Positions 1-64,000 of a DNA stretch of 64,000 nucleotides are shown one piece after another (positions within the stretch are counted from its first letter, which is position 1; each line of letters starts with the position of its first letter). Under the pieces are notes generated by a model. It was not told where the DNA came from. It saw only the letters and a list, made by a program, of their open reading frames with translations, and ran no database searches. This stretch comes from Synechococcus sp. WH 7803 (GTDB taxonomy: Bacteria > Cyanobacteriota > Cyanobacteriia > PCC-6307 > Cyanobiaceae), in assembly GCA_000063505.1 (NCBI GenBank), contig CT971583.1:186001-250000 (forward strand), given 5' to 3'. The translations under genes and the position numbers were made by a program.

Positions 1-848
1 GCGCCGAGGGCGCTTCCCCAGCGCAGGCAAGTGGGCAGGTCATGCCCCTGGAGCAGGGCGGCGATGAAGCCAGCATCAAAGGCATCGCCGGCGCCGGTGC
101 CCCCCTGGTAGTCGGTGTCGTAAGCGCCGACGCGCAGTTTCATCTGTGCGTTCACCAGATGGGCGCCCCGATCTCCCTCCGTGATCACCACGGTGCGGGC
201 GCCGGCGGCGCGAAAGGCGTCGGCTTGCTCCCAGGGATCGCTGACGCCTGTGAGCACAGCGGCTTCGTCGTTGTTGGGGAGAAAAACATCGGTGTACGGA
301 AGAAACCGTTGCAGGCGCTCCATGGCATCGGCATCGTCCACCTGCACCACATCCAGAAGGATGCGGGTGCCAGCCTCCCTGGCCCGGGCCAGACGCTGGA
401 GCATGGCGTCGCTCTCGAGGCCGTCCAGCATTAGAAATCCGCCGATGTAAAGCACGCTGGCCGACTCCAGCAGCCCCTCCGGAATCGCCGCCGCGCTCAT
501 GGCCGTGTTGGCGCCGGCATAGGAAATGAAGCGCCGGTCCTGATCGCGCACGTTGATCACCGCGGTGGAGGCCGTGGCCACGGCCGCCGAGCGCACCACC
601 CCGCGGGTGTCCACCCCCGCAGCATTCAGGGTTGCAACGATGAAGTCGGCGAGCACGTCGTCGCCAACGCAACCGCTGATCCCGGTGCTCACGCCCAGCC
701 TGGCCAGATCGAAGGCGGTGTTGGCGGCGCAGCCCCCCAGGCTGAGCTCCATGCGTTCGGTTTCCATCAGCTGCCCTTGCTCGGGCAGCGAAGGCACCGG
801 GTGGCACACCAGATCAGCGCACAGCAAGCCGAGGCAGAGGCAGTCCAC
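1..848 (-). CDS. PfkB-family carbohydrate kinase, C-terminus cut off by the window edge
   Basis: I translated the minus strand by hand from a GTG at 848; an in-frame TGA lies just upstream, so the frame opens there. About 282 residues are visible before the left edge. A GGCAANTA glycine-rich sugar-binding stretch lies near residue 39, and the PfkB signature GTGAGDAF, with the anion hole and catalytic Asp, lies near residues 248-256. The family phosphorylates sugars, nucleosides or related alcohols using ATP; the substrate (ribose, fructose, adenosine) cannot be read from the sequence. It starts 12 bases after the tsaE stop on the same strand, so the two are probably co-transcribed, with the start decided by that gap rather than by an ATG. 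Confidence 0.88.
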   Translation of the reverse strand, partial: MDCLCLGLLCADLVCHPVPSLPEQGQLMETERMELSLGGCAANTAFDLARLGVSTGISGCVGDDVLADFIVATLNAAGVDTRGVVRSAAVATASTAVINVRDQDRRFISYAGANTAMSAAAIPEGLLESASVLYIGGFLMLDGLESDAMLQRLARAREAGTRILLDVVQVDDADAMERLQRFLPYTDVFLPNNDEAAVLTGVSDPWEQADAFRAAGARTVVITEGDRGAHLVNAQMKLRVGAYDTDYQGGTGAGDAFDAGFIAALLQGHDLPTCLRWGSALG

Positions 849-860
849 GGGCGGGGTTGA

Positions 861-1352
861 TCACGGCAGCTCGGATCTTGACATCTCCACGCCTGCTGGG
901 GATGGAGGCAGGTTTGGCCCTCTCAGCACGGCCAGACGCCCACCCTCTGGCCGGTGCGTCAGCTGCAGGGACCAAGCCTCCGGCAACGCCAGGCTGAGGC
1001 GTTCCGGCCACTCCACCACCAGCAGCGCACCCAGGCTCCGGGCTTCCTCCTCTTCCTGGAGAAAGAGGTCGTCGGCCGCGGCAGCCAGCTCCAGCCGGTA
1101 GAGATCGAGATGCACCAGGGGTGGCTGCCCCTGGGGGTAGTGCTGCGAGAGGGCAAAGGTGGGACTGGTGATCGGTTCTTCAATGCCGAGGGCCAAGGCC
1201 ATGCCCTGCACCAGCGACGTTTTGCCGGCTCCGAGCTCTCCGTTCAACAGCAGCAGAGCGGGTCGCGCCGTCTCAGTGACCAGCCACTGCCCGAGGGCGC
1301 GTGTCGCCTCGAGATCCTTCAAGGTCCAGGTCCGATCGGTAGATTGCGCCAC
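861..1352 (-). CDS. tsaE: tRNA threonylcarbamoyladenosine biosynthesis ATPase TsaE
   Basis: TsaE is the ATPase of the TsaBCDE system that adds the t6A modification at tRNA position 37. The product is about 163 residues from a GTG at 1352, normal for the family. The Walker A loop GELGAGKTS lies at about residues 38-46, followed by the family's conserved SPTF and HLDLYR stretches and a VVEWPE motif. The longer open frame upstream runs antisense through ahcY and has no TsaE-like sequence, so I place the start between the two genes. The start regions of tsaE and ahcY are divergent, 69 bases apart. The pfkB-like gene follows directly. Confidence 0.9.
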
Positions 1353-1421
1353 ACGCGAGCCCGAAGCCTCGGAGACTCCGCAGAGATTCCCGTTCACATT
1401 CTCCCCTGGGAGCGTTTCAAC

Positions 1422-2852
<1,431 letters not shown>

Positions 2853-2876
2853 TCCTTCTGATCAGCAGCCAGCGTT

Positions 2877-2918
2877 CCCCATGGAAGACTTGCGCGATCG
2901 TGCGCAAGCTCCATGGGG
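2877..2918. terminator. Large two-part hairpin downstream of ahcY, covering the dedA start
   Basis: CCCCATGGA (2877-2885) pairs perfectly with TCCATGGGG (2910-2918). Inside it, CTTGCGC (2889-2895) pairs with GCGCAAG (2902-2908) around a 6-base loop. No T-run follows, so it is not a classical intrinsic terminator. The next gene's ATG (2913) lies inside the right arm. It may mark the 3' end of the ahcY mRNA, or fold over the dedA start. Confidence 0.6.
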
Positions 2919-3572
2919 CTCTCTGAATTCGTCACCCAGTTGCCGGAATGGATCGGTCAGGCCGTTGCCGCCAATCCCTGGGCTGGGTATGGAGCGATCT
3001 TTGCGGCCATGTTCCTTGAGAACCTGTTTCCGCCCATCCCTTCCGAATTGATCATGCCCCTGGGGGGCTTTTACGTGCAGCAGGGCCAGCTGCAATTCAT
3101 TCCGGTGGTGCTGGCCGGCCTCTTCGGCACCGTGATCGGTGCGCTCCCTTGGTACGGCATCGGCAGGCTGATCAACGAGGAGCGCATCGAGCAGTGGCTC
3201 GGGCGCCACGGCCGCTGGATCGGCATCAGCCCGGAGGAACTGGCCCGCAGCCGGCGCTGGTTCAGCCGTTACGGCACCGCTCTGGTGTTCTGGGGACGCC
3301 TGGTTCCCGGTATCCGCACCTTGATTTCCGTGCCGGCAGGGATTGAGTTGATGCCGCTCACGCCCTTCCTGATCTGGACCACGGCCGGCAGTTTGATCTG
3401 GACCCTGTTGCTCACCATCGCCGGCATGGTGCTGGGCGAGGGCTACAGCAACGTGGAGCTCTGGATCGATCCGGTCAGCAAGTTGATCAAGGTGCTGCTG
3501 GTGATTGCGGTGATCGCCGGCGGCATCTGGCTTGGCCTCAGGGTCTGGCGGCGCCGCAACGCCGCCGATTGA
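2913..3572 (+). CDS. DedA-family (VTT domain) membrane protein
   Basis: This is an integral inner-membrane protein of 219 residues. The DedA motif FLENLFPPIPSE is at residues 34-45 and the second conserved segment, GRLVPGIRTLISVPAG, begins near 128. Several hydrophobic segments surround them and the C-terminus is basic (RVWRRRN). DedA proteins are linked to membrane homeostasis, and some members to flipping undecaprenyl phosphate or other phospholipids; which role applies here is unknown. The start codon sits inside a long hairpin, so translation may depend on mRNA structure. The gene converges with ssb, with only 8 bases between stops. Confidence 0.9.
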   Translation: MGLSEFVTQLPEWIGQAVAANPWAGYGAIFAAMFLENLFPPIPSELIMPLGGFYVQQGQLQFIPVVLAGLFGTVIGALPWYGIGRLINEERIEQWLGRHGRWIGISPEELARSRRWFSRYGTALVFWGRLVPGIRTLISVPAGIELMPLTPFLIWTTAGSLIWTLLLTIAGMVLGEGYSNVELWIDPVSKLIKVLLVIAVIAGGIWLGLRVWRRRNAAD

Positions 3573-3580
3573 ACCGAGCC

Positions 3581-3979
3581 TCAGAACGGAACGTCTTCAT
3601 CGCTGGCGCTGCCGCCGCCGAAGTTGCCGCCGCCTGCAAAGGCTCCAGCGGCGGCTTCGCTGTCACGCTTGGAGCCGAGCAGCTCGAGTCGGTCCACCCG
3701 CACCACGGGTTTGCTGCGCTCCTCGCCGCTGTTGCGATCGGTCCAGCGATCGAGCTTGAAGCTGCCAATGATCCCCAGAAGGGATCCTTTCTTCACGTAG
3801 TCGGCGGCCACCTGGGCCTGCTTGCCCCAGATCTCCAGATTGAACCAGTCGGGCTCATCGTCGCGGCTGCGGCGATTCACAGCGATGGTGAGGTTGGCGA
3901 CCATGCTGCCCGATTCGAAATAACGGACTTCGGGGTCGCGACCGGCACGGCCGACCAGGGTCACGGAATTGACTCCCAT
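3581..3979 (-). CDS. ssb: Single-stranded DNA-binding protein
   Basis: The protein is 132 residues. The N-terminal OB-fold (MGVNSVTLVGRAGRDPEVRY onward) occupies about residues 1-105. A short Gly/Ala/Ser-rich linker follows, and the acidic tip DEDVPF at 127-132 is the docking site for SSB partner proteins. The linker is much shorter than in enterobacterial SSB. It binds and protects ssDNA during replication, repair and recombination. It is divergent from mreB. Confidence 0.96.
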   Translation of the reverse strand: MGVNSVTLVGRAGRDPEVRYFESGSMVANLTIAVNRRSRDDEPDWFNLEIWGKQAQVAADYVKKGSLLGIIGSFKLDRWTDRNSGEERSKPVVRVDRLELLGSKRDSEAAAGAFAGGGNFGGGSASDEDVPF

Positions 3980-4131
3980 TGAATCTCTCCTGTTAGTGGG
4001 TCAATGATGCGCCACGGATGTCAGAACTGACGGTTGTCGTGGCTGCTTTCAAGGAGTTCCACCTTCATCGGCGGATGTAACAGATGGGCTTGAAAACTGC
4101 CTCTATGATTCGCCGAACCAAGTCTCAGCCA

Positions 4132-5184
4132 GTGCTCTTCCGTCGCTTCCAACTCTCCCGCGACATCGGCATCGACCTCGGCACCGCCAACACCCTGATT
4201 TATGTGTCAGGCAAGGGCATCGTGCTGCAGGAACCCTCCGTAGTGGCCCTCGATCTCGAGCGCGGTGCCACCCTTGCCGTGGGCGATGAAGCCAAGCTGA
4301 TGCTTGGGCGTACCCCGGGCAATATTCGGGCCGTGCGTCCGCTGCGCGACGGCGTGATCGCCGACTTCGACGCCGCTGAGCAGATGCTCAAAACCTTCAT
4401 CCAAAAGGGCAATGAGGGCCGCGGCATCGTGGCCCCTCGGCTGGTGGTCGGCATTCCCAGCGGAGTGACCGGGGTGGAGCGCCGCGCCGTTCGCGAGGCG
4501 GGTCTGGCTGGTGCTCGCGAAGTGCATCTGATCGACGAGCCGGTGGCGGCCGCGATCGGCGCCGGGCTGCCGGTGACTGAGCCCGTTGGCACCATGATCG
4601 TGGACATCGGCGGTGGCACCACCGAAGTGGCTGTGCTCAGCCTGGGCGGCACCGTGCTGAGCGAGTCGGTGCGCGTGGCAGGCGATGAGATCAGTGATTC
4701 CATCGGCGTTTACCTCAAGAAGGTGCACAACCTGGTGGTGGGTGAACGCACCGCTGAAGAGATCAAGATCCGGATCGGCTCGGCCTTCCCCGACAACGAG
4801 TTTGATCAAACCGTGATGGACGTGCGCGGCCTGCATCTGTTGTCCGGTCTGCCCCGCACTATTCAGTTGCAGGCCGGTGATCTGCGCGAGGCCATCGCCG
4901 AACCGCTGAATGTGATCGTGGAAGCGGTGAAGCGCACCCTGGAGCGCACCCCTCCCGAGCTTGCCGCTGACATCGTGGATCGCGGCATCATGCTGGCCGG
5001 CGGTGGTGCACTGGTGCGCGGCATCAGCGACCTGATCAGCCATGAAACCGGCATCTTCACCCACATTGCCGAAGAGCCCCTGCTCTGCGTGGTGAAGGGC
5101 TGCGGGCAGGTGCTGGAGGATTACAAGCGTCTGCAGCGCGTGCTGGATACCCCTGAATTCGTGCGCGCCGCCGCTGCCGTCTGA
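4132..5184 (+). CDS. mreB: Rod-shape-determining actin-like protein MreB
   Basis: MreB is a bacterial actin that polymerises under the membrane and guides the elongasome. The frame is open from ATG 4084 (366 residues), but the family N-terminus is LFRRFQLSRDIGIDLGTANT, so I favour the GTG at 4132 (350 residues). The first 16 residues from 4084 are basic and not family-like; neither start has a clear ribosome-binding site. Phosphate-binding loops GIDLGTANT and VDIGGGTTEVAV and the adenosine motif MLAGGGALVRG are intact. mreC follows 5 bases after the stop and mreD after that, the usual mreBCD order. Confidence 0.95.
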   Translation: MLFRRFQLSRDIGIDLGTANTLIYVSGKGIVLQEPSVVALDLERGATLAVGDEAKLMLGRTPGNIRAVRPLRDGVIADFDAAEQMLKTFIQKGNEGRGIVAPRLVVGIPSGVTGVERRAVREAGLAGAREVHLIDEPVAAAIGAGLPVTEPVGTMIVDIGGGTTEVAVLSLGGTVLSESVRVAGDEISDSIGVYLKKVHNLVVGERTAEEIKIRIGSAFPDNEFDQTVMDVRGLHLLSGLPRTIQLQAGDLREAIAEPLNVIVEAVKRTLERTPPELAADIVDRGIMLAGGGALVRGISDLISHETGIFTHIAEEPLLCVVKGCGQVLEDYKRLQRVLDTPEFVRAAAAV

Positions 5185-5189
5185 TCGTC

Positions 5190-5939
5190 ATGGGGTTGTC
5201 CCAGCGGCCCCAGGGGTCGCGACTGCGCTCCTTTCAGCGGCTGTGGCCTTGGGTCATCCTCCTGGCGGTCCTCGGGCTGGTGCGCCTGAGCAAAGGCGCC
5301 GGGTTCGCGGATGCGTTTGCTCTGCTCAGCCGGCCCTTCTGGCCGGGGTCGGCGCAGCGGGAGTGGGTGCAGTCCGCCGTTCGCCAGAACGACGTCTCCC
5401 GATTGGAGTTGCTCGAGCAGGACAATGCGCGCCTGCGCGGCCTGCTTGAGCTCGATCAGCTCTCCGCAGGTGATCGGGTGCAGGCGGCGGTGATTTCGCG
5501 CACGCCATCGGGCTGGTGGCAGCAACTGGAGCTTGGGAAAGGCTCCTTCGCTGGCATTGCCAAGGATGATGCGGTGATTGGCCCTGGAGGGTTGATCGGT
5601 CGCGTTCAGAGTGTGACGCCGTCCACCAGTCGGGTGCGTTTGTTGACGGCACCGGGCAGTCGCATCGGCGTCTGGTTGCCGCGAACCCGTCAGCACGGCC
5701 TGCTGGCAGGTCTGGGCACAGCCCGTCCCCAGCTGCAGTTTCTCGACAAAGACGTGCAGGTGCAGCCCGGTGATCTGGTCAGCACATCCCCGGCCAGCAC
5801 GTTGCTTCCTCCCAATCTGCCGGTGGCCGTGGTGCAGACCGTCAATCTCCGCGGCGTTCCCGCGCCGACGGCCCTGGTGCAGTTGATTGCGCCGCCCGAT
5901 GCCATCGACTGGGTGCAGGTGCAGGTGCAGGTGCGCTGA
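5190..5939 (+). CDS. mreC: Rod-shape-determining protein MreC
   Basis: MreC is a bitopic scaffold of the elongasome that links MreB/MreD to periplasmic wall synthases. The 249-residue protein has a cytoplasmic basic N-terminus, one membrane helix (around WPWVILLAVLGLVRL), a short coiled coil (SRLELLEQDNARLRGLLEL) and the beta-barrel domain with GPGGLIGRVQSVTPSTSRV. It ends in an unusual VQVQVQVR tail encoded by a short GTGCAG repeat at about 5914-5934. It starts 5 bases after mreB. Confidence 0.93.
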   Translation: MGLSQRPQGSRLRSFQRLWPWVILLAVLGLVRLSKGAGFADAFALLSRPFWPGSAQREWVQSAVRQNDVSRLELLEQDNARLRGLLELDQLSAGDRVQAAVISRTPSGWWQQLELGKGSFAGIAKDDAVIGPGGLIGRVQSVTPSTSRVRLLTAPGSRIGVWLPRTRQHGLLAGLGTARPQLQFLDKDVQVQPGDLVSTSPASTLLPPNLPVAVVQTVNLRGVPAPTALVQLIAPPDAIDWVQVQVQVR

Positions 5940-5942
5940 CCC

Positions 5943-6446
5943 ATGGCTCGCTTGCACCGTCAACCGATCTGCGTGGCCTCAGCCCTCCTGGTGCCTCTGC
6001 TCCAACTGGTTGCTCCGTCCTGGCTTGCGCTGGATGGGGTCGGCCCCAGCTGGGCGATGCTCTGGTTGCTGCCCTGGGCCCTTGTGGATGGTCCGGTGTC
6101 TGGAGGGATTGCGGGGGCGGCGCTCGGTTTAGTGCTCGACGGCCTCAGCCTCGGTGATGTCAGCCAGGTGCCTGCGCTGGTGCTGATGGGATGGTGGTGG
6201 GGCCGCATCGGCCGACGCGGTGCACCGATCCAGCGCAGTCTCAGCCTTGGCTTGCTCGCTTGGATCGGCACCTTGGTGCTGGGTTTGAGCCTCTGGGTGC
6301 AGCTGCTGGTGTTGGCTTCGTCTGCGCCGATGCTTCAGGCCTGGGCCCTGCACACCACCCTGGCGCAAGCCTTGATCACTGGACTGTTGGCGCCAATGGT
6401 CGGATCCTGGCAACTGCTCCTCTGGCGACGCCGCGCACCTGCATGA
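5943..6446 (+). CDS. mreD: Rod-shape-determining protein MreD
   Basis: This is a small polytopic membrane protein of 167 residues, with hydrophobic helices over most of its length. Position, size and topology fit MreD, which partners MreC in the elongasome. The sequence itself is weakly conserved, so operon position carries much of the call. It starts 3 bases after mreC, and its stop overlaps the next gene's start by 4 bases (ATGA), implying translational coupling to the lipoprotein gene. Confidence 0.87.
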   Translation: MARLHRQPICVASALLVPLLQLVAPSWLALDGVGPSWAMLWLLPWALVDGPVSGGIAGAALGLVLDGLSLGDVSQVPALVLMGWWWGRIGRRGAPIQRSLSLGLLAWIGTLVLGLSLWVQLLVLASSAPMLQAWALHTTLAQALITGLLAPMVGSWQLLLWRRRAPA

Positions 6447-7756
6447 CTTTCAAGCAACGACGGCGAACGCGGCGATGGCTGGTGGGCCTCGCTCTCGCAG
6501 GGGTGGCGACCCTCGGCTGGGGATGCGGCCGGCCGGCGCCGCCGGAGGGAACCCTGCAGCTCTGGACGTTGGCGCTGGCTCCCAAATTCAACACGTACAT
6601 GAATTCGGTGATCAAGGCCTGGGAGGGCGATCACCCTGATGTGCCGGTGCGTTGGACCGATGTGCTCTGGGGACAGGTGGAACGCAAGCTGCTGGCGTCG
6701 GTGTTCGCGCGCACGGCCCCGGATGTGGTGAATCTCAATCCCCTCTTTGCCGCCAGCCTGGCCAGCAAGGGAGGGCTCGCGGATCTCACGCCGCTGTTGC
6801 CCGATGGTGCTGCAGAGCGCTATCTGCCGTCGGTTTGGACGGCAGCCCGGGATCCAGAAGCCGGGCAGATCGCGATTCCCTGGTATCTCACGGTGCGTCT
6901 GAGCCTGGTGAACCGCGACCTGCTGCGCGAGGCCGGTCTGGAGCAGGCACCTGAGCGTTGGGAAGACGTTCCCGCCTATGCCCGCGCCATCCGCGAGCGC
7001 ACCGGGCGCTATGGACTGTTCGTCACCGTGGTGCCGGATGACTCCGCTGAGTTGTTGGAGTCGATGGTGCAGATGGGTGTGACCCTGCTGGATGACCGTC
7101 AGCGGGCGGCCTTCAACACCCCGGCTGGCCGCAAGGCCTTCGCGTTCTGGACGGATCTTTACCGGGAGGGGCTGCTGCCGAGGGAAGTGGTGAGCCAGGG
7201 GCAGGGGCGGGCGATCGAGCTTTACCAGAGCGGGGAGCTGGCGCTGCTGGCCACTGGCGCGAAATCCCTTGGCAACATCCAAACCAATGCCCCCGGGGTG
7301 GCGGCGGTCACCCTGCTGCAACCGCCGCTGACCGGTGCCGACGGAACAGCCAATGTGGCGCTGATGACCCTGGCGGTGCCGCGCCAGAGCGATCACGCCC
7401 AGGAGGCCGTTGAGTTGGCCCTGTTTCTCACCAATGGGTCCAACCAGGCGCGCTTCGCTCGGGAGGGACTGGTGCTGCCCTCTTCACGCCAGGCCCTGGC
7501 GCAAATACGGGCTGAGCTGGAAGCCGAACAACCGTCCAGCGCTGACGCGGTGCAGACCCGGGATGCTCTGCTGATGTCGGCCAAGATCCTCAATCGCGCC
7601 CGGGTGTTGGTGCCGTCGACCCCGGGGGTGAAACGGCTGCAGAGCATTGTTTACACCCAGCTCCAGCGCGCGATGCTCGGTCAGATCAGCAGCGATCAGG
7701 CCCTGCTGGAAGCCGAGCAGCAATGGAATCGTTATGCCAGCTCCCGTTGGCCCTGA
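6443..7756 (+). CDS. Extracellular solute-binding protein, ABC-transporter type lipoprotein
   Basis: The 437-residue protein opens with a basic stretch (KQRRRTRRW), a hydrophobic segment and a Cys after LGWG, a plausible though imperfect lipobox. The rest resembles family 1 carbohydrate-binding components: LWTLALAPKFN near the mature N-terminus, VNLNPLFAASLASKGGLADL, IPWYLTVRLSLVNRDLL, and TTG-like LLATGAKSLGNIQ. Such proteins deliver oligosaccharides or polyols to ABC permeases. No permease or ATPase gene lies nearby. The frame also opens upstream inside mreD, but the ATG at 6443 overlapping the mreD stop gives the signal peptide. The ligand is unknown. Confidence 0.85.
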   Translation: MTFKQRRRTRRWLVGLALAGVATLGWGCGRPAPPEGTLQLWTLALAPKFNTYMNSVIKAWEGDHPDVPVRWTDVLWGQVERKLLASVFARTAPDVVNLNPLFAASLASKGGLADLTPLLPDGAAERYLPSVWTAARDPEAGQIAIPWYLTVRLSLVNRDLLREAGLEQAPERWEDVPAYARAIRERTGRYGLFVTVVPDDSAELLESMVQMGVTLLDDRQRAAFNTPAGRKAFAFWTDLYREGLLPREVVSQGQGRAIELYQSGELALLATGAKSLGNIQTNAPGVAAVTLLQPPLTGADGTANVALMTLAVPRQSDHAQEAVELALFLTNGSNQARFAREGLVLPSSRQALAQIRAELEAEQPSSADAVQTRDALLMSAKILNRARVLVPSTPGVKRLQSIVYTQLQRAMLGQISSDQALLEAEQQWNRYASSRWP

Positions 7757-7821
7757 GGGGTTGTTGCGAGATCCTTAAAACAAACCAAAGGCTCGTTCTG
7801 ACACGCTTGTTTGGCCTCAAT

Positions 7822-7838
7822 CCGTTCAGGTTGAACGG
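7822..7838. promoter_or_regulatory. Perfect inverted repeat upstream of the response regulator
   Basis: CCGTTCA, a GGT spacer, then TGAACGG form a perfect 7-bp dyad in the 111-base gap between the lipoprotein gene and the regulator gene, 30 bases before the chosen start. It could be an operator (possibly autoregulatory) or a small mRNA hairpin. No T-run follows. Confidence 0.4.
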
Positions 7839-7867
7839 TAGGGTTGCATCTCTTCACTAACTGTTTG

Positions 7868-8677
7868 ATGACCGGCGGGCCATCCCAGCTTGAAACTGGC
7901 CAGGGGCCCGAGGACGCTGGAACGGCTTCCACGAAGGCAACCTTGTTGGTGGTTGATGACGAGCCGGCGGTACGTCGTGTGTTGGTGATGCGTCTCCAGC
8001 TCGCCGGTTATCGGGTGGTGTGTGCTGAAGATGGGGAACAGGCCCTTGAAGTCTTCAGCCGCGAATCCCCCGATCTGGTGGTGCTCGATGTGATGTTGCC
8101 CAAGCTGGACGGCTTTGCGGTGTGCCGCCGTCTGCGGGCTGAATCCTGCGTGCCGATCATTTTTCTCTCAGCCCTCGAAGCGATTTCTGAGCGGGTCGCT
8201 GGCTTGGATCTCGGCGCCGATGATTATTTGCCGAAGCCCTTCAGCCCCAAGGAGCTGGAGGCGCGCATCGCCACCATCCTGCGTCGGGTGGGACGCGGTT
8301 CGGCCAATGCCGAGCCGAGGGAGTTGCCCACCGGACAAGGTGTGGTGCGGGTCGGTGAACTCGTGGTGGACACCAACCGCCGGCAGGTGACGCGCGGCAG
8401 CGAGCGCATCGCCCTCACCTACACCGAATTCAGCCTTCTGGAATTGCTCTTCCGTGAACCTGGACGGGTGGTTCCCCGCGCCGAGATCCTTGAGCAGCTC
8501 TGGGGGTATCCACCCCGCCGTGCTGCCGATCTGCGCGTGGTGGATGTGTACGTGGCTCGCCTGCGCGGCAAGCTCGAGCCCGACCCTCGCAACCCTGAAT
8601 TGATCCTCACGGTGCGCGGAATCGGCTACTCCTCGCAGCGCATGGGTGACAACGCCCCGGTGGCCGCAGCGGGCTGA
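7868..8677 (+). CDS. OmpR/PhoB-family response regulator, RpaB-like
   Basis: This is a two-component DNA-binding regulator. From ATG 7868 it has 269 residues; an ATG at 7844 would add eight. The receiver domain (about residues 23-140) has the acidic pair D30/D31, phosphoacceptor D74 in VVLDVMLPKLDG, and Lys in LPKPFSPKEL. The C-terminal winged helix (about 165-258) has LTYTEFSLLELL and VDVYVARLRGKLE. The receiver resembles RpaB more than RpaA, but VMRLQLAGYRVV differs from the conserved RpaB sequence, so I give no symbol. No histidine kinase gene is adjacent. A dyad lies just upstream. Confidence 0.9.
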   Translation: MTGGPSQLETGQGPEDAGTASTKATLLVVDDEPAVRRVLVMRLQLAGYRVVCAEDGEQALEVFSRESPDLVVLDVMLPKLDGFAVCRRLRAESCVPIIFLSALEAISERVAGLDLGADDYLPKPFSPKELEARIATILRRVGRGSANAEPRELPTGQGVVRVGELVVDTNRRQVTRGSERIALTYTEFSLLELLFREPGRVVPRAEILEQLWGYPPRRAADLRVVDVYVARLRGKLEPDPRNPELILTVRGIGYSSQRMGDNAPVAAAG

Positions 8678-8707
8678 TCCGCCCCATCGGTCCCATCGAC
8701 CGGCAGG

Positions 8708-10201
8708 ATGGCGCCGACTGCTATCCGTCCCGTGTCCGATCTGCGTGAGACCCGCCTCGAGAAGGTGTCAGCCCTGCGCGACCAGGGCCGGGAGCCCTAC
8801 GCCCTCACCTTTGACCCCAGCGACCGGATGGCTCGGTTGCAGAGCGACCATGCCGATCTGCCCAAGGGTGAGGAGCGGGATTGTGCGGTGGCTGTGGCCG
8901 GGCGGGTGATGACCCGGCGGGTGATGGGCAAGCTTGCGTTCTTCACCCTGGCCGATGAAACCGGCACGATCCAGCTGTTTCTGGAGAAGGCGGCACTCGG
9001 CGAGGCCTTCGCTCAGATTACGTCTCTGGTCGATGCCGGTGATCTGATCGGCGTGCGTGGCACGTTGCGCCGCACCGACCGGGGGGAGTTGTCGGTGAAA
9101 GTGGCGGAGTGGACCATGCTCACCAAGTCTCTGCAGCCCCTGCCGGACAAGTGGCACGGGCTGGCGGACGTGGAGAAGCGCTATCGCCAGCGCTATCTCG
9201 ATCTGATCGTGACCCCGCAGTCGCGCGAGACGTTCCGACGCCGGGCGCTGACCGTGAGTGCGATCCGTCGCTGGCTCGATGAGCGCGAGTTCCTCGAGAT
9301 TGAAACGCCCGTGCTGCAGTCGGAGGCAGGAGGAGCCGATGCGCGTCCGTTCATCACCCACCACAACACGTTGGATCTCCCGCTCTACCTGCGCATCGCC
9401 ACCGAATTGCACCTCAAACGCTTGGTGGTGGGCGGTTTTGAGCGGGTCTACGAGCTGGGTCGCATCTTCCGCAACGAGGGGGTGAGCACCCGCCACAACC
9501 CTGAGTTCACCTCGGTGGAGGTGTATCAGGCCTATGCCGATTACCTGGGGATGATCGAGCTCACCGAGTCGATGATCGCCTCGGTGTGCGAGCAGGTGTG
9601 CGGCGGCACGCGGCTCACCTACCAAGGCACGGAGATCGATCTCACCCCGCCCTGGCGCCGGGCGACGATGCACGAGCTGGTGGAGGAAGCCACCGGCCTC
9701 GACTTCACGGCTTTCGCGGATCGGGCGGCGGCCGCTGAAGCGATGACGGCCAAGGGGTTGCCGGTGCCAGACAAAGCCGATTCGGTGGGCCGTCTGCTCA
9801 ATGAGGCTTTTGAGCATGCCGTGGAAGCCAATCTGATCCAGCCCACCTTCGTGCTCGACTATCCCGAGGAGATCTCTCCGCTCGCCCGCAAGCACCGCAG
9901 CAAGCCTGGCTTGGTGGAGCGCTTCGAGTTGTTCATCGTTGGTCGGGAAACGGCCAATGCCTTCAGCGAGTTGATCGATCCAGTGGACCAGCGCGGGCGC
10001 CTAGAGGCTCAGCAGGCACGCCGGGCCGCCGGTGATGAGGAAGCCCAGGGGGTGGATGAGGACTTTCTGCAGGCCCTGGAAGTGGGCATGCCCCCCACTG
10101 GAGGCCTGGGCATCGGCATCGACCGCCTGGTGATGCTGCTCACGGACAGTCCCTCCATCCGCGATGTGATCGCCTTCCCGCTGCTGCGTCCTGAGGGCTG
10201 A
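8708..10201 (+). CDS. lysS: Lysyl-tRNA synthetase, class II
   Basis: It charges tRNA-Lys with lysine. The 497-residue protein has an N-terminal OB-fold anticodon-binding domain (about residues 55-150, including [19 protein letters not shown]), then the class II core. Motif 2 is [18 protein letters not shown] and motif 3 is [16 protein letters not shown] near the C-terminus. The length is typical. It starts 30 bases after the response regulator on the same strand. Confidence 0.97.
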
Positions 10202-10280
10202 GCGACAAGCTGGACCATGGACTCAGCGCTTGGGCACCCTCGGGGTGGATAATGGTGCACAGTGGCATGGTCCCTTTCCC

Positions 10281-10544
10281 ATGAGTGGTGAGCGCGTAGG
10301 TTTCCGCTTCAAGCACGCCGATGCGGTGGTCAAGCGCAATCCCCAAGGCCGTTCCCGCCGCGGCTGGGTGATGGAGCCGGTGGAGCAGACCACCAGCCGG
10401 GGCACCAAGATGCCCGCCTATCGGATTCGCTGGCGCGACAGTGAGCGCCCTGAGATTGTGCTGCAGCACATGCTGATCGCCGATCCCGACCCCACGCCTC
10501 CCCCCGAGAACGTGAGCCTTGAGCCCCCGGCACCCAAGGCCTGA
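10281..10544 (+). CDS. Conserved small protein of unknown function
   Basis: The 87-residue product begins MSGERVGFRFKHADAVVKRN and has a basic central stretch (NPQGRSRRGW). A short beta-rich fold is suggested by alternating PAYRIRWRD and EIVLQHMLI, and the tail is Pro/Glu-rich and probably disordered. I do not recognise a characterised family; the pattern resembles small cyanobacterial SH3-like proteins, but that is only an impression. An in-frame GTG at 10254 would add nine residues; ATG 10281 is preferred. It follows lysS by 79 bases and converges with the hercynine-operon gene on the other strand. Confidence 0.7.
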   Translation: MSGERVGFRFKHADAVVKRNPQGRSRRGWVMEPVEQTTSRGTKMPAYRIRWRDSERPEIVLQHMLIADPDPTPPPENVSLEPPAPKA

Positions 10545-10562
10545 TCGAGACAGCCTGATCAG

Positions 10563-10593
10563 GGCAAGGGCTGCGGTCAGTCGAGCCCTTGCC
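10563..10593. terminator. Hairpin between convergent genes, possibly a bidirectional terminator
   Basis: GGCAAGGGCT (10563-10572) pairs perfectly over 10 bp with AGCCCTTGCC (10584-10593) around an 11-base loop. It sits between the plus-strand small protein and the minus-strand hercynine-operon gene and covers the latter's stop codon. No T-run follows on either side, so the terminator role is inferred from position. Confidence 0.5.
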
Positions 10594-11062
10594 GGCGCCG
10601 CAGCTCCTCCAGTTCCTGTCTGGCTTCAAACAGGGCCCAGTCTTCATCCAGGCTGCGTCCTTGGTTTTGTTGGGTTGCCTGTTGGCGGAGATCGCTGATC
10701 TGCTGGTCGAGGCCTTGAAAAGCGCAGCCCAGCGTCTCCAGTTCACTCCAGAGATCCCGGCCCTGCTCCATCAGCGTTTGCACGTGATGGTCAGCCCGTT
10801 CGGCCAGATCCTCTGCCCCTGCCGCGCGGGCCTTGCGGCTGCGCTCACTCCAGGCCTGCACCTGTTCCGCCAGGGATAACAGCCGCCGGCGCAGGTCCTT
10901 GGCCTGACTCTGCATCTGATCGCGACGACGGTTCAGGTCCTGCTGGCGGTCTTGCAGATGCTGTTCGCGCAGCAAGCGATCCTGATCCGGGTTGGCCCGA
11001 AGAAAGGCATTGAGCCGATCCTCCAGGTTGCGTTCCAGCTGATCCAGCCAGGTCGGAGCCAT
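10577..11062 (-). CDS. Coiled-coil protein of the hercynine/ergothioneine operon
   Basis: The 161-residue protein is almost entirely charged heptad-like helix: DRQQDLNRRRDQMQSQAKDL, RRRLLSLAEQVQAWSERSRK, and ISDLRQQATQQNQ. It ends in ELEELRRRQGLD. No signal peptide or membrane segment is seen. Its ATG shares one base with the stop of the upstream small protein (TGATG), so translation is probably coupled. From memory, cyanobacterial annotation calls proteins in this position 'hercynine metabolism protein' purely by association; no activity is evident. It is the last gene of the minus-strand egt operon. Confidence 0.8.
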   Translation of the reverse strand: MAPTWLDQLERNLEDRLNAFLRANPDQDRLLREQHLQDRQQDLNRRRDQMQSQAKDLRRRLLSLAEQVQAWSERSRKARAAGAEDLAERADHHVQTLMEQGRDLWSELETLGCAFQGLDQQISDLRQQATQQNQGRSLDEDWALFEARQELEELRRRQGLD

Positions 11063-11310
11063 CAGTCCGCAGCCTCACTGACGGCTGCATCCGGAGCCCG
11101 TGTAATCAGCGGCGCTTCGATCTCCTCCTGCAGCGGGGTGATGGCCCCATCCCGCGAGCGCAGCAGCAGCTGGGTGAGCCGAGCCACCGACCCCTCCCCG
11201 AGCTCCAGACCACCGAGCCGTTCGAAGGCCTGCTGGTACACCGCCTCGAGCTCCTCCATCAGCGATTCCCGCTGCAACCGCACCGTGCGCCGTTGCTCTT
11301 CTCGACCCAT
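11062..11310 (-). CDS. Small protein of the hercynine/ergothioneine operon
   Basis: From ATG 11310 the product has 82 residues: MGREEQRRTVRLQRESLMEE, then a helical stretch with LEAVYQQAFERLGGL and SVARLTQLLLRSRDGA, and an Ala/Pro-rich tail. The frame extends further upstream but overlaps egtD antisense-free coding, so the shorter form, 26 bases after the egtD stop, is preferred. It matches what I recall as the 'hercynine metabolism small protein' of picocyanobacteria. Its role is unknown; size and coupling to the coiled-coil gene suggest the two proteins act together. Confidence 0.78.
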   Translation of the reverse strand: MGREEQRRTVRLQRESLMEELEAVYQQAFERLGGLELGEGSVARLTQLLLRSRDGAITPLQEEIEAPLITRAPDAAVSEAAD

Positions 11311-11336
11311 GGCGGTGTCCCACTTCACTGCTGGGC

Positions 11337-12308
11337 TCAGTCTGCCGCGTCCAGCCAGTGCAGGGAGAGATCGTCGGCCGGGTCGTGCCAGCGCTGCCGC
11401 CAACACCAGCCCGCTTCCGCGGCCAGATCGCGGGCCATGGCCGGGGTGTATTTCACGCTGTACTCGGTGACCAGCGGTTGGCCTGCTGCGAATTGCCAAC
11501 ACTCACCGGCGATCGACACCGACTGAGGCTCCTGGCTCACCAGGGCCATGCGCACCCGGTGCTCGGCGGCCTGCCAAAGCGCGTCGTAGTGGAACCGCTC
11601 GGGGTCGAACGTGGCCCCCAGTTCGCTGTTCAGCCGATGGAGCAGGTTGCGGGCAAAGGCGGCGGAGACGCCGGCGGCATCGTTGTAGGCGGCCTCGAGC
11701 CGTTCGGGTGTCTTGGGTTGATCCAGGCCAAGGAGCAGGGGCCCGCCATTGAGCAGCTGGCGGAAGCGCCGCAGCAGCGCAACCGCCTCCGGGCGGGTGA
11801 AATTGCCCAGGGAGCTTCCAGGAAAAAAGCCGATGCGGCGCTGGCCCTGCAGCAGAGGATGCTCCGGCAGAGCTGTCAGGGCGCTGTGATCGCAGCAGAT
11901 GCCGAGCATGGGCACGCTGGGGTGGCGCGTCTGCAGGTCGGCTGTGGCCTGGCGCAGATGGTCGGCGCTGATGTCGAGGGCCACATAGGCCGAGGGTTGG
12001 AGGGCGTTGAGCAGGGTGCCGACCTTGCGGGCACTGCCAGCGCCGAACTCCACGATCACCCCCGCGCCGAGGGCAGCGGCGATCTCGGCAGCCGAATGCT
12101 CCAGCAGCCCAATTTCCGTGCGCGTGAGGCTGTATTCGGGCTGCTCGCAGATCTGATCAAACAGGCGTGAGCCTTCCGCGTCGTACAGGAACCAAGCCGG
12201 GAGCTGGCGAGGCTCCTGCTGCAGGCCCTGGCGCACGAGCCGCAGCATGTCCGCCGCTGGCGGATGCAGGTCGATCAGTTCCGGTTTCGATGGCGTGAGC
12301 GTGGTCAT
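11337..12308 (-). CDS. egtD: L-histidine N-alpha-methyltransferase EgtD
   Basis: EgtD trimethylates histidine with three SAM molecules to give hercynine, the first ergothioneine step. From ATG 12308 it has 323 residues, the family length. The SAM-binding motif VIVEFGAGSARKVGTLL spans about residues 84-100, and family blocks YDAEGSRLFDQIC (42-54), FFPGSSLGNF and LLGLDQPKT follow. The start overlaps the egtB stop by 4 bases. It would supply hercynine to EgtB and release S-adenosylhomocysteine. Confidence 0.95.
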   Translation of the reverse strand: MTTLTPSKPELIDLHPPAADMLRLVRQGLQQEPRQLPAWFLYDAEGSRLFDQICEQPEYSLTRTEIGLLEHSAAEIAAALGAGVIVEFGAGSARKVGTLLNALQPSAYVALDISADHLRQATADLQTRHPSVPMLGICCDHSALTALPEHPLLQGQRRIGFFPGSSLGNFTRPEAVALLRRFRQLLNGGPLLLGLDQPKTPERLEAAYNDAAGVSAAFARNLLHRLNSELGATFDPERFHYDALWQAAEHRVRMALVSQEPQSVSIAGECWQFAAGQPLVTEYSVKYTPAMARDLAAEAGWCWRQRWHDPADDLSLHWLDAAD

Positions 12309-13516
12309 CGGGCCAGGCGCAGGCCGGCCGCCATCCAGCGACTGGCCGGTGGAAAGAAGTTGCGATAAGTGTCGCGGGAATGGCCCCTGGGTGTGAGCTG
12401 ACTGCTGCCCCGCAGCACGAACTGGGAGGTCATGAACTTGCCGTTGTATTCGCCTACCGCACCGCTGGCTGCCTGGAAGCCGGGGTACGGGCGGTAGGGG
12501 CTCGACGTCCACTGCCAGAGCTCACCATGGCTTTGCAGCAACTGCTCGCCGAAGGTGCGGCTGGCCAGTTCCCATTCCGCCTCGCTGGGAAGGCGAGCCC
12601 CGGCCCAGCGGGCGTAGGCATCCGCTTCAAACCAGCTGAGGTGGCGCACCGGTCTGTGCTCCGCCAGGGGGCAGCGTCCTCCCAGGGTGAACTCCCAACG
12701 CCAGGGTCCTTCGCCGGCGCGATCCCCGCGCCAGTAGCGGGGGGCCTGCCAACCCCGTTGGCAGCATTCCGCCCAGCCCTCACTCATCCAGAACTCGGGG
12801 CGTTGGTAGCCGCCTGCGTGGATGAACTGCAGATAGTCGCCGTTGGTCACGAGGCGATCGGCGATCTGGAACGGGTCGAGCCACACCCGGTGCCGGGGGG
12901 TTTCGTTGTCGAAGTGGAAGCTGGATCCGGCATGCCCCACCTCCACCAGGCCGCCCGGGCAGGCCAGCCAGCTGGTGTTGTGGTCATCGCTGCCGTTTGA
13001 TGCGGGCTCCCGCCAGTCCGCGCGGTAGGCCGGTTCGAGCGGTTGGCGGCTGAAGCCGTCGAGTAGATCCATCAGCATCAGCTCCTGATGCTGCTGCTCG
13101 TGCTGCAGCCCCAGCTCGACCAGCTCGAGCCAGGGGGCGTCGCCGCTGCTCTCCAGCAGGCGTTCGAGGGCCGCGTTCACCCGGCTCCGCCAGGCGCTCA
13201 CCTCCCGCATCGGCGGCCGGCTCAGCAGGCCGCGCTGGGGACGGGGTTGGCGGGGACCGACGGCTTCGTAATAGGAGTTGAACAGGTAGCTCCAGCGGGC
13301 GTCGGCCGGCTCGTAGTCCGGCTGGTAGGGCCGGAGCACAAACGTTTCAAAGAACCAGGTGGTGTGGGCCAGATGCCATTTGGGCGGGCTGGCATCGGCC
13401 ATGCCCTGAAGGTTGAGGTCTTCGGTGTCCAGCGGCTCGATCAGGGCTTCGCTGGCATGCCGCACGGCCATCAGCCGGTTCAGAAGCGTGCCGGAAGCCA
13501 TGGCGGTTGGGCGCAT
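12305..13516 (-). CDS. egtB: Hercynine sulfoxide synthase EgtB (nonheme iron)
   Basis: EgtB joins a thiol donor to hercynine using O2 and a mononuclear iron. From ATG 13516 it has 403 residues; ATG 13501 is an alternative. The N-terminal DinB-like domain has W-H48-L-A-H51 and the iron-binding HX3HXE motif at H139, H143 and E145 (LQHEQQHQELMLMD). The C-terminal formylglycine-generating-enzyme-like domain carries LPSEAEWELASR and ends with RGSSQLTPRGHSRDTYRNFF. No egtA, egtC or egtE is nearby, so the donor (cysteine or gamma-glutamylcysteine) and the C-S lyase are not settled here. First gene of the egt operon. Confidence 0.95.
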   Translation of the reverse strand: MRPTAMASGTLLNRLMAVRHASEALIEPLDTEDLNLQGMADASPPKWHLAHTTWFFETFVLRPYQPDYEPADARWSYLFNSYYEAVGPRQPRPQRGLLSRPPMREVSAWRSRVNAALERLLESSGDAPWLELVELGLQHEQQHQELMLMDLLDGFSRQPLEPAYRADWREPASNGSDDHNTSWLACPGGLVEVGHAGSSFHFDNETPRHRVWLDPFQIADRLVTNGDYLQFIHAGGYQRPEFWMSEGWAECCQRGWQAPRYWRGDRAGEGPWRWEFTLGGRCPLAEHRPVRHLSWFEADAYARWAGARLPSEAEWELASRTFGEQLLQSHGELWQWTSSPYRPYPGFQAASGAVGEYNGKFMTSQFVLRGSSQLTPRGHSRDTYRNFFPPASRWMAAGLRLAR

Positions 13517-13597
13517 CGGCGGTGACCTTAGGGGCTCCCCATCCCGGTGTCTGCAGGACACTGCCCCTACCATTCAGCCCACTACCGCCTCCACGTT

Positions 13598-15634
13598 GTG
13601 ATCGGCACCCTGCTGGCTGACCGGTACCGCCTGGATCGCTGCCTGTCTGCGGATCCAGATCATCCCCAGGGAACGCTCTGGTGTGCGGCCGATCAGATGG
13701 CCGCCAGTGCGCCAGTGGCGGTGCGTCAGCTCCGGGATGCCCAGGCTTCTGAGCGCATCCGTGGGTTGTGGCCGGCGATGCAGTCGGTGCTGCACCCCCA
13801 GATCCCCCGCTTCGGCGGCTTGCTCGAGGAGCAGGGCTGCCTCTGGCTGGTGCGCGAATGGCAGGAGGGCTCCAGCCTGCTGCAGATCCAGGCGCAGCGT
13901 CTGGAGCGGCAGCTGGTGTTCGGGCCAGGCGAAGTGTTGCTGCTGCTGCGCCAACTGCTGCCGCCCCTCGCTGTGCTGCACGGCCAGCAGCTGGTGCATG
14001 GTGATCTCAACCCCCGCAATCTGCTCCGGCGCGACCAGGACGGTCTGCCGGTGTTGATCGACTTCGGCTTGCTGCAGCGCAGCGGTGAGCAGCCGATCCC
14101 AGGGGCGTCGGCGGCCTATGCCCCCCGCGCCCAGGGGCGGCAGGAGCCCGCTGCGCCCTGGATGGATCTGCACGCCCTGGGGGTCACCGCCCTCACCCTG
14201 CTCAGCGGCCGTCCTCCTGAACAGCTGCTGGCGTCGGAGGCTGACGACTGGTTGCTGCCGGCGGATCTGGATCTGGAGTCGCCCTACCGCACGGTGCTGG
14301 AACGCCTGCTGTCGGAGCAGGGGGATCGGCGCTTTGCCACCGCCAGCGAGGCGCTCAAAGCGTTGCAGCGGGTCACCATGCCCGAGTCCACCGGCCCCCA
14401 GCCGCGGGCGGACCGCACCCTGGTGCTGGCGCCGGTGGTGGTCGCCGAACCCCAGGCGGCGCCTCCGTCGCCAGACCTGCCGCCTCTCGCTGCGGCTTCG
14501 GACGCGTCCGAGCGGCCCCGCCCCCGTGCGGAACAGCGTCAGCAGGCCGCCGAGGGCCGGCTTTGGCCGGTGGTGGGCGCCCTGTTGGTGTCTGCGCTGG
14601 TGGGTACGGCGATCGGATGGTTCCTGCTCAGTCGCGGCAAGCCCCCCGCCGGTGCGCCATCCACGGAGCGGGATGTGATCGGTCGCTCCCCTGCAGCCAG
14701 CCTTCCCCCCGCGGAGGTGGATCAACGCCAGCAACTGTTGAGCCGCCTGAGGGCCTTGCAAGTGGATCGCAGCTGGTTCCTTCAGCTGGTGGATGCCAGC
14801 CTGCTGGCTCGCTTCCCGGAACGCAATGGCCGCTTGCCCAGCGATTCCCTGGAGGATGCCCCGCTCCGGCGGGTCTGGAACGAGCTGGCGGAGGAATGGC
14901 TGGCCCGGGTGGAGCAGCTGCCGCCGATGCTGCGCGCCCGACTGGGCCGGCTCAAGGATGCCGACTGGCAGAAGCAGCGCCAGGCGCTGGTGCAGCAGGG
15001 GGTGAATGTGCGGGTGGTGGAGCAGTTGGTGAGTGCGTCGGCGCAGACGCTCCTGCCCGGTGTGGCCACCGGGGTGAAGCCGCCGGAACCGTTCCGGCAG
15101 CTGTGGTTCGCGGCCGCATTGCGCAGTCTGGAGGATGTGCGCATCGAAGCGGTGAAAGCCCGGGCAGGGGTGCCCACCGTGCTCTCGAGCCGGGTGTCTG
15201 CGGGCGGAGCGCGTTTGATTTCGATCAGCGTTCCCGCCGGCCGGCGCTTGGTACTGGGCATCAACGGCACACCGCTGATGCAGATGACGGTGTACGGCGC
15301 CGACGGGGAGGTGGCGGCGGATCGCGGACCCTTGCGGGTGGTGACCCTCACGGAAGACGCCGGATCGCCGGTGCAGGTGTTGGTCACCAATGACGGCGTG
15401 TCTTCCGGGTTGCTCACCTTGTCCTGCCGGGCGGATCTCCCGGAGCCCAAGCCCCTGCCTGCAGTGGATCCCGATCCCATCCCCGATCCGGCCACCGGGG
15501 CCGAGGGGCCCGTGGAAGCCTTGCCGGAGCCGCCGGGGCCGAAGCCGGCCGGGGTGGAGGAGCCACCGGCTGCGGAGGAGATCCCGTCAGGGGTGGATGA
15601 AGATGGGCAGCCGCCCGCCCCTGACACGAACTAG
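13598..15634 (+). CDS. Membrane-anchored serine/threonine kinase-like protein with altered lysine
   Basis: From GTG 13598 the protein has 678 residues. The N-terminal kinase-like domain (about 8-265) keeps the catalytic loop HGDLNPRN (134-141, D136, N141) and DFG (155-157). The glycine loop is not recognisable, and the usual VAIK lysine appears as Arg in APVAVRQL (R43). A Pro/Ala-rich linker follows, then one membrane helix (about 326-346, VVGALLVSALVGTAIGWFLL) and a C-terminal domain of about 330 residues, probably periplasmic, with a Pro/Glu-rich tail. It may be a pseudokinase or an atypical kinase. It is divergent from egtB (81 bases) and convergent with smpB. Confidence 0.8.
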   Translation: MIGTLLADRYRLDRCLSADPDHPQGTLWCAADQMAASAPVAVRQLRDAQASERIRGLWPAMQSVLHPQIPRFGGLLEEQGCLWLVREWQEGSSLLQIQAQRLERQLVFGPGEVLLLLRQLLPPLAVLHGQQLVHGDLNPRNLLRRDQDGLPVLIDFGLLQRSGEQPIPGASAAYAPRAQGRQEPAAPWMDLHALGVTALTLLSGRPPEQLLASEADDWLLPADLDLESPYRTVLERLLSEQGDRRFATASEALKALQRVTMPESTGPQPRADRTLVLAPVVVAEPQAAPPSPDLPPLAAASDASERPRPRAEQRQQAAEGRLWPVVGALLVSALVGTAIGWFLLSRGKPPAGAPSTERDVIGRSPAASLPPAEVDQRQQLLSRLRALQVDRSWFLQLVDASLLARFPERNGRLPSDSLEDAPLRRVWNELAEEWLARVEQLPPMLRARLGRLKDADWQKQRQALVQQGVNVRVVEQLVSASAQTLLPGVATGVKPPEPFRQLWFAAALRSLEDVRIEAVKARAGVPTVLSSRVSAGGARLISISVPAGRRLVLGINGTPLMQMTVYGADGEVAADRGPLRVVTLTEDAGSPVQVLVTNDGVSSGLLTLSCRADLPEPKPLPAVDPDPIPDPATGAEGPVEALPEPPGPKPAGVEEPPAAEEIPSGVDEDGQPPAPDTN

Positions 15635-15652
15635 TTTCGCTCTCGTGACGAA

Positions 15653-16150
15653 TCAGTAACGCGACAGTGCTGCACGCGTTTCTTTCTTGATCTGTTTGTC
15701 TTTTTCGGCGGCGCGCTTGTCGTGGAGTTTGCGCCCCTTGCCCAGTCCCAGGGTGAGTTTGATCCAGGAGCCCTGCAGGTGCAGGTTCAGGGGGATCAGC
15801 GTCAGTCCTTTCTGATCCAGCTGGCCGCGCAGTTTGTCGATCTCGCGCCGGTGCGCCAGCAGGCGCCGCACCCGCAGCGGGTCGTGGTTGAAGTAGCCGC
15901 TGGCATGGGTGTGGGGGGAGATGTGCACGTTGTGCAGCTGCAGCTCTCCGTTGCGGATCAGGCAAAACCCGTCGCGCAGGTTGGCCTGTCCGGCCCGGAT
16001 CGATTTCACCTCGGTGCCCACCAGTTCGATGCCGGTTTCCAGGGTTTCAAGGATGTCGTACTGATGCCGGGCCAGGCGGTTATCCGCCAGCAGCCGGTTG
16101 GCTGCGGCGCGCGCCGCAGCGGCACTCTTCTTGCCTCCTCCTTTGGCCAT
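15653..16150 (-). CDS. smpB: SsrA-binding protein SmpB
   Basis: SmpB binds tmRNA and brings it to stalled ribosomes for trans-translation. The 165-residue protein has the OB-fold core with [20 protein letters not shown] and NLRDGFCLI, and the basic C-terminal tail ([10 protein letters not shown], then [11 protein letters not shown]) that enters the mRNA channel. Its N-terminus is extended by a Lys/Ala-rich stretch ([18 protein letters not shown]). It converges with the kinase-like gene, 18 bases apart, and diverges from ruvB. Confidence 0.95.
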
Positions 16151-16214
16151 CCCCCTTCAGGCCTCTCAGCCGCTTGATTCCCCGACCCTATCCAGGGGTC
16201 GGTACCCTTCCATC

Positions 16215-17308
<1,094 letters not shown>

Positions 17309-17312
<4 letters not shown>

Positions 17313-18109
17313 CGGGATTACGCCACGGCTTGACTGTGCTGGTGCTGCTCACCCTGTTGATACTCCCTTGGCCAGTGATGGCAGCAGGCGACCCGCAGGC
17401 GAACGACCTGCCGCGCTTGTTTGAGCAGGCCTTGAGCCTGAGCCGCCAGGGCGACCCGCAGGCAGCGCTGCCTCTCTGGGATCAGGTGCTGGAGCTGGCG
17501 CCTCGCGATGCTGCCGCCTGGAGCAACCGCGGCAACATCCGCTTGATGTTGGGGGACCCCGAGGGGGCGATCGCCGATCAGACCCGCTCGATCGACCTGG
17601 CACCGGACGATGCCGATCCCCATCTCAATCGGGGCACCGCTGAGGAAGCCTTGCAGCGTTGGCCTGAGGCCGCGGCGGATTACGACTGGATCCTCCAGCG
17701 CGATCCCCTTGATGCTTCGGCGCTTTACAACCTGGGCAATGTGCGGGGGTCTGAAGGCGACTGGGCCGAAGCCCAGCGTTTGTATCGCCAGGCCGCCGAT
17801 GCCCGCCCGGGGTTTGCCATGGCCCGCTCCAGTGACGCCTTGGCCCTTTATCAGCTCGAGGATCTTGCCGAAGCTGAGCGTCAGCTGCGCAATCTGATCC
17901 GCCGCTATCCCCTGTTTGCTGATGCCCGCGCCGCCCTCAGTGCTTTGCTCTGGCGGCAGGGCTCCCGCGGTGAAGCCGAAAGCCATTGGGCGGCAGCGGC
18001 CGGATTGGATCCCAGCTACCGCGATTCGGCCTGGCTGGCCCAGGTGCGGCGCTGGCCGCCCACACCGATTGCCGATCTCGAGCGTTTTCTTGCCCTGGAG
18101 GTGTCATGA
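17309..18109 (+). CDS. Exported TPR-repeat protein
   Basis: The 266-residue protein starts at the ATG overlapping the ruvB stop. It has a signal peptide (hydrophobic [20 protein letters not shown], about residues 8-27). Tandem tetratricopeptide repeats follow: [60 protein letters not shown] and [20 protein letters not shown]. TPRs are scaffolds for protein contacts; a specific role is not visible. It probably acts in the periplasm or thylakoid lumen. Its stop overlaps the amidohydrolase start by 4 bases. Confidence 0.88.
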
Positions 18110-19278
18110 CCCCTACCCAGCCCTGGACCGAGCGCCTCGAGGCGATGCTGCCGGAGTTGATCGCGTTCCGCCGCCATCTGCATGCCCACCCTGAGCTCAG
18201 CGGCGAAGAACATCACACCGCCGCTTTGTTGGCCGGTGCCTTGCGGGAGGCCGGCTGGCGGGTGCGTGAGGGTGTCGGTCGCACTGGTGTGGTGGCGGAT
18301 CTCGGGCCGGAGCAGGGGCCCAAGCTGGGGTTGCGGGTGGACATGGACGCCCTGCCGGTGGAGGAGCGCACGGGCCTGCCGTACGCCTCCTTGCGCCAGG
18401 GGGTGATGCACGCCTGCGGCCACGACCTGCACAGCACCATCGGTCTGGGCGTCGCCCGGCTGCTGGCCGCTGAGCCCGAGCGGCCCGTGGGCCTGCGCCT
18501 GCTGTTCCAGCCCGCCGAAGAGCTGGCCCAAGGTGCCCGCTGGATGCGGGATGCCGGTGCCACCGACGGCCTCAACGGCTTGTTCGGTGTGCACGTGTTT
18601 CCGTCCCTGCCGGCGGGGAGCATTGGCGTGCGCAGCGGCAGCCTGACGGCCGCGGCGGGTGAATTGGAGATCGAAGTGATTGGCGAGGGCGGGCATGGCG
18701 CCCGTCCGCATCAATCGGTGGATGCGATCTGGATCGCGTCGCGGGTGGTGACCGGCTTGCAGGAAGCGATCAGCCGCCGGCTCGATGCCCTGCATCCGGT
18801 GGTGGTGAGTTTCGGGCGTATCGAAGGGGGGAAGGCCTTCAATGTGATCGCTGATCGGGTGCGTCTGCTGGGCACGGTGCGCTGTCTCTGCACGGATGTG
18901 CACGACCGTTTGCCCGCCTGGATCGAAGACACCGTGCAGGCCCTGTGCGCGGGTTTCGGTGCCACAGCCCGGGTGCACTACCGCTGCATCTCCCCTCCGG
19001 TGCACAACGACGCGGAGCTCACGGCTCTGCTGGAGCGCTGCGCCATCGAGCAGCTGGGGGCGACCCAGGTGATGCGGCTGGAGCAGCCCTCCCTGGGGGC
19101 TGAGGATTTTGCTGAGCTGCTCAAGGGTGTGCCCGGCACGATGTTCCGTTTGGGGGTGGCCGGGCCTGAGGGCTGCGCACCGCTGCACAACGGCCACTTT
19201 CTTCCTGATGAGGCCTGTTTGGCGGTGGGCATTCGGGTGCTGACGGCGGCGCTTCTGGCCTGGGAGCCTCCGGCATGA
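18106..19278 (+). CDS. M20-family amidohydrolase (N-acyl amino acid / hippurate hydrolase type)
   Basis: The 390-residue enzyme belongs to the M20D metallopeptidase group, which cleaves N-acylated amino acids. Metal-site motifs are intact: LRVDMDALPV, HACGHDLH (Cys/His ligands), PAEEL with the catalytic Glu, and HNGHFLPDE with the last His ligand. The dimerisation domain is inserted in the middle (GGHGARPHQSVDA). The substrate cannot be assigned. It is translationally coupled on both sides (4-base overlaps) inside the ruvB operon. A long open frame on the opposite strand is a shadow. Confidence 0.92.
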   Translation: MTPTQPWTERLEAMLPELIAFRRHLHAHPELSGEEHHTAALLAGALREAGWRVREGVGRTGVVADLGPEQGPKLGLRVDMDALPVEERTGLPYASLRQGVMHACGHDLHSTIGLGVARLLAAEPERPVGLRLLFQPAEELAQGARWMRDAGATDGLNGLFGVHVFPSLPAGSIGVRSGSLTAAAGELEIEVIGEGGHGARPHQSVDAIWIASRVVTGLQEAISRRLDALHPVVVSFGRIEGGKAFNVIADRVRLLGTVRCLCTDVHDRLPAWIEDTVQALCAGFGATARVHYRCISPPVHNDAELTALLERCAIEQLGATQVMRLEQPSLGAEDFAELLKGVPGTMFRLGVAGPEGCAPLHNGHFLPDEACLAVGIRVLTAALLAWEPPA

Positions 19279-19505
19279 ACCGGCCACCCCGCACCCGCCT
19301 GCATGTGCTGCTGTCCCTGGCCGCTCCTCTGCTGGTGTTGCTGGGTGTGGTGGCCCTGTTGCAACGGGAGGGTGCCGACAGGTTGCAGTCTCTCCCTGCC
19401 ATCCTTGTGGGTGCAGGCCTGATGGTCCATGCCGTGGTGGGCCGGCGGCGGCGGCGTCATCGGCTGTTGCTGGCCTTGCGTCGCAGTCGTTTCGAGGAGT
19501 CCTGA
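19275..19505 (+). CDS. Small membrane protein, probably DUF3188
   Basis: The 76-residue protein has two hydrophobic segments (LLSLAAPLLVLLGVVALL and SLPAILVGAGLMVHAVV) and a very basic end (GRRRRRHRLLLALRRSRFEE). It resembles the cyanobacterial DUF3188 group, from memory. Function is unknown. The ATG overlaps the amidohydrolase stop by 4 bases. Confidence 0.78.
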   Translation: MNRPPRTRLHVLLSLAAPLLVLLGVVALLQREGADRLQSLPAILVGAGLMVHAVVGRRRRRHRLLLALRRSRFEES

Positions 19506-19509
19506 GCCG

Positions 19510-20136
19510 ATGGCATCCAGCCCCCAGACCCCCCCAGGGGACGCGCCCGACCTCGATGTGCTCAGGGAGGCGATTGGCTCCGGGGATCCCACCCGGGCGA
19601 TGCCTGCTCTCACCCAGCTGCGCTTCTGCAGCGATGAGCAGGCGGTGCCCCTGCTGGTGCTGGGAACCCAGCAGCAGGCGTTTCTGGTGCGCTCTCTCAG
19701 TTGCAGTGGTTTGGGCTACAAACGCACCGAGCAGGGCTGGGCGGTGCTGGAGACGCTGCTCGGCAGCGATGAGGACGCCAACGTGAGAGCCGAGGCCGCC
19801 AATGCCCTGGTGAGCTACGGCGTGGAGCGGTCCTGGCCGTTGCTGCGTGCTGCGTTTGCAGCCGACGACGCCTGGCTGGTGCGCTGCAGCATCCTCTCCG
19901 GCCTGGCGGAGCAAGCGCAGATCAACCTGGCCTGGCTGTTGGAACTGGCCGAGATCGCCGTTGCCGATGGCGATGGCACGGTGCGGGTGAGCGGGGCTGA
20001 AATTCTCGGGCGGATCGTGCGCGAGTCGCAGGGTGGTCCCATTGGTGAGCGGGCCCGCGCCTTGCTCCAGCCCTTGCAACAAGACCAGGACCACCGGGTG
20101 GTGGCAGCGGCATTGAATGGTCTGCAGGGGGGGTGA
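19510..20136 (+). CDS. HEAT-repeat protein
   Basis: From ATG 19510 the protein has 208 residues made of alpha-helical HEAT-like repeats. Examples are AMPALTQLRFCSDEQAVPLL, EDANVRAEAANALVSYGVER and AAFAADDAWLVRCSILSGLA. This architecture is shared with phycobilin lyases (CpcE type) and NblB-like proteins in cyanobacteria, but also with general scaffolds, so no function is given. It begins 4 bases after the upstream stop and ends the ruvB-TPR-amidohydrolase operon. Confidence 0.85.
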   Translation: MASSPQTPPGDAPDLDVLREAIGSGDPTRAMPALTQLRFCSDEQAVPLLVLGTQQQAFLVRSLSCSGLGYKRTEQGWAVLETLLGSDEDANVRAEAANALVSYGVERSWPLLRAAFAADDAWLVRCSILSGLAEQAQINLAWLLELAEIAVADGDGTVRVSGAEILGRIVRESQGGPIGERARALLQPLQQDQDHRVVAAALNGLQGG

Positions 20137-20173
20137 CCCCCGCTCTGCCAAGCGCTTGCTACCTTTTGGAGAC

Positions 20174-20266
20174 CACTAGGGGTGCCCGCGGCTGTTTTCT
20201 TGAGCGGCCTGGGCTGAGATCACACCCTCCGAACCTGATCCGGATCATGCCGGCGCCAGGGAAGTG
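20174..20266 (+). promoter_or_regulatory. TPP riboswitch (THI element) of thiC
   Basis: The leader contains the canonical TPP-aptamer blocks: AGGGGTGCCC, then GGGCTGAGATCACACCC, CCTGATCCGGATCATGCCGG and CAGGGAAGTG. The closing P1 stem pairs CACT (20174-20177) with AGTG (20263-20266). It should lower thiC expression when thiamine pyrophosphate binds. The 59 bases to the thiC start form the expression platform; I see no T-run there, which favours control of translation. Confidence 0.95.
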
Positions 20267-20277
20267 AAAGCGCGTGA

Positions 20278-21729
<1,452 letters not shown>

Positions 21730-21755
21730 TGGTTTTGGAGTGCTGAAAGCGAAGA

Positions 21756-23747
21756 CTATGGCTTCGGGTAGGCCTCCATTGTTTGACTTAGGAATTCACC
21801 TGTTTTGCTGTTAACCACCCAGACGTATTGAATTCCTTGTTTGACATTGCGATCGGTGATTAAAACGGTGGACTCGAGGGGGTCTGGCTGACTGATCTGG
21901 GTGATTTTGTAGTCACCCCGGTCCGACGCTATGGCGTTGTTGTCTCGAGTGAGGAGAAGCCAGCGTGATTTGTTGGTTTGGTCGTCTGCCTTTAAATAGA
22001 GATTGCGATGCTTGGAGCCAAGCGAGAACTCGTTGTTGGTGTAGAGAATGTTCGTCACGTCTTTAATTGTGATCGCAACGATGTCTGCAGGATCCCTGAG
22101 TGAGATGTCGCCGTCTGCTGTTCGCGTTGCGACACACCAGCTCTTGGGATTGGTGAGCTCTCGTGTTTCGTGGTGGTCTCGATAACCGGCGCGCTCAATC
22201 CATTGGAATGCGTTGTGCCCAGATGGATTGGTGAAGGGCCATTGCTCTCGTGGAAAGTGTCCGCTGTACCCATTGGCTGTGGGGATGCCTGTGCGTCGTT
22301 GGGCATGCATCGCCAACACTTGTGCGCGCCATGGCGGTTGATCGCTCCATTGGTACCAGAACACAGAGCACTCGCTGTTGTTCAGCGATGAAGAGAGAGC
22401 ATTCAGTTCTTTCTTCCACTGCTGTAGCGAGAAGGATGGTTGACCAATGGCCCAGATCCCCGCAAAGCTTCCGGTCATGGCCAGAATCCCAGCCAATGTT
22501 GCTTTGGTTTGATTGAGTTTGTGATGCCAGTGTTGCGATGCCAGCGCCAGCGCAGGAGATGCAAAAAGAATGATCATCATGGCAACCCTGCTGGATGCCC
22601 TCAGTGAACTTGCCCCGGGCAGGAGCTTGCTGATCAGAGGCCAGGCGCTGAACCCACCCCACGAGAGGCTGAACAGAACCATGGCTGCGATCACCCAAAG
22701 CCATGGCCGCAAACCATTCTTTGCAGTTTGGCTCTTGCGGAACGATGTGATAATTGCTGCTGCCAGCAAAATGAGGACGATCCAGCCAGGAAACAGCTCC
22801 TGCTCAGCTCCGTAAACCATGGCTGGGGGTGGATTGTCAGGACTCCAGGGTGCTTGCAACAACCAGAAATTGCTGCTGTAGAAGTAGCTCAATGGTTTTG
22901 GCAGATTCGTGAGAATTTCCTCGCCAGGCCGTTTTCCGAACGTTTTGAGCGTTTGCAGGTAGGGCCAATAAATGACTAAATTTGTTCCGATAATTGAGGC
23001 AAGAGCGAATGCATTTCGGGTTAAGTTTTTACCGTTTTTGATGATCAAATTTTTGATTTTGAGTCGCCTGCCGAGATGGGTCAAAGCGCATATCAATGTG
23101 CCATAACACGCGTAGACGCAGATGTAGATATTAAAGAAGCCGATCGCAAGCAACCAGGAAGCCAGGCTTAACCATGATGAGATCGCAAAATCCTCTGTTG
23201 GCTCGTGAATCAAGCGGTGGCAGAGACAAAGAATGGGCCCTATGAGGAAGAGGCTGAGAAGTTGTGGATGTCCCAGTTGTTGGATGATGGCGGGACTGAA
23301 AGCTGTTACCAGGGCAATCATGCTTATCCAAGTGGCAGCTGCTGTCGGTGCAATCCGCTGTGCCGCCATCCGGATGGAGAGATAGTTGAGGGTGAGCGTG
23401 AGGCTCAGCCAGGCCACATAGCTTTGGTAAGGGTCGAGTAAAAACCTGAATGCTCCGTAAAGAACACTTGGTCCCAGTAGGTGATCGCTCCAGGCCAGAG
23501 TATTTTTGATTGGCCAGAAAAAGTTAGGTGACCAGTATTGATCCGGGTTGAGAATCGTTGATCCCGTGAAATGTTGGTAAGCGTGCTCTAGGAAATAAAG
23601 GTTTAAAAGCGTATCTCCTGCATCTGTTTGGAGTTGTTCCAGGCCACTCGAGACTGTGGGCCACAATGTCATTGTTACTGCGATGGCAGGGATCAGCAGC
23701 CAGTGCAGCCCAAAGCAAGCTGCTTGCGTGACTTGTTTGTTGTTCAT
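21756..23747 (-). CDS. Large multi-pass membrane protein, GT-C glycosyltransferase-like
   Basis: The 663-residue protein has about ten or more hydrophobic segments in its first 420 residues and a soluble C-terminal part of about 230. The arrangement, with an early acidic pair in LQTDAGDTLLNLYFL (about residues 39-53), resembles lipid-sugar-dependent GT-C transferases. No family signature is certain, so the enzyme call is inference. The coding DNA is clearly more AT-rich than the rest of the window, with rarer codons such as TTA, AAA and ATA, suggesting transfer. It is the last gene of a minus-strand run with GtrA, GT2 and UDP-glucuronate decarboxylase, 4 bases after the decarboxylase stop. 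Confidence 0.72.
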   Translation of the reverse strand: MNNKQVTQAACFGLHWLLIPAIAVTMTLWPTVSSGLEQLQTDAGDTLLNLYFLEHAYQHFTGSTILNPDQYWSPNFFWPIKNTLAWSDHLLGPSVLYGAFRFLLDPYQSYVAWLSLTLTLNYLSIRMAAQRIAPTAAATWISMIALVTAFSPAIIQQLGHPQLLSLFLIGPILCLCHRLIHEPTEDFAISSWLSLASWLLAIGFFNIYICVYACYGTLICALTHLGRRLKIKNLIIKNGKNLTRNAFALASIIGTNLVIYWPYLQTLKTFGKRPGEEILTNLPKPLSYFYSSNFWLLQAPWSPDNPPPAMVYGAEQELFPGWIVLILLAAAIITSFRKSQTAKNGLRPWLWVIAAMVLFSLSWGGFSAWPLISKLLPGASSLRASSRVAMMIILFASPALALASQHWHHKLNQTKATLAGILAMTGSFAGIWAIGQPSFSLQQWKKELNALSSSLNNSECSVFWYQWSDQPPWRAQVLAMHAQRRTGIPTANGYSGHFPREQWPFTNPSGHNAFQWIERAGYRDHHETRELTNPKSWCVATRTADGDISLRDPADIVAITIKDVTNILYTNNEFSLGSKHRNLYLKADDQTNKSRWLLLTRDNNAIASDRGDYKITQISQPDPLESTVLITDRNVKQGIQYVWVVNSKTGEFLSQTMEAYPKP

Positions 23748-23751
23748 TGGT

Positions 23752-24693
23752 TCAGCCTTTGCTCAGGCTTTGCTTGAACCAATCGATCGTGGGTTGCAGT
23801 CCGTCTTGAAGGGCAATCTTCGGCTCCCAGCCAAGTTCCTTCCTGGCGAGATCAATGATCGGCTGGCGTTGGAGTGGATCGTCCTGGGGGAGAGGTTTTG
23901 TGATCAGTTCGAGCTTGGGATTGATGCGATCGCGCACCAGTTCAGCCAGCTGGCGGATGGTGAACTCACCCGGATTGCCGATATTGATGGGGCCTGTGTG
24001 GTTGCCGTTCATCAGGCGGATCATGCCTTCAATCAGATCATCCACATAGCAGAAGGAGCGGGTCTGGCTGCCATCGCCATAGAGAGTGAGGGGTTGTCCT
24101 TGCAGCGCTTGAACGATGAAGTTGCTCACCACCCGTCCGTCGTCGGGCAGCATGCGCGGCCCGTAGGTGTTGAAAATGCGCATCACGCGGATTTCCGTGC
24201 CATGCATGCGTTGGTAGTCGAAGCAGAGGGTTTCGGCGATGCGTTTGCCTTCGTCGTAACAGCTGCGGATGCCGATGGTGTTCACACATCCGCGGTAACT
24301 TTCCGGTTGGGGATGCACTTCTGGATCCCCGTACACCTCGCTGGTGCTGGCCAGAAGTAAACGTGCGCCCACCCGGCGCGCAAGGCCGAGCATGTTGTAA
24401 GTGCCAAGAAAGCTTGTCTTGGCCGTTTTGATCGGATTGAACTGGTAGTGCACCGGCGAGGCCGGACAGGCCAGGTGCCAGATGCGGTCCACCTCCAGGC
24501 GGATCGGCTCGGTCACATCGTGACGGATCAGTTCAAAGCGAGGATGGCCAATCCATTGGGCAATGTTGCTTTTGCGACCCGTGAAGTAATTGTCAAGACA
24601 GATCACCTCTTCCCCGGCGTTCATCAGCCTGTCGGTGAGGTGGGAGCCGAGAAAACCAGCGCCACCAGTGATCAGGTTACGGGTGATGCGCAT
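23752..24693 (-). CDS. UDP-glucuronate decarboxylase (UDP-xylose synthase), SDR family
   Basis: The 313-residue extended short-chain dehydrogenase has the NAD loop [10 protein letters not shown] near the N-terminus. It also has the UXS-type substrate motifs [19 protein letters not shown] and [15 protein letters not shown], and the catalytic Tyr/Lys in CYDEGKR. These sequences are characteristic of enzymes that convert UDP-glucuronate to UDP-xylose. It probably supplies xylose for the glycan made by the neighbouring GT2, GtrA and membrane proteins. Spacing to both neighbours is below 10 bases. Confidence 0.9.
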
Positions 24694-24699
24694 GGTGCT

Positions 24700-25407
24700 T
24701 CAGCGTTGAGCCCAAAGATTGTATTTGAGAATGCAGTAGATCGCTCTCACGCCATCTTTCCAGCCGATTTTCTTGCCTTCGTCGTAGGTGCGGCCGTAAT
24801 AAGAAATCCCCACTTCGTAGATGCGCAGATTCATCTTTGCGATTTTGGCCGTGACTTCTGGCTCAAAACCAAAACGGTTTTCGCGAATGTTGATCGCTTG
24901 AATCACTTCACGGCGAAACGCCTTGTAGCAGGTCTCCATGTCCGACAAATTCAAATCGGTGAAGAAGTTGCTCATCAATGTGAGCACGCCATTGCCCACG
25001 CGGTGCCAGAAGTACACCACGCGATGGGGCCTGCCACTCTGGAAACGGCTGCCGAACACCACATCGGCTTTGCCATCCACAATCGGTTGAATCACGATCG
25101 GGAATTCCTGGGGATCGTATTCCAGATCTGCGTCTTGAACGATGCAGATATCGCCGCTGGCCTCCTGGAAGCCCGTGCGCAGTGCAGCGCCCTTGCCTTG
25201 GTTCATCTTGTGAAAGATCACCCGCACATCGGGATCCTTCAGTGTGCTCAGGATGTCGCGTGTCCCGTCTCTCGAGCCATCATCCACGATGATGATTTCT
25301 TTGTTGGCAACAGGTGACTGTTTGACGGCGTCGATCAACGAGAGGATGGTTGCTGATTCGTTGTAACAAGGGATGATGATGCTCAGTTTCACTACTTGAA
25401 CACCCAA
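24700..25407 (-). CDS. GT2 glycosyltransferase, dolichyl/polyprenyl-phosphate sugar synthase type
   Basis: The 235-residue protein has the GT-A core: [14 protein letters not shown] at the N-terminus, [13 protein letters not shown], and the DXD-type motif QDADLEYDP. It resembles DPM1-like synthases, which load a sugar onto polyprenyl phosphate at the cytoplasmic face. There is no C-terminal membrane pair. ATG 25407 overlaps the GtrA gene by 16 bases; a GTG at 25392 sharing one base with its stop is an equally good start. Paired with the GtrA protein it looks like a sugar-loading and flipping unit. Confidence 0.9.
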
Positions 25408-25889
25408 TACTTCTGTGCGCCGAAGGATATCACGGCGAGGCAGGGGATCAGTGCGGCAGCGGCAAGATTTTTCTGAATGCCGACGCCTGCACCTGCCTCA
25501 ATCCCTGCAGCATTCAGAAGCCACATCACCGTCATCAATAACAAATAGCGAAGCAGCGGTCTGTGATGACGCAGCCCTTTGGCTTTGAAAACAAGTTTTC
25601 CGTAAATGGCATATCCGAGGCCGGTGTTGATCGCCTGGCTGATCAAAGTGGCCATGGTGACGGCCACTAGGTTGCTGGCCAGCAGAATCTGCAGCACAGC
25701 ATTGGTGATCAGCACATTCAGCAGGCCAGCGGCGCCGAAGCGCCGTTTTTGTCCCCGTTTTCTTGCTGATTGCTCACTCTGTTGTGAGCCTGAATCATGA
25801 AAAAACCCCTCCTGCACCGCGGCAGAAGGGGCCAGTTGTTGGTCATGCTCTGTGGAACCAGTCGGCTGAGGCTGACGGTTCGAGGGCAT
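25392..25889 (-). CDS. GtrA-family membrane protein (putative lipid-linked sugar flippase)
   Basis: From ATG 25889 it has 165 residues. A hydrophilic N-terminal 50-60 residues ([16 protein letters not shown]) precedes four membrane helices, including [20 protein letters not shown] and [20 protein letters not shown]. It ends with KYWVFK, typical of GtrA. GtrA proteins are thought to move polyprenyl-phosphate sugars across the membrane. It starts 4 bases after the transketolase stop, so transcription may continue from tkt. Confidence 0.85.
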
Positions 25890-25893
25890 GACG

Positions 25894-27903
25894 TCATCCA
25901 AGCAGGGCTTTGGATTTTGCCACAACGTTCTCAACCGTGAAGCCGAACTCCTTGAGGCAGGTTCCACCGGGGGCGGATGCACCGAAGCGGTTCATGGTGA
26001 CGCTGTCACCATCGAGGCCGATGAAACGGTGCCAGCCGAAGGATTCAGCAGCTTCCACCACCATGCGCTTGCGCACAGCGTTGGGGAGCACTTCTTCCTT
26101 GTAGGCGTCGCTTTGCTCATCGAACAGTTCCACGCAGGGCATGGACACCACGCGCACCTTCTTGCCTTCGGCGCTGAGCTGCTTGGCGGCCTGCACGCAG
26201 AGGTCGAGCTCGGTGCCGGTGCCGATCAGGATCAGATCGGGGGTGCCTTCGCAGTCTTCGAGCACATAGCCGCCCAGAGCCACCTTGTCGATCGAGGAAT
26301 TGGCCTGGTTGGCCATGCCCTGACGGCTGAGGCACAGGGCGCTGGGGCGCTTGCGGTTTTGAATCGCCAGCTTGTAGGCACCACTGGTTTCGTTGGCATC
26401 GCCAGGACGGAACACCAGCATCCCGGGCATGGCGCGCAGGGAGGGAATGGTCTCGATCGGCTGGTGGGTGGGACCGTCTTCGCCGACGCCGATGGAGTCG
26501 TGGGTGAGCACGTAGATCACACCCAGTTCACTTAGGGCCGACAGGCGCATGGAGCCGCGCATGTAGTCGGCGAACACCAGGAAGGTGCCGCCGTAGGGGA
26601 TCAGGCCGCTGTCGTGATAGGCGATGCCGTTGAGGATGGCCGCCATGGCGTGCTCACGCACACCGAAGTGCAGGTAGCGCTTCTCAGGGGTTTCCGGCTG
26701 GTAGGAACCGGTTTCGCCCTTGATGTCGGTGTAGTTGGAGTGGGTGAGGTCGGCGGAGCCACCGATCAGCTCAGGCAGGTTGGGGCCGAGGGCGCCCAGG
26801 CAGATCTGGGAGTGCTTGCGGGTGGCCAGACCCTTCTCGTCGGGGCCAGCGGTGGGCAGATCCTTGTCCCAACCCTCGGGCAGTTCACCGCGCAGCATGC
26901 GCTCGAACTCAGCCGCTTCAGCGGGGAACTGGGTGCGGTAGGTGGCCAGGGTCTGGTTCCACTCGGCTTCGAGGCTGGCGCCACGCTCGATCGCCTGGCG
27001 GAACTGGTCGTAAGCCTCCTGGGGCACTTCGAAGGGGCCGTACTCCCAGCCCAGCTGCTGACGGGTCAGGACGGTTTCGTCTTCACCCAGGGGTGCACCG
27101 TGCACGCCGGCGGTGTCGCCCTTGTTGGGGGAGCCGTAGCCGATGGTGGTGGTCACCTTGATGATCGACGGCTTGTCGGTCACGGCCTTGGCGGCTTCGA
27201 TCGCCTTGGCGATGGCGTCCACATCGGTGTTGCCGTCGGCCACGTGCTGCACATGCCAGCCGTAGGCCTCGTAGCGCTTGAGCACGTCCTCGGTGAAGGA
27301 CACGTCCGTGCGGCCGTCGATGGTGATGTGGTTGTCGTCGTAGAGGGCGATCAGCTTGCCCAGCTTCAGGTGGCCGGCCAGGGAGCAGGCTTCCGAAGCG
27401 ATGCCTTCCTGGTTGCAGCCATCCCCCATCACCACATAGGTGTAGTGATCCACGAGGGTGGCGCCGGGCTTGTTGAACTTGGCGGCCAGGTGGGATTCAG
27501 CGATCGCCAGACCCACGGCGTTGGAGATGCCGGCGCCCAGGGGGCCGGTGGTTACTTCAACACCAGGAGTTTCAAAGGTTTCGGGGTGGCCGGGCGTCTT
27601 GGAGCCCCACTGGCGGAACTGCTTGATGTCGTCGATCGACACTGAGTCGTAGCCGGTGAGGTGCAGCAGCGCGTACAGGAGCATGCAGCCGTGACCCGCC
27701 GAGAGCACAAAGCGGTCGCGGTTGAACCACTTGGGGTTCTTGGGGTTGTGCTTGAGAAACTTGTCCCACAGCGCATAACCCAAGGGTGCGCAGCCCATCG
27801 GCAGGCCGGGATGGCCGCTCTTGGATTTGTTGATGGCATCGACGGCCAGCATCCGGATGCTGTTGATGCAGAGCGTGTCGAGAGAGGCGGGCGCTGCGAC
27901 CAT
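25894..27903 (-). CDS. tkt: Transketolase
   Basis: This is the TPP- and Mg-dependent enzyme of the Calvin cycle and pentose phosphate pathway. From ATG 27903 it has 669 residues. It shows the N-terminal [11 protein letters not shown], the TPP/Mg motif [28 protein letters not shown] and the C-terminal [16 protein letters not shown]. The open frame upstream of 27903 overlaps fabF and is not used. In the Calvin cycle it competes with phosphoketolase (xfp in this window) for xylulose and fructose phosphates. Confidence 0.97.
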
Positions 27904-27953
27904 GGTGAAAAGTGCGTTGCGGACAGTTTGAAGCAGGGGTGCGGTGTCGCCGC

Positions 27954-29201
27954 TCACCCCATCGAGCGGAAAGCCAGGCAGACGTTATGACCGCCGAAGC
28001 CAAAGGAGTTGGAAAGCACCGTCTCCAGTTTGTGGTCTCGAGCTGTGTTGGGAACGACATCCAGATCACAGTCGGGATCGGGATTGGCGTGGTTGATCGT
28101 GGGAGGAACCACGTTGTGCTGCAGTGCCAGCACGCAGGCCACGGCTTCAATCCCGCCGGAGCCACCCAGCAGATGGCCGGTCATCGACTTGGTGGAGCTC
28201 ACCGGGATCTGCAGGGCACGATCACCGAGAGCGCTCTTGATGGCAGCGGTTTCGTTGCTGTCGTTGGCGGGGGTGCTGGTGCCGTGGGCATTCACGTAAT
28301 CCACACTCGCCGCTGACACACCACCGTCGTCCAGGGCGAGGCGCATGGCGGCTGCACCACCCACACCCCCCGGTGTGGGCGAGGTGATGTGATGGGCATC
28401 GCAGGTGGTGCCGTAGCCGACCACCTCGGCAAGGATGGTGGCACCGCGAGCTTCGGCGTGGCTGAGGGTTTCGAGCACCAGCATGCCGGCTCCTTCGCCG
28501 ATCACGAAGCCGTCCCGATCGCGGTCGAAGGGGCGGCTGGCCGTGGCCGGGTCATCGTTGCGGAACGACAGCGCTTTGGCACTGGCGAATCCAGCCACCC
28601 CCAGGGGGGTGATCGCCGATTCCGCCCCGCCGCAGAGCATGGCGTCGGCCTTGCCCAGCTGGAGCAGGCGGAACGCATCACCGATGGCATTGGATCCCGC
28701 GGCACAGGCGGTGGCCACCGCCGAGCTTGGACCCTTGGCACCCACGGCGATCGCCGCCAGACCTGTGGCCATGTTCGGAATCATCATCGGCACGGTGAAG
28801 GGGCTCACGCGGCCGGGCCCTTTGCCGTCGAGCACGTGGGCCTGGGTTTCCATCGTGAGCAAACCGCCCACGCCCGACCCGATGATGATGCCGATGCGCT
28901 CAGCGTTATCTGGAGTGATCTCCAGGCCGGAATCAGCCAGAGCCTGTTGGGCTGCCACCACACCGAATTTGCTGAAGCGATCCCAGCGCTTGGCGTCTTT
29001 GGGCTCAATGAACCCCGTTGGATCGAATGCCTTCACTTCCGCGGCAAAGCGGCAAGCGTGTGCAGACGCGTCGAACAGGGTGATGCCTGCGACGCCGTTG
29101 CGGCCGGACGTGAGCCCGTCCCAGTAGTCGGCAACGCTGTTGCCGATCGGTGTCACCGCGCCAAGGCCGGTGACCACGACGCGTTGGAGACCCTCCACCA
29201 T
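27954..29201 (-). CDS. fabF: 3-oxoacyl-[acyl-carrier-protein] synthase II
   Basis: FabF elongates acyl-ACP with malonyl-ACP. The 415-residue protein has the active-site Cys in [12 protein letters not shown] and the two catalytic His in [11 protein letters not shown] and [11 protein letters not shown]. The N-terminus [14 protein letters not shown] is typical. acpP lies 11 bases upstream on the same strand, the usual acpP-fabF pair, and transketolase follows after 50 bases. Confidence 0.97.
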
Positions 29202-29212
29202 GCTGCGGAACC

Positions 29213-29455
29213 TCAGGCCTGCTTGTCTTCGATGTACTTAACGGCGTCACCGACGGTGGTGATGCCTTCGGCGGCTTCGTCGGGAATTTCGATGTCGAAC
29301 GCTTCTTCCAGGGCCATCACCAGCTCGACGGTGTCGAGAGAGTCGGCGCCCAGATCGTTCTGAAAATTGGACTCCGGCTTGACTTCACCGGCGTCGACGC
29401 TGAGCTGCTCCGCCACGATCGAACGGACTTTTTCGAGGATTGCTTCCTGAGACAT
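29213..29455 (-). CDS. acpP: Acyl carrier protein
   Basis: This 80-residue acidic protein has the phosphopantetheine attachment Ser in [16 protein letters not shown]. It carries growing fatty acyl chains for FabF and other FAS enzymes. ATG 29455 gives the family N-terminus [18 protein letters not shown]. It is the first gene of the acpP-fabF-tkt run and is divergent from psaC, 151 bases apart. Confidence 0.97.
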
Positions 29456-29528
29456 GGCCGTGAAGACGGGACGCCGCATCTTACGGGCTGACGCCGGCCG
29501 CACCAGTCACGGGCGTTAACAACAGTGA

Positions 29529-29852
<324 letters not shown>

Positions 29853-29908
29853 TCGTTTCAACGCTTGGTGCGTTTCACAGTTTTTTCTGCTCCACAACCC
29901 ATAAGCTC

Positions 29909-29932
29909 AGCCCGGCAGTGCCGGGCTTTTTT
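29909..29932 (+). terminator. Intrinsic terminator after psaC
   Basis: AGCCCGGC (29909-29916) pairs perfectly with GCCGGGCT (29920-29927) around an AGT loop, followed by a run of six T ending at 29932. This is a textbook rho-independent terminator for psaC. It ends two bases before the glmS ATG, so a transcript entering glmS from upstream would carry it on top of the start codon. Confidence 0.93.
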
Positions 29933-29934
29933 GT

Positions 29935-31807
<1,873 letters not shown>

Positions 31808-31821
<14 letters not shown>

Positions 31822-33274
31822 GGGCGGCTCGTGCGGCCGCATCGCTGCGGCCGTACACATCGTCGAAGCGCACGATGTCGTCTTCACCCAGATAAGCGCC
31901 GCTCTGCACTTCGATCAGTTCCACCGGGATGCGGCCGGGGTTGGTGAGCCGGTGCCGGCAACCGAGGGGGATGTAGGTGCTCTGGTTTTCGCCGATTAGC
32001 TGCTGGTCACCATCGCGTTCCACCAAGGCTGTGCCCTTCACCACGATCCAATGTTCGGCGCGGTGGTGGTGCATCTGCAGCGAGAGGCTGGCGCCGGGTT
32101 TCACGGAGATGCGCTTCACCTGCCAGCGGCTGTCTTCCACCACACCGGTGTAATGGCCCCAGGGACGGTAGATCTTGCGATGGGCCTTGCCTTCTGGGCT
32201 GCCGTCGGCCTCCAGCTGCTTCACGATCGTCTTCACGTTCTGGGCCTGGCTGCGATCGGCAATCAGCACGGCGTCGTCGGTTTCCACCACCACCAGGTTC
32301 TCCACGCCCAGGCCCACCACCAGGCGGTGTTCGCTGCGCAGATAGCAGTTGCGGCTGCCCTCGCTGATCACGCGGCCGCGCAGAACGTTGCCGTCGTCAT
32401 CGCGATCGGCGGTATCCCACAGGGCACTCCAGCTGCCCACATCACTCCAGCCGGCGGCCAGGGGAAGCACGCTGCCCAGCTCGGTTTTCTCCATCACGGC
32501 CACGTCGATGGCCACACTCGGGCACTTGGCGAAGGCTTCCCGCTCCAAGCGCAGGAAATCCAGATCGGCCACGTCCTGTTCCAAGGCGGCGCGGCAGCAG
32601 CTCACCACCTCCGGTGCCAGACGCTCGAGTTCGGCCAGCATGGCGCTGGCTTTGAACAGGAACATGCCGCTGTTCCAGGTGAAGCGGCCACTGGCGAGGA
32701 ACTGCTCGGCTGTGGCGCGGTCGGGCTTCTCCACAAAGCGGGCAATGGGCACGGGGGTGAGGGCCCCAGGCTGCAGCGGTTCGGCGGCTTCGATGTAGCC
32801 GTAGCCCGTTTCCGGTGCGGTGGGCACGATGCCGAAGGTCACCAGGCGCCCTGCCTCGGCGGCGCTGCGTCCGGCAGCGATGGCCGCGCGGAAATGCTCT
32901 CCATCTCGGATCACATGGTCGGCGGCCAGCACCAGCAGCAGGGGATCCTCACCGCGGGCCGTGGCCTGGAGAGCGGCCACCGCTACAGCCGGGGCGGTGT
33001 TGCGGCCCATGGGCTCCAGCAGGATCGCGCCAGGTTCCACCTCGATCTGGCGCATCTGCTCGGCCACGATGAAGCGGTGGTCGTCGTTGCAGATCAACAG
33101 CGGCGGCGCCAGGCCTTCCAGCCCATCCAGGCGCTGCTGGGTCTGCTGCAACAGGGTTTCATCGCCGCTGCCGCCAAGGGGCCAGTACTGCTTGGGATAG
33201 CTGGCGCGGGAGAGGGGCCAGAGGCGTGTGCCGGTGCCGCCGCAGAGGATCACCGGAATCAGAGGGGTGGTCAC
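31808..33274 (-). CDS. Bifunctional mannose-1-phosphate guanylyltransferase / mannose-6-phosphate isomerase
   Basis: This type-II enzyme makes GDP-mannose (and may isomerise fructose-6-P/mannose-6-P). The 488-residue protein has the nucleotidyltransferase signature ILCGGTGTRLWPLSR and YPKQYWPL near the N-terminus, FVEKPDRATAEQFL in the middle, and a cupin domain at about residues 375-470 with RPWGHYTGV and LSLQMHHHRAEHW. It corresponds to ManC/CpsB/AlgA. GDP-mannose would feed surface polysaccharides such as those from the 56-64 kb locus. Confidence 0.95.
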
Positions 33275-33352
33275 TGGGGGCGCGTGACGAAGTGCCGGTG
33301 ATTGTCGCGCAGGTGCTCTGTGGCTGTCACCTGTGTTGTCACCGGACTGGAC

Positions 33353-33901
33353 TCAGAGCTCGAGCAGGCCTGGCGGTGGGGTGAGCCGCAACCAGCCCTG
33401 CTCCAGATGCACGTCGGGCACGATCGCCTCCACGAAGGGGATCATCAGGGTGCGGCCGTCGGGGCGTTCCAGCACCAGCAGGTCGTTGCCGCCGCTGATC
33501 AGATCCTTCACGGTGCCGATGGCGTCCCCATCGGCGCTCAACCGGGCTTCCAGACCCACCAGATCCAGCAGGTGAAATTCCCCCTCCGCCAGCTCGGGGC
33601 GGTCATCGGCGGGCACCATCAGGGTTTGGCCCACCAAGGCTTCGGCCGCGTCGCGGCTCTCCACTCCGGCAAAGCGCACCACAAACACACTCTTGCCGGG
33701 CAGCTGCCGGCCGCTGGTTAATTCAATTTCTCGCGGTGCCTGGCCGCGCGCTTTGAGCCAGCGGCTGCCGGGCTCGGTGAACCGCTCAGGGAAGTCGCTC
33801 GCTGGGTTCACGCGCAGCTCGCCTTTCAGCCCCTGAACGGCCACCACCTTGCCCACCGGCAGCCAGTCGTCAGCAGTCATGGGAGCAGAAGCAGTCGACA
33901 C
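33353..33901 (-). CDS. rimM: Ribosome maturation factor RimM
   Basis: RimM assists assembly of the 30S head by binding S19. The 182-residue protein has the N-terminal RimM barrel with [16 protein letters not shown], and the PRC-barrel half with [16 protein letters not shown] and MIPFVEAIV. There are two close ATGs (33901 and 33880). It diverges from ndhS by 47 bases. Confidence 0.93.
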
Positions 33902-33948
33902 GTCATCATCCTTGCGCGCAATACTTAGGGCCTGATCGTTCCCTTGCT

Positions 33949-34131
33949 ATGGCATCTGCTGCTCCGATTCTTCCCGGCGCCACGGTGACGGTGGTGGATC
34001 AGCGTTCGATCTATAACGGCTACACCGGCTTTGTGCAGCGCATCAGTGGCGACCGGGCGGCTGTGCTGTTTGAAGGCGGCAACTGGGACAAGCTCGTGAC
34101 CCTGCGCCTGCGCGACCTCAGCGCCGACTGA
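33949..34131 (+). CDS. ndhS: NAD(P)H-quinone oxidoreductase subunit S
   Basis: NdhS forms the ferredoxin-binding site of the cyanobacterial NDH-1 complex on the thylakoid. The 60-residue protein has the SH3-like core: ILPGATVTVVDQRSIYNGYT, then GFVQRISGDRAAVLFEGGNW and DKLVTLRLRDL. This pattern, especially AVLFEGGNWDKLVT, is diagnostic. The K+ channel gene starts 5 bases after its stop, suggesting co-expression. Confidence 0.93.
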   Translation: MASAAPILPGATVTVVDQRSIYNGYTGFVQRISGDRAAVLFEGGNWDKLVTLRLRDLSAD

Positions 34132-34136
34132 CAGCC

Positions 34137-34958
34137 ATGGAGCTCGCCCTGCGTCAGCGGCTACGGCGGGTTGTGCTCGACTCCGACACCCGTGCGGGCC
34201 GGATCTACAACCTGGTGATCTTCGGGACGATCCTGCTCAGCGTCGCCGGTTTGTTGGTCGAGCCCCATCCGATGCGGGCGGCTGCGCCCGGTGAAATCCC
34301 GGTCTGGGTGGATGAACTCGAGCGGGGCTGCCTGCTGGTGTTCATGGCCGATTACCTGCTGCACCTGTGGGTGTCGCCGAAGCCGCTGGTGTATGCCCGC
34401 AGTTTCTTTGGGCTGATCGACCTCTCGGCGGTGCTGTTCTTCTTTGTGCCCCAGATCAACAGCGGCCTGATCCTCTGGGTGTTCAAGTTCGGTCGGGTGT
34501 TGCGGGTGTTCAAGCTGCTGCGCTTCATGGATGAGGCCCAGCTGCTGGGCCGGGCGCTCAAGGCCAGTGCCCGTCGCATCGGCGTGTTCCTGTTTTTCGT
34601 GGTGCTCGCCCAGGTGGTGCTCGGCTACCTGATGGTGGTGATTGAAAGCAACCATCCCAACACCCAGTTCCAGACCGTGGGCCAGGGGGTGTACTGGGCG
34701 ATCGTGACCATGACCACCGTGGGCTACGGCGATTTCGTGCCCCAGACCGTGCTCGGTCAGGTGCTGGCGGCGGTGGTGATGCTGCTGGGTTTCGGGATCA
34801 TTGCCATCCCCACCGGCATCGTCACCGTGGAAACGATGCAGCAGGTGCGCCACGACCAGCGCGTTTGCACCAATTGCAGCCATGCCGATCACCGTCGCGA
34901 GGCCTCCCATTGCGATCGCTGCGGGGCGCTGTTGCCCGCGCGTGCTGGCGAGGCCTAG
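34137..34958 (+). CDS. Voltage-gated-type potassium channel with C-terminal zinc ribbon
   Basis: The 273-residue protein has the six-helix ion-channel layout. An S4-like segment carries spaced arginines (FKFGRVLRVFKLLRFM, about 119-134) and the pore has the K+ selectivity filter TTVGYGD at residues 193-199. The last inner helix is followed by a cytoplasmic tail with four cysteines, C244, C247, C259 and C262 (CTNC and CDRC), which looks like a zinc ribbon. It follows ndhS on the same strand, and its 3' end overlaps rnc by 4 bases. Regulation by metal or redox is only an inference. Confidence 0.9.
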   Translation: MELALRQRLRRVVLDSDTRAGRIYNLVIFGTILLSVAGLLVEPHPMRAAAPGEIPVWVDELERGCLLVFMADYLLHLWVSPKPLVYARSFFGLIDLSAVLFFFVPQINSGLILWVFKFGRVLRVFKLLRFMDEAQLLGRALKASARRIGVFLFFVVLAQVVLGYLMVVIESNHPNTQFQTVGQGVYWAIVTMTTVGYGDFVPQTVLGQVLAAVVMLLGFGIIAIPTGIVTVETMQQVRHDQRVCTNCSHADHRREASHCDRCGALLPARAGEA

Positions 34959-35677
34959 GCACGATCTGTGCTGGATGCTTTGAGCTGCGCCATCAAGGCT
35001 TCTGCTGCTTGCTGTTCGGCCTCGCGCCGCGACCCACCCCAGCCTGCGGCAGAGAGATCCGGCGGCAGGGTCACAGAAGCCTGAAAGCGCTTCGGGTCGC
35101 CGTGGCTCTGGCTCACTTCGCTGCAGCTGTATCGGGGCAGACCCAGCCCCTGGCCCTGGCTCCATTCCTGTAGGGCTGATTTGCTGTTGCCGCGGTAGGG
35201 ATCGGCGAGCACCGCTTCGGCGCTGGTCTGCCAATGGGGCGTCAGCCAGGCCTGCACCGTTTGCAGCCCGGCAATCCGGTACACCGCGCCGATCAGCGCC
35301 TCACTGAGCTCAGCGCGGATGGTGGCGGCTGCGCTGGGATCACCGCTGGCCTTGGGGCCGATGCGCCACCACTGGGCGATGGCGATCGCTTCCCCCAGCT
35401 GGGCCAGCCAGCGATCACTCACCAGCTGGGCCCGCAGGCTGGAGCGCTCCCCCACCGGCATCTGGGGATAGGCCGTTGCAATGAATTCACTGGCTGCCAG
35501 GCGCAACACCGCATCACCGAGAAACTCCAGCTGCTCGTGGTGGGGATTCAGACCGCTGGAGGTGTGGGTGAGGGCTTCATTCAGGCAGTCGAACTCTGCG
35601 CGTTGCAGCCGCTCAGGATTGTTCCCAAGTTCGATCCAGAGCAAACGCAGTTGTTGATCGCGGTTGGCTTCCTGCAT
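34955..35677 (-). CDS. rnc: Ribonuclease III
   Basis: RNase III cuts double-stranded RNA, including rRNA precursors. From ATG 35677 it has 240 residues. The catalytic signature LEFLGDAVLRLAASE is near residue 50-65, and the second acidic site is IRAELSEALIGAVY. The C-terminal double-stranded RNA-binding domain has KSALQEWSQGQGLG, RFQASVTL and GGSRREAEQQAAEAL. The longer open frame reaches into the rnpB 3' region and is not used. rnpB lies 31 bases upstream on the same strand. Confidence 0.94.
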   Translation of the reverse strand: MQEANRDQQLRLLWIELGNNPERLQRAEFDCLNEALTHTSSGLNPHHEQLEFLGDAVLRLAASEFIATAYPQMPVGERSSLRAQLVSDRWLAQLGEAIAIAQWWRIGPKASGDPSAAATIRAELSEALIGAVYRIAGLQTVQAWLTPHWQTSAEAVLADPYRGNSKSALQEWSQGQGLGLPRYSCSEVSQSHGDPKRFQASVTLPPDLSAAGWGGSRREAEQQAAEALMAQLKASSTDRA

Positions 35678-35708
35678 CACAGTGCTGTTCCTGCGCCTTG
35701 AAAGGGGT

Positions 35709-36102
35709 GAAAGCAGGACATAAGCCGGGTTCTGTTCTCCCTTCCGCGGAAGGGGGGTGATCATCTATCTGGGATCGCCGTTACCGACGACCTCGAGCGG
35801 CTCACAAAGGCGGAACGGGGATGATGGCCACCCGTTGTTCCTGGGCCTTGCTCCCGGCCGGGGTTTACCGAGCCAGCACCTCTCGATGCTGCTGGTGCGC
35901 TCTTACCGCACCTTTGCACCCTTGCCTGTGCCAAAGGGATTGCTCCCATGGGGCCATCGGCGGTGTGTTTCTGTGGCACTCTCCTCACGGTCACCCGCAC
36001 TGGGCGTTACCCAGCAAGCCTGGCCATCGGGGAGCCCGGACTTTCCTCAACCTCGCCTGTGCACGAAGCCCAGGGTTGGTCGCGATCACCTCGCCTGCTT
36101 TC
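35709..36102 (-). ncRNA. rnpB: RNase P RNA
   Basis: The minus strand carries the bacterial type-A RNase P RNA. Near the 5' side GAGGAAAGTCCGGGCTCCC lies at about 36030-36048. The universally conserved CACAGAAAC lies at about 35966-35976, GGTGCGGTAAGAGCGCACC at about 35890-35915, and the 3' block AACCCGGCTTATGTCC at about 35716-35732. The ends are set by the P1 helix: GAAAGCAGG (36094-36102) pairs with CCTGCTTTC (35709-35717). The resulting length of about 394 bases fits cyanobacteria. Mature ends could differ by a few bases. Confidence 0.97.
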
Positions 36103-36108
36103 AAACCC

Positions 36109-36115
36109 CATAATG
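36109..36115. promoter_or_regulatory. Shared -10 element between rnpB and tRNA-Arg
   Basis: CATAATG reads CATAAT on the plus strand, about 10 bases before the tRNA, and CATTAT on the minus strand, 7 bases before the inferred rnpB 5' end. Both are good matches to a -10 box. No convincing -35 is visible in either direction, which is common for cyanobacterial promoters. Confidence 0.55.
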
Positions 36116-36124
36116 AAGCGTGAT

Positions 36125-36198
<74 letters not shown>

Positions 36199-36293
36199 TG
36201 AGATTGAACAGCGGCGCCGGTAGTCACTACTACATTTAGTGGGGTGGCCAGACGGCACGCTCCCGCTAGCGTTGCAGCAACGAATCCGGAACC

Positions 36294-36647
36294 ATGACCC
36301 AGCTTCACGATCTGCGGTTAAGGCTTCTTGTTCAGCAGGAGAGCGAGCGCATCGCCGACTCCCAGCCTGCTGACCTTGATCTGTCGGTGGTTCAAGCCCG
36401 TTGCCTCTGCTGGCTGGCTCTGCTGGCTGAAGCCCATGAGGATCAGGCCAGTGATGCTGAGCGCCGCGGTGATACGGAACAGGCCATGGGTTGGTTTGCC
36501 GACTCCATGCGCTTGCGCGATGTGATCCAGGTCGTCACCTCCATTGAGATTCCCCTGCCAGGCGTTGTCGATGGCGATGACGATCGCCGCGACGGTCATG
36601 GTGGCGACGACGGCGGATTTTCCTCGGAGCCACCGCTGGCGGCCTGA
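36294..36647 (+). CDS. Conserved hypothetical protein with acidic Gly/Asp tail
   Basis: The 117-residue product has two helical stretches (RLRLLVQQESERIADS and LCWLALLAEAHEDQASDAE, then MGWFADSMRLRDVI). The tail is flexible (DGDDDRRDGHGGDDGGFSSE). No signal peptide, membrane helix or known motif is visible. ATG 36294 is about 95 bases after the tRNA; the gap holds a CACTA/TAGTG short repeat I could not interpret. The next gene begins 19 bases after its stop. Confidence 0.68.
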   Translation: MTQLHDLRLRLLVQQESERIADSQPADLDLSVVQARCLCWLALLAEAHEDQASDAERRGDTEQAMGWFADSMRLRDVIQVVTSIEIPLPGVVDGDDDRRDGHGGDDGGFSSEPPLAA

Positions 36648-36666
36648 TCAGGTGTCATGATGAAGT

Positions 36667-37140
36667 TTGAGCTGTGGGTCGTCGGTGCCAGAAGAGCCCT
36701 GTCAATGCCCGGATTGTCAACGCTTCTACCGGGAGCATGACCGGCTGATCCGGGAGAATCCAACCTTGCGTCAGCAACAGGAGCTGAGCTGGGCGGCCCT
36801 CCAGTCGTTCCGCACCCTCTCAGGCCGGGTGCTCGAAGATCTCCAGAAGCAGCACGGACCTCGCCCCAGCGACGGCCAGGTGCATGCCACCCCCGTTGGT
36901 GGCGGCGATGAACCCACCGACGCCCTTCAGCAGGCCATGGCCGATCTGGAGAACATCAACGCTCACTTGTTTTCGATTGAGGCCTTGATGGAGCGCATCT
37001 TTGATGTGCGCGTGCCCGAGGACATCGAGCAGAAATTCCGTGAACTGGCCGGCGAGCTGGCCCCCGATCCTCTCAATGCCGATCGGCTGCGTCTCAACCG
37101 CCTGCTGCACCAAACCCCGGATCTACCCGACCGCGGCTGA
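36667..37140 (+). CDS. Hypothetical protein with N-terminal cysteine pairs
   Basis: The protein is about 157 residues from a TTG at 36667; a GTG at 36685 (VPEEPCQCPDCQRFY) is at least as likely, giving 151. No in-frame ATG is available near the start. The N-terminus has CQCPDC, which could bind a metal. The middle and C-terminal parts are helical (LENINAHLFSIEALMERIFD). I do not recognise a family. The 3' end overlaps convergent ackA by 18 bases. Confidence 0.68.
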   Translation: MSCGSSVPEEPCQCPDCQRFYREHDRLIRENPTLRQQQELSWAALQSFRTLSGRVLEDLQKQHGPRPSDGQVHATPVGGGDEPTDALQQAMADLENINAHLFSIEALMERIFDVRVPEDIEQKFRELAGELAPDPLNADRLRLNRLLHQTPDLPDRG

Positions 37141-38181
37141 GCGCCGGCAGAGCAGGGCGATCATCCCTTCCTCATCGGCTGGCACGATCACCATCTCCAG
37201 GTTGGGCAACCAGCTCAGGGCGTCTGTAAGTTCCGCTCGCAGGGCTTGATCGTGTTCGCCGATTCCTCCGGTGAGTGCCAGCACATCCACGCCCCGCAGG
37301 CTGGCGGCCATGGCGCCGATCAGCTGCAGTAAACGCTGCCGGAACACATCCAGCGCCAGCTGCGCTCCCTGGTGGCCTGCCGCCGCCTGCTCGCGGATCT
37401 CACGCATGTCGCCGCTCAGGCCGGAGAGCCCCTTCAGGCCTGCCTGCTTCTGCAGCAGGTGTGACAGCTCGGCTTCGCCCATGCCGTCGCGCAGGAGTTC
37501 CAGCAGCAGCCCCGGATCCACGCTGCCGCTGCGGCTGGCCATCACCAGCCCCTCCAATGGTGTGTAGCCCATGGTGGTGTCGATGCAGCGTCCGCCCCGG
37601 ATCGCGGCCAACGAGGCTCCGGCTCCGAGGTGGGCGCTGATCAGGCGCAGCTTGTTGGCATCCCGGCCCTGTTGCTGCCACTGGGCTGCCACGGTGTCAG
37701 CCACATGCTGGTGGTTGATGCCATGGAAGCCGAAGCGCCGGAAGCCCCGCTGGCGCAGCTCGGCTGGCAAGGCATAGGTACTGGCCGCCGCCGGCAGGGT
37801 GCTGTGGAAGGCGGTATCAAAACAGGCCCATTGGGGCAGATCTGGCGCCCAGCCGCGCGCCCAGGCCAGACCCTTCAGGGCCGGGGGATTGTGCAGCGGA
37901 GCCAGGGGCACCAGCTCCTCCAGGGTGGCTTCCAGCGCCGCATCGATGCGGGTGGGAGCGGTGAAACGCTCGCCGCCATGCACCACCCGGTGGCCTACCA
38001 GGGTGATTCCCTCGCGATAGGGCGCCAGTTCGGGCTCCAGCCAGCGGCTCAGCACTCCATCCAGGCTCTCCTCTGGCTGCAGGCTGCGCCCGCTGTGCCA
38101 AGGAAAGGCCCCGGTGGAGTCCACCAGGGCCGCCTTCAGGCTGGAGCTGCCGAGATTGATGACCAGCGCCAGGTCTTGCAT
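37123..38181 (-). CDS. ackA: Acetate kinase
   Basis: AckA interconverts acetyl-phosphate plus ADP and acetate plus ATP. The 352-residue protein is shorter than the usual 390-400, but the ASKHA motifs are all present: VINLGSSSLK, GHRVVHGGERF, the catalytic Asp in ACFDTAFHSTLP, RFGFHGINHQHV, SAHLGAGASLAAI, DTTMGYTPLEGLVM and ALTGGIGEHD. The shortening comes from loops and a trimmed C-terminus rather than a frameshift. It starts 10 bases after the glgP stop. With phosphoketolase upstream it can turn acetyl-phosphate into ATP and acetate; no pta gene is seen here. Confidence 0.95.
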   Translation of the reverse strand: MQDLALVINLGSSSLKAALVDSTGAFPWHSGRSLQPEESLDGVLSRWLEPELAPYREGITLVGHRVVHGGERFTAPTRIDAALEATLEELVPLAPLHNPPALKGLAWARGWAPDLPQWACFDTAFHSTLPAAASTYALPAELRQRGFRRFGFHGINHQHVADTVAAQWQQQGRDANKLRLISAHLGAGASLAAIRGGRCIDTTMGYTPLEGLVMASRSGSVDPGLLLELLRDGMGEAELSHLLQKQAGLKGLSGLSGDMREIREQAAAGHQGAQLALDVFRQRLLQLIGAMAASLRGVDVLALTGGIGEHDQALRAELTDALSWLPNLEMVIVPADEEGMIALLCRRSAAVG

Positions 38182-38191
38182 CCGTGGGGCC

Positions 38192-40714
38192 TCAGCGCAC
38201 GTCGCAGGTGATCTCCACCGGCATCGCCTCCACCTTCCAGATGTCGCGGCAGTAGTCGCGGATCGAGCGGTCGGAGGAGAAGAAGCCGCTGCGGGCCGTG
38301 TTCAGCAGGCTCATGCGGTTCCAGTGCATGCGGTCCGTCCAGGCACGGCTCACGGCGTCCTGCGCCCGCAGGTAGTCGGCGAAGTCGGCCATCACGAAGA
38401 AGGGGTCATTGCCGGTGAGGTTGTCGAGCAGCGGGCGGAACAGCTCGCCGTCGCCGTTGCTGAAGTGACCGATCTCCACCAGGCGGATGGCTTCCGCCAG
38501 CTCGGGGAGCGATTGGATCACCTCCCAGGGGCGATAGCCGCCCTGCTTGAGGGCCGCGATCTCCTCCACCGTTTTGCCGAACAGGAAGAAGTTCTCACCA
38601 CCCACAAGCTCCCGGATCTCCACATTGGCGCCATCGAGGGTGCCGATGGTGAGGGCGCCGTTCATGGCGAACTTCATGTTGCCGGTGCCCGAGGCTTCCT
38701 TGCCCGCCGTGGAGATCTGCTCGGATAGATCCGAGGCAGGATACACCTGTTCGCCGAGTTTCACGTTGTAATCGGGCAGGAACACCACCCGCAGGCGGCC
38801 GTCCATGTCGGGGTCGGCATTGATCGTTTCGGCGATGCCGTTGATGAAGCGGATGATCAGCTTGGCCATGTAGTAGCCGGGAGCCGCCTTGCCGCCGAAG
38901 ATCACCGTGCGCGGGGCCATGCCCTCGGCCTGGCCGTTCTTGATGCGCAGGTACTGGGTGATCACCTGCAGGGCATTGAGGTGCTGGCGCTTGTACTCGT
39001 GGATGCGCTTCACCTGCACGTCGAACAGGCTGGAGGGATCCACCAGCACGCCGGTGTTGCGGTGGATGTAGCCCGAAAGCTTGCGCTTCACCGAGAGCTT
39101 GGTGTTGCCCCAGTGCTCCAGGAAGCCGTGGTCATGCTGACGCTCCTCGAGGCGGCGCAGCTGCTCCATGTCGGTGATCCAACCTTGGCCCACATGCTCA
39201 TCGAGCAGGGTTGAGAGCTCGGGGTTGGAGAGAGCCACCCAGCGGCGCGGCGTCACGCCATTGGTCACGTTGGTGAACTTCTCCGGCCAGAGTTCGGCGA
39301 ACTCCGGCATCAGCTGTTCACGCACCAGATCGGAGTGCAGCGCGGCCACGCCATTCACATGGTGGGCGCCGATGGTGGCCAGGTGGGCCATGCGCACGGC
39401 CTTGCCGCCGTCTTCATCGATGATCGAGAGCTTGCGCTGGATGGCGTCATTGCCTGGGTAGCGCAAGCGCACCTGTTGCAGGAAGCGGCGGTTGATCTCG
39501 TAGATCAGCTCCAGGTGGCGGGGCAGCAGGCTGCTGAACAGGTTCAGGTCCCACTTCTCGAGGGCTTCCGGCAGCAGGGTGTGGTTGGTGTAGGCCACCG
39601 AGCGGGTGGTGATGTCCCAGGCCTTCTCCCACTCCAGGTGGCGGTCGTCGATCAGCAGGCGCATCAGCTCCGCCACGGCGATGGCGGGGTGGGTGTCGTT
39701 GAGCTGAACGGTCCAGTACTCGGGGAAGTTCTCCACCGACAGGCCGCGGCTGTCGAGGCTGCGCAGCATGTCCTGCAGGGAGCAGCTCACGAAGAAGTGC
39801 TGCTGCTTGAGGCGCAGGCGGCGACCTTCATCGGTGCCGTCGTTGGGATACAGCACCTTGGAGAGGGTTTCACTGCCCACCTTCTCTTCCACGGCGCCGT
39901 AGTAATCGCCGATGTTGAAGGCGTAGAAATCGAAGCTTTCGGTGGCATCGGCCCGCCACAGGCGCAGGCGGTCGCAGGTGTTCACGCGGTAGCCCAGCAC
40001 GGGCACGTCGTGGGGAACGCCGATGGCGTGCTCCGACGGAATCCAGCGGGAGCGGTAGCTGCCCTTGTCGTCGATGTAGCTCTCCGTGCGGCCGCCGAAG
40101 CCCACGAAGCAGGCCTGGTCGGGCTGGGGCAGTTCCCAGGGCCAGCCGCCCTTGAGCCACTTGTCGGTGACTTCCACCTGCCAGCCATCGCGGATCAGCT
40201 GGTCGAAGATGCCGAACTCATAGCGGATGCCGTAGCCGGTGGCTGGGATCTCCAGGCTGGCCAGCGACTCCATGTAGCAGGCGGCCAGACGGCCCAGGCC
40301 GCCATTGCCCAATCCGGGCTCTTCCTCCACCTCCAGGATCTGCTGCAGGGATTCGATGCCGAAGCGCTTGAGCGCTTCTTCCGCTTCCTTCTGGATGCCC
40401 AGGTTCAGCAGGTTGTTGGCCAGCTGAGGGCCGATCAGGAACTCGGCGGAGAGGTAGGCCACCGTGCGTTGCGGTCTGGCGCGGATCGCCTCCTTGCTGG
40501 CGAGGAAGCGGGTCATCAGACGGTCGCGCACCGCATAGCTCAGGGCCATGTAGAGGTCATGACGGCTGGCGGAGGGCGCGAGCTTGCCCAGGGTGAAGAA
40601 CAGGTGCTCGGTCATGCCGTCGAAGACGGATTCGGCATCCAGGCCGGCCCGTTCGGGATCGGCATAACAGCCGGGGGTGGGCAGGCGCAGGTCGAGGGGC
40701 TGGGAGGTGCTCAT
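38192..40714 (-). CDS. glgP: Glycogen phosphorylase
   Basis: GlgP releases glucose-1-phosphate from glycogen using inorganic phosphate and PLP. The 840-residue protein has the active-site GNGGLGRLAACYMESLA and the PLP-lysine signature EASGTGNMKFAMNGALTIG, with ANVEIRELVG after it. The family's KRIHEYKRQHLN block is also present. It lies between xfp (56 bases upstream) and ackA (10 bases downstream) on the same strand, consistent with mobilising glycogen for the phosphoketolase route. A 466-residue opposite-strand open frame is a shadow. Confidence 0.97.
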   Translation of the reverse strand: MSTSQPLDLRLPTPGCYADPERAGLDAESVFDGMTEHLFFTLGKLAPSASRHDLYMALSYAVRDRLMTRFLASKEAIRARPQRTVAYLSAEFLIGPQLANNLLNLGIQKEAEEALKRFGIESLQQILEVEEEPGLGNGGLGRLAACYMESLASLEIPATGYGIRYEFGIFDQLIRDGWQVEVTDKWLKGGWPWELPQPDQACFVGFGGRTESYIDDKGSYRSRWIPSEHAIGVPHDVPVLGYRVNTCDRLRLWRADATESFDFYAFNIGDYYGAVEEKVGSETLSKVLYPNDGTDEGRRLRLKQQHFFVSCSLQDMLRSLDSRGLSVENFPEYWTVQLNDTHPAIAVAELMRLLIDDRHLEWEKAWDITTRSVAYTNHTLLPEALEKWDLNLFSSLLPRHLELIYEINRRFLQQVRLRYPGNDAIQRKLSIIDEDGGKAVRMAHLATIGAHHVNGVAALHSDLVREQLMPEFAELWPEKFTNVTNGVTPRRWVALSNPELSTLLDEHVGQGWITDMEQLRRLEERQHDHGFLEHWGNTKLSVKRKLSGYIHRNTGVLVDPSSLFDVQVKRIHEYKRQHLNALQVITQYLRIKNGQAEGMAPRTVIFGGKAAPGYYMAKLIIRFINGIAETINADPDMDGRLRVVFLPDYNVKLGEQVYPASDLSEQISTAGKEASGTGNMKFAMNGALTIGTLDGANVEIRELVGGENFFLFGKTVEEIAALKQGGYRPWEVIQSLPELAEAIRLVEIGHFSNGDGELFRPLLDNLTGNDPFFVMADFADYLRAQDAVSRAWTDRMHWNRMSLLNTARSGFFSSDRSIRDYCRDIWKVEAMPVEITCDVR

Positions 40715-40770
40715 GGCAGGTGGGGAAAAGGGTGAAAACGTGGAATTGAGGTCTGGATCAGCGCTGCGGT

Positions 40771-43206
40771 TCAGACGTTGCAGGAGCTGCGGCCCAGGCT
40801 CCAGCGCCAGTTGTTGATCTCGGGCGCATCGGTGCCGTGCTCATGGGCATAGGCGCGGTGCTTATGGATCTCGTCTTTCATTTGCTCTTTCACGTGGGCG
40901 GCCCGGGATCCGAGCGATTCCACCCGGTCGATCACATCGATCACCAGGTTGAAGCGGTCGATCTGGTTGCAGATGGCGAGCTCCAGCGGGGTGTTGATGT
41001 TGCCCTGCTCCTTGTAACCACGCACGTGGAAGTTGTTGTGGTTCGGGCGGTTGTAGGTGAGGCGGTGGATCAGCCAGGGATAGCCGTGGAAGTTGAAGAT
41101 CACCGGTTTGTCGGGTGTGAACAGGCTTTCGAAGTCCCGGTCACTGAGGCCGTGGGGGTGGTCCTTCGGGTTGGCCATGGCGAACAGCTTCACCACGTTC
41201 ACGTAGCGAACCTTGAGATGGGGGATTTCTGAACGCAGAATCTCGATCGCCGCCAGGCATTCCTTGGTGGGGATGTCGCCGGCGGAGGCGAGCACCACGT
41301 CGGGCTCGTCCGGATCGATGCCGCAGTTGTCGTTGCAGGCCCACTCCCAGATGCCGGCGCCTTTGGCCACATGGCGGCGGGCCTCATCGAGCGTGAGGTA
41401 CTGCAGATGCTTCTGCTTGTCCGACACGATGATGTTGGCCACATCAGTTTCGGTGAGCGCCTTTTCGGCCACGGCCAGCAGGCTGTTGGCATCGGCCGGC
41501 AGATACACGCGGGTGATGCTGCCCTTCTTGTTGCCGGCCAGATCCATGAAGCCGGGATCCTGGTGGGTGAAGCCGTTGTGGTCCTGACGCCACACGGTGG
41601 AAGAGATCAGGCAATTCCAGGGAGCGATCGGCGCTCTCCAGGGAATCTCCTCGCAGTGCTCCAGCCATTTGCAGTGCTGGTTGTACATCGAGGCCACCAC
41701 GTGGGCGAAGGCCTCGTAGGTGTGGAAGAAGCCGTAGCGGCCGGTGAGCAGGTAGCCATCCATCATTCCCACCAGGGTGTGTTCGGAGAGCATCTCCACC
41801 ACGGCGCCGTCGCGGGACAGCTCGCTGCCGTTGAGGTCTTCAGGCAGGAAGTTCGCCATCCACGCTTTCTTGGTGGTTTCGTACACGGCCTGAAGGCGGT
41901 TGGAGGCCGTTTCGTCCGGGCCGAAGAGGCGATAACCGCCGGGGTTGTTGCTGATCAGATCGCGGATCAGTTCACCCAGGGGGTAGGTGTTCTCCTTCTC
42001 CGTTGTGCCGGGGATCTCCACGGGCACTTCGTAGTTGCGCAGCTCCGGGAAGCGCAGATCCTTGCGCAACACCCCACCGTTGGTGTGGGGGTTGGAACCC
42101 ATGCGCCGGTCTCCTTTGGGGGATAACGCCCGGATCTCTTCGCGCACGGCACCGCTGTCATCAAAGAGCTCCCAGGGGCGGTAGCTCTTCATCCAGTCCT
42201 CCAGCAGCTGCAGGTGATCGGGGTTGGTTTTCACATCGCCGATCGGCACCTGGTGGGAGCGCCAGAAGTTTTCGATCTTCTTGCCGTCGAGTTCCTGCGG
42301 GCCGGTCCAGCCCTTGGGGGAGCGGAGCACGATCATCGGCCAGCGGGGGCGGAAGGCCTCACCGCTGCTGCGGGCCTGCTCCTGGATGGCCCGGATCTCG
42401 AGCACGGCCTGCTCCATGGCCACCGCCATCTTGCGGTGCATCTCCATTGGATCGCAGCCTTCCACGAAGATCGGCGTCCAGCCCAGCCCGCGGAAGAGGC
42501 TGTCCAGCTCTTCGTGGTCGATGCGGCTGAGGATGGTGGGGTTGGCGATCTTGTAGCCGTTGAGGTGCAGCACCGGCAGCACGGCACCGTCTTTGATCGG
42601 GTTGAGGAATTTGTTGATGTGCCAGCTGGTGGCCAAAGGGCCGGTTTCCGCCTCGCCGTCACCGACGCAAGCGACAGTGATTAGCTCCGGGTTGTCGAAC
42701 ACCGATCCAGCCGCATGGGAGAGCACGTAGCCGAGTTCACCACCCTCGTGAATCGAGCCGGGCATCTCCGCGGTGCAGTGGCTGCCGATGTGTCCCGGGA
42801 AGGAGAACATCTTGAAGAACTTCTTCAGGCCGGTTTCGTCCAGCGACTTGTCGGGATAGCGCTCGCTGTAGCTGCCGTCGATGTACACCGGCCCGCGGGC
42901 GCCGGGGGCGCCATGGCCTGGACCAGACATGTAGATCATGTCCAGGTCGTAGGCCTTGATCAGGCGGTTGGCGTGGGTCCAGATGAAGGCCTGGCCTGGG
43001 CTGGAGCCCCAGTGGCCCAGAAGCCGATTCTTGATGTGCTCAGGCCGCAGCGGCTCCCGCAGCAGCGGATTGTCCTGCAGATAGATCATTCCCACCGCCA
43101 GGTAGTTGGCGGCCCGCCAGTAGGCATCAAGGCGCTGCAGTTCGTCGTCCGCTGGCGCCTGAAGGTGTTCAGAGCCTGAGAGATGCAGGAGGGGGGTGAC
43201 CGTCAT
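40771..43206 (-). CDS. xfp: Xylulose-5-phosphate/fructose-6-phosphate phosphoketolase
   Basis: This TPP enzyme splits xylulose-5-P or fructose-6-P with phosphate into acetyl-phosphate and a triose or tetrose phosphate. From ATG 43206 it has 811 residues, the family size. It shows the phosphoketolase signature blocks GHWGSSPGQAFIW, GPGHGAPG and the TPP-binding GDGEAETGPLATSWH. Also present are DGYLLTGRYGFFHTYEAF near the middle and FNFHGYPWLIHRLTY near the end. First gene of the xfp-glgP-ackA run. It diverges from the antiporter gene across 174 bases, where I see no clear promoter boxes. Confidence 0.97.
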   Translation of the reverse strand: MTVTPLLHLSGSEHLQAPADDELQRLDAYWRAANYLAVGMIYLQDNPLLREPLRPEHIKNRLLGHWGSSPGQAFIWTHANRLIKAYDLDMIYMSGPGHGAPGARGPVYIDGSYSERYPDKSLDETGLKKFFKMFSFPGHIGSHCTAEMPGSIHEGGELGYVLSHAAGSVFDNPELITVACVGDGEAETGPLATSWHINKFLNPIKDGAVLPVLHLNGYKIANPTILSRIDHEELDSLFRGLGWTPIFVEGCDPMEMHRKMAVAMEQAVLEIRAIQEQARSSGEAFRPRWPMIVLRSPKGWTGPQELDGKKIENFWRSHQVPIGDVKTNPDHLQLLEDWMKSYRPWELFDDSGAVREEIRALSPKGDRRMGSNPHTNGGVLRKDLRFPELRNYEVPVEIPGTTEKENTYPLGELIRDLISNNPGGYRLFGPDETASNRLQAVYETTKKAWMANFLPEDLNGSELSRDGAVVEMLSEHTLVGMMDGYLLTGRYGFFHTYEAFAHVVASMYNQHCKWLEHCEEIPWRAPIAPWNCLISSTVWRQDHNGFTHQDPGFMDLAGNKKGSITRVYLPADANSLLAVAEKALTETDVANIIVSDKQKHLQYLTLDEARRHVAKGAGIWEWACNDNCGIDPDEPDVVLASAGDIPTKECLAAIEILRSEIPHLKVRYVNVVKLFAMANPKDHPHGLSDRDFESLFTPDKPVIFNFHGYPWLIHRLTYNRPNHNNFHVRGYKEQGNINTPLELAICNQIDRFNLVIDVIDRVESLGSRAAHVKEQMKDEIHKHRAYAHEHGTDAPEINNWRWSLGRSSCNV

Positions 43207-43380
43207 GCGCGCCCGTAGAGCAACTTGGTGGTACGCGGAAGGTAGCCAGCGCAATCAAGGGCGTTCGTTAAGAACCGCACATCCGCACCGTGGCCCATCG
43301 CACGTCGGTTCGGCAGGGGTGCATGCGGTGCAAAACCCCGTTTACGGATAAGGTCCGCGGGAGAGGCCCGTACAAGTCCG

Positions 43381-44775
43381 ATGCTCGCTGCTGCGATGCC
43401 GCCCCTGCTGATGCCCTTGCTTGGGGAAATTTCTGCCCACGATCTTGAAATGGCCGAAACCCTGATCGGGGTGGCCCGTTTCGCCCTGATCTTCGTGGCC
43501 GCGCGCGTGCTGGCGGAGGTGCTGGTGCGCCTTCAGCTGCCCACGATCCTTGGGGAACTGCTCGCCGGGGTGTTGATCGGTGCCTCTGGTTTGCACCTGT
43601 TGGTGCCGCCAGAAACGCAAGTGGAGCTCAGCAATGGGGTGATCAGCCTGGTGAGCGGCCTGGTGAATGTCCCCCCGGATGCTGTGCCGGAGATCTACAA
43701 CGAGAGCTTCCCCTCGCTGGAAGCGGTGGCCGAGCTCGGGCTTTACGCCCTGCTCTTTCTCACCGGCCTGGAGAGTGAACTGGAGGAGCTGATCGCCGTT
43801 GGCGCCCAGGCGTTCACCGTGGCTGTGGCGGGTGTGGTGCTCCCCTTTGCCTTTGGCACCTGGGGACTGATGGCCATCTTCCATGTGGATGCCATTCCGG
43901 CGATCTTTGCCGGCGCCTCGATGACGGCCACGAGCATCGGCATCACGGCCAGCGTGTTCGGTGAACTGGGCTTCCTCAAAACCCGGGAGGGGCAGATTGT
44001 GATCGGTGCGGCCGTGCTCGACGACATCCTCGGCATCGTGATCCTGGCCGTGGTGGTGGCTCTGGCCTCCGGCGGCAACCTGGAAATCGGCCCGATCGTG
44101 AAGCTCGTGGCTGCGGCGGCAGTGTTCGTGGTGGCTGCCATTGGCCTCAGCCGCACCGCCGCTCCGGCCTTCGATTGGATGATCGACAAGCTCAAGGCAC
44201 CCGGTGAGGTGCTGGTTGCGTCGTTTGTGATCCTGGCCCTGAGCTGCTTCACCGCCACGGCCATCGGCCTTGAAGCTGCTCTCGGCGCGTTCGCGGCAGG
44301 TCTGATTCTCAGCAGCTCCAAACACAATCACGCCATTCAGCAGGCGGTGCTGCCGATCGTGACCCTGTTCGCCACCATCTTCTTTGTGCTGGTGGGCGCC
44401 GGTATGGATCTTTCGGTGATCAATCCGTCTGACCCCTCCAGCCGCACGGCGCTGGTGGTCGCTGGCTTCCTGTTTGTGGTTGCTGTGATCGGCAAGATTG
44501 CCGCCGGCTGGGCCTTCCTCAGCAAGCAGCCCACCCGCCGCTTGGTGGTGGGTCTGGGGATGATGCCCCGCGGCGAAGTGGGCCTGATCTTCCTGGGTCT
44601 GGGCACTAGCGCCAAGCTGCTGTCCCCCTCGCTGGAGGCCGCCATCCTCTTAATGGTGATCGGCACCACCTTCCTGGCGCCGGTGCTGCTGCGCCTCGTG
44701 CTCGGGGGCAATAAGCCCGATGACGACGACAGCGTCAGCGATGACGTGGCTGCCGAGCCGGTGGGCCTGCTCTAA
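43381..44775 (+). CDS. CPA2-type cation/H+ antiporter
   Basis: The 464-residue protein has about 12 membrane segments. Family motifs include RLQLPTILGELLAGVLIG near the N-terminus, LFLTGLESELEEL, the paired acidic ion site in AAVLDDILGIVILAVVV, and ALGAFAAGLILSSS. It resembles cyanobacterial NhaS3 and Kef-like exchangers. It ends in an acidic cytoplasmic tail (KPDDDDSVSDD). Ion choice (Na+ or K+) is not decidable. ATGs at 43396 and 43411 are alternative starts. It overlaps the convergent small membrane gene by 4 bases. Confidence 0.93.
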   Translation: MLAAAMPPLLMPLLGEISAHDLEMAETLIGVARFALIFVAARVLAEVLVRLQLPTILGELLAGVLIGASGLHLLVPPETQVELSNGVISLVSGLVNVPPDAVPEIYNESFPSLEAVAELGLYALLFLTGLESELEELIAVGAQAFTVAVAGVVLPFAFGTWGLMAIFHVDAIPAIFAGASMTATSIGITASVFGELGFLKTREGQIVIGAAVLDDILGIVILAVVVALASGGNLEIGPIVKLVAAAAVFVVAAIGLSRTAAPAFDWMIDKLKAPGEVLVASFVILALSCFTATAIGLEAALGAFAAGLILSSSKHNHAIQQAVLPIVTLFATIFFVLVGAGMDLSVINPSDPSSRTALVVAGFLFVVAVIGKIAAGWAFLSKQPTRRLVVGLGMMPRGEVGLIFLGLGTSAKLLSPSLEAAILLMVIGTTFLAPVLLRLVLGGNKPDDDDSVSDDVAAEPVGLL

Positions 44776-45077
44776 CGCCGGGCCAGGCTGATAAACAACC
44801 CCCAACCGATGCTGATCAACGCCAGGCTGGAGGCCCAGCCTGGTCCGAGGGCCCAGGCCAGGATCAGCTGCGTTACCACTCCCACGGCCAAGGCCAGGAG
44901 CAGGCTGCTGATCACGAGGGCGGCCTGACGCCACGATTCATTCAGCGGGCCCCCTTCCAGGCTCGCTTCAAACCGGCTCAAGGGTCCGCTGAGCGGAAGG
45001 TAGAGGGCCAACGCCCAGAACAATCCACCGCTGAGGGTGGCTCCCTGAAGCAATGGGCTGACGCTGTCGTCGTACAT
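44772..45077 (-). CDS. Small membrane protein, possibly DUF3082
   Basis: From ATG 45077 the product has 101 residues with three hydrophobic segments (GATLSGGLFWALALYLPLSG, ALVISSLLLALAVGVVTQLI and SLALISIGWGLFISL). The layout recalls the cyanobacterial DUF3082 group, but the match is from memory. The open frame extends upstream, antisense to the hydrolase gene, and that part is not membrane-like. It is divergent from the hydrolase gene. Confidence 0.72.
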   Translation of the reverse strand: MYDDSVSPLLQGATLSGGLFWALALYLPLSGPLSRFEASLEGGPLNESWRQAALVISSLLLALAVGVVTQLILAWALGPGWASSLALISIGWGLFISLARR

Positions 45078-45147
45078 CGCAGGTCTGGCGGCCCGGTGGA
45101 CCACCGCAAGAACGGGATGCCTAGCATCGCGGCCCGAAGCGGTAGGT

Positions 45148-46080
45148 GTGGTGAGCAACGACCAGGCAGCGTGGTGGCAGTTCCGGGGCCATGCCGTGCA
45201 CGGTCTGTGCGCGGGTGACGACCCGGCCCAGAACCCCCAGGTGAAGGAGCGCCCTGCCCTGCTCTTGGTGCATGGTTTCGGTGCCTCCACGGATCACTGG
45301 CGGCACAACATTCCTGTGCTGGCTCAGACCCATGAAGTGCATGCCGTGGATCTGCTCGGGTTCGGACGCAGCGCCAAACCCGCAGCACTCAGCTATGGCG
45401 GTGCGCTCTGGCGCGATCAGCTGGTGGCGTATGTGCAGGAGCGCATTGGCCGCCCCACGGTGATCGCCGGCAATTCCCTGGGGGGCTTTGCCGCCTTGGC
45501 GGCCGGTGCCGCGCTTGGAGACCAGGCCGCTGGGGTGGTGCTGCTCAATGCCGCAGGTCCCTTCAGCGACGAACAGACCGCCAGCCCGGGGGGGTGGGGG
45601 GCGATCGCCCGGCGCACCATCGGTTCTGCCTTGCTGAAGAGTCCGGTGCTGCAGCGGTTGTTGTTTGAAAATCTGCGTCGGCCCGCCACCATCCGCCGCA
45701 CCCTGAGGCAGGTGTACATCGACAAGACCAATGTGGATGATTGGCTCGTGGAGTCGATCCGCCGCCCGTCGCTGGATCCGGGAGCCTTCGGGGTGTTCCG
45801 CACCGTGTTCGACATCCCTCGCGGCCAGCCCCTCGATGAGCTGTTTGCCCACCTGCAGGCGCCGTTGCTGCTGCTGTGGGGGATCCGCGATCCCTGGATC
45901 AATGCCGCCGGACGGCGCTCGAGCTTCCAGCGCCATGCTCCGGAGAACACCACCGAAGTGGTGCTCGACGCCGGCCATTGCCCCCACGATGAGGTTCCCG
46001 ATCAGGTGAACCGGGCCTTGCTGGACTGGCTGGCAGCCCGTGTTGGCGAGAACACCTTGGATCCGCAGCCAGCCCGGTAA
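45148..46080 (+). CDS. Alpha/beta-hydrolase
   Basis: The 310-residue protein starts at one of two adjacent GTGs (45148 or 45151). The fold is clear: LLLVHGFGASTDHW (oxyanion region), nucleophile elbow GNSLGGFAAL, acid-bearing LLWGIRDPWI and catalytic His in DAGHCPHDEVP. Cyanobacterial proteins of this type are often near plastid pheophytinase-like or esterase groups, but the substrate is not determined. Aldose epimerase follows after 36 bases on the same strand. Confidence 0.88.
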   Translation: MVSNDQAAWWQFRGHAVHGLCAGDDPAQNPQVKERPALLLVHGFGASTDHWRHNIPVLAQTHEVHAVDLLGFGRSAKPAALSYGGALWRDQLVAYVQERIGRPTVIAGNSLGGFAALAAGAALGDQAAGVVLLNAAGPFSDEQTASPGGWGAIARRTIGSALLKSPVLQRLLFENLRRPATIRRTLRQVYIDKTNVDDWLVESIRRPSLDPGAFGVFRTVFDIPRGQPLDELFAHLQAPLLLLWGIRDPWINAAGRRSSFQRHAPENTTEVVLDAGHCPHDEVPDQVNRALLDWLAARVGENTLDPQPAR

Positions 46081-46116
46081 TTTCCGGCCAATCTTGGGTG
46101 TGCAAGTCCTGTGGCC

Positions 46117-46974
46117 ATGACCTTTCGCCAGCAGTCCGCTCCCTACGCCCACTGGGAGTATGTGCATCCCAGCAGTGGCGATCGTTTGCGCATCGTGCCG
46201 GAGCGCGGCGGTTTGGTGAGTGAGTGGCTCTGCAACGGCCGCGAAGTGCTCTATTTCGATCAGGAGCGCTACGCCGACCCTGCCAAGAGCATCCGCGGCG
46301 GCATTCCCGTGTTGTTCCCCATCTGCGGCAACCTGCCCGACGACAGCCTTCCTCTGGCCAGCGGCACTTACACCCTCAAGCAGCACGGTTTTGCCCGCAA
46401 CCTTCCCTGGACGATCGAGCTGCTCGACGATCAAAGTGGTGTGCGGCTCAGCCTTGTCGATACGGCTGACACCCGCGCGGCCTATCCCTTCGCCTTCCGG
46501 GTGCAAATGGACGTGCGCCCTGTGGCCTCAGCGCTGGAGATCGTGACCACGGTCACGAACACGTCGGCGGAAGGCGGCGAAGCCATGCCCTTCAGCTTCG
46601 GTCTGCACCCGTATTTCAACGTGACCGATCTGGCCCGCACCACACTCGAGGGACTGGCGCCTCGCTGCCTCAATCACCTGGAGATGGCCGATGCCGAGAC
46701 GGCCTCCCAGCTCAGCCGTCTGCCGGACGGCGTGGACTTCCTCACCCGTCCTGCCGGGCCGGTGACCCTGGTGGACACCGCGGCTGCCACCCGACTGCAG
46801 CTCCAGCACCACGAACCGATGGACCTCACAGTGGTGTGGACCGAACCCCCCCGCCCGATGGTGTGCCTTGAACCCTGGACGGGGCCGCGCCAATCCCTGA
46901 TCAGTGGCGATCGCAAGCTGGAGCTCAACGCCGGCCAGAGCACCACTCTCACCTGCCGCTACGCGCTGAGCTGA
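46117..46974 (+). CDS. Aldose 1-epimerase / hexose-6-phosphate mutarotase family protein
   Basis: From ATG 46117 it has 285 residues; a GTG at 46111 would add two. The galactose-mutarotase-like beta fold is indicated by SIRGGIPVLFPICGNLPDD, LKQHGFARNLPW (catalytic His region), FSFGLHPYFNV and VCLEPWTGPRQ. Such enzymes equilibrate alpha and beta anomers of sugars or sugar phosphates. It converges with glcE, 7 bases apart. Confidence 0.9.
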   Translation: MTFRQQSAPYAHWEYVHPSSGDRLRIVPERGGLVSEWLCNGREVLYFDQERYADPAKSIRGGIPVLFPICGNLPDDSLPLASGTYTLKQHGFARNLPWTIELLDDQSGVRLSLVDTADTRAAYPFAFRVQMDVRPVASALEIVTTVTNTSAEGGEAMPFSFGLHPYFNVTDLARTTLEGLAPRCLNHLEMADAETASQLSRLPDGVDFLTRPAGPVTLVDTAAATRLQLQHHEPMDLTVVWTEPPRPMVCLEPWTGPRQSLISGDRKLELNAGQSTTLTCRYALS

Positions 46975-46981
46975 GAACGTC

Positions 46982-48187
46982 TCAGCTAAGGGGTGTGGCC
47001 ACCCCTGGCAGGCGGCCTCGCGCCAGTTGCAGTCTGGGGTCGAACTGTCTTTTCACGGCCTCGATCAGGGGGCGGGAGGGAGCATCCAACCAGGCCTCGA
47101 GCTCTGGCTGGTGCTCCGCCCCTGACGGTTGAATCAGCACCGTGAGCTCGCCTCCAAGGTCGCTCACGTGCCGGCGCAAGGCTGCGATCGCGTAGGCGGG
47201 GGTGGCTTGACCTTGCACCTGCCAGGCATCACCGCTGCCCCGTCCGGCACTGAGGCGCCAACACCAGCCTGGGAGTTGTTGGCAGCTGGCACTGGCCAGC
47301 AGTTCGGCGCAACGGGCTGGCGGCAGGTTGAGGCGCAGCAACCAGGCTGGATCGCATCCGGGAGCGATCGGATCAGGCAGCGGATCGCTCCAGCTCTGGC
47401 GCTCGCTGGCGAGGTGCAGCGCACCAGCCAAGGCTTCGATCTGATGGAGCTGGTCGTGCACAGCGGCATCACTGATGCTGGCCACTCCCAAGCGCAGGCA
47501 GCAGCCCTCAGCCTCGTTCTGGTCCCAGTCGATCCAGTCGGGTGTGAAGCCTCCCGCCACTACCGCCTGCCGCAGTGGCTCGAGGGCGGAGGGCTCTCCT
47601 CGCACCAGCAACTGGCCTCGCGCTCTGCGGATCGGCTGCACCCGCAAGGTCACCCCGGTGATCAGCGCCAGGCTGCCCCAGCTGCCGCAGAGCAGCCGCA
47701 TCAGGTCGTAGCCGGCCACGTTTTTCACAACCCGCCCGCCAGCCTTGGCGGCAACGCCATCGCTGCGCATCAGGCTGATGCCGATCAGTTGATCGCGCAC
47801 TCCCAGATGGCGCTGGCGCAAACTGCCCGAGAGTCCTCGGGCCACCAGGCCGCCCACCGTTCCGGCGCTGCTCCCCAGGTCCGCTGCCGTGCCCCAGGGC
47901 CAGTCCACCGGCAGCCACTGCCCGCGCTCGGCCAGGGCGTGCTGAAGATCGGCCAGGGGCAGCCCGGCCTCCACGGAGATCGTGAGGTCATCCACGGCGT
48001 GGTCAACGATTCCGTTCAAGCGGCGGGTGCTGATGGCCGGTCCGGCCTGCTGCAGTGGCGCTCCCCAGTGCAGGCGGGTTCCCAGCCCCGCCGGCGTCCA
48101 GGGACGGCCACTGGCATGCAGGTCGCGCACCAGGGCGCTCAGCTCGGCTTCGCTCTGCGGTTGCAGCAGCGTGTCGGAGTGGGCCAC
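46982..48187 (-). CDS. glcE: Glycolate oxidase FAD-binding subunit GlcE
   Basis: GlcE pairs with GlcD and GlcF to oxidise glycolate to glyoxylate in photorespiration. The FAD-binding type-4 domain shows WTPAGLGTRLHWG, ISVEAGLPLADLQHALAERG and SSAGTVGGLVARG, with VVKNVAGYDLMRLLCGSWG later. I use GTG 48187 (401 residues); ATG 48238 would give 418 and overlap the divergent kinase start by two bases. A 765-residue open frame reaching to 49279 is antisense to that kinase and is not real. No glcD is in the window. Confidence 0.88.
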   Translation of the reverse strand: MAHSDTLLQPQSEAELSALVRDLHASGRPWTPAGLGTRLHWGAPLQQAGPAISTRRLNGIVDHAVDDLTISVEAGLPLADLQHALAERGQWLPVDWPWGTAADLGSSAGTVGGLVARGLSGSLRQRHLGVRDQLIGISLMRSDGVAAKAGGRVVKNVAGYDLMRLLCGSWGSLALITGVTLRVQPIRRARGQLLVRGEPSALEPLRQAVVAGGFTPDWIDWDQNEAEGCCLRLGVASISDAAVHDQLHQIEALAGALHLASERQSWSDPLPDPIAPGCDPAWLLRLNLPPARCAELLASASCQQLPGWCWRLSAGRGSGDAWQVQGQATPAYAIAALRRHVSDLGGELTVLIQPSGAEHQPELEAWLDAPSRPLIEAVKRQFDPRLQLARGRLPGVATPLS

Positions 48188-48236
48188 TGGTGCTGAATCA
48201 GTGATGGTCGGATCCGTTGCGCGCCATGATCGTGCC

Positions 48237-49655
48237 ATGACCATCGTTGTGATCGACGACGATCCCACCGGGTCGCAAACGGTGCACAGCTGTCCGTTGT
48301 TGCTGCGTTGGGATGTGGACAGCCTGCGCCGGGGGCTGCGCCATCGCTCGCCGCTGCTGTTTGTGCTGGCCAACACCCGTGCCCTCGGCCCAGAGGCGGC
48401 AGCTGAGCGCAACCGGGAGATCTTGAGCGCTCTGCACCAGGCTCTGGAGGCCGAGGGCATCCCCGAGTCCCAGCTGCTGCTGGTGAGTCGGGGCGATTCC
48501 ACCCTGCGCGGGCATGGCGTGCTCGAACCAACCGTGCTCGCCGACGCGTTGGCAGCCCGTTTCGGGCCCGTGGATGCCACCTTGCATGTGCCGGCCTTCC
48601 TGCCCGGGGGGCGCACCACCGTGGATGGGGTGCATCTGCTGCATGGCGAACCGGTGCACACCACGGCCTTCGCCCAAGACCGAAGCTTCGGCTTCAGCAC
48701 CAGTGCTCTCGATGCCTGGCTGGAAGAAAAGAGCGGGGGAACGATTCCGGCGCAAGCGGTGCGGCGGCTGGGGGGAGACCTGCTCGATCGGGCCGCTGAT
48801 GCACCCTCCGCAGGGGCTGAGGAGTTGCTGGCTTGGTTGCAGGCGCTGCAGGGCAACGTGTCGGTGGTGGTAGATGCGGAGCGCCCCGAGCAGCTGGATG
48901 CCCTCGGCGCTGCGGTGCGCCGGTTGCAGGGGCGCAAGCGTTTGTTGTTCCGCGCCGCTGCCAGCCTGATCAATGGGCTGGTGAATGCTGGCGAGGAGCC
49001 CCTGGGGCCCCAGCCCCTGTCTGCGCCTGCGCTGGCCAATCTGCGTTGCCGGGATTCAAGGGGCGTGGCCTTGCCCGGTCTGGTGCTGGTGGGGTCCCAT
49101 GTGCCCCTGGCCGATGCGCAGGTGGCCGAGCTGCTCAAGGATGGCCGATGCGCCGGCCTGGAGCTTCCCGTGGCTCGGATTGCTCGGGTGCTGGAGGGGG
49201 GCACGCCGGATCTGCTGCTGGCTGATCTTGAGCAGGAGTGGGGGGAGCACCTCCAGGGCTGTCTGGCCCAGGGACGCACACCGGTGCTTTACACCAGCCG
49301 TGGTGAACTCACGTTCGGCGAGGGCGCTTCCGCTCAGCGCCGGCGCCTTCAGTTTGGTCTGTCCCTGGCCCAGCTCACCGCCAGGCTGGTGGCGGCATGC
49401 GCACCGCAGTTGGGTTATGTGATCAGCAAGGGCGGCATCACCACCGGCACCCTGCTGGCGGAGGGGCTGGCGTTGGATGCCGTCCAGCTCGAAGGCCAGT
49501 TGCTGCCTGGGTTGTCGTTGGTGCGGCCTTGGGTGCCTGCAGGGTTGCCCTGGCATGACCTGCCGATCGTGACCTTCCCGGGAAATCTGGGGGACCGCAA
49601 CACCCTGGCGCAGGCTTGGCGCTTGATGGAGGCGGGTTCAGGCGGCGTCGGCTGA
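48237..49655 (+). CDS. Four-carbon acid sugar kinase family protein (DUF1537)
   Basis: The 472-residue protein has the N-terminal domain with VVIDDDPTGSQTVHS, VLANTRAL and SRGDSTLRGH, and the C-terminal nucleotide-binding domain with LVLVGSHVP and SKGGITTGTLL. Characterised relatives phosphorylate D-threonate, D-erythronate or similar four-carbon acids. It lies between glcE and glcF, which are on the other strand: it diverges from glcE and its 3' end overlaps glcF by 18 bases. The link to acid-sugar or glycolate salvage is suggested by position only. Confidence 0.88.
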   Translation: MTIVVIDDDPTGSQTVHSCPLLLRWDVDSLRRGLRHRSPLLFVLANTRALGPEAAAERNREILSALHQALEAEGIPESQLLLVSRGDSTLRGHGVLEPTVLADALAARFGPVDATLHVPAFLPGGRTTVDGVHLLHGEPVHTTAFAQDRSFGFSTSALDAWLEEKSGGTIPAQAVRRLGGDLLDRAADAPSAGAEELLAWLQALQGNVSVVVDAERPEQLDALGAAVRRLQGRKRLLFRAAASLINGLVNAGEEPLGPQPLSAPALANLRCRDSRGVALPGLVLVGSHVPLADAQVAELLKDGRCAGLELPVARIARVLEGGTPDLLLADLEQEWGEHLQGCLAQGRTPVLYTSRGELTFGEGASAQRRRLQFGLSLAQLTARLVAACAPQLGYVISKGGITTGTLLAEGLALDAVQLEGQLLPGLSLVRPWVPAGLPWHDLPIVTFPGNLGDRNTLAQAWRLMEAGSGGVG

Positions 49656-50978
49656 GGTCGTTGACTCCAGGCTCAGCCCAGCGGCGCGGGCCAGTAACTC
49701 CATCGGATGCTGCACCTCCGGCCCGTCCTGTTGCAGGTGGCGGCGCAGTTGCAGGCTGCAGCCGATGTTGGCGCTGGCGATCACGCTGGCGCCGGTGCGG
49801 CTGAGATCCTCCACCTTGAGCTGTCCCAGTTCGGCCGCTTCCTGGGGTTGCACCAGGTTGTAGATCCCGGCACTGCCGCAGCACACCCCCGCTTCCGTAG
49901 CCTCCCGCAGCTGCAGGTCGGGAATGCTGCGCAGCAACGACCGCGGCTCGCTGCTGATGCCCTGCCCATGGATCATGTGGCAGGCGTCGTGATAAGCCAC
50001 GGTGATCGGCAGAGGCTGCAAAGCAGCGCGGAACGACGCCGACAGGCCCCGTGCTGCAAGAAATTCATGCACGTCGAGCACGGGGCAGGAGAAGCTGTTT
50101 TGCTCGTCACCGAGGAGTTCGCCATAGGCCTTCAGCGTGTGGCCGCAGCCCGATGCGGCCACCAGCACGGCTTCGAGCCCCTCGGGTCCTGCGGCCGCCG
50201 CGAAGCTGCGCACCAGATCACTGGCGAGGGAGCGGGTCTGCTCCATCTGTCCCTGGTGATGGCTCACCGCACCGCAGCAGCCCTGGTCGGCAGGGACCAC
50301 CACCTCGAAGCCATTGGCTTGCAAAACAGCCAGGGTGGCTGCATTCACCTGAGGGTCAAAGCAGCGCTGCACGCAGCCCAACACCAGGCCCACGCGGCCG
50401 CGGCGTTCGCCTTGGGCCGCTGTCACCAGCGGGAAGCGATCGGCGAAGCCTTCCGCTGCCAGGGGCGGCAGCAGCGCTTCCATGGCTTCCAGTTGGGGCC
50501 CGAGCAGGCGGGTGAGGCCGCTGCGCCGGATCAGGGTCTGCAGCGGCCCTCCTGCATAGGCCCGCAAGGGGGTGAGCAAAGCGTGCAGGCGGCTGGGGTA
50601 AGGCAGCACTGCCAGCAGCAGCTGCCGGAAGGTCTGTTGCCAGGGGCTGCGCAGCTCCGCGCTGTTCAGTTTCGGCCGGGTGGCTTCGATCAGCTGGTCG
50701 TAGCGCACGCCGGAGGGGCAGGCGCTCACACAGGCGAAGCACCCCAGGCAACTGTCGAAGTGGGACGCCACGGTGGCATCGAGCGCGAGCTCACCCGCTT
50801 CAATCGCTTTAAGGGTGTGGATGCGGCCGCGGGGGGAATCCATCTCCGTGCCGAGCACCCGGTAGCTCGCGCAGGTGGGCAGACAGAAGCCGCAGTGCAC
50901 GCAGGGGTCGGTGACACCGTCTGGCAATCCGGGGAGCCGTGAGGGCGGGGACGTCTCGGAGCTGGAACGGGCGCTCAT
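49638..50978 (-). CDS. glcF: Glycolate oxidase iron-sulfur subunit GlcF
   Basis: GlcF carries electrons from the glycolate oxidase flavin subunits to the respiratory or thylakoid chain. The 446-residue protein has two ferredoxin-type 4Fe-4S motifs, CVHCGFCLPTC (about 26-36) and CLGCFACVSACP (about 75-90). It also has two CCG-type domains, seen in VVPADQGCCGAVSHHQG and EAGVCCGSAGIYN. It is separated from glcE by the acid sugar kinase. Confidence 0.93.
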   Translation of the reverse strand: MSARSSSETSPPSRLPGLPDGVTDPCVHCGFCLPTCASYRVLGTEMDSPRGRIHTLKAIEAGELALDATVASHFDSCLGCFACVSACPSGVRYDQLIEATRPKLNSAELRSPWQQTFRQLLLAVLPYPSRLHALLTPLRAYAGGPLQTLIRRSGLTRLLGPQLEAMEALLPPLAAEGFADRFPLVTAAQGERRGRVGLVLGCVQRCFDPQVNAATLAVLQANGFEVVVPADQGCCGAVSHHQGQMEQTRSLASDLVRSFAAAAGPEGLEAVLVAASGCGHTLKAYGELLGDEQNSFSCPVLDVHEFLAARGLSASFRAALQPLPITVAYHDACHMIHGQGISSEPRSLLRSIPDLQLREATEAGVCCGSAGIYNLVQPQEAAELGQLKVEDLSRTGASVIASANIGCSLQLRRHLQQDGPEVQHPMELLARAAGLSLESTTSADAA

Positions 50979-51011
50979 GCGGGCAGTCTGACGGCTTTCG
51001 CGCCGTGCGGT

Positions 51012-52436
51012 TCAGAACCTCTCGATGATCGCTTCAGCGAAACCGCTGCAGCTCACCGGATCCACTTTGGGTTCCATCAGCCGGGCCAGGTCGTAGGTGA
51101 CCTGCTTGTCGGCGATGGCGGCGCTCAGGCCCTTGGTCACCAGGTCGGCAGCCTCCTGCCAACCCAGGAATTCCAGCATCATCACGCCGCTGAGGATCAC
51201 GGAACCGGGGTTGATGCGATCGAGGCCGGCGTGCTTCGGGGCGGTGCCGTGGGTGGCTTCAAAGATGGCGGCGGTTTCGCCGATGTTGGCGCCGGGGGCC
51301 ATGCCCAAACCGCCCACCATGGCCGCGGCGGCATCGGAGATGTAGTCGCCGTTGAGGTTGAGGGTGGCCAGGATCGAATACTCCTGAGGCCGGGTCTGGA
51401 TCTGCTGGAAAATGCTGTCGGCGATGCGGTCATCCACCAGCACCATCTGCTTCCACTTGCCGCCCCCATGGCTGCTGCCGATGGCGTCGATCACGGCCTG
51501 CACTTCGGCATCGATGTCGGCCTTCTTCTCGGGGGTGAGGCTGTCGTAGCCCGGCTCGATCATGCGGGCATTGGCCTGCACGCTCAGGCCTGGATCCTTC
51601 TCGAGGTTGCCGAGAATCCAGCTCTCCCGCTCGGTGATGCACACGTCGCGGAATTCGGTGGTGGCCAGCTCGTAGCCCCAATCGCGGAACGCTCCTTCCG
51701 TGAATTTCATGATGTTGCCCTTGTGCACCAGGGTGACGTGGCGCTTGTCGCCTTCCAGGCGCAGGGCGTGCTGAATCGCTTTGCGGATGTGGCGCTGGCT
51801 GCCGTGCTTGCTCACCGGCTTGATGCCGATGCCGGAGCCTTCGGGGATCTGGCGTTTGCCCAGCTTGCCGTTGGCGGGGATCACCACCTCGTTGAGGTGC
51901 TTGCGCAGCTCCTGACCAACGGCGTCATCGGCCTCCCACTCCACACCCATGTAGATGTCTTCGGTGTTCTCCCGGTACACAATCACGTCCAGATCCTGGG
52001 GACGCTTGTGGGGGCTGGGGGTGCCCTCGTAATACCGGCAAGGACGTACGCAGGAATACAGATCGAAGATCTGGCGCAGGGCCACGTTCAGCGAGCGGAT
52101 GCCGCCACCCACGGGGGTGGTGAGGGGGCCCTTGATGGCCACGCCGTAGGTGCGGATCGCTTCGAGGGTGTCTTCGGGCAGATACTGATAGGTGCCGTAG
52201 AGGTCGCAGGCCTCATCGCCGGCATACACCTTGAACCATTCAATCGTTTTGGCTCCGCCGTAGGCCTTGGCCACGGCCGCATCCAGCACTTTCTGGGTGG
52301 CAGGCCAGATGTCAACGCCGGTGCCATCACCGCGGATGAAGGGAATGATCGGGTTGTCGGCCACCACGGGTTGGCCGTTCTCGAAGCGGATCGGTGTGCC
52401 CTGGCTGGGGGCGGTGAGCTTCTCGAACTGGGCCAT
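51012..52436 (-). CDS. icd: NADP-dependent isocitrate dehydrogenase
   Basis: Icd converts isocitrate to 2-oxoglutarate, the carbon skeleton for nitrogen assimilation in cyanobacteria. From ATG 52436 it has 474 residues, the cyanobacterial length. Motifs are FIRGDGTGVDIWPAT, the phosphate-binding PVGGGIRSLNVALRQ, VYRENTEDIYMG, LVHKGNIMKFTEG and the C-terminal EATHGTAPKHAG. It diverges from the GT2 gene, 91 bases apart. Confidence 0.98.
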   Translation of the reverse strand: MAQFEKLTAPSQGTPIRFENGQPVVADNPIIPFIRGDGTGVDIWPATQKVLDAAVAKAYGGAKTIEWFKVYAGDEACDLYGTYQYLPEDTLEAIRTYGVAIKGPLTTPVGGGIRSLNVALRQIFDLYSCVRPCRYYEGTPSPHKRPQDLDVIVYRENTEDIYMGVEWEADDAVGQELRKHLNEVVIPANGKLGKRQIPEGSGIGIKPVSKHGSQRHIRKAIQHALRLEGDKRHVTLVHKGNIMKFTEGAFRDWGYELATTEFRDVCITERESWILGNLEKDPGLSVQANARMIEPGYDSLTPEKKADIDAEVQAVIDAIGSSHGGGKWKQMVLVDDRIADSIFQQIQTRPQEYSILATLNLNGDYISDAAAAMVGGLGMAPGANIGETAAIFEATHGTAPKHAGLDRINPGSVILSGVMMLEFLGWQEAADLVTKGLSAAIADKQVTYDLARLMEPKVDPVSCSGFAEAIIERF

Positions 52437-52527
52437 GCTTGATTCGCCGCCTCGCGGCATCACTTGGTGGCGAGCCTATGACTCGAGGTGCAATCCCTAC
52501 AGTTCAAGGGTCCCTGCCGCCCGTCTG

Positions 52528-53484
52528 ATGACGACCCGTAATGGTGTGTGGGTGGTGGCAGCCTGTTTCAACGAAGAGGCTGTGATCGTCCGCTTCATCG
52601 AGCGGGTGCTGGCTGTTCCCGGTGTGGACCATCTGGTGCTGATCGACGATGGCTCCAGGGATGCCACTCGCGATCAGATCCGCACGTTCTTGGCGCAGCG
52701 CCGCAGCCTGGGCGTGCCGGTTCCGGTCACCCTGCTCGAACTCACCCGCAATTTCGGCAAGGAAGCCGCCATGCTCGCGGGCTTGGACCATGTGCGCGAG
52801 CGCTGTGAGGCGGCGGTGCTGATCGACTCCGACCTTCAGCACCCGCCCGAGTTGATCGAGGCCATGGTGTCGGAATGGCGCGCTGGGGCCGAGGTGGTGA
52901 CGGCGGTGCGCGATGACCGCGATCAGGAGTCGCGTTTGAAGGTGCTGAGCGCTTCCTGGTTTTACCGGGTGTTCAACAAGGTGGTGGATTCCATCCAGCT
53001 GCAGGAAGGGGCTGGTGATTACCGCTTGCTGGATGTTGCGGTCGTGGACGCGTTCACCCGCTTGCGCGAGTCAAGCCGCTTCTCCAAAGGCCTGCTGCCC
53101 TGGACGGGCTATCGCAGTGTGGAGTTGCCTTATCAGCGCGTCAGCAGGGTGGGAGGCACGACCTCCTGGAGCCCGCTCAAGCTGATTGGCTATGCCTTCG
53201 ATGGGATTTTTTCCTTTTCCGTGCTGCCTCTCAAGGTGTGGACAGGCCTCGGGGTTCTGGTCTCCGGGATCAGCCTGTTGTATGCGTTGTTAATCGCTCT
53301 GCGTACGGCTCTTGTGGGCCGCGATGTCCCCGGTTACGCCTCCTTGATGGTTGCCGTGCTGTTTCTAGGCGGCATTCAGTTGATCGGTATCGGCGTGCTC
53401 GGCGACTACATCGGCCGCATTTATGTGGAGTCGAAGGCCCGGCCGCACTACTTCATCCGCTCGATTGATCAGGGAGGGGCGTAA
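52528..53484 (+). CDS. GT2 polyprenyl-phosphate glycosyltransferase, GtrB/ArnC-like
   Basis: The 318-residue protein has a GT-A domain (VVAACFNEEAVIVRFIERVL, LIDDGSRDATRDQI, metal motif LIDSDLQHPPEL) and two C-terminal membrane helices (VWTGLGVLVSGISLLYALLI and LMVAVLFLGGIQLIGIGVLG). It ends in GDYIGRIYVESKARPHY. This architecture transfers a sugar to undecaprenyl phosphate at the cytoplasmic face (GtrB, ArnC, FlmF). Its 3' end overlaps the convergent GtrA-deacetylase fusion by 32 bases. The sugar donor is unknown. Confidence 0.93.
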   Translation: MTTRNGVWVVAACFNEEAVIVRFIERVLAVPGVDHLVLIDDGSRDATRDQIRTFLAQRRSLGVPVPVTLLELTRNFGKEAAMLAGLDHVRERCEAAVLIDSDLQHPPELIEAMVSEWRAGAEVVTAVRDDRDQESRLKVLSASWFYRVFNKVVDSIQLQEGAGDYRLLDVAVVDAFTRLRESSRFSKGLLPWTGYRSVELPYQRVSRVGGTTSWSPLKLIGYAFDGIFSFSVLPLKVWTGLGVLVSGISLLYALLIALRTALVGRDVPGYASLMVAVLFLGGIQLIGIGVLGDYIGRIYVESKARPHYFIRSIDQGGA

Positions 53485-54757
53485 GCGTTGCGAGGGCGCG
53501 CCACTCTCTTTGCCGCCAAGGGGAAGCGGCGAAAGCTTGGGAGACCGTAAATCCAGCATCAGCAAGGTTTTGATCCAGGGGAGCACCGGGATGGGCCAGC
53601 AACAGTGGTGCTGTGTGCTGGGCCTTGGCGCCCAGGCTGCTGAGTTCCCTCCAGGCAGCCAGAAGCGGTGCACCCGCCATGTGCCCGGTGAACAGCACGC
53701 CAGCGAACCCCGCGTTGGTGCTCAGTCCGCAGCGCTGAAGGTGGGCTCGCGCACGCCAGCTGAGCAGCTGCAAAATCAACCACTTGAGCAGCCCTGCATC
53801 GCGGCAGGCTTGCCACCAGCAGCGCAAGGGAAGCCCGGTGGGCAAGGGTTCATCGGTGCTGCGCACCCAGGTGATGCCTGCTGAATGAGCACGGTCCAGA
53901 ACAGCCTCGAGCACCACAGGCACAAGGTGGATGTGTTGGTGGCCATCCAGCGCGATGGACCCGTGCCCGCCCAAGGCTTGAAACTGTTTGATTTGCGCGT
54001 CGATTTCGCGTCTCAGTTGGGCAACAACCCTCACGCGCTCTGGATGGCGGCGCGGCAGCAGTGAGAGGAGCAGCCAGGATCCAAAAGACCGGTGCAGATG
54101 GCCTTGGCGATTCACCAGATCGGGAATCAATTCGGGGACAGCACTCGATGGTCCTTCGGTGAGGCAGAGATGGAGACAGAGCTGCAGGGTTGGCCTGTGT
54201 TCCGTCAGGGAACGCCAGGCTTCGGCGCCCTCTGCAGCGGCCGGACCGTTCACCAGAAGACTGGTCCCATCCAGCTGTCCGGCCTTCGCCAGAGCCAAAA
54301 TTGCCGTGTTCGCGGCCTGGCTGAGGCCGAGATCATCGGCATGGCGGAGCGGAATCACGCGTTCCCCCTGGCGGCGCTGCAAGCTGAAGCGGGCAGCTTT
54401 CGACCAGATCAGCGCATTCAGCGCCGTTGGCGTGAACACCAGCACAGCCACTTCAGCGCCAGAGGGGAGCCATCCAGGCAGAGCCAGGGGAAGCACACCG
54501 CTGACGGTGAGGTTGACGACGTACTGAAGGATCAACCAACGGCGGGCGAAACGCTGGCCGCCGGTTTCGGGTTGGAACGTAAAGCGGGAGTGGCCGAGAT
54601 AGCTCGCCAGGGATGCGGCAAGGAAGGCCAGAGGGTTGGCCAGCCATAACGGCATCAGGCCTCCGAGAACCAGCAGTGCCAGCGCATGCACGGCCGCGGC
54701 ACCGACCCCAACCAGTCCGTACAGGCTGAGTCGGGTGCTGAGAGACCTCGGGATCAT
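53453..54757 (-). CDS. GtrA flippase-like domain fused to ChbG/HpnK (YdjC) deacetylase
   Basis: The 434-residue protein joins two families. Residues about 8-125 are a four-helix GtrA domain (LYGLVGVGAAAVHALALLVL, YLGHSRFTF, LILQYVVNLTVSGVLPLALP, ALIWSKAARFSL). Residues about 132-425 are a YdjC/ChbG deacetylase: metal-site D141/D142 in LRHADDLGLS, H196 in LQLCLHLCLTEGP, and H273/H275 in LDGHQHIHLVP. GtrA proteins are thought to flip polyprenyl-phosphate sugars; this deacetylase family removes acetyl from amino sugars. The sequence is continuous with no frameshift. It is convergent with a GtrB-like transferase. Confidence 0.9.
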   Translation of the reverse strand: MIPRSLSTRLSLYGLVGVGAAAVHALALLVLGGLMPLWLANPLAFLAASLASYLGHSRFTFQPETGGQRFARRWLILQYVVNLTVSGVLPLALPGWLPSGAEVAVLVFTPTALNALIWSKAARFSLQRRQGERVIPLRHADDLGLSQAANTAILALAKAGQLDGTSLLVNGPAAAEGAEAWRSLTEHRPTLQLCLHLCLTEGPSSAVPELIPDLVNRQGHLHRSFGSWLLLSLLPRRHPERVRVVAQLRREIDAQIKQFQALGGHGSIALDGHQHIHLVPVVLEAVLDRAHSAGITWVRSTDEPLPTGLPLRCWWQACRDAGLLKWLILQLLSWRARAHLQRCGLSTNAGFAGVLFTGHMAGAPLLAAWRELSSLGAKAQHTAPLLLAHPGAPLDQNLADAGFTVSQAFAASPWRQREWRALATLTPLPDQSSG

Positions 54758-54819
54758 GGTTGCAACCGTAACGGCTGCTGGCGCGGGAGGTCATCAGCAT
54801 TCAACCTGAGAACACTGAT

Positions 54820-55281
54820 GTGAGGCGGGTGAACGCAGCCGATGCCGTGAACAGCGTGGGACTGGTGCAGGCTCTGGCCTCGGCGGTGACGCTTGTTAAG
54901 CAGCGTTTTCCTGCCGCCCGCGCCAATCTCAGCCCCTGGAGGGATGATCCCCAGACCCGTCACTGGCTGGAGGAGGAAACCCTTGATCTCTCCTTTCATT
55001 TTCCTGGCTGGAGTCCACGCCTGGAGTGCCGCAGTCTGCTCCTGCAACTGCGGCTGAAGGGTGTTGCCAAGGGCGATTCCCAGTCGCCTCCTGAGCTCCT
55101 CGGCGTGTTGATGCGAGGCATGACTTTTGATGGTGAGCGCTGGCGTCTGGCGACCATGGGCGATTGGCAGCCAGAGGGCTCCCATCTCCCTCGGCAAGAG
55201 CAGGTTCACCAGTTGCGTGAGATCTGCCGCGAGCTCTTCATTCTTTTTGAGGAATCGGCAGCGTCGGATACGGCGGCGTAA
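54820..55281 (+). CDS. Conserved cyanobacterial hypothetical protein
   Basis: The product is about 153 residues; starts at GTG 54820 or GTG 54829 are both possible and no in-frame ATG is nearby. It has a hydrophilic, probably alpha/beta fold with LHFPGW-like SFHFPGWSPRLECRSLLLQL, FDGERWRLATMGDWQPEG and a helical end (HQLREICRELFILFEE). No signal peptide or membrane helix is visible. It precedes ho1 by 75 bases on the same strand. I do not recognise the family. Confidence 0.72.
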   Translation: MRRVNAADAVNSVGLVQALASAVTLVKQRFPAARANLSPWRDDPQTRHWLEEETLDLSFHFPGWSPRLECRSLLLQLRLKGVAKGDSQSPPELLGVLMRGMTFDGERWRLATMGDWQPEGSHLPRQEQVHQLREICRELFILFEESAASDTAA

Positions 55282-55356
55282 CCCTTCGCAACCCTTTGCA
55301 CCGTCATCACTGAAATCGCTTTTAAGGTTGCTCTCACTGTCCACGAGATCTGTCCG

Positions 55357-56070
55357 ATGTCCGTCGCTCTCGCTTCCCAGCTCCGTGAAGGAACGAAGAA
55401 GTCGCACACCATGGCTGAAAACACCGGATTCGTGAGCTGCTTCCTGAAAGGTGTGGTGGACAAGGGCAGCTACCGCACGCTGGTGGCTGATCTCTATTTC
55501 GTGTACGCCGCGATGGAAGAGGAGATGGCACGGTTGGCCGATCACCCCGTGATCGCCCCCATCGCCTTCAGCGAACTGAACCGCCGTGAGGCCCTCGAGC
55601 AGGATCTGGCCTATTACTACGGGGCTGATTGGCTTCAGCAGATCAAGGCAACCCCTGCGGCTGAGGTGTATGTGGACCGTATCCGCCAGGTGGCCAAAGA
55701 GTCTCCGGAGCTGCTGGTGGGCCATCACTACACCCGCTACCTGGGCGACCTGTCCGGTGGGCAAATCCTCAAGAACATTGCCCAAAAAGCGATGAACCTC
55801 GGCGGGAACGACGGGCTGCACTTCTATTCCTTTCCTGAGATCGCCGACGAGAAAGCCTTTAAGACCACCTATCGCGCTGCGATGGATCAGCTGCCGATTG
55901 ATCAGGCGATGGCCGATCGCATGGTGGAAGAGGCCAACCATGCCTTCCACCTGAACATGAAGATGTTCCAGGAACTGGAGGGCAACCTGGTGGCCGCGAT
56001 CGGCAAGGTGCTCTTCGGCTTCCTCACTCGCCGTCAGCGTGCTGGTAGCACCGAGGCTGTGGCTGCTTGA
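55357..56070 (+). CDS. ho1: Heme oxygenase (biliverdin-producing, ferredoxin-dependent)
   Basis: HO1 opens heme to biliverdin IX-alpha, the first step to phycobilins for phycobilisomes. The 237-residue protein has the proximal His in LREGTKKSHTMAENTG (His17), the distal-helix GHHYTRYLGDLSGGQ and the family's FYSFPEI. Its presence fits a phycobilisome-bearing cyanobacterium. The stop overlaps the TTG start of the following glycosyltransferase (TTGA), so the two may be translated together. Confidence 0.97.
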   Translation: MSVALASQLREGTKKSHTMAENTGFVSCFLKGVVDKGSYRTLVADLYFVYAAMEEEMARLADHPVIAPIAFSELNRREALEQDLAYYYGADWLQQIKATPAAEVYVDRIRQVAKESPELLVGHHYTRYLGDLSGGQILKNIAQKAMNLGGNDGLHFYSFPEIADEKAFKTTYRAAMDQLPIDQAMADRMVEEANHAFHLNMKMFQELEGNLVAAIGKVLFGFLTRRQRAGSTEAVAA

Positions 56071-57134
56071 TTCCATCGGGAGCCGACGCCCAACGCATTC
56101 GGGTTCTGGTGCCAGGCACCGGGACCCGTTTTCGTTGTGGCGGATTGAGCGTTGCCTTGCAGACCGCTCGCTTGCTGTCTGATCTCAGGCCAACGCAGGT
56201 GGTGACCTACCGAGAGCGCAGTGGCTCCGAGCCGTTCCTTGCGGACGTGCTGCGGGCAGAGCCAGCTCCTGGTCAGGGTCTATGGATTGTGAGCTGGGGC
56301 TTTGATGTGCCGGCTCTGCTGCGCCGTCTGCGAGGCCGTGCTGTGCTTTACCAAGCGCACAGCACGGGGTACGGCTTTGACCTTCCCCCTGGAGTTCCTG
56401 TGGCGGCTGTGAGCCGAAACACTCTTGGGTACTGGGGAGATCGTGCTCCACGCAATCCCCTGTTTCTGCTTCCCAATGCCCTGGAGCCGCAATGGTTTGA
56501 ACGCGGGGCGCGCGCGTCCCTCCAGCAAAGGGCGCGGCCCATCGATGTATTGGTGCAGCGGCGCAAAAGCAGCGCCTACGTGCTCCATCAGCTCGTGCCG
56601 GCTCTGCGGGCACAGGGACTGAAGGTTGAGGTTCAGGATGGCTGGGTCGATGATCTTGTGGCGTTGTTTAACAACGCCAGCGTGTATCTCTACGATTCCG
56701 CCGACCACTGGCGTTGTGCAGGTGTCAGTGAGGGGTTCGGCTTGCCACCGCTTGAGGCCAGCGCTTGCGGATGTGTGGTGTTCAGCAGTGTGAACCACGC
56801 ACTCGCCGACATCCTCACCCCTGGGGTGATGGGACATCAATTGGGCTGTGGTTCCCTGCAGCATGATGTGGCCCGCATCAGTGCTGCTGTCGCCCGACCT
56901 GCGGACTGGCGACCCACCCCTTCGGAGATGGAGCGATTGTTGTCTCCTTACAGCGAGGACGCACTGGTAAACGGTTGGCGGCGGGTGCTCAACGAACTGG
57001 ATGCTCTGATGCCCCGCCTTCAGGCTGAGCCCCCCCTGCGATCGGTGCCTCTGGCTGCTTTGCGTCGCCGTCGCTGGCTTGCTGCGGCCCGAAGGGTGGT
57101 CAATCGGTTGCCTGGCTGGCTGCCAGGGCGATGA
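56067..57134 (+). CDS. Glycosyltransferase, GT4-like
   Basis: The 355-residue protein uses a TTG at 56067 overlapping the ho1 stop; an internal GTG near 56108 is another option. The N-terminal half (VLVPGTGTRFRCGGLSVALQ) and the C-terminal nucleotide-sugar site (GVSEGFGLPPLEASACGCVV, then VNHALADIL) are typical of GT-B transferases. The tail is basic. Donor and acceptor are unknown. It opens the surface-polysaccharide locus that runs to the right edge. Confidence 0.82.
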   Translation: MIPSGADAQRIRVLVPGTGTRFRCGGLSVALQTARLLSDLRPTQVVTYRERSGSEPFLADVLRAEPAPGQGLWIVSWGFDVPALLRRLRGRAVLYQAHSTGYGFDLPPGVPVAAVSRNTLGYWGDRAPRNPLFLLPNALEPQWFERGARASLQQRARPIDVLVQRRKSSAYVLHQLVPALRAQGLKVEVQDGWVDDLVALFNNASVYLYDSADHWRCAGVSEGFGLPPLEASACGCVVFSSVNHALADILTPGVMGHQLGCGSLQHDVARISAAVARPADWRPTPSEMERLLSPYSEDALVNGWRRVLNELDALMPRLQAEPPLRSVPLAALRRRRWLAAARRVVNRLPGWLPGR

Positions 57135-57146
57135 AGGGCATCGGCT

Positions 57147-57168
57147 ACACCCTTTAATAAAGGGGTGT
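57147..57168. repeat. Inverted repeat upstream of the ABC exporter
   Basis: ACACCCTTT (57147-57155) faces AAAGGGGTGT (57159-57168) with one bulged G and a three-base loop. It lies in the 79-base gap between the first glycosyltransferase and the exporter. No T-run follows, so a terminator or attenuator role is only possible. Confidence 0.35.
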
Positions 57169-57213
57169 TCAGGGCCAAGTCACTCCACGGATCGTGGTCG
57201 TAGCCATTTGTCG

Positions 57214-59037
57214 ATGCCCCTGAAGAGCAAGACCTGGAACGAACTCAAGCTTCTGCTTGAAGAGCTGTCACCACAGCGCCTTCGCTTTCTCTGTTTCGTG
57301 CTGGCAGCATCCCTTTTTCAGGGCATTATCGACATCCTGCTGATCGGTTTGCTGGCCCGACTCGTTGGCTTGTTGGCTGGGGCCAGGCTCGGCGATCAGA
57401 TTCCAGGGATTCGATTTTTCGGTGGCGGTCTGTTTGACCAGGCCGGTTGGATTGTTGTGTTGCTGATCGCGGCTTATTGGTTGGCATCGGGCATCCGTTT
57501 TGGGGTGGCGTTGCTGGAATCGTTGTTAACGGCTGATATCTGGGCCGACCTGGTGAATAAGGTTTACCGCAATCTGATGCTGCAGCGTTATGAGTTTTTC
57601 ATGCGCAAACGCACATCAGTGCTTTCAGAGAAGTTCAACCGCATTCTCAGTCGTGTCACTGGTGCCGTGATTACGCCGTTGATCGCCATTGCCAGCAGCC
57701 TGATCTCCGTGATGGCCTTGCTGCTTGGAGTTGCATTTGTGCTGGGTGCCAAGGCGCTCTTGATCTTCTCGTTGCTTGTGTTGGCTTATGCCCTGTCTTC
57801 GAAGCTGATCACCCCCTACCTGCGTCTGGCGCTGAGGCAGAAAACGCGCTATTCGCGTCGCCTACATGTGATTTTCTCGGAGTCTTTGCGCTCCATGCGT
57901 GATATCCAGCTGTATTCCTCTCATTCTTATTTTGTTGAGAGATTTTCGAGGGAAGGTGCGATTGCAAAGCGTAATGATCGCCTGGCCAGTTTGTTGCCGA
58001 ACGTCCCACGCTTTGTGATTGAACCTGCGGGTATCACAATTCTCTTTGCTGTTGGTCTTGCCCCCGCACTGTTTTCTGGATCCAGCGAAGGGTTGCGCGA
58101 ATCACTGCCGGAGATCGCCACGGTTCTTGTGGCATTGCTGAGGATTTCAGGCCCAATGCAATCCGTCTTCAAATCGATCAACAAGCTTCGCGGCGGTTTG
58201 CCTGAGGTCACCGACGCCATTCAGCTTCTCAAGATGCGTCCGGATCGTTTTGTGTTGGGGGATCCGGGTGTGCCCTCCCCAGATGGCATCTTGCCGCGCC
58301 GCTCGATTGATCTGTGTGATGTGTCGTTCGCTTATACCGACGCTAAATCGTCTGTGCTCGACAACATCAACCTGTCCATTCCCGTGGGATCGAGAATTGC
58401 GCTGGTTGGGCGCACGGGCAGTGGTAAGACCACCCTGGCCCATCTCCTGCTGGGCTTGTATTCCCCCACTTGCGGGGATCTTCTTCTTGATGGTCTTCCT
58501 GTATCTCAGGAGGAAATACCTGCCTGGCAGGCAAGCTGTGCTTTTGTTCCTCAGAACATCAAACTCCTCGATGCCAGTATCCGCGAGAACGTTGCCTTCT
58601 GCGAATATCCGGATGAGGTTGATGACAACCAAGTGTGGGCTGCGCTGGAGGCAGCGCAGTTCTCCGATTTTGTTGCGCAGATGCCCTACGGCCTTTACAC
58701 CCTTTGCGGAGAGGATGGCGTCAAGTTGTCGGGGGGGCAGCGTCAGCGCTTGGCTCTGGCCCGTGCGTTTTACAGACAGGCTCAGTTCCTCGTTCTCGAT
58801 GAGGCCACCAGTGCACTCGATAACAAAACAGAACACGATGTGATGCAAGCGCTAGACCTCATCGGTCGTCGCTGCACGATCGTGGTGATTGCCCATCGCT
58901 TGTCGACGGTGCGGAAATGCGATCGGATTTATGAAATCGACCAGGGCCATATTTTGGCTTCCGGTGACTTCGAAACACTCAAGCAGGTGTCGCCCAGTTT
59001 CCGGGATATGACCATGCTTGATATTGCCAATGACTGA
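57214..59037 (+). CDS. ABC exporter, fused permease and ATPase
   Basis: From ATG 57214 it has 607 residues. The N-terminal half has about six membrane helices (FLCFVLAASLFQGIIDILLI, VVLLIAAYWLASGIRFGVAL, then ALLLGVAFVLGAKALLIFSL). The ATPase domain has Walker A VGRTGSGKTTLAHL (about residue 398-411), signature LSGGQRQRLALARAF (about 504-518) and Walker B LVLDEATSALD with the H-loop AHRLSTV. The type resembles lipid/glycan exporters (MsbA, PglK-like). In this setting it probably moves a lipid-linked glycan. It overlaps the next gene by 8 bases. Confidence 0.93.
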   Translation: MPLKSKTWNELKLLLEELSPQRLRFLCFVLAASLFQGIIDILLIGLLARLVGLLAGARLGDQIPGIRFFGGGLFDQAGWIVVLLIAAYWLASGIRFGVALLESLLTADIWADLVNKVYRNLMLQRYEFFMRKRTSVLSEKFNRILSRVTGAVITPLIAIASSLISVMALLLGVAFVLGAKALLIFSLLVLAYALSSKLITPYLRLALRQKTRYSRRLHVIFSESLRSMRDIQLYSSHSYFVERFSREGAIAKRNDRLASLLPNVPRFVIEPAGITILFAVGLAPALFSGSSEGLRESLPEIATVLVALLRISGPMQSVFKSINKLRGGLPEVTDAIQLLKMRPDRFVLGDPGVPSPDGILPRRSIDLCDVSFAYTDAKSSVLDNINLSIPVGSRIALVGRTGSGKTTLAHLLLGLYSPTCGDLLLDGLPVSQEEIPAWQASCAFVPQNIKLLDASIRENVAFCEYPDEVDDNQVWAALEAAQFSDFVAQMPYGLYTLCGEDGVKLSGGQRQRLALARAFYRQAQFLVLDEATSALDNKTEHDVMQALDLIGRRCTIVVIAHRLSTVRKCDRIYEIDQGHILASGDFETLKQVSPSFRDMTMLDIAND

Positions 59038-61255
59038 TGTGGTGCTGTTGTCTACTGCGGACTGGGATCATCCGCTTTGGACCAACAAACAGCACCAGGC
59101 GCTGTCCCTTGCAGCCCTTGGGCATCGGGTGCTCTACGTCGATTCACTGGGTGTGCGTGCCCCCCGGGTCGACCGCTCAGACTCCCGCCGAATCTGGCGT
59201 CGTCTGCGCCGGGGGCTGAGAGGTCCCAGGCAAGTCAGACCCAACCTCTGGGTGATATCACCGCTGGTTCTGCCTGGACGCAGTGCTGGCGTTTGGGGTG
59301 CGCTGAACCGTTGGAGCTTGGCCGTCTCCCTGTTTGTGGCCGACTGGCTTCTCGATTTCCGCAGTCCCTTGCTCTGGACCTTCAACCCCCAGACGCGCCG
59401 CTATCTGCGTCTGCGCAAATTCCACGCCACGGTGTATCACTGCGTTGATCGCATTCAGGCCCAGCCAGGGATGCCGGTGGCTGCCCTGGACGAAGCCGAA
59501 GTGGATCTCTGTGGCGCAGCCAATGCGGTGTTCACCACCTCGCCGGAGCTTCAGGCCTCCATCGCCCCTCGCAATGCCGGCACGCATTACTTCGGCAACG
59601 TGGCCGATGCCGATCATTTCGGGCGGGCTCTCGATCCTTCTCTGGCATCGCCGCCGGACTGGCGGGACGGCTTTGGCGACGGCCCTGTGCTGATGTTCGT
59701 GGGAGCCATTGATGCCTACAAACTCGATCTGGCGTTGCTGGAAACCCTGGCCTCGGAGCATCCGCAGTGGTCGTTTGTGTTCATCGGGCCCGTTGGAGAA
59801 ACCGACCCCAGCACGGATGTGCGTGGCTTAAACCGACTCCCCAATGTGCATCTGCTGGGGCCGAAGCCTTACGCCTCCCTCCCTGCCTATCTGGCCCAAG
59901 CGCATGTGGCGCTGTTGCCGCTTCAGATCAACGCCTACACACGCCACATGTATCCGATGAAATTCTTCGAATACCTCGCTGCTGGCTGTCCGGTGGTGGC
60001 CACGGCGATTCCCTCGCTGCTGGATCAGGGGGATGTGGCGCTGCTGTGTCCTCCTGATCCGCAGGCGTTTGCTGCGGCGATCAACGCCGTTCTGGCAGGG
60101 AATGGCCCCGCGAAGGCCCTGCGTCTGGAGCGGGCGCAACACAACACCTACCGAACGCGCACGCAGGCGATGCTTGCGGTGCTGGATCGCCACGGCCTGC
60201 TGCCCAAGCAGCCGTTGCCACCCCAGGCTCCGCCTTATCACCACGTGCGATCGCAATGGCGTTGGTCTTGGCTTGGCGCCCAGCTCACTCTGCTGGGTGT
60301 GCACGCCCTAGAGCGGCTGGGGGGACGACGCTGGGCTGATGCCTGGTTGCGCGGCTCGCTCCAGCGAAGGCCGCACAACATTGGCCTGCTCGCCGGTTTG
60401 ACGGAACGCTGCCTTCAGGGCGGGAACTACGACGAAGCCTGTCGCCTGATCGAACGCATCTGGGACGAAGATGGCGAAGCTGAGATCCTCCGCCAGCTTC
60501 TGTTCCGGCGCGGTTCGCGACCTGGCACCCGCTTGGACCAGCTGGCTCTGTTTGAGGCGCTGGCCTCCAGCACACGCCTGCCGCTTCATTACTCCGGGTA
60601 CTGCAGGGTTGTGCGTACTTACCGGGCGATCGATGCCAAGGACGACCTCGCTCTCCGCCATGGAGTTGTGGGCCTCTCGGAGATCGTGGCTTGGCTTGAG
60701 CAGGATCCCAACACCTATTGCTGCTTGAAACCCAATCGTGAGAACAGAGCCAAGCTGTTGATTTCCGCTCAGCTCACGCGCTTGCGGGCCTTGATGGCCC
60801 TCAAGGACACCCCTGGTCTGGAGCAGGCCTCTTTGGAGCTGATGGAGAGTGTGCGTCGCTACGACCCATTTGCGATTGATCGCAAGACGGCGGTGCGGAT
60901 GACCCGCAACATCCTGCGCAGCCTCACGGTGGCGGCGGTGATGGCTTGGCATGCAGCCGATGCAGATCGCTACGACCAGGTTGTGAACGAGGTGTCCCGC
61001 CTGCGGGATGCCTGCTTCCATGCCCGTTTCGAGCCGATCATTCACAGCACGCAGGAAGATCACCGTGCCGTTTCGGATGCTCTGCTGACAATGCTGAATG
61101 CCGGGCGCTGGCCACGGGAGTGTCCCGACCAGCGCCCGGATCTCGAGCAGTTGGTTGATCCTGTGTTGTTGGTGTACTTCCCAGATCTCCGCCGTGAACG
61201 GGCCGAAAAGGCCCGTCAGTTTCTGCAGTCGCTCGGCCCCCGGGTGATGGGGTGA
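59030..61255 (+). CDS. GT4-like glycosyltransferase with long C-terminal extension
   Basis: From ATG 59030, overlapping the exporter by 8 bases, it has 741 residues; TTG 59018 is less likely. Residues about 1-385 form a GT-B domain: LSTADWDHPLWTNKQHQA at the N-terminus, VYHCVDRI, LMFVGAIDAYKLDL, FIGPVG and the acceptor/donor motif MYPMKFFEYLAAGCPVVAT. Residues about 400-741 are a helical region (LAGLTERCLQGGNYDEACRL, then SAQLTRLRALMALKDT) that resembles TPR-like repeats and has no catalytic motif I recognise. It may bind a partner or acceptor glycan. Confidence 0.85.
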   Translation: MTDVVLLSTADWDHPLWTNKQHQALSLAALGHRVLYVDSLGVRAPRVDRSDSRRIWRRLRRGLRGPRQVRPNLWVISPLVLPGRSAGVWGALNRWSLAVSLFVADWLLDFRSPLLWTFNPQTRRYLRLRKFHATVYHCVDRIQAQPGMPVAALDEAEVDLCGAANAVFTTSPELQASIAPRNAGTHYFGNVADADHFGRALDPSLASPPDWRDGFGDGPVLMFVGAIDAYKLDLALLETLASEHPQWSFVFIGPVGETDPSTDVRGLNRLPNVHLLGPKPYASLPAYLAQAHVALLPLQINAYTRHMYPMKFFEYLAAGCPVVATAIPSLLDQGDVALLCPPDPQAFAAAINAVLAGNGPAKALRLERAQHNTYRTRTQAMLAVLDRHGLLPKQPLPPQAPPYHHVRSQWRWSWLGAQLTLLGVHALERLGGRRWADAWLRGSLQRRPHNIGLLAGLTERCLQGGNYDEACRLIERIWDEDGEAEILRQLLFRRGSRPGTRLDQLALFEALASSTRLPLHYSGYCRVVRTYRAIDAKDDLALRHGVVGLSEIVAWLEQDPNTYCCLKPNRENRAKLLISAQLTRLRALMALKDTPGLEQASLELMESVRRYDPFAIDRKTAVRMTRNILRSLTVAAVMAWHAADADRYDQVVNEVSRLRDACFHARFEPIIHSTQEDHRAVSDALLTMLNAGRWPRECPDQRPDLEQLVDPVLLVYFPDLRRERAEKARQFLQSLGPRVMG

Positions 61256-62403
61256 TGGCAGCCCCGAGGATCGCCTTCTGCATTGATTCCCTCAAGCTCG
61301 GTGGTGCTGAGCGGGTGTTGCTGCGTTGGGCTGGTTGGTGTCAACAAGCGGGTTGGTCTGTGCTGGTGATCACCCGGCAGTCACCGCAGCGTGATGTGTA
61401 CCCCGTGCCCGCTGGGGTGCAACGCCTTCAAGAACCTCCCTTGCCACTCCATCTCGACCGTTTGGGCTGGTTGGCCTTCCCTTGGCGGGTGCTGGGTTTG
61501 CGGGCGCTTCTGCGGCAGCAGCACTGCCACTTGGCTGTTGGGATCACAACGCTGCCGGCGGTGAAGCTCTTGCTCGCCTGTGTCGGTTCACCGGTTCGCT
61601 GCGTGGTGTCGGAACGCAACTATCCCCCGGCCAAACCACCGCTTCTGCCCTGGCGCTGTCTGCGTCGCCTCACCTACCCATGGGCCGATCTGCATCTGGT
61701 GCAGACCCGGCGCACCGGTGCCTGGCTGCAGCGTCACTGCGGGGTGCGTCGCCAACTGCTGATGCCCAATCCCGTGCAGTGGCCGCTCCCCGATCGTGCG
61801 CCCCAAGTGCTGCCGGAGGCTTGGCTGCCGCCCGATGCAGCGCTGTTGCTCGGAGCAGGCACCAAAGCGCACCAGAAGGGTTTTGATCGTTTGATGCCGG
61901 TGTTCGCAGCCCTGTCCGCCACCCATCCCCAGCTGCATCTCGCCCTGCCGGGTGTGCCCGAAGCGCCCTACCAGGGGCTCGATCAGCAGAGCTGGCTGCG
62001 CACCATCCTCGGGCCTGATCCAACCTTGCAGCAGCGCCTGCTTCTGCCGGGAATGGTGGGGTCGATGGCCTCCTGGTATGCGCGGGCCACGGTGTTCGTG
62101 CTCCCCTCGCGCTTCGAGGGGTTCCCCAATGTGTTGTTGGAAGCGATGGCGGCCGGATGTGCCTGCGTGGCCAGCGACTGTCTCACCGGCCCTGCGGAGT
62201 TGATCGAGCAGGGCGTGAACGGCGTGCTCATGCCCTGCGAAGCGTCCACCTCCGACTGGGTTTTGGCGATCGATCAGTTGCTCGGTGACGCCGCGCGCCG
62301 CAGACGCCTGGCCGCTGCCGCGATGCGCGTACGTGAGCGATTCGCGCCCGAACGCCTCCGCCATGATTTTCTGGAAGCTCTGCGGCCACTGAGCGATGGA
62401 TGA
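61255..62403 (+). CDS. GT4 glycosyltransferase
   Basis: The 382-residue enzyme begins at ATG 61255, sharing a base with the previous stop; GTG 61252 is also in frame. The N-terminal DSLKLGGAERVLLRWAGW (nucleotide-sugar fold start) and the C-terminal EX7E-type motif SRFEGFPNVLLEAMAAGCAC define family GT4. The central GAGTKAHQKGFDRLM is the usual donor-binding loop. It resembles enzymes for capsule and exopolysaccharide repeat units. The next gene overlaps it by 8 bases. Confidence 0.9.
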   Translation: MAAPRIAFCIDSLKLGGAERVLLRWAGWCQQAGWSVLVITRQSPQRDVYPVPAGVQRLQEPPLPLHLDRLGWLAFPWRVLGLRALLRQQHCHLAVGITTLPAVKLLLACVGSPVRCVVSERNYPPAKPPLLPWRCLRRLTYPWADLHLVQTRRTGAWLQRHCGVRRQLLMPNPVQWPLPDRAPQVLPEAWLPPDAALLLGAGTKAHQKGFDRLMPVFAALSATHPQLHLALPGVPEAPYQGLDQQSWLRTILGPDPTLQQRLLLPGMVGSMASWYARATVFVLPSRFEGFPNVLLEAMAAGCACVASDCLTGPAELIEQGVNGVLMPCEASTSDWVLAIDQLLGDAARRRRLAAAAMRVRERFAPERLRHDFLEALRPLSDG

Positions 62404-63679
62404 TCTCTGGGTCGTATTGCCCCACCTCGGGGCCGGCGGCGCTCAGAAGGTCGGTCTGCTGGCGGCCGAACACTTCGCCTCCCAGGGCCTGCGGGTGCGG
62501 GTGTTGTCCCTGCGTCATGGACACCCGATCAAGCACGCCCTCCCCGCGGGGGTTGAGGTGTTCGATCTTGGGCCGGATGAAGCGGTCCTGCATCCCTGGC
62601 TGCGCGATGTCGCCGATCGTTCTCTGCCGGCTCGGATGCGGCGCTTCAGCCTGGCGCAGGTGCTCAAAGTGCAGCGTGCCGCCTTGCGCCTGGCGATCAT
62701 GGTGTGCTGGCCGTTGATCGAACGCCAGATGCATCCCCAGCGCAGCACCTGGGCGACGCGTCTGCTGATGCGGGGGATGCCCCGCCTGGCCGGGTATCGC
62801 TATGCCCGCCTGCGCCAGCTGGTTCAGCAGCGCCAGCCCAGGCGCATCCTGTCCTTGCTGACCAAAACCAACGTTCTCTGCTGCGCGGCTGCCTGGGATC
62901 TTCCCCTGCATCTGGTGGTGTCTGAGCGCAATGACCCGCGCCGTCAACAGCTGGAGCCGCTTTGGCGTCGGCTGCGCTCGTTGTTTTACCGCCGGGCCGA
63001 TGTGGTCACAGCCAACACCCAAGGGGTGATTGATGCGTTGCAGGAGATGGGGGCCTGGCAACGGCTCGAATTGCTGCCCAACCCCCTCCCCGCTGGGCTG
63101 GCCAGGCGGGATGTTGATCGCTCATTGGTGCGCGAGCCCATGGTGCTGGCTGTGGCCCGCTTGGTCCCGCAGAAGGGACTGGATCTGCTGTTGCAGGCCT
63201 TTGCCTCGCTGCCTGAGGCCTGCCGTTCGGGCTGGGGCGTGGTGTTGGTGGGGGATGGCCCAGAGCGGCAAGCGCTCACAGATCAGGCGCGCCAGCTGGG
63301 GATCGCCGAGGCGGTCACCTTTGCGGGCTTCCGGTCCGACCCGGTGAGCTTCATGCAACGAGCTGCGATTTTTGCCCTGCCCTCCCGCTTTGAGGGCATG
63401 CCCAACGCGTTGCTCGAGGCCATGGCCGCGGGGCTGCCCTCCGTGGTGAGTGATGCCTCACCCGGCCCATTGGAAATGGTGAGCGATGGGGTGCATGGAT
63501 GCGTCGTGCCCAATGAGGATTGGCGTGCCTTCGCGCAGGCGCTGGAGCGGTTGATGTCCGATGCGGCGCTGCGGGACCGCCTGGGTGCAGCGGCTCGGGA
63601 CACCTTGTGCTCCCTCGATTGGGCTGTTGTGGAGCCCCACTGGCGCTCGGTGCTGGCCTTGCCCGATCAGGACCCATGA
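62396..63679 (+). CDS. GT4 glycosyltransferase
   Basis: The 427-residue enzyme has VVLPHLGAGGAQKVGLLAAE at the N-terminus, the donor loop VARLVPQKGLDLLLQAF and the motif SRFEGMPNALLEAMAAGLPS. It is a close relative of the preceding gene and probably arose by duplication; both carry the VVSERN segment in the N-terminal domain. Product and acceptor are unknown. It overlaps the neighbouring genes by 8 bases upstream and 4 bases downstream. Confidence 0.92.
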   Translation: MDDLWVVLPHLGAGGAQKVGLLAAEHFASQGLRVRVLSLRHGHPIKHALPAGVEVFDLGPDEAVLHPWLRDVADRSLPARMRRFSLAQVLKVQRAALRLAIMVCWPLIERQMHPQRSTWATRLLMRGMPRLAGYRYARLRQLVQQRQPRRILSLLTKTNVLCCAAAWDLPLHLVVSERNDPRRQQLEPLWRRLRSLFYRRADVVTANTQGVIDALQEMGAWQRLELLPNPLPAGLARRDVDRSLVREPMVLAVARLVPQKGLDLLLQAFASLPEACRSGWGVVLVGDGPERQALTDQARQLGIAEAVTFAGFRSDPVSFMQRAAIFALPSRFEGMPNALLEAMAAGLPSVVSDASPGPLEMVSDGVHGCVVPNEDWRAFAQALERLMSDAALRDRLGAAARDTLCSLDWAVVEPHWRSVLALPDQDP

Positions 63680-64000
63680 CGGCGCCATCCAGGCCTGATC
63701 GACTGTTGGTGCTGGCCCCGACACGCCGGGCTGCCAGTGAAACCTTCATTCGCGCCAATCTGGAAGGGCTTCCTTTTGCCACAACGGCGTTCTTTGGTGA
63801 TGAGCGCCCTCTGCGCAGCCCTTGGCGGCTGGTGTATGGCACCGCCATCCTGCTCAGCAAGCTGCTCACGCGCCTGCGCTGTCCGTGGCTGGCGACCTGG
63901 CCAGCCTCCTGGGTCACCTGGGCCCTCATTCACCGCTGTCGGCCCGACGCCGTGCTGGTGGAGTTCGGCTTTGAAGCGGTGCGGGTGATGGAGGCCTGTG
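63676..64000 (+). CDS. Glycosyltransferase-like protein, N-terminal part only
   Basis: The ATG at 63676 overlaps the previous stop by 4 bases. The 108 visible residues (LLVLAPTRRAASETFIRANL, then VLVEFGFEAVRVMEAC) look like a GT-B N-terminal domain of the GT4 kind, including the SETFI pattern. The right window edge cuts the gene, so catalytic motifs are not visible and the call rests on the N-terminus and the gene's place in the polysaccharide locus. Confidence 0.65.
   Translation, partial: MTAPSRPDRLLVLAPTRRAASETFIRANLEGLPFATTAFFGDERPLRSPWRLVYGTAILLSKLLTRLRCPWLATWPASWVTWALIHRCRPDAVLVEFGFEAVRVMEAC

Follow-up and report, generated by a model that had tools for sequence, protein, structure and literature searches.

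The closest described systems are the gtrABC serotype-conversion operons of Salmonella and Shigella, in which, according to the available part of PMC3688519, a GtrA flippase, a GtrB-type GT2 and a variable terminal transferase are combined, and several alternative operons occur at one genomic locus. The Gram-positive systems CsbB/GtcA/YfhO and GtlA/GtcA/GtlB are built of a GT-A lipid loader, a GtrA flippase and a GT-C transferase, the GT-C members differing strongly in sequence between systems (low similarity; PMC8035078, part of the text). Genomic islands of marine Synechococcus are depicted in the available portions of Dufresne 2008 (PMC2441476) and Dore 2020 (PMC7522525) as holding laterally acquired genes, glycosyltransferases prominent among them, and were suggested there to help evade phages and grazers. 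In the main text of these articles, as far as available, thiC and transketolase are absent from the latter and thiC from the former. No title or abstract among the matches listed in a literature search referred to thiC-tkt as an exchange site or to DprE1 in picocyanobacteria; what looked like thiC in PMC6343036 and PMC9361551 was part of the word 'thickness'.

The locus described here lies in a window of 64,000 nucleotides of Synechococcus sp. WH 7803, between thiC and tkt. Its genes for a GtrA flippase, a GT2 and a 663-residue GT-C-like membrane protein form, in our judgement quite probably, a Gtr-type three-component transmembrane glycosylation system at an exchange site. By analogy, the site resembles a chromosomal counterpart of the gtr serotype-conversion loci without visible phage. 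It differs from gtrABC in having no visible prophage, tRNA or integrase, in its core-gene flanks thiC and tkt, in the UDP-xylose synthase (UXS) gene inside the set, in its short GT2 and in the other donor pathways found at the same site; from the Gram-positive systems in its occurrence in a cyanobacterium, in a minority of lineages and mostly at one exchange site; and from the Synechococcus islands in being small, with fixed borders.

Genes of the interval and their products

The variable interval is bounded on the left by the conserved thiC (20326-21729, plus strand; NF009895, 711.5 bits) and on the right by the conserved tkt (25894-27957, minus strand; TIGR00232, 966.8 bits). The four minus-strand genes reported between them (GtrA, GT2, UXS and the 663-residue membrane protein) are real open frames, and their spacing by gaps of under 10 bases or short overlaps was confirmed: from left to right, up to tkt, 4 bases, 6 bases, 1-base overlap and 4 bases. 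In the overlap GtrA TAG and GT2 GTG read TAGTG. Border repeats of the interval were short degenerate pairs only; promoter candidates numbered 1 (2.2 expected), and terminator-like hairpins 6 in the 4.5 kb scanned (4.8 expected), one of them, with a U-run, at 25804-25833 (minus strand), downstream of tkt and within the 5' coding part of gtrA.

The gtrA gene (25392-25889, minus strand; 165 aa) was read from ATG at 25889, the mechanical frame extending beyond it to GTG at 25982; the N-termini of GtrA proteins are alike (MPVN in genomes G025 and G004, MSVN in G027). Its product matched PF04138 with 39.2 bits (cut-off 26.1). For GT2 (24700-25392, minus strand; 230 aa) homology gives the start GTG at 25392, TTG at 25407 being likewise open. 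The protein, a GtrB/DPMS-like polyprenyl-phosphate sugar transferase, matched PF00535 (134.9 bits) and a GtrB-like PHROG (E 7.4e-31), the nearest PDB entries being dolichol-P-mannose synthase (5mlz, E 7e-22) and ArnC; the flippase and the lipid-loading type of GT2 of the preliminary description are supported by the PF04138, 5mlz and PHROG matches. Classical GtrB has membrane helices; none is obvious, by eye, in the present GT2.

UXS (23752-24693, minus strand), a UDP-glucuronate decarboxylase of the UXS1 type, matched the UXS1 structures 4gll (E 1.8e-129) and 2b69 (E 1.9e-129) over residues 5-310, the next other protein following at E 3e-38; it was the single copy found in this genome at E<=1e-90. 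Since it separates GT2 from the 663-residue protein, the trio is not contiguous here.

The 663-residue protein (21756-23747, minus strand) has 8 hydrophobic segments by simple count and a beta-rich C-terminal part. It matched no Pfam or NCBIfam family at E 0.1, hence no curated GT-C model, and a PDB sequence search at E 1 gave no relative. The AlphaFold2 model (pLDDT 77.8, pTM 0.77) gave 7 Foldseek matches at E<=0.001, all oligosaccharyltransferases, with PglB at E 6.5e-6 and a TM of about 0.4. With VIA, yeast STT3 (8agb_A) was matched with Z 17.3 over 428 residues at 4.9 A; other matches included PglB, ArnT, AftA/D, Pmt and EMB, and rows 1-46 of the 50 best are entries that we take to be GT-C or GT-C-like. 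D42, D45, D88 and R101 are conserved; the acidic D42 and D45, in the first loop, which follows helix 1, are at least 90% conserved (14 sequences, L065 being truncated there). The GT-C-like fold proposed earlier is thus borne out by the predicted structure and its matches, and the protein is a predicted GT-C glycosyltransferase, the fold assignment resting on a model of pLDDT 77.8 and a TM of about 0.4. Profile A2, run against 19 single site proteins (not all of them large membrane proteins), matched the 663-residue protein alone.

Occupancy of thiC-tkt and probable exchange there

As the preliminary description had stated, thiC and tkt are close neighbours in relatives: in all 29 genus genomes with thiC found (31 searched). 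Of 139 sampled family genomes that have both genes, 118 carry them convergently on one contig, at distances from 15 bp to 30 kb (116 of 136 when the partial tkt matches from 7 genomes and an additional thiC fragment in G156 are set aside). The 29 genus intervals were empty (7), held UXS alone (7) or contained 3.2-14.5 kb of other genes (15). The four-gene set was found together there in 4 of 29, in keeping with the patchy, accessory status ascribed to GtrA, GT2 and GT-C. Presence of the four genes here in most relatives with normal base composition, or lack of a GT-C-like fold, had been named beforehand as contrary to an inserted module; most relatives lack the set at this place, and the predicted fold is GT-C-like.

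The accessory part is GT2 with GtrA (6/31 genus genomes; GT2 at E<=1e-60, in all 6 at thiC-tkt and adjoining GtrA) plus GT-C (4/31). UXS was present in 28/31, at thiC-tkt in 17/29, and in other genera was the sole occupant of 16 of 20 intervals of 0.5-1.5 kb (20 of 22 such intervals, G072 and G139 being left out). It has probably occupied the site for long and is not cassette-specific.

Many unrelated gene sets are found at thiC-tkt, with different lipid-linked-sugar donor modules and various large membrane proteins. Four genomes (G010, G015, G016, G088) carry DprE1-, SDR- and UbiA-type genes there, putative counterparts of the decaprenyl-phospho-arabinose pathway (DprE1, DprE2, UbiA/Rv3806c); the equivalog scores in G016 were 538.6 for DprE1 (cut-off 500), 234 for UbiA type NF008978 (207) and 106.5 for DprE2 (250). 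Compared with the known pathway, the version at the site is cyanobacterial, a donor module alternative to GT2 and GtrA, and outside the cassette of this genome. The arabinose-type operon also includes a 446-aa protein (A4). A PMT match was obtained for an off-site relative, in G092, of the G016 membrane protein, and a PMT_2 match for the site occupant of G179; the other large membrane proteins scanned from genus intervals matched no GT-C model. From helices and acidic first loops, judged by eye, we infer that these too may be GT-C enzymes.

The patchy spread of the cassette conflicts with the thiC+tkt tree (27 genus genomes and 2 outgroups; G007 and G029, with tkt incomplete in the stretch, and two genomes without a thiC match left out). 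A clade of the 4 carriers was rejected (AU p 4e-108), and the changes required were at least 4 for GT-C and 6 for GT2, whereas UXS at the site needs 2. By thiC+tkt, G025 has G006 as its sister (support 97/90); in the UXS tree it groups with G000 and G004 (88/81), a UXS clade of G025 with G006, G009 and G029 being rejected (p 0.002). The groups for the AU tests were chosen once the trees had been inspected. DNA identities were, for G025/G006, 95.1% in tkt and 74.2% in UXS; for G025/G000, 92.0% in UXS, 89.2% in GT2 and 52.9% in GT-C; in thiC, G025 is equally close to G000 (93.0%) and G006 (92.9%). These sequence comparisons suggest that in G025 the UXS allele moved together with the cassette. 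Two cassettes that are 8-12% apart in the DNA of their other three genes are 47% apart in GT-C; for the two remaining carrier pairs, identity to this genome was 71.7% and 59.9% for GT-C and 72.1% and 67.2% for GtrA, about the same divergence, so that faster change of GT-C rests mainly on G025.

The order GtrA-GT2-UXS-GT-C recurs at thiC-tkt in the more distant strain GFB01 and beside tkt in G078, where thiC lies elsewhere; GtrA-GT2-GT-C without UXS between was found in Prochlorococcus (AG-409-B05; L062) and, at thiC-tkt, in G122. The occurrences in GFB01, G078 and G122 favour a four-gene set ancestral to the family and lost in most lineages, with no insertion needed; this reading is nevertheless quite improbable, given GT-C in 7 of 161 sampled family genomes, the disagreement of the thiC+tkt and UXS trees on G025, the 47% difference in GT-C and the many unrelated gene sets at the site. 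Outside the cyanobacteria, GT2 (51-54% identity) stands directly before GT-C (19-26% identical) in 3 of 10 loci (L065, L068, L069).

GC content is 53.2% in the interval and 62.1% in thiC. Against 280 ORFs picked mechanically in the window and in 20 stretches of this genome (GC3 69.3 +/- 7.8), the 663-residue gene, described earlier as visibly AT-rich, is indeed so, by only about 1.4 SD (GC3 58.4; 20th lowest of 280, and under all 24 strongly hydrophobic background ORFs). GtrA follows with 60.9 (32nd), GT2 with 66.1 (87th) and UXS with an ordinary 70.7 (158th). Low GC3 is thus confined to GT-C and GtrA; as GT2 is ordinary too, base composition gives no sign that the whole set was imported recently, and taken alone it is no proof of recent import.

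Phage relatives and the transferred sugar

A gtr operon borne by phage and left behind by a prophage would share the gene logic of gtrABC and the GtrB-like GT2, and GT2 relatives were found in 183 phage records, all below 60% identity. GT-C relatives were found neither in 50,697 phage records nor, by pattern scan, in IMG/VR contigs; thiC-tkt holds no tRNA (the only one in the window is at 36124), and no integrase or transposase family occurred among 42 genus-site proteins scanned with Pfam (drawn from 98 ORFs called in genus intervals, some repeats of one family). Phage origin is disfavoured by these searches and considered very improbable. Of the GT2 relatives in the 183 phage records, the 8 listed had identities of 28-31%, apart from one with 49.8%, in a record named Microcystis phage MaAM05; the neighbour of that GT2 matches Glyco_transf_22 and by profile is no relative of the 663-residue protein (probability 0.6%).

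The preliminary description had taken the four genes for an inserted xylose glycan module. The predicted GT-C fold, the flippase, the lipid-loading type of GT2 and the patchiness stand; a place for UXS in a dedicated inserted module is not supported, UXS being near-universal in the genus, found alone at the site and ordinary in GC3. In a self-contained xylose module UXS would supply UDP-xylose, GT2 would form polyprenyl-phospho-xylose and GT-C would transfer the xylose. The place of UXS inside the operon as the only copy found, the G025 allele that seems to have moved with GT2, and the shared order in GFB01 and G078 speak for it; the module is unlikely all the same, because UXS is not restricted to the cassette, occurs alone at the site in the genus and in other genera, and is missing beside GT2 and GtrA at thiC-tkt in G005, G026 and G122, while the closest GT2 relative among the phage matches listed (49.8%) is auto-named RgtE, dodecaprenyl-phosphate galacturonate synthase. 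With UXS found so widely outside the insert, xylose loses its main argument and is unproven as the sugar that is transferred.

A rival reading, in favour of which the RgtE label speaks, is that the system adds galacturonic acid, glucose or some different common sugar to lipopolysaccharide in an Rgt- or Gtr-like manner. For two other strains, marine Synechococcus WH8102 and CC9311, a review (PMC4515613, available part) reports glucose, glucosamine and galacturonic acid in lipopolysaccharide. The RgtE name was assigned automatically and the identity is 50%; we regard this reading as possible but somewhat doubtful.

Proposed function and meaning of the site

For the three-component system preferred here, the following course may be envisaged: on the cytoplasmic side of the membrane, GT2 would charge polyprenyl phosphate with a sugar taken from a nucleotide donor; GtrA would flip the lipid-linked sugar across the membrane; and GT-C would pass it on, outside the cytoplasmic membrane, to an acceptor at the cell surface, be it lipopolysaccharide, exopolysaccharide or a surface protein. 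The conserved flanks would probably serve homologous recombination by which cassettes are gained, lost and swapped at thiC-tkt; of their parts, the terminal GT-C may be exchanged most often, and surface glycans would as a consequence be diversified between lineages.

A wider proposal is put forward tentatively, at rather less than an even chance: thiC-tkt may be a family-wide glycotype-switch locus, at which alternative donor modules (GT2+GtrA, fused GT2-GtrA, polyprenyl-phospho-arabinose) and interchangeable GT-C enzymes are exchanged between species without phage, and which would set the cell surface that cyanophages and grazers encounter. A part in resistance to phages and grazers has long been suspected for the glycan genes of picocyanobacterial islands, which are large and mixed. 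The thiC-tkt site is small and has fixed borders, readable empty sites and a few defined cassettes, so that the cassette type could be scored in any genome or metagenome and compared with phage susceptibility. In addition, the site gives a hint of mycobacterial-type arabinose-donor genes (DprE1, UbiA) in cyanobacteria.

Cassette layout and predicted products

The genome of the window is a single contig of 2,366,980 bases; judged by named relatives, its family is probably the one that includes Prochlorococcus and marine Synechococcus. Four minus-strand genes between thiC and tkt had been listed in the preliminary description and were recovered as open frames. Arranged in tandem after tkt, they are, in order, GtrA (25392-25889); GT2 (24700-25392), overlapping GtrA by 1 base (sequence TAGTG); and UDP-glucuronate decarboxylase (UDP-xylose synthase, UXS; 23752-24693). 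The last of the four, facing thiC, encodes a membrane protein of 663 aa (21756-23747). GC of the interval was 53.2% vs 62.1% for thiC. The AT-richness ascribed to the 663-aa gene was confirmed: its GC3 (58.4) ranked 20th lowest in a comparison with 280 background ORFs taken from this genome (mean 69.3, SD 7.8; mechanical picking, some possibly false); GtrA – 60.9 (32nd), GT2 – 66.1 (87th), UXS – 70.7 (158th). The start of gtrA lies 4 bases past the tkt stop, and an intrinsic-terminator-like hairpin with a U-run (25804-25833, minus strand) was located within the 5' coding part of gtrA, in the present genome (G000) and in G025, another genus genome; by an equal criterion, such a hairpin follows tkt in 19 of the 27 remaining genus intervals. 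Either capture of the tkt terminator or a role as attenuator may account for the hairpin in gtrA.

GtrA matched PF04138 over the family cut-off and GT2 matched PF00535 (Pfam); the nearest solved structure of GT2 was dolichol-phosphate-mannose synthase (E 7e-22), followed by ArnC, and GtrB profiles of phages were also matched. UXS was identified by structure-sequence comparison as a UXS1-type UDP-glucuronate decarboxylase (E 1.8e-129). The 663-aa protein matched no family in Pfam or NCBIfam and no PDB sequence. Its AlphaFold2 model (14-sequence alignment, pLDDT 77.8, pTM 0.77) gave 7 Foldseek matches at E ≤ 0.001, every one an oligosaccharyltransferase (PglB: E 6.5e-6, TM about 0.4); VIA-align placed yeast STT3 first (Z 17.3, 428 residues), followed by Pmt, AftD, DPY19, AftA, ArnT, PglB and the EMB enzymes. 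Two acidic residues past the first helix, D42 and D45, were nearly invariant in the alignment. These matches and residues support assignment of the protein as a putative GT-C glycosyltransferase outside any curated family, and the GT-C fold proposed earlier is thus borne out by the predicted structure.

A second GtrA-domain protein (53453-54757, minus strand), whose C-terminal part resembles a YdjC-type deacetylase, adjoins a GT2-like protein that has hydrophobic segments at its C-terminus (the pair spanning 52267-54757).

UXS and the GtrA-GT2-GT-C trio in other genomes

UXS (E ≤ 1e-90) was found in 28 of the 31 genomes of the genus group, as a single copy in G000; it stands at the thiC-tkt site in 17/29 genus genomes and is the sole gene there in 7. 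In G012 it lies in pieces at the site (L039, 2434-3353) and looks like a broken remnant, an intact copy being present elsewhere in the genome. In other genera, 22 intervals of 0.5-1.5 kb exist, 20 were fetched, and 16 of these held UXS, nothing else being matched. GT2 (E ≤ 1e-60) was found in 6/31 genus genomes, each time at the site and adjoining GtrA, and GT-C in 4/31 (7/161 sampled family genomes). UXS is probably a resident of the site and not a passenger of the cassette, and these counts do not support its earlier reading as part of a dedicated inserted module. Xylose as the transferred sugar is an unlikely, minority option: the position of UXS next to the trio gives weak evidence for it, since UXS is widespread and often alone at the site and GT2 and GT-C are rare.

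In 3 of 10 non-cyanobacterial loci found by a GT-C profile search (L065, L068, L069), a GT2 with 51-54% identity to that of the window directly precedes the GT-C relative; no GtrA was seen beside these GT2 genes. GtrA-GT2-GT-C was also found in Prochlorococcus AG-409-B05 (L062), there at a locus apart from both thiC and tkt, and G122 carries the trio within its thiC-tkt interval, the G122 protein being a full-length relative (profile comparison, 99.9%); with UXS between, the trio recurs at the site in Synechococcus sp. GFB01 (L063) and beside tkt in G078. These recurrences show a wide association of GT2 with GT-C and support a common lipid-linked donor.

Two GFB01 contigs (L063, L064) carry the UXS-GT-C-thiC cassette end, with reading frames broken; the doubled ends perhaps reflect two populations or sequencing errors. 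The 274 kb record MW495066.1 (L164), named Microcystis phage MaAM05, has a GT2/GT-C pair surrounded by purL, speB, speE and guaD and may be cellular DNA.

Probable exchange at the thiC-tkt interval

At the thresholds used, thiC was found in 145 and tkt in 146 of 161 sampled family genomes. Their proximity in relatives, stated in the preliminary description, was confirmed: they are convergent on one contig in 118 of the 139 genomes with both (spacing 15 bp to 30 kb); in the remaining 21 they lie on different contigs or are otherwise arranged, three single-contig genomes (G073, G114, G138) having them far apart. Genus intervals (n = 29): 7 empty (186-300 bp), 7 with UXS only, 15 of 3.2-14.5 kb. 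Interval GC was below that of thiC in 29/29 genus genomes, lower GC being expected anyway for short non-coding intervals; in other genera the interval was not in every case AT-richer.

In the thiC+tkt tree (27 genus genomes and 2 outgroups) the four GT-C carriers (G000, G004, G025, G027) are scattered; minimum changes: GT-C – 4, GT2 – 6, UXS at the site – 2. G025 is sister to G006 (support 97/90), whereas in the UXS tree it groups with G000 and G004 (88/81). Tests on groups picked after the trees were seen rejected a single clade of carriers (p 4e-108) and a UXS clade of G025 with G006, G009 and G029 (p 0.002), and weakly rejected G000+G025 as a thiC+tkt clade (p 0.03). DNA identity of G025 to G006: tkt – 95.1%, UXS – 74.2%; to G000: UXS – 92.0%, GT2 – 89.2%, GtrA – 88.3%, GT-C – 52.9%. 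Since the UXS tree and identities of G025 conflict with its thiC+tkt placement, intervals seem to have been exchanged between genomes.

In the G025/G000 pair, divergence of GT-C is far above that of its neighbour genes; fast evolution is an alternative to replacement of the gene. No general rule of fast GT-C exchange follows, because G004 and G027 diverge from G000 about alike in GT-C (71.7%; 59.9%) and GtrA (72.1%; 67.2%); thiC of G025, 93.0% identical to G000 and 92.9% to G006, also counts against it.

Occupants of the site and related systems

Pfam scans of 42 genus-site proteins (the window's four included), from a total of 98 interval ORFs, gave GT2s, GtrA, nucleotide-sugar-type epimerases, sulfotransferases, pyruvyl transferase, DegT aminotransferase and methyltransferase, together with some enzymes of general type (TPP enzyme, HMGL-like, FrhB); no Pfam match was obtained for several large membrane proteins. 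Three genus genomes (G010, G015, G016) carry a site operon of UbiA-type phosphoribosyltransferase, DprE1, DprE2-like SDR, GtrA and a HAD phosphatase fusion; in G016, UbiA-type and DprE1 scored over curated cut-offs, the DprE2-like SDR under its own. Homologues of DprE1, SDR and UbiA also occupy the site in G088, which belongs to a different genus. In these four genomes (loci L054, 2491-12418; L053, L057 and L128) the DprE1- and UbiA-type genes are of the polyprenyl-phospho-arabinose pathway. By coordinates, DprE1 lies at the site in all 3 of 31 genus genomes that have it; the family search found it in 11/161 genomes, G088 being the only one of the 11 with DprE1 inside the interval, so arabinose-type genes of other genera are mostly elsewhere. 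Relatives (about 60%) of the fused GT2-GtrA of G030 lie next to tkt in six genomes, which belong to three other genera, and in G179 the neighbour of such a relative matches PMT_2. A membrane protein of at least 400 aa with many hydrophobic segments was present in 12/12 genus genomes with a donor module (genes supplying lipid-linked sugar) vs 2/17 without (Fisher p 1.8e-6; classing post hoc, related genomes counted as independent, two GT2s without GtrA (G001, G024) included and the divergent GT2 of G007 omitted).

In the available text of PMC3688519, GtrC families of gtrABC operons are strongly divergent, GtrA/GtrB are similar and several operons share loci; the gene logic of the cassette is like that of these operons, and like that of Gram-positive multi-component systems in the available text of PMC8035078. 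Glycosyltransferases and glycoside hydrolases are the main known category in marine Synechococcus islands (Dufresne 2008, PMC2441476, available text). As far as the literature was searched, the specific thiC-tkt site, its family-wide use and the mix of donor modules are new. The thiC-tkt site is well supported as an exchange locus, and it may play a role in phage or grazer defence.
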